Shown piece by piece: positions 1-34,793 of a stretch of 34,793 bases of DNA (within the stretch, counting starts at the first letter, position 1; every line of letters begins with the position of its first letter). The position numbers and the translations under genes were made by a program. Location of the stretch: positions 1-34,793 of the forward strand of contig JAEURI010000104.1 of assembly GCA_016789225.1 (NCBI GenBank). Direction: 5' to 3'. The DNA comes from Anaerolineales bacterium. Its GTDB lineage: Bacteria > Chloroflexota > Anaerolineae > Anaerolineales > Villigracilaceae. The notes beneath the pieces were generated by a model. The model worked only from the letters and a program-made list of their open reading frames with translations, made no database searches and had not been told where the DNA came from.

Positions 1-1558
1 CACCATATTTGGCCCTTAGCAAGAAAACCGCCATCTGCGCCCGCGTGGTCGCGGCCTGATCGGGACAGTAATTGCCATTACCGCACCCCGCCGTGATGCC
101 TTCTGAGGCGAATTGCTCGATCCATGCCGCCGCCCAGTGACCGATCAGCACATCTCCAAAGACGTTGCCCGTCGCCGCAGACGGAACGAACAATCTGCCG
201 TGGATGCCTTTCAGGATGAAGACCGCCATTTGTGCGCGCGTCACGGCCTGATCGGGACAATAGCTCAACGGATTGCTGCTACACCCGCCTGTGATGCCTG
301 CGCTGTACAGGCTCTCGATATACTGCCAGGCCCAGTAGTCAGCAGGCACGTCTACGAAGGTGGGCGAAAGTGTCCACTGGGCGTAGAGGGTGATGTCCGT
401 TGTGAAGTCGTAGCTCGCGCCATCTGCATAGGCCGTGCCCGAGCCGTTGGCGGCGGTGTTCCAACCTGAGAATGCATAGCCAGGGCGGGTGAAGGTGTTG
501 GTGTTGAGGGCCGTGACAGAACTGGCAGTTTGATCGTTCAGTGTGCCATACCCACCATTGGCGTTGAATGTGACGGTGTAGGTGAGGGAATATTTCATCA
601 CCGTGGCTTTGCCGGAGTGGGTCCAATCCTGATACGCTACATAGGGCATGTCATGGCTGTCGAAGGCAAGCGAGATGTAATAGGCGGCATTTACCCCCCT
701 CGCAGAGAAACCCGCCGAGCCGACCGTTTCCCAGGCGCTTCCATTGAACTTCACCACCGTGACATGGCCGGAGTTGCTTGCATCCGAAAACGCCACATAA
801 GGTATGTTATTGCTGTCGAGGGCAAGCGAGGGCTCGTATACCCCCCCCGCGGAGAAGCCTGCCAAGCCGACTATCTCCCAGGCGCTTCCATTGAACTTCA
901 TCACTGTGGCTTTGAGGGAGTTGGCCCAATCCCGATACGCCACATAGGGCGTGTTATTGCTGTCGAGGGCAAGCGAGGGATTATATGCCCTCCCCGCAGA
1001 GAAGCCAACTGTCTCCCAGTCACTTCCGTTGAACTTCATCACCGTGGTTTTGTCGAAATTGCCCTTATCCCGATACGCCAGATAGGGTGTGTTATTGCTG
1101 TCAAGGGCAAGCGAGAGAGTATATGCCTCTCCCGCAGAGAAACCCGCTGAGCCGACCGTCTCCCAGGCGCTTCCGTTGAACTTCATCACTGTGGCTTTGT
1201 AAGAGTTACCTCCATCCGCATACGCTACATAGGGTGCGTCATTGCTGTCGAGATCAAGCGAGGTGTAAGATACCCCCCCTGCAGAGAAGCCCGCCGGGCC
1301 GACTGTCTCCCAGGCGCTTCCATTGAACTTCATCACTGTGGCTTTGCCGGAGTTGCCTCCATCCGCATACGCCACATAGGGTGCGTCATTGCTGTCGAGA
1401 TCAAGCGAGGTGTAAGGTGCCCTACCCACGGAGAAGCCCGCCAAGCCGACCGTCTCCCAAATACCTGCGGCAGAAACGGAGGCGATTCCCAGGCTGCCGA
1501 AGATCAGCCCCAGCAGGGTCAAATGGACGATCATTTTATTCTTGAATGAAAATTTCAT
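1..1558 (-). CDS. Secreted repeat protein with SLH domains (C-terminus off the window)
   Basis: Open reading frame running off the left edge; 519 codons are visible. It starts at the ATG at 1558 behind a clear AAGGAG site. The first ~32 residues are a signal peptide (basic start, then MIVHLTLLGLIFGSLGIASV, AxA-like end). Six tandem ~49-residue units follow, each with WETVG, GFSAG, SLALDSNNTPYVAY and TVMKFNGSA. Next is one Listeria/Bacteroides-type repeat (VTFNANGG ... PGYAFSGWNT ... YAQW, Flg_new-like). Two SLH repeats come last (FVDVPADYWAWQYIESLY..GIT, then a VTRAQMAVFIL-type end), each with a Cys pair (GGCSSNPLSYC, AGCGNGNYC). SLH domains normally bind cell-wall polymers, so this is probably a surface-anchored protein. 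The 49-residue units look like beta-propeller blades (inference). Ligand and role are unknown; a third SLH repeat may lie outside the window. Confidence 0.85.
   Translation of the reverse strand, partial: MKFSFKNKMIVHLTLLGLIFGSLGIASVSAAGIWETVGLAGFSVGRAPYTSLDLDSNDAPYVAYADGGNSGKATVMKFNGSAWETVGPAGFSAGGVSYTSLDLDSNDAPYVAYADGGNSYKATVMKFNGSAWETVGSAGFSAGEAYTLSLALDSNNTPYLAYRDKGNFDKTTVMKFNGSDWETVGFSAGRAYNPSLALDSNNTPYVAYRDWANSLKATVMKFNGSAWEIVGLAGFSAGGVYEPSLALDSNNIPYVAFSDASNSGHVTVVKFNGSAWETVGSAGFSARGVNAAYYISLAFDSHDMPYVAYQDWTHSGKATVMKYSLTYTVTFNANGGYGTLNDQTASSVTALNTNTFTRPGYAFSGWNTAANGSGTAYADGASYDFTTDITLYAQWTLSPTFVDVPADYWAWQYIESLYSAGITGGCSSNPLSYCPDQAVTRAQMAVFILKGIHGRLFVPSAATGNVFGDVLIGHWAAAWIEQFASEGITAGCGNGNYCPDQAATTRAQMAVFLLRAKYG
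588..1461 (-). repeat. Six ~147-bp tandem repeats inside the secreted protein gene
   Basis: In-frame tandem DNA repeat with a period of about 147 bp (49 codons). The plus strand shows recurring blocks such as gtctcccaggcgcttcc and ttgaacttcatcac. The units nearest the gene start (about 1170-1460) are almost identical. Unit 4 is shorter by three residues and unit 6 is longer. The high DNA identity suggests recent duplication or gene conversion. Confidence 0.85.
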
Positions 1559-1818
1559 TTTTTCTCCTTTTAGGAATTCATCCAAAGAAACGCGCCCAAA
1601 ACCCCTTATGTCAAAAGTTCGCCCGGAATTTTGAGTGGCAATTGTTCGTATACAGGGTATTCATTAGAACGGGGAAAATGTTTTTGGTGTGTTCCTTCTG
1701 TAAAGGGTGTTTTTATACAAAGAAAACAAACAAAGCTGAGAACATTACGTGTGTTGACGCGTGCGAGCACACAGGAACATGATCTGAATTTATTTTATAC
1801 CACCCGATTCTTTTTTAC
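1559..1818. other. AT-rich spacer upstream of the secreted protein
   Basis: No convincing gene. The short plus-strand reading frames here lack ribosome sites and resemble no family I know. The promoter of the secreted protein must lie here. A TTGACA element on the minus strand (1609-1614) is the best -35 candidate, but no good -10 follows at the usual distance. The region is visibly more AT-rich than the genes on either side. Confidence 0.5.
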
Positions 1819-1910
1819 ATTAGACTTTATCGGTAATAAGGTTTGGGCATGAAAAACACCTATTTTCAAGGGCTTTTCCCATCAAGTTGCTATTTCCGAT
1901 AAAGTCTAAT
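1819..1910. repeat. 92-bp element bounded by a perfect 15-bp inverted repeat
   Basis: ATTAGACTTTATCGG at 1819-1833 is matched exactly in inverse at 1896-1910. Allowing one mismatch extends the match to 20 bp (1819-1838 and 1891-1910). About 52-62 nt of non-symmetric sequence lie between. No coding capacity and no obvious target-site duplication flank it. It could be a small non-autonomous mobile element, paired recombinase sites, or a regulatory hairpin. Confidence 0.6.
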
Positions 1911-1913
1911 AGA

Positions 1914-1947
1914 TAAAAAGCATCCGAAGCCATTGCGACTCCGGATG
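1914..1947 (-). terminator. Intrinsic terminator of the ABC exporter operon
   Basis: On the minus strand CATCCG and CGGATG (plus 1921-1926 and 1942-1947) pair, with two more pairs inside after a mismatch, followed by CTTTTTAT. It lies about 45 nt past the stop codon of the last permease gene. Confidence 0.7.
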
Positions 1948-1990
1948 TTTTCCTGTCCCATTTCTCGTTACTACTTCCTAGCTCATTCCT

Positions 1991-2776
1991 CTACGCCGAA
2001 GCGCCGGAATAATTCTTCAGGCCGATGCTCCATACCACGCGGGCAACAACAAAGAGAAAAACAGTCAGGGCGAGGGCTCCTAGCCAGGTTTGCAGGGTCA
2101 GGCGTCCGGTTAGGGCGGAGGCGGGCACCGTCACAGCGAAAGCCACGGGGACGAGAAAGGTCAGGCCGTAGCGCAGCCAGTTGGGGTAAATATCCACAGG
2201 CCAGCGACCGGCGGCATATAGCCCTTCAAAGAGGTTGGCGATCTCATTCACGCGCACGAACCAAAAAGCAGTGGAGGTAACGATGAGCCAAAAACTATAG
2301 ACCATCACCGCGCCCATGAAGAGCGCCGAAAGAAAACCGAGTACAGCCCAAACATCCAAGAGCCAGCCCAGCTGCGAGAGTGCCACGCCGAGCACGATCA
2401 GCCCGACGACCACATCGGTATTTTGCCACAGGCGAAACTCACGCACGCTAACAAAGAGCTGTGCATCGGCAGGTTTAGTGAGGGCGTAATCCAACGTGCC
2501 CTCGCGGATCTCCTCCATGAGCCGCTCCATGTTCGGCTGAATGGCGGCGCGTATCAGGCCACCCGTCATGGTGAACACGCCCATCACAGCCAGAAGCTCG
2601 GCCTTGTTCCAGCCGCCGAGGTCTGTGGTTTGTGAAAAGACAAGATTCAAACCAACCAGGCCCGTGCCGAGCGCAATGAAGGTTTGCAAGAGTTGAATAT
2701 AAAGATTGGCGCGGTATTGGAATTCATTCATCACTCCAATGCGCAAGTGACTAAATGCCAGGCGAAGTCCGTGCAT
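1991..2776 (-). CDS. ABC-2 type transporter permease, second permease subunit (COG3694-like)
   Basis: 261-residue integral membrane protein with about six hydrophobic segments. It opens RLAFSHLRIGVMNEFQYRAN, typical of the ABC2_membrane_6 (DUF990) permease family. The start is the ATG at 2776, one base after the upstream permease stop and behind GGGAGG; an in-frame codon at 2812 lies inside the upstream gene and lacks this site. It is the last gene of a three-gene exporter operon (ATPase, permease, permease). The two different permeases presumably form a heterodimeric channel energised by the ATPase encoded first. The substrate is not evident: relatives are annotated as uncharacterised transport systems, and drug or lipid export is only a guess. 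Confidence 0.88.
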   Translation of the reverse strand: MHGLRLAFSHLRIGVMNEFQYRANLYIQLLQTFIALGTGLVGLNLVFSQTTDLGGWNKAELLAVMGVFTMTGGLIRAAIQPNMERLMEEIREGTLDYALTKPADAQLFVSVREFRLWQNTDVVVGLIVLGVALSQLGWLLDVWAVLGFLSALFMGAVMVYSFWLIVTSTAFWFVRVNEIANLFEGLYAAGRWPVDIYPNWLRYGLTFLVPVAFAVTVPASALTGRLTLQTWLGALALTVFLFVVARVVWSIGLKNYSGASA

Positions 2777-2777
2777 G

Positions 2778-3581
2778 TTAACCTCCCACCGCCGAGAATT
2801 GGCGGATGGCAAACTTCCAAACGATACTCACCACCAGCGCACCAAAGACGATCCACGCGATCTGCATGCCCAACCCAAGGAATAGGTCGTTCACGGACAT
2901 GTTCCCTGTCAACGTTTCGATGGGAAACCCAAACGCCCAGCGAAAGGGGAAGAACCACGCCGCACGCTGCACCCAGTCTGGCATCAGCGAAAGAGGCACG
3001 AGGCGCCCCGAAAGAATCAGCTCGGCGGCAAAATACAACTCGAACAGCGCACTGACGCGCGTCGTCCAAAATGTGACCATGCCCAAAATGGAAAGGGTCA
3101 TGGTGCGAATCAGATAGGCGAACCAGATCGCAAAAAAGAAAACCACGCCTTGCAAAAAAGTGGGATGCAAATCTGGCTTGAAGAAGAACGAGAGCGCCAA
3201 CGCCAGAGGAATCCATAAGATGATGGTGACCACCTTCCACCCGGCGAAGAAAGCCACATCGTTATGCAAAGGGTGGATGGGGCGCATCAGACTCATCGAC
3301 AGTTGTCCCTGCCGAATGCGCCATTCCCACCCGTAGGGTGTGAAGACCACGTTCATGCTACGCACGAGAGTCCACACAATGTAGTAGGCGGCGAAGGCAG
3401 CAGGCGTATACCCGCCAATGGTGCCGCCCTGTTGGGTTGCGACAGCAGACCAGACCACCATGTAGATAACCGGCTCCGCGACCATGCCGATCATATAAAA
3501 GTAATTGGCAATTGGATATTGCCACTGCTCCATGATGGCGAGTTTGATGGAGGTGATATAAAAGTCGATATATCGTTTCAT
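2778..3581 (-). CDS. ABC-2 type transporter permease, first permease subunit (COG4587-like)
   Basis: 267-residue membrane protein with about six hydrophobic helices. The N-terminus (MKRYIDFYITSIKLAIMEQW) and the PxxWxxAAWFFPFRWAFGFP region fit the COG4587/DUF990-type permeases, the usual partner of the COG4586 ATPase and COG3694 permease. Its ATG overlaps the ATPase stop codon by four bases (ATGA), indicating translational coupling, and the next permease begins one base after its stop. Role: half of the membrane channel of an ABC exporter. Substrate unknown. Confidence 0.88.
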   Translation of the reverse strand: MKRYIDFYITSIKLAIMEQWQYPIANYFYMIGMVAEPVIYMVVWSAVATQQGGTIGGYTPAAFAAYYIVWTLVRSMNVVFTPYGWEWRIRQGQLSMSLMRPIHPLHNDVAFFAGWKVVTIILWIPLALALSFFFKPDLHPTFLQGVVFFFAIWFAYLIRTMTLSILGMVTFWTTRVSALFELYFAAELILSGRLVPLSLMPDWVQRAAWFFPFRWAFGFPIETLTGNMSVNDLFLGLGMQIAWIVFGALVVSIVWKFAIRQFSAVGG

Positions 3582-4564
3582 TCCATCGCTTCCTTTTTAA
3601 CCGAGAAGACGGATTCGATCACATCTTCGATGGGTGTCGCTTCGACGGTCAGATCATCCACGGCAAGGTCGTTGAGCAGGCTCGACGTAACCGCCGAGGT
3701 CTTGGCCTTGGGCACGCGCATCACCACACGAGAACCGTCCACAGAAACCACATCGCCATATGAACTAAAGTCCTGAGTGGGGTCGTCAATGTTGAAGCCA
3801 ACCGTCTTGAAGGCAGAGAACTTTTCCACTAAAGCGGCGAGGTCGCCATCGAAGAGCAATTGTCCGTGATGGATGACGATGACGCGCTTGCAGAGAGCTT
3901 CCACATCCGCCATGTAGTGACTGGTGAGCAGAACCGTCGCACCGTAACGTTTGTTGTACTCGGCAATGAAGGTGCGGATGCGCTTCTGCATGGTCACATC
4001 CAGGCCGAGAGTAGGCTCATCCAAAAAGAGGATCTTCGGCTTGTGCAATAACGCTCCGATGATCTCCATTTTCATGCGCTCGCCCAGGGAGAGGTTGCGC
4101 ACGGGTTTCTTGACCAGGTCTTTTACATCCAGAATTTCGATGAATTCATCACGGGTGCGCTTGAACTCGTCGGTCGGGATGCCGTATACAGCGCGTTGCA
4201 AGTCAAAGGAGTCGAGGGCGGGCAAGTCCCAGGAAAGCTGGTTGCGGTTGCCCATCACCAGGGTGATCTGTCGCAGGTAATCGTGTGCGCGTTTGGCAGG
4301 TTCGTACCCCAGCACGGAAACGCTTCCCGCGGTGGGGTGCAAAAGTCCGCTCAACATTTTGAGGGTGGTCGTCTTACCCGCTCCATTCGGGCCGAGGAAG
4401 CCAACTACTTCGCCGGGCTGGATGTCGAACGAAATTCCATCCACGGCTTTGACGTTTCGATAGGTGCGTTTGAAGAGTCCCTTGGCAGCGGCTTTAAGAC
4501 CGGCTTCGCGTTCGGGGACTTGGTAATGTTTTGCCAGTTTCGAGATCGAAATGACAGAGGGCAT
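3578..4564 (-). CDS. ABC transporter ATP-binding protein (COG4586-like)
   Basis: 328 residues. Walker A is GPNGAGKT at ~59-66, the signature LSLGE at ~158-162, Walker B ILFLDEP at ~178-184, and the switch histidine is in LTSHYMAD at ~216. The C-terminal ~100 residues are the extra domain seen in DrrA/NatA-like exporter ATPases. The start at 4564 is preferred because AGGAG lies seven bases upstream; a longer frame reaching 4642 runs into the leader terminator. It is the first gene of the exporter operon and overlaps the next permease by four bases. Expression is probably controlled by the upstream leader with its small peptide gene and terminator (4625-4767). Confidence 0.93.
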   Translation of the reverse strand: MPSVISISKLAKHYQVPEREAGLKAAAKGLFKRTYRNVKAVDGISFDIQPGEVVGFLGPNGAGKTTTLKMLSGLLHPTAGSVSVLGYEPAKRAHDYLRQITLVMGNRNQLSWDLPALDSFDLQRAVYGIPTDEFKRTRDEFIEILDVKDLVKKPVRNLSLGERMKMEIIGALLHKPKILFLDEPTLGLDVTMQKRIRTFIAEYNKRYGATVLLTSHYMADVEALCKRVIVIHHGQLLFDGDLAALVEKFSAFKTVGFNIDDPTQDFSSYGDVVSVDGSRVVMRVPKAKTSAVTSSLLNDLAVDDLTVEATPIEDVIESVFSVKKEAME

Positions 4565-4624
4565 GAAAATACTCCTGATTTGTTGTAGATTGCTTGTTTC
4601 GATACCAGTTTCCGCCCAGTGGCA

Positions 4625-4656
4625 ATAAAAACCGCAGGGCATCAGCGCTCCTGCGG
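4625..4656 (-). terminator. Terminator in the ABC operon leader (attenuator candidate)
   Basis: On the minus strand CCGCAGG and CCTGCGG (plus 4650-4656 and 4632-4638) form a perfect seven-pair stem with an 11-nt loop, followed at once by TTTTTATT. It lies between a 20-codon reading frame and the ATPase start, so it can end transcripts before the exporter genes. The 5' arm can instead pair with CCTGTGG inside the peptide gene (plus 4690-4696). Confidence 0.8.
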
Positions 4657-4676
4657 CAAGGTTTCAGGAAAGGTAA

Positions 4677-4739
4677 TTACCCAACCAGTCCACAGGGAGG
4701 CACGCAAAGATCCATTGAATTGTTCATGACGATAGACAT
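4677..4739 (-). CDS. 20-residue leader peptide or small protein before the ABC exporter
   Basis: ATG at 4739, stop TAA at 4677-4679, 20 residues (starts MSIVMNNSMD, ends DLCVPPCGLVG). It has one of the strongest ribosome sites in the window: AAAGGAGG eight bases before the ATG. The Pro-Pro pair between two Cys residues could slow ribosomes. The frame is open further upstream, but only this ATG has the site. It is followed 20 nt later by an intrinsic terminator, then by the exporter operon. The simplest reading is a leader peptide whose translation controls read-through (inference). An independent small secreted or metal-binding peptide is possible. I recognise no family. Confidence 0.6.
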   Translation of the reverse strand: MSIVMNNSMDLCVPPCGLVG

Positions 4740-4773
4740 TCGAAGTACCTCCTTTCCGATTAGAATTATGCCG

Positions 4774-4802
4774 AGTTTATCATATTCAAAATCGACATGC
4801 AA
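4774..4802 (-). promoter_or_regulatory. Predicted promoter of the leader peptide and ABC exporter operon
   Basis: Minus strand TTGCAT (plus 4797-4802), a 17-base spacer, then TAAACT (plus 4774-4779). Transcription would start near 4767, about 28 nt before the small peptide ATG. Confidence 0.5.
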
Positions 4803-4821
4803 GAAGGGAATCGAAACAGCC

Positions 4822-5322
4822 ATGATAAAACAGGAACTTGAACAGGAATTGGAAGAAACCCATCGCCGTTTCATTGCCCTAGTGGAATCCATTCCCGAGG
4901 CGGATTACTCCCTCTCCACCGATAACCCTGCCTGGACGGTAGGCGATATTCTCTTTCATATTACATTGGGTCCGCGGGCAATTGCTTTGGAGGCGTGGAT
5001 GATCGTCTATGCGCGGGCTTGGTTTCAATTTGGGATGCGGCATTTTCCAAGCGGGTTGTTCAACCGGGTCAATGCCTGGTTTGGGCAGGGACGGGAGCGA
5101 ATCAGCCGTCAGGGTTTGCTCAGGGCTTATGGGAAGGCGCACGCAGTCATCCGGTCCAGGTTGAGGCGGACGCGAGAGGATGACCTAGGTAAAATGGTGG
5201 TGTATCCGCCGGATTTTGTCTCCGAATTGACAGGGGAAGTCACGGTCGAGCGTCTTTTCCGGTATGTCACCGGGCATTTTGAGGTGCATGAAAGGCAGTT
5301 AAAACGAGGATTTGAGCGGTAA
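4822..5322 (+). CDS. DinB-like four-helix-bundle protein
   Basis: 166 residues, mostly helical. Three histidines sit where DinB/MDMPI-type proteins bind a metal: H46 (DILFHI) and H152/H156 (GHFEVHERQL). The phrase NPAWTVGDILFHI near residue 35-47 matches the usual W-x-x-x-x-L-x-H opening. Family members are metal-dependent thiol transferases or proteins of unknown function; the substrate here cannot be read from the sequence. The start at 4822 is chosen because the protein begins cleanly with a charged helix. The ribosome site is weak (AAGGG about 12 nt upstream). A longer frame to 4594 would cross the divergent leader region and is unlikely. Confidence 0.75.
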   Translation: MIKQELEQELEETHRRFIALVESIPEADYSLSTDNPAWTVGDILFHITLGPRAIALEAWMIVYARAWFQFGMRHFPSGLFNRVNAWFGQGRERISRQGLLRAYGKAHAVIRSRLRRTREDDLGKMVVYPPDFVSELTGEVTVERLFRYVTGHFEVHERQLKRGFER

Positions 5323-5327
5323 TTCTC

Positions 5328-5336
5328 TGGTATAAT
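5328..5336 (+). promoter_or_regulatory. Extended -10 promoter of rpsO
   Basis: TGGTATAAT, a consensus extended -10 element, lies just after the DinB-like stop codon. No good -35 is seen. It would start the transcript at about 5343, exactly at the structured rpsO leader. Confidence 0.6.
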
Positions 5337-5340
5337 CTCA

Positions 5341-5404
5341 GCCCGTGACTGGTCCTACCGACGGTGAACCCTCTAGAAGGGAATAGCTATCGGCAAGGAG
5401 ACCT
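5341..5404 (+). promoter_or_regulatory. Structured rpsO leader, probable S15 autoregulatory RNA
   Basis: The leader can fold into nested helices: GGTCCT (5351-5356) with AGGAGACC (5396-5403), ACCGA (5357-5361) with TATCGG (5388-5393), and CCCT (5369-5372) with AGGG (5378-5381). This makes a branched structure about 30 nt upstream of the rpsO ATG. Several bacterial groups have unrelated leader RNAs that S15 binds to repress its own synthesis; function here is inferred from position and foldability. Confidence 0.6.
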
Positions 5405-5437
5405 GCATTAGTCTAACAGAAAGGAGACGCATACGTC

Positions 5438-5710
5438 ATGCCGCTCGCTAAGGAAGTCAAAACGAAGGCGATCGAGGATTTCCACCGCCACGAGAAAGAT
5501 ACTGGCTCACCGGAAGTTCAGATCGCAATCCTCACCAACCGCATTACCCAGTTGACCGAGCACTTGCGCAGCAACAAGCAGGATCAATCCTGCCGCCGTG
5601 GTTTGCTCAAGCTCGTCGGCCAGCGCCGCCGATTGCTCACGTACCTGCGCCAGAGTAATTATCAGGCGTATATGAATGTAACCGATCGTTTGCAGCTGCG
5701 CCGCAAGTAA
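5438..5710 (+). CDS. rpsO: 30S ribosomal protein S15
   Basis: 90 residues, the normal length of bacterial S15. It binds 16S rRNA early in assembly of the small-subunit platform. Conserved blocks are visible: DTGSPEVQIAILTNRI, LTEHLRSNKQDQSCRRGLLKLVGQRRRLLTYL and the Y-x-x-x-x-x-x-L-x-LRR end. AAGGAGA lies 11 nt before the ATG. It is followed by a strong terminator and then pnp, the classic rpsO-pnp neighbourhood. A structured leader suggests feedback control by S15 itself. Confidence 0.98.
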   Translation: MPLAKEVKTKAIEDFHRHEKDTGSPEVQIAILTNRITQLTEHLRSNKQDQSCRRGLLKLVGQRRRLLTYLRQSNYQAYMNVTDRLQLRRK

Positions 5711-5717
5711 GAGTTTT

Positions 5718-5754
5718 AGACCCTAAAGGTCCTCGAGACCTTTAGGGTCTTTTT
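5718..5754 (+). terminator. rpsO terminator
   Basis: Perfect 14-bp stem AGACCCTAAAGGTC / GACCTTTAGGGTCT with a five-base loop, followed by TTTT. It sits 8 nt after the rpsO stop. Some read-through into pnp is likely, since no strong promoter is seen in between. Confidence 0.92.
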
Positions 5755-5757
5755 AAG

Positions 5758-5828
5758 CCGCCGTCAGGAATTGAATAGCGCGAATAACCTCTGTTATTCC
5801 CACTCTTCAGTCCCTGACCCGCAGGCGG
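5758..5828 (+). promoter_or_regulatory. Long stem-loop in the pnp leader
   Basis: CCGCC (5758-5762) pairs with GGCGG (5824-5828), GTCAGG (5763-5768) with CCTGAC (5813-5818), and an inner hairpin GAATAAC/GTTATTC (5782-5788, 5793-5799) closes the top. In E. coli a double-stranded pnp leader is cut by RNase III and lets PNPase repress its own mRNA; a similar role here is an inference from position and shape. Confidence 0.5.
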
Positions 5829-5879
5829 AATTTTACAGGGGCGAATCGAAATTCGCCCACATTTAGGAGACAATCAAAT

Positions 5880-8132
5880 ATGAAACCCGAAGGTAAACGT
5901 TATTCAGCCGTCGTTGGCAACAAGACGGTAACCATCGAGACGGGTCGCCTAGCCGGACAGGCTGGCGGCGCGTTAACGCTTGGCATCGACGAAGCCATCG
6001 TGTTCGCCTCTGCCACCATGGGCGGCGTGCGCGAAGGCATCGACTTCTTCCCTTTGAGCGTGGAATACGAAGAGAGACTGTACGCGGGAGGAAAGATCCC
6101 CGGCTCCTTCTTCCGCCGGGAAGGCCGCGCCTCTACGGAGTCGATCCTCACCGCTCGTTTGACCGACCGACCTCTACGCCCATTGTTCCAAGACGGCATG
6201 CGCAATGAAGTGCAAGTCATCATGTACTCGTTCTCGGCAGATGGCGTCAACCCGCTGGATATCCTTGCCATCAACGCCGCCTCGGCTGCGATCATGATCT
6301 CGGATATTCCCTGGGGCGGGCCTGTGGGTGCTGTGCGGGTTGCCCGTGTGAACGGCGAGTTCGTCATCAACCCGACCTTTGCTGAAATGGACGCCTCCGA
6401 CCTCGATCTGCGCATTGCCGGGACGAAGGATGCCATCCTCATGGTGGAATGCGGCGCAAACGAAATCCCCGAAGATGTGATGGTTCAGGCCCTGGAGCTC
6501 GGACATAAATCCATTCAACCGTTGATCGATGTGCAATTGCAAATGGCTGCCGAGATCGGCAAGCCCAAACGTGAAGTAAAACTGCATCTACCCAGTGATG
6601 AGGTGAAGAACAAAGTCTTCGCCCGCGTCAGCGGGCCGATGAACGAATTGCTCGACAAGCCGCTTTCCAAGGTGGAGTTCTACACCGGCATGGCAACCAT
6701 TAAGGAAGCCGCCGAAGCAGAATTCTGCACCGTGCCCGAAGGTGGCAATGCAGCCGATTACATGGTAGTCAACGAGTTCCGCGAGGGATTCGAACTGGCA
6801 GAGCAGGCCATTGTCCGCGAGCGCATTTTGAGCATGGGTGCCCGTCCCGATGGCCGCAAGCCGACCGAGATCCGCCCGATCTGGTGCGACGTGAACGTTT
6901 CACCCCGTGCACATGGAACCGGTCTGTTCACGCGCGGTGAGACTCAAATTCTTTCCTTTGCAACACTCGGAACTCTCGGCGAAGCGCAGGAATTGGATAA
7001 CCTCTCCCCCAACGATACCAAACGTTACATGCACCATTACAACTTCCCACCGTTCTCCACCGGCGAGGTCAAGCCTCTTCGCGGCCAGAGCAGGCGCGAG
7101 GTTGGGCATGGAGCGCTGGCAGAACGTGCATTGGAACCGGTCATCCCGAATGAAGAAACCTTCCCTTATGCCATCCGTGTCGTTTCCGAGGCATTGTCCT
7201 CCAACGGCTCGACCTCAATGGGCTCCGTCTGCGGTTCGACTCTTGCGCTCATGGATGCAGGTGTGCCAATCAAGGCGCCTGTCTCCGGTGTGGCCATGGG
7301 CCTCATCACCGACGACAGCGGACGTTATCAAATTTTGACCGACATTCAAGGAACCGAAGATCATCTCGGCGATATGGACTTCAAGGTTGCCGGTACCGCT
7401 GCAGGCATCACTGCTTTGCAAATGGACATCAAGATCAGCGGCCTGAGCACCCAGATGATGAAGGAAGCACTCGAACAGGCTCGTATCGCTCGCATGTCCA
7501 TCATGGATAAGATGCTGGCTGTACTGTCTGAAGCCCGCAAGGAATTGAAACCGCATGCTCCGCGCATCATCACTGTGAAAATCCCGGTGGATAAGATCGG
7601 TGCGCTGATCGGCCCCGGCGGAAAGAACATCCGCGCCTTGCAGGAAGAAACCGGCGTCAAGATCGACATTGAGGAAGACGGCACTGTTTACATCGCCTCC
7701 ACCGATGGTGTGGGCGCAAAGGTTGCACAGGAACGCATCGAAGCCATGGGCGAGTCGGTTGTGGCTGGCAACATCTACACTGGCAAGGTCGTACGTGTGG
7801 AAGCCTTCGGTGCCTTCGTGAATATCCTGCCAGGTATGGATGGACTCGTACACATCTCCCAGCTCGACAGCGAGCGCGTGGAGAAGGTCGAAGACATTTG
7901 TGTGGTTGGCGATGAACTGACCGTGATGGTCACCGATGTGGATGCAGGTGGCAAGGTGCGCCTCTCCCGCCAGGCCGTGCTCGAAGGCTGGACGCTCGAA
8001 GAAGCCCGCGAGAAGGATAAGGGCGGCTCGCGCGGCGGTGGTGGCGGACGCGGCGGCCCACGCAACGGTGGTGATCGGGGTGGGCGTGGCGGCGGAGATC
8101 GTCGCAGTGGTGGCGGGCGAGATCGACGCTAA
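5880..8132 (+). CDS. pnp: Polyribonucleotide nucleotidyltransferase (PNPase)
   Basis: 750 residues. PNPase degrades RNA 3' to 5' using phosphate and can add tails in reverse. Order: first RNase PH-like domain (~10-145), all-helical linker, second and catalytic RNase PH-like domain (~315-545, with FTRGETQ, PFSTGE and GSVCGSTLALMDAGVPI), KH domain (~567-620, IGPGGKNIRALQEETG) and S1 domain (~629-700, GKVVRVEAFGAFVNILPG ... HISQL). A Gly/Arg-rich tail (~715-750) follows, longer than in E. coli and likely to aid RNA binding. GGAGA precedes the ATG at 5880. It sits in the usual place after rpsO and ends in a strong terminator. Confidence 0.98.
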   Translation: MKPEGKRYSAVVGNKTVTIETGRLAGQAGGALTLGIDEAIVFASATMGGVREGIDFFPLSVEYEERLYAGGKIPGSFFRREGRASTESILTARLTDRPLRPLFQDGMRNEVQVIMYSFSADGVNPLDILAINAASAAIMISDIPWGGPVGAVRVARVNGEFVINPTFAEMDASDLDLRIAGTKDAILMVECGANEIPEDVMVQALELGHKSIQPLIDVQLQMAAEIGKPKREVKLHLPSDEVKNKVFARVSGPMNELLDKPLSKVEFYTGMATIKEAAEAEFCTVPEGGNAADYMVVNEFREGFELAEQAIVRERILSMGARPDGRKPTEIRPIWCDVNVSPRAHGTGLFTRGETQILSFATLGTLGEAQELDNLSPNDTKRYMHHYNFPPFSTGEVKPLRGQSRREVGHGALAERALEPVIPNEETFPYAIRVVSEALSSNGSTSMGSVCGSTLALMDAGVPIKAPVSGVAMGLITDDSGRYQILTDIQGTEDHLGDMDFKVAGTAAGITALQMDIKISGLSTQMMKEALEQARIARMSIMDKMLAVLSEARKELKPHAPRIITVKIPVDKIGALIGPGGKNIRALQEETGVKIDIEEDGTVYIASTDGVGAKVAQERIEAMGESVVAGNIYTGKVVRVEAFGAFVNILPGMDGLVHISQLDSERVEKVEDICVVGDELTVMVTDVDAGGKVRLSRQAVLEGWTLEEAREKDKGGSRGGGGGRGGPRNGGDRGGRGGGDRRSGGGRDRR

Positions 8133-8143
8133 AAAAGTTGAAT

Positions 8144-8182
8144 AAAGACTTCCGAAGTCTTTGGGACTTCGGAAGTCTTTTT
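8144..8182 (+). terminator. pnp terminator
   Basis: Perfect 16-bp stem AAAGACTTCCGAAGTC / GACTTCGGAAGTCTTT (8144-8159, 8165-8180) ending in a T run, 11 nt after the pnp stop. Confidence 0.93.
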
Positions 8183-8200
8183 GTGCGTTTTTGGAATACC

Positions 8201-9820
8201 ATGCAAAACGAAATATCTATTGAAACAAATCATTCTCCTGCCCCATCTGGCATGATTGCCCCGCGTAGAACCTTCGCGGTTATTTCACATCCGGATGCTG
8301 GCAAGACCACGCTAACTGAAAAACTGCTCTTATATGGAAATGCCATCGAACTGGCAGGCAATGTACGCGCACGGAAAAACCAGCGCGCCACCACCTCCGA
8401 CTGGATGGAGATGGAACGTGAGCGTGGCATTTCCATCACCTCGACGGTGCTGCAATTCCCCTTCCAGGGACACATCGTCAACCTGCTCGACACACCGGGG
8501 CATCAGGACTTTTCCGAAGATACCTATCGCACGCTTTCGGCGGTCGATAGCGCGGTGATGGTCATTGACGCCGCCAAGGGCATTGAACCACAGACGCTGA
8601 AGCTCTTTGAGGTTTGCCGCAAGCGTGGCATTCCGATCTTTACCTTCATCAATAAAATGGACCGCCCGGCTCGCGACCCGCTTGATCTACTCGATGAGAT
8701 CAAGAAGGTACTTGGCATGGAACCTATCCCAATGAACTGGCCCATCGGCGACGGTCCGCAATTTCAGGGTGTGTATGACCGTGAAGCGAAAGGCGTCAAT
8801 CTTTTCGAGCGCACCGAACGCAACGAGCGCATGGCTCCCGAAGTGTTCATCCCGATGGACAATCTGAAAGAGAGCGGCGTCCTTTCGGAAAAGCAATACA
8901 GCCACCTGATGGAAAGCATTCAATTGCTCGATGAGGTGGGAGTCGTTTTCAGCCACGATCAGGTCTTGGGGGAGAAGCAGACCCCGGTGTTTTTTGGAAG
9001 CGCGCTCACCAACTTCGGTGTGAGAATCTTCCTCGAGTCCTTCATCAAATATGCGCCGCCGCCTCAGCCTTATATCAGCGATGCGGGCGAGATTGCACCA
9101 GACGATGCCGAGTTTTCCGGATTCATTTTCAAAGTGCAGGCGAATATGAATCCGAAGCACCGCGACAGTGTGGCCTTTTTGCGCATCTGCTCCGGGCGCT
9201 TCGAACGTGGGATGGACCTGATCCACGCACAGAGTGGGAAGACGCTCAAGCTGATGCGGCCCTATAAAGCCTTCGCCAACGAGCGCGAGATCATCGACGA
9301 GGCCCATCCCGGCGATGTGCTGGGACTGCCCAACAACGGCATGTTTGCCATCGGCGATACGCTTTGCACCGGCAGGGTGATTCAATTCGCACCGCTGCCG
9401 CGTTTTCAACCGGAGCATTTCGGCCTGCTGCGCAATTTGGATGTGGGCAAGCAAAAGCAATTCAGCAAGGGACTCGCCCAACTCGAAAGCGAAGGCGCAG
9501 TGCAAATTTTGTACAACGTCAACGCCTTCAAACGCGAGCCGATCCTGGCTGTGGTGGGACAGTTGCAATTCGACGTGGTGCAGGCGCGTTTGGAATCGGA
9601 GTACAACGTCAAAACCGAACTGGAGCGCATGCCGCACACCCTGCTGCGCTGGATCAAAGGCGCAGACGAGGACATCGAAGCCCTGCAAAACCGACCCGAA
9701 GCCATCCTGGCGCGCGACTCACGCGAGGCATGGACAGCTCTCTTCCAGACACCGTTTATGCTCAAGTATTACACCGAGAAGAATCCCAGTTTGAAGTTTG
9801 TGGAGTTGAGCGAGTTGTAA
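8201..9820 (+). CDS. prfC: Peptide chain release factor 3
   Basis: 539 residues, close to the ~530 usual for RF3, the GTPase that recycles RF1/RF2 from the ribosome after termination. G-motifs: SHPDAGKTTLTEKLL (~28), switch II DTPGHQDFSEDTYR, and NKMD. RF3-type blocks later include YKAFANEREIIDEAHPGD and EGAVQILYNVNAFKREPILAVVGQLQFDVV. The start at 8201 is chosen because a longer frame from 8138 would lie inside the pnp terminator. The ribosome site is poor, and no separate promoter is obvious in the 18 nt before it, so expression may depend on read-through from pnp. Confidence 0.95.
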   Translation: MQNEISIETNHSPAPSGMIAPRRTFAVISHPDAGKTTLTEKLLLYGNAIELAGNVRARKNQRATTSDWMEMERERGISITSTVLQFPFQGHIVNLLDTPGHQDFSEDTYRTLSAVDSAVMVIDAAKGIEPQTLKLFEVCRKRGIPIFTFINKMDRPARDPLDLLDEIKKVLGMEPIPMNWPIGDGPQFQGVYDREAKGVNLFERTERNERMAPEVFIPMDNLKESGVLSEKQYSHLMESIQLLDEVGVVFSHDQVLGEKQTPVFFGSALTNFGVRIFLESFIKYAPPPQPYISDAGEIAPDDAEFSGFIFKVQANMNPKHRDSVAFLRICSGRFERGMDLIHAQSGKTLKLMRPYKAFANEREIIDEAHPGDVLGLPNNGMFAIGDTLCTGRVIQFAPLPRFQPEHFGLLRNLDVGKQKQFSKGLAQLESEGAVQILYNVNAFKREPILAVVGQLQFDVVQARLESEYNVKTELERMPHTLLRWIKGADEDIEALQNRPEAILARDSREAWTALFQTPFMLKYYTEKNPSLKFVELSEL

Positions 9821-9826
9821 TTTTTC

Positions 9827-9842
9827 TGTACACGGATTGCAC
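9827..9842. repeat. 16-bp direct repeat, copy 1
   Basis: TGTACACGGATTGCAC, starting six bases after the prfC stop. An identical copy at 10851-10866 starts six bases after the next gene's stop. Confidence 0.7.
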
Positions 9843-9845
9843 TGA

Positions 9846-9876
9846 AAAACGGACGAATTAGCTTCGTCCGTTTTTT
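9846..9876 (+). terminator. prfC terminator
   Basis: Stem AAAACGGACGAA / TTCGTCCGTTTT (9846-9857, 9863-9874) with a five-base loop and a T run. Confidence 0.9.
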
Positions 9877-9914
9877 GTTACAATGTCAGACAAATTCGCC
9901 AAACCTGGAGTCTT

Positions 9915-10844
9915 ATGAACTACCAACACGTGCAAGCCCCCACGGCGGGAGTGATGATCCGTCCGCATCGCTTTAATTCCAACCCGGAGACCGCGGCAGA
10001 CAATGCCTTTCAATTCATTCCATCAGACCTCGCCCCCGAAGTGATCGCCGCCCAGGCGCGCGATGAATTCGACCGCGCCGTGGAGACGCTCACGCATGAA
10101 GGCGTAAAAATCCACGTCTTCGAAGATTACGGGGAACATGAAACGCCCGACTCGGTTTTCCCCAACAATTGGTTCTCCACCCATCACGGCGGACGTGTCG
10201 CCCTCTTCCCCATGTACTCCCCCAGCCGCAGGCGCGAACGACGACATGATGTAATCAAGATGCTCAAATCTGATTACCGCGTGCAAGAAGTGGTGGATTA
10301 CTCCGGACTGGAGTATGACCAGCTCTTCCTCGAAGGGACCGGCGCGATGGTCTTCGACCACCTCGAACGGCTGGCATACGTGGGCAAATCCAACCGGGCC
10401 GACCCGGTTATTTTAGAACGCTTTTGTACCACGTTTGGCTATGAGCCGATGGCCTTCGACACATCGGACCACAATGGCAGGCCGATCTATCACACCAACG
10501 TCATCATGAGCATCGCCACCGAATATGCGCTCATCTGCCTGGACGTGATCGCCGATCCGGCGCGAAGAAAAGAGGTTGAAGACCGTCTCACCGCCAGTGG
10601 ACGGAGAGTCATCAACCTGAGCCGCGAGCAGGTGAATGAGTTCGCAGGCAATGCCTTTGAGATGACCGGCGCGAAGCATCGCGTGCTGGCACTTTCCGAA
10701 CGGGCGGCAAAGGCACTGAGCAAAGAGCAGGTAAAGATCATCGAAAAGAGCGCAAAGTTATTGCCTCTGCACATCCCCACCATCGAGCTGGCAGGCGGCT
10801 CGGTGCGCTGCATGATCGCGGGGATTCATTTGACGGCGAGATAG
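9915..10844 (+). CDS. ctlX: CtlX-like amidinotransferase-fold hydrolase (arginine deiminase-related)
   Basis: 309 residues of the guanidino-group-modifying superfamily. Visible motifs are PDSVFPNNWFSTH (~75-87), LFLEGTGAMVFD (~138-148, catalytic Glu), YHTNVIMS (H193) and the nucleophile Cys299 in GGSVRCMIAGIH. Length and motifs match the citrulline-utilisation hydrolase CtlX branch rather than the longer classical arginine deiminase. Expected activity is hydrolysis of citrulline or a related ureido/guanidino substrate. The start at 9915 has GGAG six bases upstream. No arginine or citrulline pathway genes are adjacent, so the substrate stays uncertain. The gene is bracketed by two identical 16-bp repeats. 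Confidence 0.82.
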   Translation: MNYQHVQAPTAGVMIRPHRFNSNPETAADNAFQFIPSDLAPEVIAAQARDEFDRAVETLTHEGVKIHVFEDYGEHETPDSVFPNNWFSTHHGGRVALFPMYSPSRRRERRHDVIKMLKSDYRVQEVVDYSGLEYDQLFLEGTGAMVFDHLERLAYVGKSNRADPVILERFCTTFGYEPMAFDTSDHNGRPIYHTNVIMSIATEYALICLDVIADPARRKEVEDRLTASGRRVINLSREQVNEFAGNAFEMTGAKHRVLALSERAAKALSKEQVKIIEKSAKLLPLHIPTIELAGGSVRCMIAGIHLTAR

Positions 10845-10850
10845 GGGCTT

Positions 10851-10866
10851 TGTACACGGATTGCAC
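10851..10866. repeat. 16-bp direct repeat, copy 2
   Basis: TGTACACGGATTGCAC, identical to 9827-9842; the two copies bracket the CtlX-like gene and its promoter. Confidence 0.7.
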
Positions 10867-10945
10867 GGAAGTTTGGAACAATCTGGGTAGTTCGTTTTTT
10901 GTTTTGTCGTATACTTGGAAAATGGGCAGAAAGAGCGGAGGCTAT

Positions 10946-11506
10946 ATGTCAAAACGTCAAACTAAAAACTCAACCACTGGGATCATCATCCTCTCAGGCG
11001 GTTTTATATGCGCCATGTGCTGTATTGGAACGGCTTTCATCAACCTGATAGATATAAGTTCCATCTCCCCCAACCCTGTATCGACTTCTCCGCAAACGAT
11101 TCCTTTGGAAACTGTCATCTTCCAAACAGTCTCCGCTGCACAAGCACAAACTTCGGCTGCCTCCACTACAACACCCGTGCCAAGCCCATTGCCGACAGAG
11201 GTTCTAGCATCCACAATCACAGTGGAAGCAACAGCGACACTGTTTATTTTCGAGTTGCAGACAAATGTTGCGCAGCCAACGGATTATGTCTTTGAGACCA
11301 ATACACCTTTTGTTTTTTCCACTCAACCAGTCATTACATCCATAGCAGGTGGATGCTCTTGTAGCAGCGACACTTTGAATTGCAGCGATTTTTCAACACA
11401 TGAAAGCGCGCAATCCTGTTTTGATCACTGCATATCTGTCGGCGCAGGTGATATCCATCGCCTTGATGAAGACAATGACGGGGTTGCCTGCGAGGGCTTG
11501 CCATAA
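10946..11506 (+). CDS. Membrane-anchored protein with C-terminal Excalibur domain
   Basis: 186 residues. The start at 10946 has GGAGG seven bases upstream; a longer frame to 10850 begins inside a repeat. One hydrophobic segment (~12-32, GIIILSGGFICAMCCIGTAF) is followed by a Ser/Thr/Pro-rich linker (~40-125) and a Cys-rich C-terminal domain. The last 18 residues (DIHRLDEDNDGVACEGLP) carry the Dx(D/N)xDGxxCE calcium-binding signature of Excalibur domains. The layout suggests an extracytoplasmic domain on a flexible stalk. Excalibur domains are often found in surface proteins and secreted nucleases; no nuclease domain is visible here. The gene is more AT-rich than its neighbours, which may point to transfer. 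Confidence 0.8.
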   Translation: MSKRQTKNSTTGIIILSGGFICAMCCIGTAFINLIDISSISPNPVSTSPQTIPLETVIFQTVSAAQAQTSAASTTTPVPSPLPTEVLASTITVEATATLFIFELQTNVAQPTDYVFETNTPFVFSTQPVITSIAGGCSCSSDTLNCSDFSTHESAQSCFDHCISVGAGDIHRLDEDNDGVACEGLP

Positions 11507-11572
11507 AAAATTAATAATGGAAAAAAGAATAAATAAAGATAAATCTTCCCCCTCAGGAGCTTACGATCAACT

Positions 11573-11791
11573 ATGTCATCGGGAATATTATTCTCAATCT
11601 ATTTACTCGGTATGCTGACAGGTATATACTTTTTAGTAAAGCGTAAATCTTTCACGAATGTATTTACATCTAAATCAATGACAATGATTATTATATTAAC
11701 TACTTTAGCAGTGCTGGTATGGGGATTTTTACTTCTTGTAGGTTCTGTTGCATATATTACATATTCATTCATATCAGGTATTGACAGATAG
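11573..11791 (+). CDS. Small two-helix membrane protein, unknown
   Basis: 72 residues: hydrophobic segment ~5-22, short basic loop (VKRKSFTNVFTSK), second segment ~38-65. An AGGAG lies 13 nt before the ATG, farther than ideal. I recognise no family. The sequence is distinctly AT-rich, like the Excalibur gene 66 nt upstream, and the two may be co-transcribed. It could also be a chance frame in AT-rich DNA, although the clean two-helix pattern favours a real gene. Confidence 0.5.
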   Translation: MSSGILFSIYLLGMLTGIYFLVKRKSFTNVFTSKSMTMIIILTTLAVLVWGFLLLVGSVAYITYSFISGIDR

Positions 11792-11923
11792 CCATTGCAA
11801 AGGTACATGCTTGATAACAGTGACAGGACAAAAGCGTTTCACCTTGCCTATCCAACCTTCGCCAGCATGTCCTCCATCCTCTTCCAAATCAACCAACGAT
11901 GATTTTGAAATGGTGAAGGTGTA

Positions 11924-12051
11924 AGACCTTAAAGGTCTCTCCATTATCGAAAACCAGACCTGACAGGTTTTAGCGAGGCGAGAGTCAGCCGGGACGACTT
12001 GGATCAAAGTCATCCTGGTCGATTCGGGAACTGTGACAACCTGTCAGGTCT
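11924..12051. repeat. Palindrome-rich spacer before the MFS gene
   Basis: Within the gene-free stretch 11792-12122 there are three odd-length palindromes: AGACCTTAAAGGTCT (11924-11938), and AGACCTGACAGGTT (11956-11969) with its exact inverse AACCTGTCAGGTCT (12038-12051). The last two form a 14-bp inverted repeat about 68 nt apart, enclosing a further short palindrome around TTGGATCAA. No coding capacity is seen. It may be an interspersed palindromic repeat or an operator for the MFS gene downstream. Confidence 0.6.
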
Positions 12052-12122
12052 TCCTCGGCAGCAAAGCCGGAGGGGCATGGTAAACTATCCCTCCTCCACT
12101 CCCCACTTTCCACTTTCTACAA

Positions 12123-13385
12123 ATGACCAATCTCAAAACCCTTTACAACCAATATCCCCGCCAATACTGGCTCATGATCTTCGGCATTCTCATCAGCACC
12201 GCGGGCGGCGGCATGGTCTGGCCGTTCACGCTTATTTATGCGGGCGGCAAACTGGGTCTGCCGCTCAGCACGGTGGCATCGCTCATCTCCATCAATGCGG
12301 GCGTGGGGCTTTTCGCATCCTTCCTCGCCGGAACCCTGGCCGACCGCATCGGTCGTAAGGTTGTGATGGTCGTCAGCCTGGGCATGATGGGCACAGGCTA
12401 TTTCTTCCTTGTACAAGCTGAAACCTATCTGCAATTTGCCCTGCTTATGGCGCTGGTGGGCTTGTCCAATCCACTGTATCAGGTTGGGGCCGATGCTATG
12501 CTGGCCGATATGATTCCCCCTGAACAACGCACAGATGCCTACGCCATCAATCGCATCGCCAATAACACCGGCTTCGGCATCGGACCTGCCATTGGCGGCT
12601 TCCTTGCTTCCACTTCATATGCGCTTGCTTTCTATGGCGCATCCGCCGGATTTCTGATGTACGGATTCATTTGGCTGGTATTTGCGCGTGAGACCCTCGA
12701 TAAAACTCTCAGCGAAGTAAAAACTTCCGCTTTAGCCGGGCAGGCCTCGACTGCGAAAGAAGCGGCGCGATCCGACGGTTATCTGCGCGTCTTCAAAGAC
12801 AGACCTTACATGGCCTTCGTTGCCCTGGTTGGGCTGGGGCTTATCGCGCCATCCATCTTGTGGATTCTCATGCCCGTGTATGCCAAGACCAACTTCAACG
12901 TGCCCGAGGTGTTGTATGGTTGGATCCCCACTACCAACGCGGTTATGTGTGTCTTTCTTCAATATGCGGTCACGAATGTCACGCGCAAAAATCGAACACT
13001 GCCCGTGGTGGGCATTGGCATGCTGGTCTATGCCCTTGGCGCAGGCAGTGTGGCACTCATGACCGGCTTCTGGGGCTTTTGGGTCAGCATGATCATTCTC
13101 ACCTTTGGCGAACTCATCGTTGTGCCCACCGCTAGCAAATATGTGGCCGATATCGCTCCAGCCGACCTGCGCGGGAGATACATGAGTCTTTATTGGTTTG
13201 GTTGGGGTGTGTCGCGTACGCTTGCCCCGCTCATCGGCGGCTTTCTCAACGACAACATCTCGCCGCGCGCCATTTGGATCGGAGGTCTGCTCATTGGCTT
13301 GACCAGCACCCTGGGCCTGATCCTGCTCGACCAGCTTTCCAAACGCCGAAGCAGCGCCTCTCTCCCCGCCGCCAACGGACTCTAA
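12123..13385 (+). CDS. Major facilitator superfamily transporter
   Basis: 420 residues with about 12 predicted membrane helices in two halves separated by a hydrophilic loop (~190-225). The loop between helices 2 and 3 has the MFS motif A form GTLADRIGRKVVM (~70-82). A second-half counterpart is less clear. Such proteins are proton-coupled or facilitated exporters or importers; drug efflux is a common role but is not shown here. The ATG at 12123 has no purine-rich ribosome site. The 5' region is pyrimidine-rich, so the start or initiation mode is unusual. The VOC gene follows 21 nt later. Confidence 0.88.
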   Translation: MTNLKTLYNQYPRQYWLMIFGILISTAGGGMVWPFTLIYAGGKLGLPLSTVASLISINAGVGLFASFLAGTLADRIGRKVVMVVSLGMMGTGYFFLVQAETYLQFALLMALVGLSNPLYQVGADAMLADMIPPEQRTDAYAINRIANNTGFGIGPAIGGFLASTSYALAFYGASAGFLMYGFIWLVFARETLDKTLSEVKTSALAGQASTAKEAARSDGYLRVFKDRPYMAFVALVGLGLIAPSILWILMPVYAKTNFNVPEVLYGWIPTTNAVMCVFLQYAVTNVTRKNRTLPVVGIGMLVYALGAGSVALMTGFWGFWVSMIILTFGELIVVPTASKYVADIAPADLRGRYMSLYWFGWGVSRTLAPLIGGFLNDNISPRAIWIGGLLIGLTSTLGLILLDQLSKRRSSASLPAANGL

Positions 13386-13406
13386 CCATTTATCATTTCC
13401 ACTCCC

Positions 13407-13796
13407 ATGAAACAATTCCTTGCTCACCTCACCTATCTGGTCCGCGATTATGACGAAGCCATCCACTTCTTCACGAACGCCATGCAATTCGAACTGCTCG
13501 AAGACACGCCCCTGGACGAAAAGAAACGCTGGGTGCTCGTCCGACCGCGCGGTGGTCAAACCGCCCTCCTGCTCGCTAAAGCAGACTCACCCGAACAAGC
13601 CGCCGCCATTGGGAACCAAACCGGCGGGCGCGTCTTTCTCTTCCTTCATACCGACGATTTTTGGCGGGATTATCGTTACATGAAATCGCAGGGTGTGCAG
13701 TTCATGGAGGATCCAAGGCAGGAGGTCTATGGCACAGTGGCCGTCTTCTCAGACTTGTACGGTAACAAATGGGACCTGCTGCAACCGCAAAGTTGA
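13407..13796 (+). CDS. VOC (glyoxalase/bleomycin-resistance fold) protein
   Basis: 129 residues, one pair of beta-alpha-beta-beta-beta modules. It opens with FLAHLTYLVRDYDEAIHFFTNAMQF (first metal-site residue H7) and ends with the typical VYGTVAVFSDLYGNKWDLLQ, in which a Glu-equivalent metal ligand would normally lie; here this position reads Asp/Leu. The family covers metal-dependent isomerases, dioxygenases and resistance proteins, so the substrate cannot be named. It is 21 nt after the MFS gene, and the two may share a transcript; a resistance pair is possible but unproven. Confidence 0.85.
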   Translation: MKQFLAHLTYLVRDYDEAIHFFTNAMQFELLEDTPLDEKKRWVLVRPRGGQTALLLAKADSPEQAAAIGNQTGGRVFLFLHTDDFWRDYRYMKSQGVQFMEDPRQEVYGTVAVFSDLYGNKWDLLQPQS

Positions 13797-13844
13797 AACT
13801 AAACTGTTATCAAATCTGATTGTTAGATTTATTGGGCAGGGATG

Positions 13845-13850
13845 TATAAT
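13845..13850 (+). promoter_or_regulatory. -10 element of the cytochrome c-kinase operon
   Basis: Consensus TATAAT 38 nt before the cytochrome ATG. The nearest -35-like hexamer is TTGTTA at 13820-13825 with a long 19-base spacer. Confidence 0.5.
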
Positions 13851-13887
13851 TTATGGATGATTTTTATCTTATTTGAGGAGTAGCGGC

Positions 13888-15003
13888 ATGAGGAAATTTA
13901 TCGTTATTGAGCTTTCCCTTTTTCTTGCCTTTCTCGGGTTACTCGGCCTTTCACACCCCGCCGGAGCCTCTGCAGAAATTCAGGCAGACGACCCCATAGC
14001 CCGCGGGCGTTATCTTGCCAGCATCAGCGGCTGCACCTCCTGCCATACCCCAGATACCTCTGAATACCAAAATCCCCAAACCCTCACATTGGAACAAATT
14101 CAGGTCATCGCCTTCGACGGCAACCAGGCGCTAGACGAAGCCAAGTTCATGGCTGGTGGCCGTGCCTTCGACCTCGGTCCTGCTGGAGTGGTCTATTCGC
14201 GCAACATCACCCAGGATGAAGAGACCGGCATCGGCGCATGGAGCGATGAGCAGATCAAGATCGCCATCAAAACCGGGCTCTCCGCTAACGGGGAGATTCT
14301 TTTCCCGGTCATGCCATATCACGTCTACAACGGCATGGCAGATGAGGATGTAAACGCCATCGTCGCCTTCCTGCGCACCGTGCGCGCGATTAAGAACGAA
14401 GTTCCGCAACGCACAGTCATCACCGATGGTCTGGCTGCCCTTCCCTATCAGGAAGGAGTCTCCCTGCCCGACCCCGTCAACTCGCCTGCGCTTGGCGCAT
14501 ATCTTGTCAATCATGTGATGGGCTGCACCGATTGCCATACCCCGGTCGACCCTAACACGGGTGCGCCACTCATGGAAAAATATCTCGCCGGGCGGCAACC
14601 CTATGAAGGCCCATGGGGTATCGTCTACGGCGGCAATATCACCCCCGATGAAGAAACCGGCATCGGCTCATGGACGAACGAAGAGGTCAAACGTTCCATC
14701 ATCACCGGCATTGGCCGTGATGGACGCCGCCTCATTCTTATGCCCTGGTATGCATATTCCTCCCTGACTCCGCAGGACGCCGACGCTGTAGCCTCCTTTT
14801 TAAAGAATGACCTTCCCGCCGTCAACAATGAAATTCCCGCGCCTTCCCTGAACCCCGAGTTCATGGTGATGTCGCCAGCCGAGAATGCCGCTTCAAACTC
14901 CGGCCTTGACCTCAATTCCCCCATCATCCTGGTGGTGGTCGGAGTTGTCATTGTCGCTCTTGTCAGCCTTGGCATGTTCATGCTCAGGCGCAAGAATGGG
15001 TAG
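13888..15003 (+). CDS. Membrane-anchored dihaem cytochrome c
   Basis: 371 residues. Signal peptide ~1-29 ending near AGASA, first haem site C49-x-x-C52-H53 (SGCTSCHTP), second C213-x-x-C216-H217 (MGCTDCHTP), and a C-terminal helix ~344-365 with basic anchor RRKNG. The two halves are internal duplicates: each has a GRYL/GAYL opening, an NITPDEETGIG-type loop, and a late Met (FPVMPYHVY, LILMPWYAY) suited as sixth haem ligand. This resembles cytochrome subunits that pass electrons from dehydrogenases. It should sit outside the membrane, anchored at its C-terminus. The start has GAGGAG seven bases upstream. The kinase gene follows within 11 nt, suggesting a shared operon. Confidence 0.92.
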   Translation: MRKFIVIELSLFLAFLGLLGLSHPAGASAEIQADDPIARGRYLASISGCTSCHTPDTSEYQNPQTLTLEQIQVIAFDGNQALDEAKFMAGGRAFDLGPAGVVYSRNITQDEETGIGAWSDEQIKIAIKTGLSANGEILFPVMPYHVYNGMADEDVNAIVAFLRTVRAIKNEVPQRTVITDGLAALPYQEGVSLPDPVNSPALGAYLVNHVMGCTDCHTPVDPNTGAPLMEKYLAGRQPYEGPWGIVYGGNITPDEETGIGSWTNEEVKRSIITGIGRDGRRLILMPWYAYSSLTPQDADAVASFLKNDLPAVNNEIPAPSLNPEFMVMSPAENAASNSGLDLNSPIILVVVGVVIVALVSLGMFMLRRKNG

Positions 15004-15014
15004 AGATCAACGTG

Positions 15015-16883
15015 ATGCAGGAAATCAAAAAACTGGTCAATGAAAAATACCTGAACATTCAGGCAAAGCTGGTCTTCCCGCTTGCCCTGACTATCCTTCT
15101 CCTGGTTGTTTTCCTTTCGCCGCTCACCAATCGCATCATATCCAGCCGCATTGAGCAGGAAGCCGACCGCCGCCTGGCCGAAATTGCAGACTCGGTTGGA
15201 GCGCTCATCGAAAATTCTGAGGTGCTGGCGCGAAATAATGCCGCCCTGCTTGCCAAACAAGCCGAGATCGGGAATGCCTTTTCCGATAGTTCCTCCACAA
15301 ATGACTTGTTGACGATCAAGGATGAACTCGGCCTGCAGGAACTCTCGCTTTACACAGCAGATTTTCAACCCGGCGACCCGGCCTATTTTTATGGCGGGCC
15401 AAACATCACACGCAGGCTGCAAGTCAGTGAGAGCGCCGTAAGCATCCGTGAGGAATTGATCGCACAGGCACTACAGAGTGGAAGTGCAGCAAGTAACGTC
15501 GCGATCGCGCCACAGGGGTCACAGGTGATCGGCGTTGCACCAGTCTATGATCCCATTACAAGGGAATTAAGCGGGGTGGTGTTAACCGCCTTTTACATGG
15601 ATGAAGCCTACATACAAAACATCAGCCAGGTGATCAACACCGAGGTCGCCATCGTCAAGGACAATGCCATCACCGTTTCCACCATCAACAGCGACACCGG
15701 CTATGAAAAGCTGATCAACGAAGGCTGGTTGTCCGGCGCGGAGTTGCCCGCAGTGAATGTCACTTATAGTGATGGCACGGAATATCGCATCCTGGGCCAT
15801 CCGCTCACGATCTCTGGCATCCAGCAGGGATCGGTCATTGTGGCTCAACCAATTGATCAGTTGTTCAGTTTGAATCAGAGCATTCAGGCTGTGCTTTTTA
15901 CAATTACAGGCGTCTTCGCTCTCACAGCTCTTTGGTTCTGGATCGCCGCCTTTGTCACCCTCACCCGCCCGCTGGTGCAGTTGACCGATGCGACCACCAA
16001 GATCAGCCAGGGCAACTTCGACCAGCAGGTGAATATAAGCTATCTGCTTTTCAAGGATGAGATCACCTTGTTGAGCGAGAATTTCAACACCATGACCCAG
16101 CACCTGAACGAGCTGTATACCAGCCTGGAGGAGAGAGTCAAGCAAAGGACTCAGGAACTGGCCGAGGCGCGGGATGAAGCGGTGGCGGCGAACAAGTCGA
16201 AATCGGAGTTCGTCTCCATTGTCACGCATGAACTCAAACTGCCGATGACCTCCATCAAGGGCTACAGCGACCTGATGCTCGCCGGGGCGACGGGGCCCTT
16301 GAATGAGAATCAAGCCGGTTTCTTGACGACCATCCGCAATAACGTCAACCGCATGGCAACGCTGGTCTCGGACCTTGCAGATATTTCGCGTATCGAAAGC
16401 GGAAATCTGCGCATCGAACCGAGATCTGTGCCTGTATGGGATGTAGTCGATGAAGTGGCAAACCTGACCCGGACGCAATTGGAGCAAAAGAAGCAAACAC
16501 TCACCCTGGAGATCCCGGAAGGATTGCCGAAAGCCTGGTGTGACCGTACGCGCCTCGCGCAGATCCTCACCAACCTGGTGAGCAATGCGAACAAATATAC
16601 TCCGGAAGGCGGCGAGGTAAATATTGAAGCTATACAGATGGAGAATATGATTCAGATCACGGTTCGGGACAATGGGCTGGGCATGACCCCCGAAGATCAG
16701 CAGCAGCTTTTCAGCAAGTTCTTTCGCTCGGCAGATGAAAAAGTGCGCGAAGCCCCCGGCACCGGGCTTGGTTTGAGCATCACGAAAAATCTGATCGAAA
16801 TGCATGGCGGCCGGATCTGGTTCGAGAGTGAATTCCGACAGGGGACTCGATTCTATTTCACAATCCCACAGCAGACTCAATAG
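15015..16883 (+). CDS. Transmembrane sensor histidine kinase (CACHE-like sensor, HAMP)
   Basis: About 622 residues. TM1 ~18-40; a ~245-residue extracytoplasmic region resembling CACHE sensors (YTADFQPGDPAYFYGGP, GVAPVYDPITRELSGVVLTAF); TM2 ~288-312; HAMP ~315-368; a short coiled coil; HisKA with phospho-acceptor H405 in VTHELKLPMTSIKGYSD; HATPase with N box NLVSNANKYTPEGG, DNGLGM and GTGLGLSI. The conserved HELRTP box reads HELKLP. No response regulator gene is adjacent. GTG at 15012 is an alternative start. Being 11 nt after the cytochrome gene, it may sense respiratory or redox state, but the ligand is unknown. Confidence 0.93.
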   Translation: MQEIKKLVNEKYLNIQAKLVFPLALTILLLVVFLSPLTNRIISSRIEQEADRRLAEIADSVGALIENSEVLARNNAALLAKQAEIGNAFSDSSSTNDLLTIKDELGLQELSLYTADFQPGDPAYFYGGPNITRRLQVSESAVSIREELIAQALQSGSAASNVAIAPQGSQVIGVAPVYDPITRELSGVVLTAFYMDEAYIQNISQVINTEVAIVKDNAITVSTINSDTGYEKLINEGWLSGAELPAVNVTYSDGTEYRILGHPLTISGIQQGSVIVAQPIDQLFSLNQSIQAVLFTITGVFALTALWFWIAAFVTLTRPLVQLTDATTKISQGNFDQQVNISYLLFKDEITLLSENFNTMTQHLNELYTSLEERVKQRTQELAEARDEAVAANKSKSEFVSIVTHELKLPMTSIKGYSDLMLAGATGPLNENQAGFLTTIRNNVNRMATLVSDLADISRIESGNLRIEPRSVPVWDVVDEVANLTRTQLEQKKQTLTLEIPEGLPKAWCDRTRLAQILTNLVSNANKYTPEGGEVNIEAIQMENMIQITVRDNGLGMTPEDQQQLFSKFFRSADEKVREAPGTGLGLSITKNLIEMHGGRIWFESEFRQGTRFYFTIPQQTQ

Positions 16884-16891
16884 AGAACTGC

Positions 16892-17494
16892 TTACTTTTC
16901 GTACTTCGCCAGCATTCCTTGCAGGTTGCTCTTCACCTCCGCCCATTCTGAATCGATGATGCTATAGAACACCGAATGGCGGATATATCCATCCGGCAGG
17001 ATCATATGATTGCGCAGGACGCCCTCTTTTTTTGCGCCAATCCGTTCAATGGCACGCTGGGAGCGTTCATTGCGCGAGTCGGTTTTGATCTGCACACGGA
17101 TCGTCCCCAGGGTCTCAAAGGCATGCTGCAGCAAAAGGTATTTGCATTCTGTGTTGACCGCCGTACGTTGAAAATCGGCGCCATACCAGGTGCCGCCCAC
17201 TTCGAGGCCGCGGTCTTTGGGCACAATGTTCAAATAGCGGGTTGCGCCTGCCACCCGGTCTGATGCAAGATGAATGACAACAAAGGGCAGGTCAGTCCCT
17301 TTTGTTTCGCGTTCGAGAATATCAAGAACCCATTTGCGCATATCGTTTTCAGTTGCGATATCGCCATATAACATGAAGTTCCAAAAATCCTGCCCGGCTC
17401 CAATGGCAGTTAACCCGGGAATGTGCGCCTCGCTCATCGGTTCCAATCGAACATGTTTGCCTTGCAACGTCACACGCGAAATCCAATTACTCAT
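16892..17494 (-). CDS. GNAT acetyltransferase, RimJ/RimL type
   Basis: 200 residues. The start VTLQGKHVRLEPMSEAHIPGL and the block QTDSRNERSQRAIERIGAKKEGVLRNH (here IKTDSRNERS...) are hallmarks of the Acetyltransf_3 branch that transfers acetyl groups from acetyl-CoA to protein N-termini or small amines. Start chosen at 17494: its ATG overlaps the murE stop (ATGA) with AAGGG just before it, so it is translationally coupled to murE. Substrate unknown; coupling with murE hints at a cell-envelope link but is not evidence of one. Confidence 0.87.
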   Translation of the reverse strand: MSNWISRVTLQGKHVRLEPMSEAHIPGLTAIGAGQDFWNFMLYGDIATENDMRKWVLDILERETKGTDLPFVVIHLASDRVAGATRYLNIVPKDRGLEVGGTWYGADFQRTAVNTECKYLLLQHAFETLGTIRVQIKTDSRNERSQRAIERIGAKKEGVLRNHMILPDGYIRHSVFYSIIDSEWAEVKSNLQGMLAKYEK

Positions 17495-19062
17495 CCCTTC
17501 AACCACTCCTCTTCTTTTTTATCCTGTGACGGTAAATAAGGCATCTTCGGGCCATCCACACCTAGATAATCTGCCAGTGCTGCACGCATCGCCGTGCGAT
17601 CGTCCCACAGATATTCGGTCTTTCCAAAGCACATGGATTGTTCATGTCCCTTCCCGCAAGAAAGCACGATATCTCCTACTTGAGCCAGCTTCAACGCAAA
17701 CTTGATGGCTTCGCCGCGATCTGGTACCCGCCAAAAGGTCTCTCCTTCGCGTCCGCCCCTGGACCTGATACCCGCTGCCATTTCTTCAAGGATTCCATCC
17801 AACGATTCGATGCGCGGGTCCTCGGCAGTCAGCACGGTCAGATCGGCCAGCTCTGCGGAGGTCTCTGCCATCATGCGGCGTTTCTCCTTGTCGCGCAATC
17901 CAGCCGAGCCAAAAACGGCAATGACTCGTTTGTTCGTCATTGTTCTGCCTGCCTCCAGGGCAACCTTCAACGCATTCGGCGTATGAGCGAAATCCACAAT
18001 AGCTGTGAAGTTCTGTCCCATATCGATGCGTTCCATGCGGCCAGGGATACCTTCCAAGGAGGCTATCCCATTTGATGCCGCTTGTGGGTCGATTCCAAGA
18101 CCAAATACGGCGGAAGTCAAGGCGGCAAGGCAATTCGAAACATTGTACGCCCCAACCAGATTGCTCAATGTGACTACGCGAAAATCCCGACCGACCGCCG
18201 TAAAGTGGATACCCGATGGGCTGTATTCAATATCCACGCCGCGGACCTCCGCTCCATCCCCCAGCCCATAATTGACCTTGTTCGTTTTGATAAGGTCATT
18301 TAGGAAATCAAAAGATTTCTTATCGTCAAAGTTGATGACAGCCAGACGCGGGTTACCCTGTGGTTTTTCACGAGTCCATTCGAGGCTGCTGAATAAGCGC
18401 GCTTTGGCGGCGCGATAATTTTCGTAACCGCCATGCTCATCCATATGTTCGTGTGTGATGTTGGTCACCACGGCGATGTCGAACTCGCAGGCATCGATGC
18501 GATGCTGTGCCCAGCCGTGGGAGGTCGTCTCCAACACGACATGAGTCAACCCGGCATCCACCATCCTGGCGAGATAACGTTGAACGTCATGCGCATCCGG
18601 CGTGGTGACGTGAAAGCCTGTATCCAGCACTTCATCCCCAATCACAGCGTTGACGGTCGAGATCATTCCGGCTTTGATACCTGCCGCAATGAGGATCTTA
18701 TAGAGCAGGTTGCTTGTGGTCGTTTTGCCATCGGTGCCGGTTATACCGATGACGGTCAGCTTACGGGCGGGAAAGCCATGAAACGCAGCAGCAAGCCAGG
18801 TCAGGGAATGACGCGCGTCTTCGAGTTGAAGGTACGGAACGGAGAATCCGCCCACTTCCCGATCTCCCACGACCGCCGCTGCTCCATTGGCTATCGCTTT
18901 TTGAATATATGCATGTCCGTCTGAATCGCGCCCGCGCATGGCGACAAAAAGATTTCCAGGTTTCACTGTGCGGCTGTCGATGGCAATGCCATTAATCTCC
19001 ACATCCGGGATGGTTGAGGGTAATGAGAATGGGAAGTCGACGAACATTTGCTTTAATTCCAT
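17491..19062 (-). CDS. murE: UDP-N-acetylmuramyl-tripeptide synthetase (MurE family)
   Basis: 523 residues. Mur ligases add the third amino acid to UDP-MurNAc-L-Ala-D-Glu in the cytoplasm, using ATP. Visible: N-terminal UMP-binding domain (GIAIDSRTVKPGNLFVA), ATP loop GITGTDGKTTT (~106-116), ETTSHGWAQHRI, NITHEHMDEHG, the RAAKARLF lysine region, and DFAHTPNAL. The residue-3 selectivity motif, DNPR in DAP-adding enzymes, reads EDPR (~414-417): the Arg is kept but the first two residues differ. Amino-acid specificity (DAP, Orn or Lys) is therefore open. No other mur genes lie next to it. GGAGA is 11 nt before the ATG. Confidence 0.93.
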   Translation of the reverse strand: MELKQMFVDFPFSLPSTIPDVEINGIAIDSRTVKPGNLFVAMRGRDSDGHAYIQKAIANGAAAVVGDREVGGFSVPYLQLEDARHSLTWLAAAFHGFPARKLTVIGITGTDGKTTTSNLLYKILIAAGIKAGMISTVNAVIGDEVLDTGFHVTTPDAHDVQRYLARMVDAGLTHVVLETTSHGWAQHRIDACEFDIAVVTNITHEHMDEHGGYENYRAAKARLFSSLEWTREKPQGNPRLAVINFDDKKSFDFLNDLIKTNKVNYGLGDGAEVRGVDIEYSPSGIHFTAVGRDFRVVTLSNLVGAYNVSNCLAALTSAVFGLGIDPQAASNGIASLEGIPGRMERIDMGQNFTAIVDFAHTPNALKVALEAGRTMTNKRVIAVFGSAGLRDKEKRRMMAETSAELADLTVLTAEDPRIESLDGILEEMAAGIRSRGGREGETFWRVPDRGEAIKFALKLAQVGDIVLSCGKGHEQSMCFGKTEYLWDDRTAMRAALADYLGVDGPKMPYLPSQDKKEEEWLKG

Positions 19063-19091
19063 AATCGAATTTATCTCCGTGAACAGATAAC

Positions 19092-19125
19092 AAAAAGGGT
19101 TTTGGCAATTCTATCGCCAAAACCC
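19092..19125 (-). terminator. Terminator between the Fno-like gene and murE
   Basis: Minus strand GGGTTTTGGC / GCCAAAACCC perfect 10-bp stem with a nine-base loop, then TTTTTGTT. It lies 24 nt after the Fno-like stop, so murE probably has its own weak promoter or relies on read-through. Confidence 0.9.
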
Positions 19126-19148
19126 ATGACTGCCAAACGAGGGATTTT

Positions 19149-19802
19149 CTATTCCGCCCGCACCAATTTGATGTTGAAGTAATAAGAAGAAGCTGATTTT
19201 CGGAAGCAGCGCCACAGCAGAACGTACATTTCCACACCGCGCGATGTGGTGATATCGCCAAGGTCGACTACAGACCGCCAGCCGAAACATTCCTTCAACA
19301 GTTTTGTGACTGTTGCCTTGGCATCCTGGCTGTTGCCGCTGACGAAGACATCTGTCTTTTCGGGAAGCATGGTCGGGTGGATGCTGATTTCACAGTTGAC
19401 CGTGTTGAGGGATTTGACCACAAATGTATCTGGAAATTCGCGCTGGATCTGTTCTCCCAACGAGTCGGTATTGCAGACCGTCAGGCTCCACGCATCCGTC
19501 GAGTAATCGAGCGGAGTGGCGGTATCTATTAATATCTTGCCCTTCATATTTTCAGCGCCAGCCAGCCGCATGGCGTTCAAGGAAGCGGTGCCCAGCGTGC
19601 AATTGAAGAGAATATCACCAAACGCGGCGGCGTTCGCAAAGGTGCCAAACAGGGCATGGATTACGCCTTGTTCTTTTGCCCATGCAACCGCCTTCGGGTT
19701 ATCGGCATCCCGTCCGCCCATCATCACTTCGTGACCGCATTGCACAAGTTTCGAGGCAATCGTCTGTCCCACAACTCCGGTTCCCAATACGCCAAATTTC
19801 AT
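19149..19802 (-). CDS. Fno-like NAD(P)-binding oxidoreductase (F420-dependent NADP reductase family)
   Basis: 217 residues. It begins with the Rossmann signature FGVLGTGVVGQTIASKL and continues with GGRD at the second strand, as in proteins that bind NADP(H) phosphate. KSLNTVNCEI (~130) and DLGDITTSRGVEMYVLLW (~180-198) match the NADPH:F420 oxidoreductase (NADP_oxidored/F420_oxidored) family. Many bacterial members have no proven F420 use, so the cofactor is uncertain. AAAAGGAG lies six bases before the ATG. It is monocistronic, judged by the terminator downstream. Confidence 0.85.
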   Translation of the reverse strand: MKFGVLGTGVVGQTIASKLVQCGHEVMMGGRDADNPKAVAWAKEQGVIHALFGTFANAAAFGDILFNCTLGTASLNAMRLAGAENMKGKILIDTATPLDYSTDAWSLTVCNTDSLGEQIQREFPDTFVVKSLNTVNCEISIHPTMLPEKTDVFVSGNSQDAKATVTKLLKECFGWRSVVDLGDITTSRGVEMYVLLWRCFRKSASSYYFNIKLVRAE

Positions 19803-19873
19803 AGTGAGCTCCTTTTCGTGCGAAGTTTTTTATTTTTTGTGCCCGAACCGCTCTTACATTCTTTGGTGAGAAT

Positions 19874-19879
19874 AGTATA
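19874..19879 (-). promoter_or_regulatory. -10 element of the Fno-like gene
   Basis: Minus strand TGGTTATACT with TATACT at plus 19874-19879; transcription would start ~65 nt before the ATG. No good -35 is seen. The stretch 19803-19927 otherwise holds no gene and no clear terminator for the V-ATPase operon. Confidence 0.4.
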
Positions 19880-19927
19880 ACCAAATTCCTGCGGGGATGA
19901 TAGTCTGAATTCCCATTCGTTGCGAGC

Positions 19928-20557
19928 CTATGCCGCCTCTTTGGTCATCTTGGTTTTCAGCCACTTAAGACGGAAGGTTTCCTCACGCTCGCGTTCCTCC
20001 AGGGAACTGACAATGAACTCGATCTGGTGCTTATACTGCGGAATGAAAATATGCTGGAGCGCATTCACACGACGCTGGGTTTTTCGCAATTCGTTCGCCA
20101 GGCGCCAGACGGCAGCCGTCAGCATGGAAAGTTGAGGAATGCGCAGGAGCACTTCACGAAAGGCATCACTGGCCTCATCCAATGCCGCGGATGTATCGCC
20201 AGGGCTGTAAGGGAGTTTGGGCGGCTCGCCGCGCGCTTCGATCTGCGGGATCGCCACCCCCATGATGCCGCGCAGGCGCAAATGGACTTCCACCGTTTTG
20301 TTGACTGCCAGCGAAGCCCATTCCACATGGTCAGAGCCCATCACGAGGCGGGCTTTTTCCATCGCATCGTAAGCGGTCTGCAATAAAGCCCAGACCTCTT
20401 TTTGAAGGGTATCCGCTTCTTTTGCCACACGAACCAGTTCGCCTGTCAGAGCTTCGCGTTTGCGGTCGAGGATCTCATAGCCCTCTTTTGCAAATCGCAA
20501 TTCCTTCTTGAGGCGGATCAGGTTCGTGCGGGTGGGGGCAATATTAATTTGAGGCAT
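19928..20557 (-). CDS. atpD: V/A-type ATPase subunit D (central rotor stalk)
   Basis: 209 residues. It opens with [32 protein letters not shown], the typical start of V/A-type subunit D, and closes with [32 protein letters not shown], the C-terminal coil. The two long helices form the axle that turns inside the A3B3 hexamer. It is the last gene of the operon and its start overlaps the subunit B gene by 14 nt. Not to be confused with F-type atpD (beta). Confidence 0.96.
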
Positions 20558-21971
20558 CGTCGCCCTTGTAGTATTGCGCGATCTCGTCGAGCGTGACGCG
20601 CGTCAGTTCCTTCTTTGGGAGCATCGAAAGGAGCTTCCAACCGATCTCAAGCGTACGCTCGATGGTGCGATTTTCAGTGAAGCTTTGGTTGACGAATTCA
20701 CGCTCGAATGCGCGTCCGAACTTAAGATATTTCTGGTCAACCTCACTGAGCTCTTCCTCGCCGATCACGGATGCCAGCGCACGAACGTCCTGTGTTTTAG
20801 CATACGCCGCATACAGCTGGGCTCCCCAACGCGGATGATCGTCACGTGTACGATTCTTGCCGATGCCATCCTTCATCAAACGCGAAAGACTCGGCAGAAC
20901 AGCCACAGGAGGATAAATGCCCGCAAAGTTAAGTTCGCGTCCCAACACGATCTGGCCTTCGGTGATGTACCCGGTCAGGTCGGGCATGGGATGCGTGATG
21001 TCGTCGTTCGGCATGGTAAGAATAGGTATCTGCGTAATGGAACCTTTGCTCGTGCGGATGCGCCCGGTACGTTCATACATTGAGGCGAGATCACTATATA
21101 GATAGCCTGGGTAACCTTTACGGCTTGGCACTTCACCGCGCACGTTCGAGATCTGGCGCAGGGCTTCACCATAGTTGGTCATATCGGTGAGCACAACCAG
21201 CACATGCATTTCACGTTCGTAGGCAAGATATTCCGCCAAGGTCAATGCCGCGCGCGGCGTGACGATACGCTCCACTGGCGGATCATCGGCCAGGTTGAGG
21301 AACATCGCCACACGGGTCAGCGCTCCGCTTTCCGTAAAGGAACGCCGAAAATAATCGGCCACATCGTTCTTGACACCCATCGCAGCAAATACGATCGCGA
21401 ATTCTTCGCCTTCGGTTTGCGGCGCGCCTGCCACTTTACCCAGGGTTGCCTGACGCACGATTTGCGCGGCAAGTTGGTCATGCGGCATACCCGCACCAGA
21501 GAACAAGGGCAGTTTCTGCCCGCGCAGGAGGGTATTCACACCATCAATGGTGGAGATGCCAGTCTGAATGTAATCACGAGGATAAATACGCGCCGTCGGG
21601 TTGATGGGCTGGCCGTTTACATCGGCATAGTGATCCGTCAACGGTTCCGGGCCGCCGTCGATCGGATTGCCCAAGCCATCGAAGATACGCCCAAGCATTT
21701 CCTCGGTAACGGGAATATGCAGGGTGTTCCCTAAAAAGCGTACACGTGTCCCGTCAATCGAGAGCCCGGTGGAGCCTGCAAATGCCTGAATCACGGCAAA
21801 GCCCTCGCCCACTTCGAGCACGCGCCCGCGGCGTATCTGTCCGCGCGAATCCTGGATTTCAACCACTTCATCGTAACTGACGTTCACCGCGCCTTCGACG
21901 ACCAAAATCGGACCTTCAATGCGTCCAACACCAACGACTTCCTGACCGCCTTGTACTGTTACTTCGCTCAT
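20544..21971 (-). CDS. atpB: V/A-type ATPase subunit B (non-catalytic, regulatory)
   Basis: 475 residues. The P-loop position is replaced by [15 protein letters not shown], as expected for the non-catalytic B subunit. Other signatures are [50 protein letters not shown] and SRLMKDGIG. It alternates with subunit A in the V1 hexamer. The start overlaps the subunit A stop by four bases, and its end overlaps subunit D, so A, B and D are tightly coupled. GGCGG/AAGT bases before the ATG give only a modest ribosome site, consistent with coupling. Confidence 0.97.
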
Positions 21972-23737
21972 GATCTGTACTCCGCATCCAGTTGACCCAT
22001 TTGCTCGTCAATCTGTTTTTGAATGTCGTCGAACTTGTGCATCTCTTCGTTCGTTACAGTCGATTTGGCACGAATGATCGTATCGACCACGGGAAGGTCA
22101 TGGATCAAATTGATCGGCGCACCGCGTTTGATGATCGCCATGCCGCGCTCGTGGAAGTAAAGCACCAGCTCAAGCAGGCGGATCTGTTTCTCGACGGAGG
22201 AATACGCATCCACAGCCTCGGTGGCATTCTGCTGCAAAATCCCTTCACGGATGAGGCGTGTGGTTTCCAGCACCATGCGCTCGGTGTAGGGAAGCGCATC
22301 TGGCCCGACCAGTTTGACGATCTGTGAGAGGCGGCTTTCTTCGCTCAACAACTCCATCGCGCGGTTGCGCATCGTCAACCAATCCTTGCCAACCTTTTCG
22401 CGCCACCAGGCAGCCACATCGTCGATATATTCGCTGTAGCTGTCCAGCCAGTTGATGGCAGGAAAGTGACGGGCGGAAGCGAGAGACTTATCCAACGCCC
22501 AGAAACAGCGGATAAAACGTTTGGTGTGTTGGGTCACAGGTTCTGAAAAGTCACCACCGGGAGGCGACACAGCGCCTACAATGGAAACCGAGCCCTGTGT
22601 GCCGTTCAAATTATCCACATACCCAGCCCGTTCATAGAATTCTGCAAGGCGACCGGCAAGGTAAGCGGGATATCCTTCTTCTGCGGGCATCTCTTCCAAA
22701 CGACCGGAAACTTCGCGCAACGCCTCAGCCCAACGGGAGGTGGAGTCTGCCATAAGCGCCACGTGATATCCCATGTCGCGGTAATACTCGGCGATGGTGA
22801 TGCCGGTATAAATGCTGGCCTCTCTCGCCGCAACCGGCATGTTGGACGTATTCGCTATCAGCACCGTGCGTTCCATAAGGGGTCGACCCGTTCTCGGGTC
22901 AACCAGATGCGGAAATTCCTGCAATACCTCGGTCATCTCGTTGCCACGTTCACCGCATCCAATATAAACAATAACTTCTGCGTCTGCCCATTTGGCGATG
23001 CTGTGCTGGGTGACTGTTTTTCCAGAACCGAAGGGTCCGGGAATACCCGCCGCCCCGCCTTTCGCAACAGGGAAAAACGTATCCAGAATGCGTTGGCCGG
23101 TGATCAATGGAATATTCGCACCGCGGCGGTTCGTGAATGGACGCGCCCGGCGGACAGGCCAGCGTTGAAGCATGGAAACTGATTTTTCCTCTTTGCCAAC
23201 TTTTACTTTGGCGATGGCATCGGTTACGGTGTATTCACCCGCAGCGGCCACCCAAGTGACCGTGCCTGAGTCGTCCGGGTTAAGCATGATGCGGTGTTCG
23301 AGAGTATCTGTCTCCATCACCGCACCGAGAATCGCACCACCCTTCACTTCGTCACCAACTTTGACCCTGGGTGAGAATTTCCATTTCTTCTCACGGCTGA
23401 TCGGATCAAAGCGCGCGCCGCGGTTGATAAAAGAACCCATTGCGGCTTCGATCAACGGCAACGGACGCTGGACGCCGTCGTAAATGCTTTGGATCAAACC
23501 AGGCCCCAACTCCACAGACAAAGGCAGACCTGTACCGTACACTGGAGCACCGGTTTGCATGCCTGCGGTTTCTTCATACACTTGAACCGTCATCTGGTCG
23601 CCTTTGAGACCGATCACCTCACCCACCAGGCGTTCCGTACCCACTTCAACGAGCTCAAGCATGCCTACATTGCGAGACCCTCGGGCGCGCACAACAGGCC
23701 CGCTGATCCAGGTTATCGTTCCTACTTGATCGCTCAT
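21968..23737 (-). CDS. atpA: V/A-type ATPase subunit A (catalytic)
   Basis: 589 residues, normal for V/A-type A subunits. Catalytic P-loop [11 protein letters not shown] at ~234-244, the A-specific non-homologous insert (~115-190), [17 protein letters not shown], and [27 protein letters not shown]. It hydrolyses or makes ATP at the A/B interface. A few bases overlap at both ends (E upstream, B downstream). Whether the enzyme pumps ions or synthesises ATP in this cell cannot be decided from sequence. Confidence 0.98.
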
Positions 23738-24345
23738 GCCTTTTCTCCCATCAACACTTTATAAACGGAGGAACGCAATACACTCTGCAAACGGCTCAAG
23801 CGGGTTTCGAGGGTGTTGTCGTAATACAACTTTCCATCCGCCGCGCTTACAGCCACACCGGTGCCCTCCTCCAGTTTTTTACCGGACGAAAACTTCCCAT
23901 TCAGTTCTTTGGAGAGTTCATCCAATTTCAATGTCTTTTGTGTTGACTCATCCGCCCGTACTTCGGCCTCGCTCACCTTCAGCTGGGTCAACGCTTCGCG
24001 CGCAAGCATCGAAGCAATCTCACCATAATCGGGACGTTTCGTTATGGATGCGAGCTGTTTCCTGACCTCATCGAACACATCGTTCAATATCTTTTCACGT
24101 TTGTCCAACTGTGCCGAGCGGGATTTCAACTGCGAAGTGGCCGATGACTGGCTGCGAAGACGGTCTGCATCCTGTTTTGCGCGCTCCAGGATGGCTTTCC
24201 GCTCAGACTCTGCCTGTTCCTGGGCACGCCTGCGGATAGCTTCTGCCTTCTCCTTGGCTTCGGCGTGAAGCTGATCCGCTTCCTCCCGCGCCTCCACCAT
24301 GATCGCCCGCGCAAGCAACTCGATATCTTCTTCTTCAGATTTCAT
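23734..24345 (-). CDS. atpE: V/A-type ATPase subunit E (peripheral stalk)
   Basis: 203 residues. A long charged N-terminal helix (~5-110; EEADQLHAEAKEKAEAIRRRAQEQAESERKAIL) is followed by a compact C-terminal domain (~115-203) with GTGVAVSAADGKLYYDNTLETRLSRLQSVLRSSVYKVL, typical of subunit E. It pairs with the G/H coil to hold the A3B3 head still. It overlaps the subunit A start by four bases. Not the F-type c subunit that shares the symbol. Confidence 0.9.
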   Translation of the reverse strand: MKSEEEDIELLARAIMVEAREEADQLHAEAKEKAEAIRRRAQEQAESERKAILERAKQDADRLRSQSSATSQLKSRSAQLDKREKILNDVFDEVRKQLASITKRPDYGEIASMLAREALTQLKVSEAEVRADESTQKTLKLDELSKELNGKFSSGKKLEEGTGVAVSAADGKLYYDNTLETRLSRLQSVLRSSVYKVLMGEKA

Positions 24346-24394
24346 AGCGCCAAATCCAATCTTTTTCCTCGTGACAGTTTCGCACAGGAAAGGT

Positions 24395-24700
24395 CTATAA
24401 CTTGATGCCGATCGCCCTCAGGACGATGTCGCCAAGCGATGCCTGGCCCTCGGGAACTCCGCCGCGCGATGGGATTTCCACAACCAGCGGAATGGTGCTC
24501 CGCAGACTGAGATGCTCCATGCGGGCCGGGATTAATTCAGCCACATCCTGCGTGACGAGCACGATGCCAATGTCTTTATTGGCTTGCGCCTCGTCCAATG
24601 CCTTATTCACCTCATCGGCTGTTGTGGCGACCTTGCCGCCCACGCCCGCGAGGGAAAACCCGAGCACTGCATCAGGGTGACCGATGACCAGGATCTTCAT
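24395..24700 (-). CDS. atpF: V/A-type ATPase subunit F (central stalk)
   Basis: 101 residues, usual length. Opens MKILVIGHPDAVLGFSLAGV and contains IGIVLVTQDVAELIP and PLVVEIPSRGGVP, all family signatures. It binds subunit D in the rotor. Located between K and E, 26 nt after K; a ~50-nt gap separates it from E. Confidence 0.95.
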   Translation of the reverse strand: MKILVIGHPDAVLGFSLAGVGGKVATTADEVNKALDEAQANKDIGIVLVTQDVAELIPARMEHLSLRSTIPLVVEIPSRGGVPEGQASLGDIVLRAIGIKL

Positions 24701-24726
24701 AAATTATCCTTTTTCTTCGAGGATGG

Positions 24727-25161
24727 TTACGGAAGAATGAGGAAGGAAATGATCAAGCCGTAGATGGCAATTCCTTCGGAGAGACCCACGAAGATAAGCG
24801 CACGGCCGAATGATTCAGGCTTCTCCGCGGTAGCGCCAACCGCCGCGGCACCGGCATTTCCCACCGCAATACCCGCGCCGATACAAGCCAAGCCAGTGGA
24901 AAGAGCAGCTGCCAGGGTGGCATATTGGTCGACATTTGCTGCTTCTTGAGCAGAGCCAGACGCGAGTACCGAGGTTGGCGAAGCGAACCACATGAACGCC
25001 AAACCGGCAGAGAACAACCCAACAAGGAAGTTAAAGGTATTAAAGCCATTCACCATGCGAGAAACCGCCTGAGCAGGGCTGGCATTACCGTTCTTGAGCA
25101 AAAAAGCCACAGCAGGAATTACCGGGATCAAACCAACCAGGACAGCGAATACTAAAAACAT
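24727..25161 (-). CDS. atpK: V/A-type ATPase subunit K (membrane ring proteolipid)
   Basis: 144 residues with four hydrophobic segments (~1-22, 43-62, 82-108, 118-143). The second pair is the true proteolipid hairpin (GAGIAVGNAGAAAVGATAEKPESFGRALIFVGLSEGIAIYGLI), with the ion-carrying Glu129. The first pair carries no membrane carboxylate and is poorly Gly-rich, so each protomer should offer one ion site. This resembles 16-kDa-type K subunits rather than 8-kDa ones. No Na+-site Gln is obvious near the Glu, which favours protons, but the ion cannot be settled here. Confidence 0.93.
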   Translation of the reverse strand: MFLVFAVLVGLIPVIPAVAFLLKNGNASPAQAVSRMVNGFNTFNFLVGLFSAGLAFMWFASPTSVLASGSAQEAANVDQYATLAAALSTGLACIGAGIAVGNAGAAAVGATAEKPESFGRALIFVGLSEGIAIYGLIISFLILP

Positions 25162-25242
25162 TGTTTATCTCCTTTTAGTTAGATGGATAATTTTGGATCG
25201 GAATTTACATAGCGATTGAAATAGGAGTTCAATATCCAGGGG

Positions 25243-27246
25243 CTAGGCCTCCTCTTTCGAGGGACTTAACTTCAGCGGTTCGAAATGCATTCCGCCTCCG
25301 TGGAAGAACTTGCCCAGGATCTCATAGTAATGCAAACGCATGGTTTGAATGCCGACGATCAAACCTTCAAACCCGATGATGAAGATATTCCCGATGACAA
25401 TGGTGACCCAGAAACCGAAATCGGGCTCGTGCCCTGCCAGTGAGAAAATTGCCAGACTCAAACCACCATGCGCCACTGCAAACGCACCCACACGAATGAA
25501 CGAGAGTGTATTGCTCAACATGCTGATGACAGTTTCGATCAAGTCCATCAACGACTGGATGAGGAACATCAAGAACCCGCCAATACCCTTGCCTTCGATC
25601 AGGGTATGGCCTTCTACCATATTCCTGAAGAACCCGCCAAACATCACGATAATGCCAAAGACGGCAAGCAGGGTTGTAAACGGCAGCGGAAGCGAATTGA
25701 TGGCGACGGCCACCTTGGGCGCCAGGGCGGTATCGCCCAAAAATCCGCCAAGCATTGCAAGGAAACAAATATAAAAGATGAACGCCGCAATGCCGGTATG
25801 GCCAAAGAGCAGGTGCGCCCAATCTCTGGAGCGGATGTTATTGAGCATTCCCAGCAGGAAGGAAAACATCAATATGACAATGCCTGCATCGATGGCGATG
25901 CTCAAGATGCTCAAAATATTTTCCATTGGGCTGATCCATGTCGGCTCGAAATGGAAATGCAGATATTCTTCGATCAAATGTCCTTCAAACCCGAAAATGC
26001 TGCCATACAAATAACCAAAGAAAGCCGCCGAAGCGCCGCAGTAGGCGATCAGCAAACCCAGGCTTTGCATCCCGCCCATGAATATCCTGTTATGCATCAG
26101 GATACCCAGCACAAGCAGCACAAACCCTTGCCCAAGGTCGCCAAACATCGCCCCGTACAAAAGCGGGAAGGTGAACGCCATCAACAGGGTTGGGTCAAGC
26201 TCACCGTAGCTGGGATGACCATACGTCCCCACCAGCATTTGGATCGGCTTGAGCCATTTGTTCGTGCTCAATGCAACAGGCACCTGAGTGTGGTGACCTG
26301 AACGGCTCGTAGCCATTGTCTCGATCAAAATTTCACGTGAGGCTTCCTTGAGCCGTGTGGTTAGGGTTTCCAACTCAGAGGTCGGGACCCAGCCCACCAC
26401 CACATAGGTATGGCGAAGCTGGCCAAAGCGCACAATCGCATCCGCCATGACGCGGCTAATGTGCACATCCCAAAGCATATTCTGTAAATCGTTTTTGTAA
26501 GTACTGGCAAGTCCGACGAGATTCGCCCCCAGCTCGGCAATCTTCTTTTTTGAAACTTCGATCTCTTTCTTGAGCAATTCGGTGATCTGTTCGGGTGTCC
26601 CGCTGAATTCCTCGGGCAGGCTCAGCGGGTTGAGGTAGGCGCTCTTTGCGGCGCGCTCCAAAACGTCGGAATTGCTCTTTGAGCCCAGGATCCACACAAC
26701 CGGTTTTTGAGGGTCTTCGCGCAGGGTGAAAAACACATGCGGTACACGTAGCAGGCTGGTCTTCAAACGGCTGATATTCGCGGAAGGGATCACGCCGAGG
26801 ATGGAGTGCATGAAAGAGGATTTCCTCAATGCGCCAACCTCAACCTTTACATCCGCAATCGGCTCAATCTGACGGAGCTGACTCTCCAGCAACTCCAGCC
26901 TTTTGTTTTCAGCTGAAAGCTGGTCACTTACACCCTTGACCTCATCATCGATCCGGTCAACAGAGGGGCGCAGGGCATCCAGGTCGACCATTGAGCCGAC
27001 TTCAGCTTTGACAGGATATTCCTCCGGCAGGCTCAAGCTCTGCATGATGGCTTGGACCCTTCGTTCCATCGCAGAGAGACTTCCGGCTTTTTCCTGCCAG
27101 GTGCTGGGGCCAAGGCTTTCCAATCCCAGATACGAACTATCCACCTGATGAAACACGCCGCGGCCACTTAACACCTTCGCCACAGCGACCAGATCCTTCG
27201 ATGGAACGATCAACTCGACTTCAGACATTTCCTTCGGAAATAACAT
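25243..27246 (-). CDS. atpI: V/A-type ATPase subunit I (membrane stator, a-subunit equivalent)
   Basis: 667 residues. The cytoplasmic N-terminal part (~1-330) has two coiled-coil stretches (~95-125, 225-250). The C-terminal part (~345-650) has about seven to eight helices, including PLLYGAMFGDLGQGFVLLVLGI, the NTLSFIRVGAFAVAHGGLS segment with the essential Arg that faces the proteolipid ring, and the HYYEILGKFFHGGGMHFEPL end. It forms the half-channels for ions and links the stator stalks. ~80 nt separate it from K. Confidence 0.96.
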   Translation of the reverse strand: MLFPKEMSEVELIVPSKDLVAVAKVLSGRGVFHQVDSSYLGLESLGPSTWQEKAGSLSAMERRVQAIMQSLSLPEEYPVKAEVGSMVDLDALRPSVDRIDDEVKGVSDQLSAENKRLELLESQLRQIEPIADVKVEVGALRKSSFMHSILGVIPSANISRLKTSLLRVPHVFFTLREDPQKPVVWILGSKSNSDVLERAAKSAYLNPLSLPEEFSGTPEQITELLKKEIEVSKKKIAELGANLVGLASTYKNDLQNMLWDVHISRVMADAIVRFGQLRHTYVVVGWVPTSELETLTTRLKEASREILIETMATSRSGHHTQVPVALSTNKWLKPIQMLVGTYGHPSYGELDPTLLMAFTFPLLYGAMFGDLGQGFVLLVLGILMHNRIFMGGMQSLGLLIAYCGASAAFFGYLYGSIFGFEGHLIEEYLHFHFEPTWISPMENILSILSIAIDAGIVILMFSFLLGMLNNIRSRDWAHLLFGHTGIAAFIFYICFLAMLGGFLGDTALAPKVAVAINSLPLPFTTLLAVFGIIVMFGGFFRNMVEGHTLIEGKGIGGFLMFLIQSLMDLIETVISMLSNTLSFIRVGAFAVAHGGLSLAIFSLAGHEPDFGFWVTIVIGNIFIIGFEGLIVGIQTMRLHYYEILGKFFHGGGMHFEPLKLSPSKEEA

Positions 27247-27290
27247 GGCATCTCCAATTCATAACCCGCCGGGTGGGCAGGGTGAAGTAC

Positions 27291-28376
27291 TTACTGAATC
27301 ATGTTGGTCTTCAACAACAGCGGATGGAACTCTTCATCTTTCAACTTGGACGATTTTGCTTCGATCAAAACGACCAGATCCTGCACTTCAAAGTCGCTCA
27401 AGATCAAATATGCGAGCGGCAACCCGATATGGAATGGATACCCGATGAATGCCGATATGCATTGCCGCATCACTTGTTGTTTGAGGTGATGCTCCAGTTT
27501 CGGCAGCCCGGATTGGGGATGTTCGAGCAGCATATTGACATCCGTAATGTTCGGGTAGATGCGCGAAACCACAGCAGCAATATCCGAACCGGCGGCAATG
27601 GCACGCACGTCCTCATCCTTTACACGGTAACCGAATGGCAGGGTGTAGTTGATCAATTCCTCTTCGGATAATTTGTGGTAGATCTTGTAACGGATCACCC
27701 ACATCAAATTATTCAGGTCGAGCAGAGAGCCGACAAGCTTGGCCCCCATTTCTCGGTCCCTGCCGGAGAGGTTCTTGATCTCGCCCCACAGCCCGCGCCA
27801 ATAGTCCAAATCGAGCGCCACCTCCAGCGGAAAGAGGTTTTGCTCGGTGGAAAAACGCTTCATCGCAAAGGACATGGTCGCCTCGTAGGGCGTACCCTTC
27901 AACAGGTCGACAGCCGAGGCGATGTTTCCTGAATCCACCATGGCCTGCGCGGGAATGGAGGCGAAACTCCCAAAGGGAAAGAGAACTTCGCGTACACGCT
28001 CCCAGGCAGGGACATCTGAATTCCAGGAAGATACGGTTTGGATGCTGCGCAAAACGGCTTTGAGATTCCCCACTTCAAAATATCGATACATCTGCTTGAT
28101 AAGCGGACGGGTCTGTTCGGGCGCCTGTTGAACCACGCTCGAATAAGAATCCGCCAGTCGTTGTCGGATCTGCAGAATAACGCGCCGCGGCGTCAACTCT
28201 GTATCTTTTAATCCGGATATATATTTCCCGTACGGGGTGCTCTTCAGAGCGCCAGCCAAAGACTGAAAATCTGGAGAATCACTTAGACGGGTTATATCCT
28301 GGGGTGTGAGCAAGTCGGAATACATTGCCCGCACACGTGTGCTGATCGCCGCGTAACCTGAAACGCCGCTGGCCAT
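27291..28376 (-). CDS. atpC: V/A-type ATPase subunit C (AC39/d family)
   Basis: 361 residues. Helical funnel protein that couples the rotor stalk to the proteolipid ring. Visible family features are YAAISTRVRAMYSDLLTPQDITRL at the start, DLNNLMWVIRYKIYHKLSEEEL (~215-240), and the FQVQDLVVLIEAKSSKLKD-like end (FEVQDLVVLIEAK). Three nucleotides separate it from the G/H gene. Confidence 0.93.
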   Translation of the reverse strand: MASGVSGYAAISTRVRAMYSDLLTPQDITRLSDSPDFQSLAGALKSTPYGKYISGLKDTELTPRRVILQIRQRLADSYSSVVQQAPEQTRPLIKQMYRYFEVGNLKAVLRSIQTVSSWNSDVPAWERVREVLFPFGSFASIPAQAMVDSGNIASAVDLLKGTPYEATMSFAMKRFSTEQNLFPLEVALDLDYWRGLWGEIKNLSGRDREMGAKLVGSLLDLNNLMWVIRYKIYHKLSEEELINYTLPFGYRVKDEDVRAIAAGSDIAAVVSRIYPNITDVNMLLEHPQSGLPKLEHHLKQQVMRQCISAFIGYPFHIGLPLAYLILSDFEVQDLVVLIEAKSSKLKDEEFHPLLLKTNMIQ

Positions 28377-28379
28377 GGG

Positions 28380-28691
28380 TTATACCTTGCCAATCACACG
28401 TTCCAATACGAAGGCAACTGCCTTATCAAAATTTTTCTTTGCAGAGGCTTCGAACTCATCGTTCGTACTATCCCCGCTTGCTCCGCTTTGTCCGGATGTA
28501 TCGCTAGTTTGTGCGCTCGCGATCATTTTCCGCGCTTCTTCATGCGCATCAGATTTGGCTTTGGCGATCAGAGCCTGTGCTTCCTGCTCTGCTTTTACCG
28601 GAATTTCTGCCGCTTCCTTTCGCGCCTTTTCCTGTACTTCTTGCGCCTGCTTCTCGATCTCAAGTACCTGCTCGATGTGTTTCTCGTTCAT
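28380..28691 (-). CDS. atpH: V/A-type ATPase subunit G/H (peripheral stalk coil)
   Basis: 103 residues. The N-terminal two thirds are one charged helix with no hydrophobic anchor (HIEQVLEIEKQAQEVQEKARKE). A Ser/Gly/Asp-rich break (~62-78) comes before a final helix ending FVLERVIGKV, a common end for subunit H. It pairs with subunit E. It is the first gene of the V-ATPase operon, with its promoter 45-75 nt upstream. Confidence 0.88.
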   Translation of the reverse strand: MNEKHIEQVLEIEKQAQEVQEKARKEAAEIPVKAEQEAQALIAKAKSDAHEEARKMIASAQTSDTSGQSGASGDSTNDEFEASAKKNFDKAVAFVLERVIGKV

Positions 28692-28736
28692 AACGGTTTC
28701 ACCTCATACAGTACTTTCCGGATAATTATGGCTGTA

Positions 28737-28765
28737 ATTGTAAAGTATTAATACGGCTCAATCAA
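28737..28765 (-). promoter_or_regulatory. Promoter of the V/A-ATPase operon
   Basis: Minus strand TTGATT (plus 28760-28765), exactly 17 bases, then TACAAT (plus 28737-28742). Transcription would start ~40 nt before the G/H ATG. It lies after the F-type terminator, so the V operon is an independent unit. Confidence 0.7.
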
Positions 28766-28830
28766 GGGTGGGTTTTTCCCGGGTCGTGCAATAATGTACA
28801 TAGTGCGTTGCACAGTGACATATATATTAA

Positions 28831-28866
28831 ACAAAAAGAGGATCTTGAAAAATCAAGATCCTCTTT
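28831..28866 (-). terminator. Terminator of the F-type (Fo) operon
   Basis: Minus strand AAAGAGGATCTTGA / TCAAGATCCTCTTT perfect 14-bp stem with a four-base loop, then TTTTTGTTT. It starts 17 nt after the b-delta stop, marking the real end of the operon. Confidence 0.95.
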
Positions 28867-28882
28867 GATGACTTCTTCAGTC

Positions 28883-29602
28883 TTATTTCAAATTCTGGCG
28901 CAAGCCTTCGAGCTTACCAGCGACGGAAGCGTCAAGCACCTTCTCATCAACCTTGATGACCAGCCCGCCGAGAATGGAGGGGTCAACCTTAAAGGAATAA
29001 TCCTTCGCAGAAACGCTCTTCTTGACGGCTGCCTGCTCATCGTTGGTGAGCGGGAGCGCACTGGTAACGACAGCCGCTTCGCCCTTAAGCTCGTCACCGA
29101 CAACCACCACCTTGCCCGACTTGACGCCGGAGAAGAATTCATCGAGCAGTGCATGTTGTTTCTTCTCATCGAGAGCTTCGCCGACCAGTTTATTCGCAGC
29201 AGCGATGGCAAGCGCAGCAACTTGTCCGCGCAGGTCGCCAAGAATGCGATTGCGTTCGAGTTCTGCTTCTGCCAGCGCAGCATCGCGGGCCTTGGCGGCT
29301 TCCGCTTCAGCTGCAGCTTTCACATCCTTGCCGGCAGTAGCAGCGCGTTCCGTGGCTTCACGGACGATCTTGCTGGCTTCCGCCTGGGCTTCGTTCTTGA
29401 TCTTGTTCGCCTCATTCTCAGCATCTTTGCGGGCTTCCGCAGCGACGCGGGCATCTTCAAGACCCTGAGCGATCTTTTTCTTGCGGTTTTCCATCATGTC
29501 CAGCATGGGCTGATAGACCCAGGCGTTCAGTGTCAGAAACACAATGATGAACGCAATGATCTGAACAATGAGCAAACCGAGATTAATACCTAATGCTTCC
29601 AT
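28883..29602 (-). CDS. atpF: F-type ATP synthase b subunit fused to the C-terminal domain of delta
   Basis: 239 residues. Residues 1-~165 are a normal b subunit: membrane helix 5-28 (GLLIVQIIAFIIVFLTLNAW), YQPMLDMMENRKKKI, then a long Ala/Glu/Lys-rich helix ending AALAIAAANKLVGEAL. Residues ~165-239 match the C-terminal part of delta: LTNDEQAAVKKSV, then LGGLVIKVDEKVLDASVAGKLEGL. The N-terminal six-helix domain of delta, which binds the top of alpha, is absent. The known actinobacterial b-delta fusion keeps that domain and is about 445 residues long. The gene is last in its operon, with no F1 genes after it. Confidence 0.9.
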   Translation of the reverse strand: MEALGINLGLLIVQIIAFIIVFLTLNAWVYQPMLDMMENRKKKIAQGLEDARVAAEARKDAENEANKIKNEAQAEASKIVREATERAATAGKDVKAAAEAEAAKARDAALAEAELERNRILGDLRGQVAALAIAAANKLVGEALDEKKQHALLDEFFSGVKSGKVVVVGDELKGEAAVVTSALPLTNDEQAAVKKSVSAKDYSFKVDPSILGGLVIKVDEKVLDASVAGKLEGLRQNLK

Positions 29603-29621
29603 GTTTCAATGCTCCTTGGGC

Positions 29622-29861
29622 CTACACAACTTTGAAGAGCATCAGGAACGCGATGACCAGACAGTAGATCGCGATCGCTTCGGAGAACGCGATGCCGAGG
29701 ATCATATTGGTCAAGAGGTTCCCATAGGTATCGGGGTTGCGGGCCATGCCGGTCAGGGCGCCCTGTACACTCAAACCGATACCGACACCGGCACCTGCGG
29801 CACCGATCATTGCCAAACCCGCGCCAACAAAGCGCATCGCATCTAAAATATTACCTTCCAT
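29622..29861 (-). CDS. atpE: F-type ATP synthase c subunit
   Basis: 79 residues, a two-helix hairpin with Gly-rich first helix (GAAGAGVGIG), the ARNPD loop and the ion-carrying Glu61 in AFSEAIAIYCLVIAF. Positions that bind Na+ in sodium-driven rings (Gln near 28, Ser after the Glu) are Ile28 and Ala62 here, so proton coupling is expected. GGAGG sits seven to eight bases upstream of the ATG. It forms the rotor ring with the a subunit encoded just upstream. Confidence 0.97.
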   Translation of the reverse strand: MEGNILDAMRFVGAGLAMIGAAGAGVGIGLSVQGALTGMARNPDTYGNLLTNMILGIAFSEAIAIYCLVIAFLMLFKVV

Positions 29862-29897
29862 GATTCAAGCCTCCTTGGGATTATCCTGTTTTTATTA

Positions 29898-30887
29898 TTA
29901 CATCTCGTGCGCTTCTGCATGCGCTTCTTCGTGGTGCTCTTCGCCGTGTCCCTGGGTTGCCTGCGCCATGAAGACCATGGTCAACATACCGAACACGAAT
30001 GCCTGAATGATACCGACGAACAATTCGAACATCATCACCATCGCGGGCAGGATGGATATCTTGCCAAGCAGACCGGCAACGATGGCGACCAACACAATAC
30101 CCGCAAACATATTACCGAAAAGACGGAAGGCGAACGAAAGGATCTTCGAAACCTCGGAGATCAATTCCAGCAAGCCGACCAAAAAGTCCATCGCGCCGAA
30201 GAACGGCACCTTGAACATGCGCCTCGTATTGAAGAACTTGCTCAAATAGCCGATGCCCTGCGCGCGGAAGCCGATCACCTGGATCATCACCACAGAAATG
30301 ATGGCAAGCGCAGCAGTGAAGTTCAAATCCACCGAAATACCGCGAAAGAAGGGGTAAATTACATAATGCCCTTCTTCGGCAGTCAGAAACATGCCTTGCA
30401 CAGCATAACCGTGTTCGCCATGCGCTTCTTTAATGAGACCGATGGACTCAAAGCCGGGCACCAACTTCAACAGGTTTGCGAACAGCACATAAATCATGAT
30501 GGTTGCAAACCAGGGGAAGATCGCCCGAGCCCACTTGACACCCGCAGAACCTTCGGTCAGGTTATAGAGCATCTCAACCAAAGCTTCCATCAGGTTGCCA
30601 ATCCCACTCGGCACCATATCCGTCTGCGCGCTCTGTTTAATGGAGCGGTTGGTGAAAAACGCAATCCCGATCAGCAACACAAGCGTAATTGCCAACGTGG
30701 GAAGCGTATTCACAAGATAGAACGAGCCAATCACCGGCAAGGTGAAAAGCGGCTCATAACTCAGTTTTTCCGGGGCAACCACGATCTCAGGCTGAACAGG
30801 AACAAAGATCCCGCCCAGAATGAAACCTGCGATCATAAGGACCAGAACGATCCAGCGCCGCCAGGGGGTACGTTTTTGGGTTTCCAA
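29898..30887 (-). CDS. atpB: F-type ATP synthase a subunit
   Basis: 329 residues, longer than the ~270 of E. coli, with an extra loop (~150-185, GLIKEAHGEHGYAVQGMFLTAEEGHY) and a His/Glu-rich tail (HGEEHHEEAHAEAHEM). The essential Arg lies in AFRLFGNMFAGIVL, and the last helices have FELFVGIIQAFVFGMLTMVFMAQAT. It forms the two ion half-channels against the c ring. It begins nine bases after the atpZ/I-like gene. Confidence 0.96.
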   Translation of the reverse strand: METQKRTPWRRWIVLVLMIAGFILGGIFVPVQPEIVVAPEKLSYEPLFTLPVIGSFYLVNTLPTLAITLVLLIGIAFFTNRSIKQSAQTDMVPSGIGNLMEALVEMLYNLTEGSAGVKWARAIFPWFATIMIYVLFANLLKLVPGFESIGLIKEAHGEHGYAVQGMFLTAEEGHYVIYPFFRGISVDLNFTAALAIISVVMIQVIGFRAQGIGYLSKFFNTRRMFKVPFFGAMDFLVGLLELISEVSKILSFAFRLFGNMFAGIVLVAIVAGLLGKISILPAMVMMFELFVGIIQAFVFGMLTMVFMAQATQGHGEEHHEEAHAEAHEM

Positions 30888-30896
30888 GCCCGCCTC

Positions 30897-31178
30897 CTAA
30901 GCAGAAGTTTTATTATCTTCGGTCTCGTATTTTTCCTTTAGTTGAGCCAGCGCTTTGCGCGAAAGCCACAACATCAGGAAGACCGAAATGGGAATACCGG
31001 CGAACAACAGCACCAACGTAAACATCGGTTTGGTGCCAAAATAGCTATCGAGCCACAACCCGCCAAATACAGAGGCCAGAATCACCACAAGGGTCAAACA
31101 CCCCACCTGCCCGATCACAACGATCAGCAGGGTCTGAACCATGCTTCGGCGCCTCTGTTCCATGTCCGATTGTGTCAT
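30897..31178 (-). CDS. AtpZ/AtpI-like small membrane protein
   Basis: 93 residues, charged N-terminus then two membrane helices (~15-40, 52-70) with GLWLDSYFGTKPMFTLVLLFAGIPISV, matching the AtpZ/AtpI family found at the head of ATP synthase operons and linked to ring assembly or Mg/Ca supply. The start is set at 31178: a longer frame to 31256 would run through the promoter. There is no ribosome site before this ATG and the -10 box ends only nine bases upstream, so the message is probably leaderless. Confidence 0.85.
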   Translation of the reverse strand: MTQSDMEQRRRSMVQTLLIVVIGQVGCLTLVVILASVFGGLWLDSYFGTKPMFTLVLLFAGIPISVFLMLWLSRKALAQLKEKYETEDNKTSA

Positions 31179-31187
31179 AGCGCACGA

Positions 31188-31216
31188 ATTATAACTGACA
31201 GGTCTAAGGGCGTCAA
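31188..31216 (-). promoter_or_regulatory. Near-consensus promoter of the F-type operon, leaderless
   Basis: Minus strand TTGACG (plus 31211-31216), 17-base spacer, TATAAT (plus 31188-31193). The expected start point is two or three bases before the ATG at 31178. Confidence 0.8.
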
Positions 31217-31350
31217 ACGGAAATGGAAAACCCCTTTTGGAGGGATTTCCCGCCAAACCTCGGGCACTCTAGGCCTTTTCTCCGCCTGCTGCAACTCCCC
31301 TTTCCTCGAACAACGCCTCTTATCGACCTTTAGCTAGTCATTGTTTTCTG

Positions 31351-31397
31351 AAAACCTGTCGGCTCTGAATAGAGCCCGCAGGCGACAGACCGGTTTT
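31351..31397 (-). terminator. Large hairpin after nuoN, likely end of the complex I operon
   Basis: AAAACC, TGTC and GGCTC pair in register with GAGCC, GACA and GGTTTT (plus 31351-31397) around a six-base loop, with internal bulges. On the minus strand the stem ends in GGTTTTC, giving only a short T run. The rest of 31217-31427 shows no gene. Confidence 0.5.
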
Positions 31398-31427
31398 CCC
31401 GTCCATCACCTGCGGTACAGGGTCAAA

Positions 31428-32876
31428 TTAGAACAAATTCAAGGCACCCGCATCCGACCAGTTATAGAACGGGCCGAACAACGTACCGAGAACAATCACT
31501 CCGATCACCAAGATGACCAGCGCAATCGTGTAAGGCTGGGTCAGCGGAACCAGGTGTTGCTCCTCATCCTGATCGGGCATCCGATACAGATAGACGAACT
31601 TCAAAACATTCAGGTAGTAATATACGCCGATGATCGAATTGATAATACCAACAATGACCAGCCAGGTATAGCCGGTCTGCACGCCCGCGGCAAAGACAAA
31701 AACCTTCGCTACGAAACCGCCGAACGGAGGCATCCCCGCCAGCGAGAGGAAGGCGGCCAGCATCATCAATCCCAGCAAGGGATTGCGGCGGCTGAGACCC
31801 GCATAATCAGAGATCTCTTCGAGGCCGGTAATACGGCTGTAAGCCATGACGATACCGAAGGCAAGCAGGTTCGTTGCAATGTACGCCGCAAGGTAAAAGA
31901 CCACACTGGCCGCGCCAAGTTGATTGAACGCCACCACGCCGATCATTGCATACCCCGCATGTGAGATCGAGGAATACGCCAGCAGGCGTTTGATATTCGT
32001 CTGCGGAAGAGCTAACAGATTACCAACCGTCATGGAGACCGCCGCCAGGACGGCCAGGATCATCGTCCAAATGCCAGAGAAATCCGGAAAGGCGACAAAG
32101 AACAATCGCAAAATGACGGCAAAACCGGCAGCCTTGGAAGCCGTGGAGAGATAGCCCGCCACAGGAGTCGGCGCGCCTTGATATACGTCCGGAGCCCAGA
32201 AATGGAACGGAACGATGGAAACCTTGAAGCCCAGTCCCACCATCACGAGCAACACAATTCCAAAAGCGATCAATGGAGAGATGGTCCCGGAGGTCAACTT
32301 TACAGCGATGTCGTCCAGGCTCGTGGTGCCGGAGAAACCGAACACCAGGCTGAACCCGTACAACATGATCGTTGAAGCCAGAGTGCCGTACAACAGGTAT
32401 TTGAAGCCCGCTTCTGTGGAGCGCTCATCGTTGAGAATAAAGCCCGCCAGAATGTAGATCGGTATCGAAGCGGTCTCAATCGAAAGGTAGAGCATGACCA
32501 GATCGGAAGAAGCCGCCATCAGGTTCATGCCCATAAGCGAGGCAAGAAGTAGCACATAGGCCTCGCCGCGTTTTCCAGCCCGTTCATGATCCATCAGCAA
32601 AAGCGCGGTTGCCGCTCCTGCAAACATGAACAGCATTTTGAGGAAAAAACCCAGCCAGTCAAAACGGATCATGCCGCCAAGGACGGCCACAGGCTCACCA
32701 GGGCGGCCAAACAACAAGCTGATGACCATGGAGAGCAGCAGGCCGCCTGCCGTAAGCCAGCCTGCATTGCGACGCTGGTCTTCCTTCCAGAAAGGCTCAA
32801 AGATGAGGATCAGAACCCCAAGAACCAAGATCAGGATCTCGGGCAGAATGGAGGCGAAAATCTGTGATGTAAACAT
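31428..32876 (-). CDS. nuoN: NADH-quinone oxidoreductase subunit N
   Basis: 482 residues with about 14 membrane helices. A proton-pumping antiporter-like subunit of complex I. Key region: GFKVSIVPFHFWAPDVYQGAPTPV (~222-245), with the conserved Lys225 region and LSTASKAAG after it; LLAYSSISHAGYAMIG carries the next conserved Lys/His area. The start overlaps the nuoM stop by one base (TAATG), showing translational coupling. It is the last gene of the complex I operon before a hairpin. Confidence 0.97.
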   Translation of the reverse strand: MFTSQIFASILPEILILVLGVLILIFEPFWKEDQRRNAGWLTAGGLLLSMVISLLFGRPGEPVAVLGGMIRFDWLGFFLKMLFMFAGAATALLLMDHERAGKRGEAYVLLLASLMGMNLMAASSDLVMLYLSIETASIPIYILAGFILNDERSTEAGFKYLLYGTLASTIMLYGFSLVFGFSGTTSLDDIAVKLTSGTISPLIAFGIVLLVMVGLGFKVSIVPFHFWAPDVYQGAPTPVAGYLSTASKAAGFAVILRLFFVAFPDFSGIWTMILAVLAAVSMTVGNLLALPQTNIKRLLAYSSISHAGYAMIGVVAFNQLGAASVVFYLAAYIATNLLAFGIVMAYSRITGLEEISDYAGLSRRNPLLGLMMLAAFLSLAGMPPFGGFVAKVFVFAAGVQTGYTWLVIVGIINSIIGVYYYLNVLKFVYLYRMPDQDEEQHLVPLTQPYTIALVILVIGVIVLGTLFGPFYNWSDAGALNLF

Positions 32877-34396
32877 TAGGCACCTCCCAGCAGGCGCATG
32901 ATATTCTCGACGCCTGTCGAAACCATCGGAACCATCACCGAGGGGAACACACCGATAATGACCATGAACAGGCAGAGGGTGGCAACTGCAATCTTATCCA
33001 AGACCGTGATGTCGCCGACGTGACCTTCGAGGTTTTCAGGCATGGGAGAGAAGAATACTTTGCGGATGTTGATCATGATGTAGGCTGCGGTGATGATAAT
33101 GGAAATGGAGCAGATGACCGCCACCAGCCACTGTTCCTCCCAGACTCCCATAAAGATGGGGAATTCCGCGACAAAACCGGAGAAGCCAGGCATGCCCATC
33201 GAAACCAGACCGCCAATGATGAAGCCAATGGTGGCGAAGGGCATGATCTTCGCCATGCCGCCCAATTCGGGGATCATACGGGTGTGGGCACGGTCATAGA
33301 TCATACCGGTCACGGCAAAGAAGAGAGCCGTCATGACGCCGTGGGAGAACATCTGCACGCCCGCGCCGGTGAGACCGGTGGTGTTGAGGGTGGAGATGCC
33401 AAGCATCACCAGCCCCATGTGAGAGACAGAGGAGAAGCCGATCATATATTTCAGGTCGGTTTGAACGAAAGCGATATAGGCGCCATACACCACGGCAACA
33501 CCTGCAAAAAGCATGATGAGCCACGACCATTGTTTTGCACCCTCGGGCAGGAGCATCACCCCCACGCGCAGCGCAGCGAATGCGCCCAATTTCATCAACA
33601 CACCCGCATGGAACATCGAAACGGCAGTCGGTGCAGCAACGTGGCCGTCCGGCGACCAGTTATGGAAGGGCCAGATGCCGCCCAAAACCGCAAAGCCAAG
33701 AAAGACCGGCAGGAACCACAAGGCTTGAAATTCGGGTGAAAAGCCCGCACCTTCCATCTTGAGCATGTCGAAGGAAAGCACACCCGTATTCTGGTATTGT
33801 GTCCAGTACATGGCAAGCGCGCCGACCAAAGCAACCACCGAACCGATGAAAAGATAAAGCGTCAACTTCATCGCCGCATATTCGCGGGTCTTAACCCAGC
33901 CCCAAATGGCGATGAGCAGATACATGGGGAATACGGCGATCTCATAGAAGAAGAACAGCATGAACAGGTCGAGCGAGACGAACACGCCAAACACGCCGCC
34001 CGCCAGAAGGAACAGAAAGGCGAAGAACTCGCGTGGCCTGTCCTGAATACCGGCCATGACATGCTTGTCATCGTCACCCCAGGAGATGAGCACGCCGGTG
34101 AACATGACAATGCCCGTCAGCAGCACGAGCGGAGCGCTCATGCCGTCCACGCCAAAGTGCAGCTCGATATGGATGGGGAAAATGTTCAGCCATTCATATT
34201 TCTCAATGAACTGATAGCCCCGCATGTCGCTGAGCAGATATTGCAGGTACACCCAGGCGGAGAGCAGCAAGTCGATTACTGCCGCTGCCAGAGCTACTGC
34301 GCGGGTTTCATTCTTCCGGTTGGCAGGCATCATCAAAATCAGCATGCCAGCGGCAAACGGAAGAAAGGTTATTACGCTCAAGATTGGAAAATTCAT
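32876..34396 (-). CDS. nuoM: NADH-quinone oxidoreductase subunit M
   Basis: 506 residues with about 14 helices. Proton-pumping subunit of complex I. Visible: FFFYEIAVFPMYLLIAIWG with the conserved Glu, the HNWSPDGHVAAPTAVSMFHAGVLMKLGAF block, FSSVSHMGLVMLG, and MGMPGFSGFVAEFPIF. Start set at the ATG at 34396 with GAGGTGATT before it; a GTG at 34402 overlaps that site. A second NuoM-like gene lies directly upstream (34451 onward). Confidence 0.97.
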   Translation of the reverse strand: MNFPILSVITFLPFAAGMLILMMPANRKNETRAVALAAAVIDLLLSAWVYLQYLLSDMRGYQFIEKYEWLNIFPIHIELHFGVDGMSAPLVLLTGIVMFTGVLISWGDDDKHVMAGIQDRPREFFAFLFLLAGGVFGVFVSLDLFMLFFFYEIAVFPMYLLIAIWGWVKTREYAAMKLTLYLFIGSVVALVGALAMYWTQYQNTGVLSFDMLKMEGAGFSPEFQALWFLPVFLGFAVLGGIWPFHNWSPDGHVAAPTAVSMFHAGVLMKLGAFAALRVGVMLLPEGAKQWSWLIMLFAGVAVVYGAYIAFVQTDLKYMIGFSSVSHMGLVMLGISTLNTTGLTGAGVQMFSHGVMTALFFAVTGMIYDRAHTRMIPELGGMAKIMPFATIGFIIGGLVSMGMPGFSGFVAEFPIFMGVWEEQWLVAVICSISIIITAAYIMINIRKVFFSPMPENLEGHVGDITVLDKIAVATLCLFMVIIGVFPSVMVPMVSTGVENIMRLLGGA

Positions 34397-34411
34397 AATC
34401 ACCTCGTATTG

Positions 34412-34441
34412 CGCAATGCTTAATTTAGCATACGCATTGCG
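34412..34441. repeat. Inverted repeat between the two nuoM-like genes
   Basis: CGCAATGC (34412-34419) and GCATTGCG (34434-34441) form a hairpin with a 14-base AT-rich loop in the 54-nt gap, ending about 15 bases before the nuoM start. Flanking GTATTACGCATTA repeats part of the motif. With no T run it is probably a processing or stabilising hairpin, or a short interspersed repeat. Confidence 0.55.
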
Positions 34442-34450
34442 TATTACGCA

Positions 34451-34793
34451 TTAGAAGAGGGCTGTGACTGCCTTGTTGATGACTTCCAGGATCCACGCAG
34501 GCCAGACGCCGATGATCAAGATCAAGATCATCAACGGGACCATTACAATAATCTCGCGCGTATTGATCTCGGTCAGTTTGTGTTCGCCGTGCGCCCAGTG
34601 TTCATTCAACGGGCCGTGCAAAACCTTCATGATGCCCTTCAGAATGTAGGCACCTGTAAATAGCAAGCCCAGCATGGAAATGACCGTGTAGATCGTAAGC
34701 GGCTGGTAGGCACCCCGCACGATCATGAACTCGGAGACGAAGCCGTTGAGTCCGGGCAGACCCAGCGAGGCCATGGAGGTAAAGATCAGGATG
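34451..34793 (-). CDS. nuoM: Second NuoM-like complex I subunit (N-terminus off the window)
   Basis: C-terminal ~113 residues; the frame stays open to the right edge. It shows ASLGLPGLNGFVSEFMIVRGAY, the C-terminal signature of NuoM (NuoL usually has GIPPFSGF-like wording). It continues with a helix ending in AYILKGIMKVLHGPLNEHW, then a short hydrophilic loop and a last helix (IIVMVPLMILILIIGVWPAWIL). It is followed in the same operon by another full-length NuoM, so complex I here probably has two NuoM-type pumps. A NuoL identity cannot be excluded with so little sequence. Confidence 0.85.
   Translation of the reverse strand, partial: ILIFTSMASLGLPGLNGFVSEFMIVRGAYQPLTIYTVISMLGLLFTGAYILKGIMKVLHGPLNEHWAHGEHKLTEINTREIIVMVPLMILILIIGVWPAWILEVINKAVTALF

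Follow-up and report, generated by a model that had tools for sequence, protein, structure and literature searches.

In the trp and his leaders of Enterobacteria the position of the ribosome is read through the pairing of RNA segments 1:2, 2:3 and 3:4. Here we describe a leader family represented in a stretch of 34,793 nucleotides from an Anaerolineales bacterium (the whole stretch is called the window in the following), which uses the same segment logic but has no control codons. For the bmrB leader of bmrCD in Bacillus subtilis, the available part of the report describes induction by ribosome-targeting antibiotics and a requirement for leader translation (PMC4191407). As far as described there, bmrB and the present family have in common a short leader ORF, a terminator, a predicted antiterminator and anti-antiterminator and a multidrug ABC exporter downstream. 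In contrast, the bmrB terminator lies inside the bmrB frame, whereas here it is placed past the stop codon and segment 1 is the Shine-Dalgarno site; bmrCD is also a transporter of another type than the exporter of the window (PMC4191407). In the vmlR leader of B. subtilis an antibiotic-stalled ribosome blocks the anti-antiterminator, according to the part of the report at hand (PMC9226507). Anti-antiterminator, antiterminator and terminator are shared with our family, but the vmlR uORF has three codons, its Shine-Dalgarno site is single-stranded before SL-1 while here it provides half of the first helix, and an extra hairpin, which our family lacks, hides the vmlR ribosome site (PMC9226507). 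The Listeria rli80/hflXr leader, from the accessible text, is likewise an attenuator, drug-responsive and with an anti-antiterminator region that is overlain by an ORF of 14 codons; it has an RLR arrest motif, whereas the peptides of the present family are neutral and none is conserved (PMC6310831). The uORF of Escherichia coli topAI senses several antibiotic classes via another route, as stated in the available part of that work (PMC12121999).

The literature searched did not describe a leader-peptide attenuator from Chloroflexota, and no paper came up for transcription attenuation combined either with Anaerolineae or with both Chloroflexi and leader peptide. The main text of a premature-terminator screen, in the part available, contains no word starting with Chloroflex (PMC2965389). 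A motif Chloroflexi-1 is listed with an Rfam accession in the accessible part of PMC2864571; Rfam showed no match to it in the window or in six related loci. Rfam overall gave 0 matches at gathering score in the window, and at a loose threshold all matches in the six related loci were far below gathering scores and belonged mostly to microRNA families. Two of them overlapped leaders and were taken as chance: Listeria rli61 in L148, which scored 22.7 bits where gathering requires 50 (E 4.4), and a viral packaging signal in L096 (E 3.5).

A first-pass annotation of the window had proposed that a peptide-encoding attenuator precedes an ABC exporter operon and that the ribosome position selects between terminator and antiterminator. 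It had named a promoter, a 20-codon ORF with a Shine-Dalgarno site, a stem followed by a T run and the exporter genes. All of these elements are present on the minus strand, and the general proposal is backed by the conservation described below. The features are:

4797..4802, minus strand: promoter -35 element TTGCAT, read from the sequence
4774..4779, minus strand: promoter -10 element TAAACT with TGA just before it, spacer of 17 nt, read from the sequence
4748..4755, minus strand: leader Shine-Dalgarno site AAAGGAGG, its seven leading bases identical throughout alignment A2 (21 leaders)
4745..4752, minus strand: segment 1 GGAGGUAC, overlapping the Shine-Dalgarno site, partner of segment 2 (anti-antiterminator 1:2)
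4677..4739, minus strand: leader ORF MSIVMNNSMDLCVPPCGLVG, 20 codons plus stop, frame kept in the family
4696..4705, minus strand: segment 2 GCGUGCCUCC, anti-Shine-Dalgarno stretch lying in frame over codons 12-15, partner of segment 1 or 3
4645..4652, minus strand: segment 3 AGGAGCGC, last part of the terminator 5' arm together with the loop, partner of segment 2 (antiterminator 2:3)
4624..4656, minus strand: intrinsic terminator (CCGCAGG 4656-4650, CCUGCGG 4638-4632, U run 4631-4627)
3578..4564, minus strand: gene 1, ABC exporter ATPase (MPSV...), PF00005; best NCBIfam match drrA, below cut-off
2778..3581, minus strand: gene 2, ABC-2 permease, PF06182 ABC2_membrane_6
1991..2812, minus strand: gene 3, ABC-2 permease, PF06182 ABC2_membrane_6

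The leader stop codon is separated by 20 nt from the terminator stem, of which the 5' arm together with the loop can also pair with segment 2. A simple consensus scan of the window listed neither the TTGCAT/TAAACT promoter nor the CCGCAGG terminator, which by our own reading of the scan rules is because the -35 element agrees with the consensus at 3 of 6 bases and the loop is longer than the scan allows. The RNA 4767-4560, whose folding had been proposed as a check in the first-pass annotation, was more stable than most shuffled sequences (z -2.18, 2 of 200 as good), and in its predicted fold the Shine-Dalgarno site is paired with codons 12-15 while the terminator hairpin is present. The nearest named relatives of the exporter ATPase come from Chloroflexi/Anaerolineae MAGs. 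A divergent gene of the DinB superfamily (PF12867, window 4594-5322, plus strand) has the intergenic region in common with the leader, and beyond it rpsO-, pnp- and release-factor-3-like ORFs follow (named by eye).

To compare the leader among relatives we searched with the exporter ATPase and obtained 80 exporter loci. A leader was found upstream at 17 of them (L016-L022 and L024-L033; ATPase identity 76-91%). For the other 63 loci the wider covariance model R2 gave no match at E up to 1; among these, L023, L038 and L066 come without upstream sequence and L065 with only 162 nt, and the remaining 59, with an ATPase identity of at most 72%, had no leader match. The leaders of the 17 loci, the window and three from whole genomes form alignment A2 (21 leaders). 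Within it the peptides differ freely in their N-terminal part (e.g. MSIVMNNSMDL, MAGFIKKDVFI, MKTYHYILKST), and segment 2, GCGUGCCUCC, is retained with the lineage variants GUACCUCC, GUAUCUCC and GCGCCUUC.

Helix 1:2 (GGAGGUAC with GUGCCUCC) is paired in 97.0% of the cells of A2 and has both-side changes at 3 pairs. The pairing of GCCUCC in codons 13-15 with the ribosome site, one of the rival structures in the first-pass annotation, is thus conserved and covarying in the 21 leaders. Helix 2:3, which combines GCGUGCCU (codons 12-14, 4705-4698) with 4652-4645, is paired in 98.8% of the cells. Both-side changes occur in 18 cells compared to 5.0 in shuffles, and the covariation score of 0.413 is above that of shuffled (0.250) and slid (at most 0.185) alignments. 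Stricter counts were about those of shuffles: 3 pairs had double changes against 1.9 (124 of 500 shuffles as high), and 8 pair types occurred against 8.3. In the wider set A4 the inner six pairs of 2:3 provided a weaker result, with a score of 0.268 versus 0.234 for shuffles (0/500) and 15 double-change cells versus 7.0 (1/500), while double-change pairs (3 versus 2.5) and pair types (9 versus 8.7) were not above shuffles. Sliding A4 by +2 gave 21 double-change cells, yet just 63.8% of the cells were then paired. The terminator pairs 3:4 are invariant in A2; in A4 all 7 of them have both-side changes and 99.6% of cells are paired, A4 being fitted to the terminator helix. More generally, helices 1:2 and 3:4 guided the fitting of A3 and A4, such that counts for those two helices are biased in their favour. 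Overall the comparative evidence supports all three helices, which are mutually exclusive.

The window itself carries one of the two imperfect 2:3 helices in A2, with one G.A mismatch; the other is found in L030. Its 2:3 duplex (-10.6 kcal/mol) is weaker than that of most leaders and no better than with shuffled segments (z 0.03). The antiterminator that had been read in the window, CCUGUGG in codons 15-17 with CCGCAGG, is complete in only 3 of the 21 leaders, and the conserved one uses codons 12-14 instead; the former pairing might aid the window, where the conserved 2:3 has its mismatch. A further proposed pairing, CCUUUCC with GGAAAGG, was scored at six of its seven pairs, and all six are formed in a single leader of the 21, that of the window.

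For searches across genomes we used a covariance model (R1) of helices 1:2 and 3:4. Modelled columns include the ATG and leave the promoter outside, and model E-values are rough. In the genome of the window R1 found the window's leader (E 4e-24) and one weak match on C138 (E 0.83). In the family 87 of 152 genomes, from 14 of 26 genera, had a match at E up to 0.01, often with two and at most with four leaders per genome. With R2, 77 of 396 genomes of the class sample (47 of 222 genera) matched at E up to 0.003, and of the 20 matching genomes among 301 in the phylum sample 19 were inside the class and one outside (G788). We analysed 144 distinct leaders, which are not a random sample: 6 of 97 class-search matches, L188 and many family-search matches lie outside this set.

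A promoter of the form TTGNNN-16..18-TANNNT stands upstream of 127 of the 144 leaders, with 8.4 expected after shuffling. The leader ORF starts with ATG in 142 cases and with GTG in one, one leader having no ORF; its median length is 21 codons, and the stop codon precedes the terminator by a median of 24 nt (5-95% range 18-40). In 110 of 115 non-redundant leaders the frame of the first ATG closes between segment 2 and the terminator, compared to 25% of shuffles. In the other five the stop comes before segment 2 (three) or an ATG is absent (two). For L022 the script took an earlier ATG (MKWHPTI), and by reading the next ATG gives MAPNNLDFKFCVSPGCLDI. Judged from sequence comparison, the leader is genuine and part of a conserved family. 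L223, L152 and L226 may perhaps stand outside of it.

Over 114 leaders 3 stop codons were counted in frame 0, 142 in frame +1 and 57 in frame +2. In 39 close pairs of 20-codon leaders, which are not mutually independent, dN/dS was 0.93 at codons 2-10 and 1.21 at codons 16-20, while codons 12-15 evolved slowly even at silent sites (pS 0.087 versus 0.381). The scarcity of in-frame stops and the neutral dN/dS indicate that the family retains the frame while the peptide drifts, except for what the RNA demands.

This drift bears on the idea of a classic amino-acid attenuator, in which the ribosome halts at control codons once a particular charged tRNA runs low. Its general RNA logic is alike, and L223, a leader rich in Leu codons, is located before a leucyl-tRNA synthetase gene. 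However, four or more of one residue at codons 2-11 were found in 5 of 112 leaders against 6.2% of random draws, and codons 2-10 evolve neutrally. The 1:2 pairing of L223 is moreover poor (-10.4), for which reason it is perhaps a separate device. We consider a classic amino-acid attenuator distinctly unlikely.

The antiterminator was further examined by exchanging segments between the 115 non-redundant leaders. Segment 2 paired with its own segment 3 at -16.2 kcal/mol and with that of others at -13.7 kcal/mol, none of 5000 permutations being as good; the own 2:3 pairing beat the cross median in 93 of the 115 and had a z below -2 against shuffled segments 3 in 67. The 64 leaders outside model training behaved alike (-16.6 versus -14.1, 0/5000; 50 of 64 beating the cross median), and they carried the promoter in 54 cases versus 3.2 expected and the ORF in 62. 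The corresponding test for 1:2 is partly circular, as segment 2 was picked for pairing well with the segment 1 of the same leader, while the 2:3 test is not.

Such a specific fit is hard to reconcile with a short regulatory RNA or translation switch that has no conditional terminator and in which 2:3 would be a by-product of the likeness of segment 3 to the Shine-Dalgarno site. Segment 3 (GCAGGUGCGC) is similar to segment 1 (GGAGGUAC), and the stricter covariation counts of 2:3, which did not exceed shuffles, agree with such an origin. Against it, segment 3 prefers the segment 2 of its own leader to those of other leaders, and in 137 of 144 leaders the start of a same-strand ORF of at least 90 aa lies no more than 300 nt away (a plain count with no control). 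We regard this possibility as most unlikely. The comparisons thus provide good support for a conserved transcription attenuator.

We then folded the RNA up to the terminator loop for 70 leaders of 18-22 codons while masking the ribosome, assuming a footprint of 12 nt behind and 15 nt ahead of the first base of the P-site codon. When no pairing past the ribosome was permitted, 2:3 had about 9 bp with the P-site at codons 1-7, 7.2 at codon 8, 5.2 at codon 9, 3.1 at codon 10 and 0.7 at codon 12, and was near zero beyond. When such pairing was allowed, 2:3 had 7.9-8.7 bp at codons 1-3 and faded from codon 4; at codon 20 it was back to 3.0 bp and present in a fraction of 0.36 of the leaders. Without ribosome the mean was 4.3 bp for 2:3 and 5.3 bp for 1:2, and the equilibrium fold contained at least 5 bp of 2:3 in a fraction of 0.46 of the 70 leaders. 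Since 2:3 is present at equilibrium without ribosome, an off state of the naked RNA requires that 1:2 forms first, which the order of transcription permits. The naked RNA of the window has 9.9 bp of 1:2 and no 2:3, and a ribosome at codons 1-3 gives 5 or 7 bp of 2:3.

From these folding results an early-slowed ribosome is predicted to turn the operon on, while a ribosome at the Pro-Pro of codons 14-15 is predicted to turn it off, the reverse of what a Pro-Pro sensor would do. In the mechanism that we propose, helix 1:2 would form first in the naked leader RNA and leave the terminator 3:4 free, such that transcription ends there. If a ribosome has initiated and is held at about codons 1-8, it would cover or isolate segment 1 and keep segment 2 bare. 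Bare segment 2 would then capture the terminator 5' arm and loop (2:3), and the polymerase would read through into the exporter. A ribosome running on to codons 10-20 would cover segment 2, so that the terminator forms. The sensed signal would thus be a slowing of early elongation, whatever the peptide, for example by elongation inhibitors, rather than a single amino acid or an arrest sequence. We think it likely that the ribosome position early in the leader switches the operon on, in an attenuator of the trp/BmrB kind with the ribosome-binding site of the leader as segment 1. Sequence comparison establishes the promoter, the ORF, the terminator, the three competing helices and the neutrality of the peptide, whereas translation of the ORF, the direction of the switch, the order of folding and the inducer are all points that we infer. 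Elongation inhibitors are plausible, and somewhat more probable than not, as natural inducer given the gene set and the neutral peptide.

The prediction for codons 14-15 is relevant to the Pro-Pro pair flanked by Cys, which had been suggested as a possible pause site. A related explanation is an erm-type leader, in which the nascent chain, perhaps through Cys-Val-Pro-Pro-Cys, stalls the ribosome in presence of a drug. Among 114 non-redundant leaders, 83 have the CCU core of segment 2 in the Pro frame, 18 and 7 have it in one or the other of the remaining frames, and 6 could not be placed. The bias is as this explanation would have it, but shared ancestry could cause it as well. Codons 2-10 and 16-20 are neutral and hold no conserved arrest sequence, PP is absent in 65 of 115 leaders, and a ribosome stalled at codons 13-15 should, from the folding, hide segment 2 and turn the operon off. 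An erm-type arrest peptide therefore appears unlikely. Pro-Pro as the sensor fares no better, as PP occurs in 50 of the 115 leaders and a stall there is predicted to favour termination; its occurrence in the peptides results largely from the CCUCC sequence of the RNA.

For the 144 leaders the downstream genes were assigned with Pfam and NCBIfam on representatives only and for the rest by BLAST cluster. The commonest class is the RIO-type kinase, which comes next in 52 leaders and in 3 more after an intervening SnoaL-like gene. Exporter ATPases of the window type and membrane-ATPase fusion ABC exporters follow 21 leaders each. Another ABC ATPase was assigned in 8 cases, of which at least L019, L031 and L033 are of the window exporter type and L236 resembles a cut-off fusion exporter. 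GNAT genes follow 13 leaders (L209 matching under the Pfam cut-offs) and, with uncertainty, 2 more; RsgA GTPase was found in 10, MFS in 3 and Xaa-Pro aminopeptidase in 3. An alpha/beta hydrolase, TetR, a methyltransferase and LeuRS occur once each, and 4 are unresolved; L113 and L140 have no gene in the stretch examined, and L205 and L226 no clear gene call. No erm or ABC-F gene was among the downstream genes assigned. The three Xaa-Pro aminopeptidase leaders (L238, L239 and L245) come from three genomes, and a link of this gene to translation stress is not obvious.

RIO kinases, ABC exporters, GNAT and RsgA behind most leaders suggest a translation-stress regulon. We lean slightly towards a regulon of this type throughout Anaerolineae, in which one recurring attenuator with the ribosome-binding site as segment 1 would report on early elongation in a generic way and could be adopted by any gene. 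If so, bacterial RIO kinases and RsgA would belong to one response with drug exporters and acetyltransferases. To our knowledge the role of bacterial RIO kinases is open, and the literature that we found, judged by title or the beginning of the abstract, does not address it. If the mechanism holds, the leader would offer a testable handle on these kinases, as no other gene follows so many of the leaders analysed, and in addition a cheap listing of translation-stress genes in uncultured bacteria. A Shine-Dalgarno site as first switch segment combined with neutral codons would make a simple generic sensor of slow elongation.

Several individual copies deserve mention. The weak match on C138 in the genome of the window (G000; L097) comprises a leader at 933-1063 and a gene at 1082-2404, an MFS gene (PF07690) starting 20-odd nt downstream. 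It has an 18-codon ORF, MSKMGVSFYSRACLPVSD, behind a poor ribosome site, and a strong terminator; its 2:3 duplex reaches -19.5 kcal/mol (1 of 500 shuffles as good) and its 1:2 duplex -11.2 (27 of 500). L097 is likely a diverged second leader of this genome. On C99 of the same genome (L252) a RIO gene with 73% identity is located near the end of a stretch that starts at the terminator-like GCGGTTTTTTT; a further leader copy was probably lost here, as though the assembly had cut inside such a terminator.

L184 (G788, 1501-1667), the sole match outside the class in the phylum sample, precedes a GNAT-like gene (in a BLAST cluster with L195) and has an unusual ribosome site, GGACGCAC, that is matched by GUGCGUCC. 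In G500 the leader L223 (C105, 201-372), a weaker model match, lies ahead of the leucyl-tRNA synthetase gene at 566-3022. Its leucine-rich peptide reads MINMVVNQTLRSLCGLLLGSRVGLRCWGLPH, so this leader may have arisen separately as a genuine leucine attenuator. In L134/L170 (G496) segment 2 is wholly different, AAUACACCUCC, and matches both the Shine-Dalgarno region GGAGGUGUAUU and the terminator AGGUGUAUU; by its base pairing this is a natural compensatory variant. L139 (G288), a relative of L134/L170, follows the same plan with a weaker 2:3.
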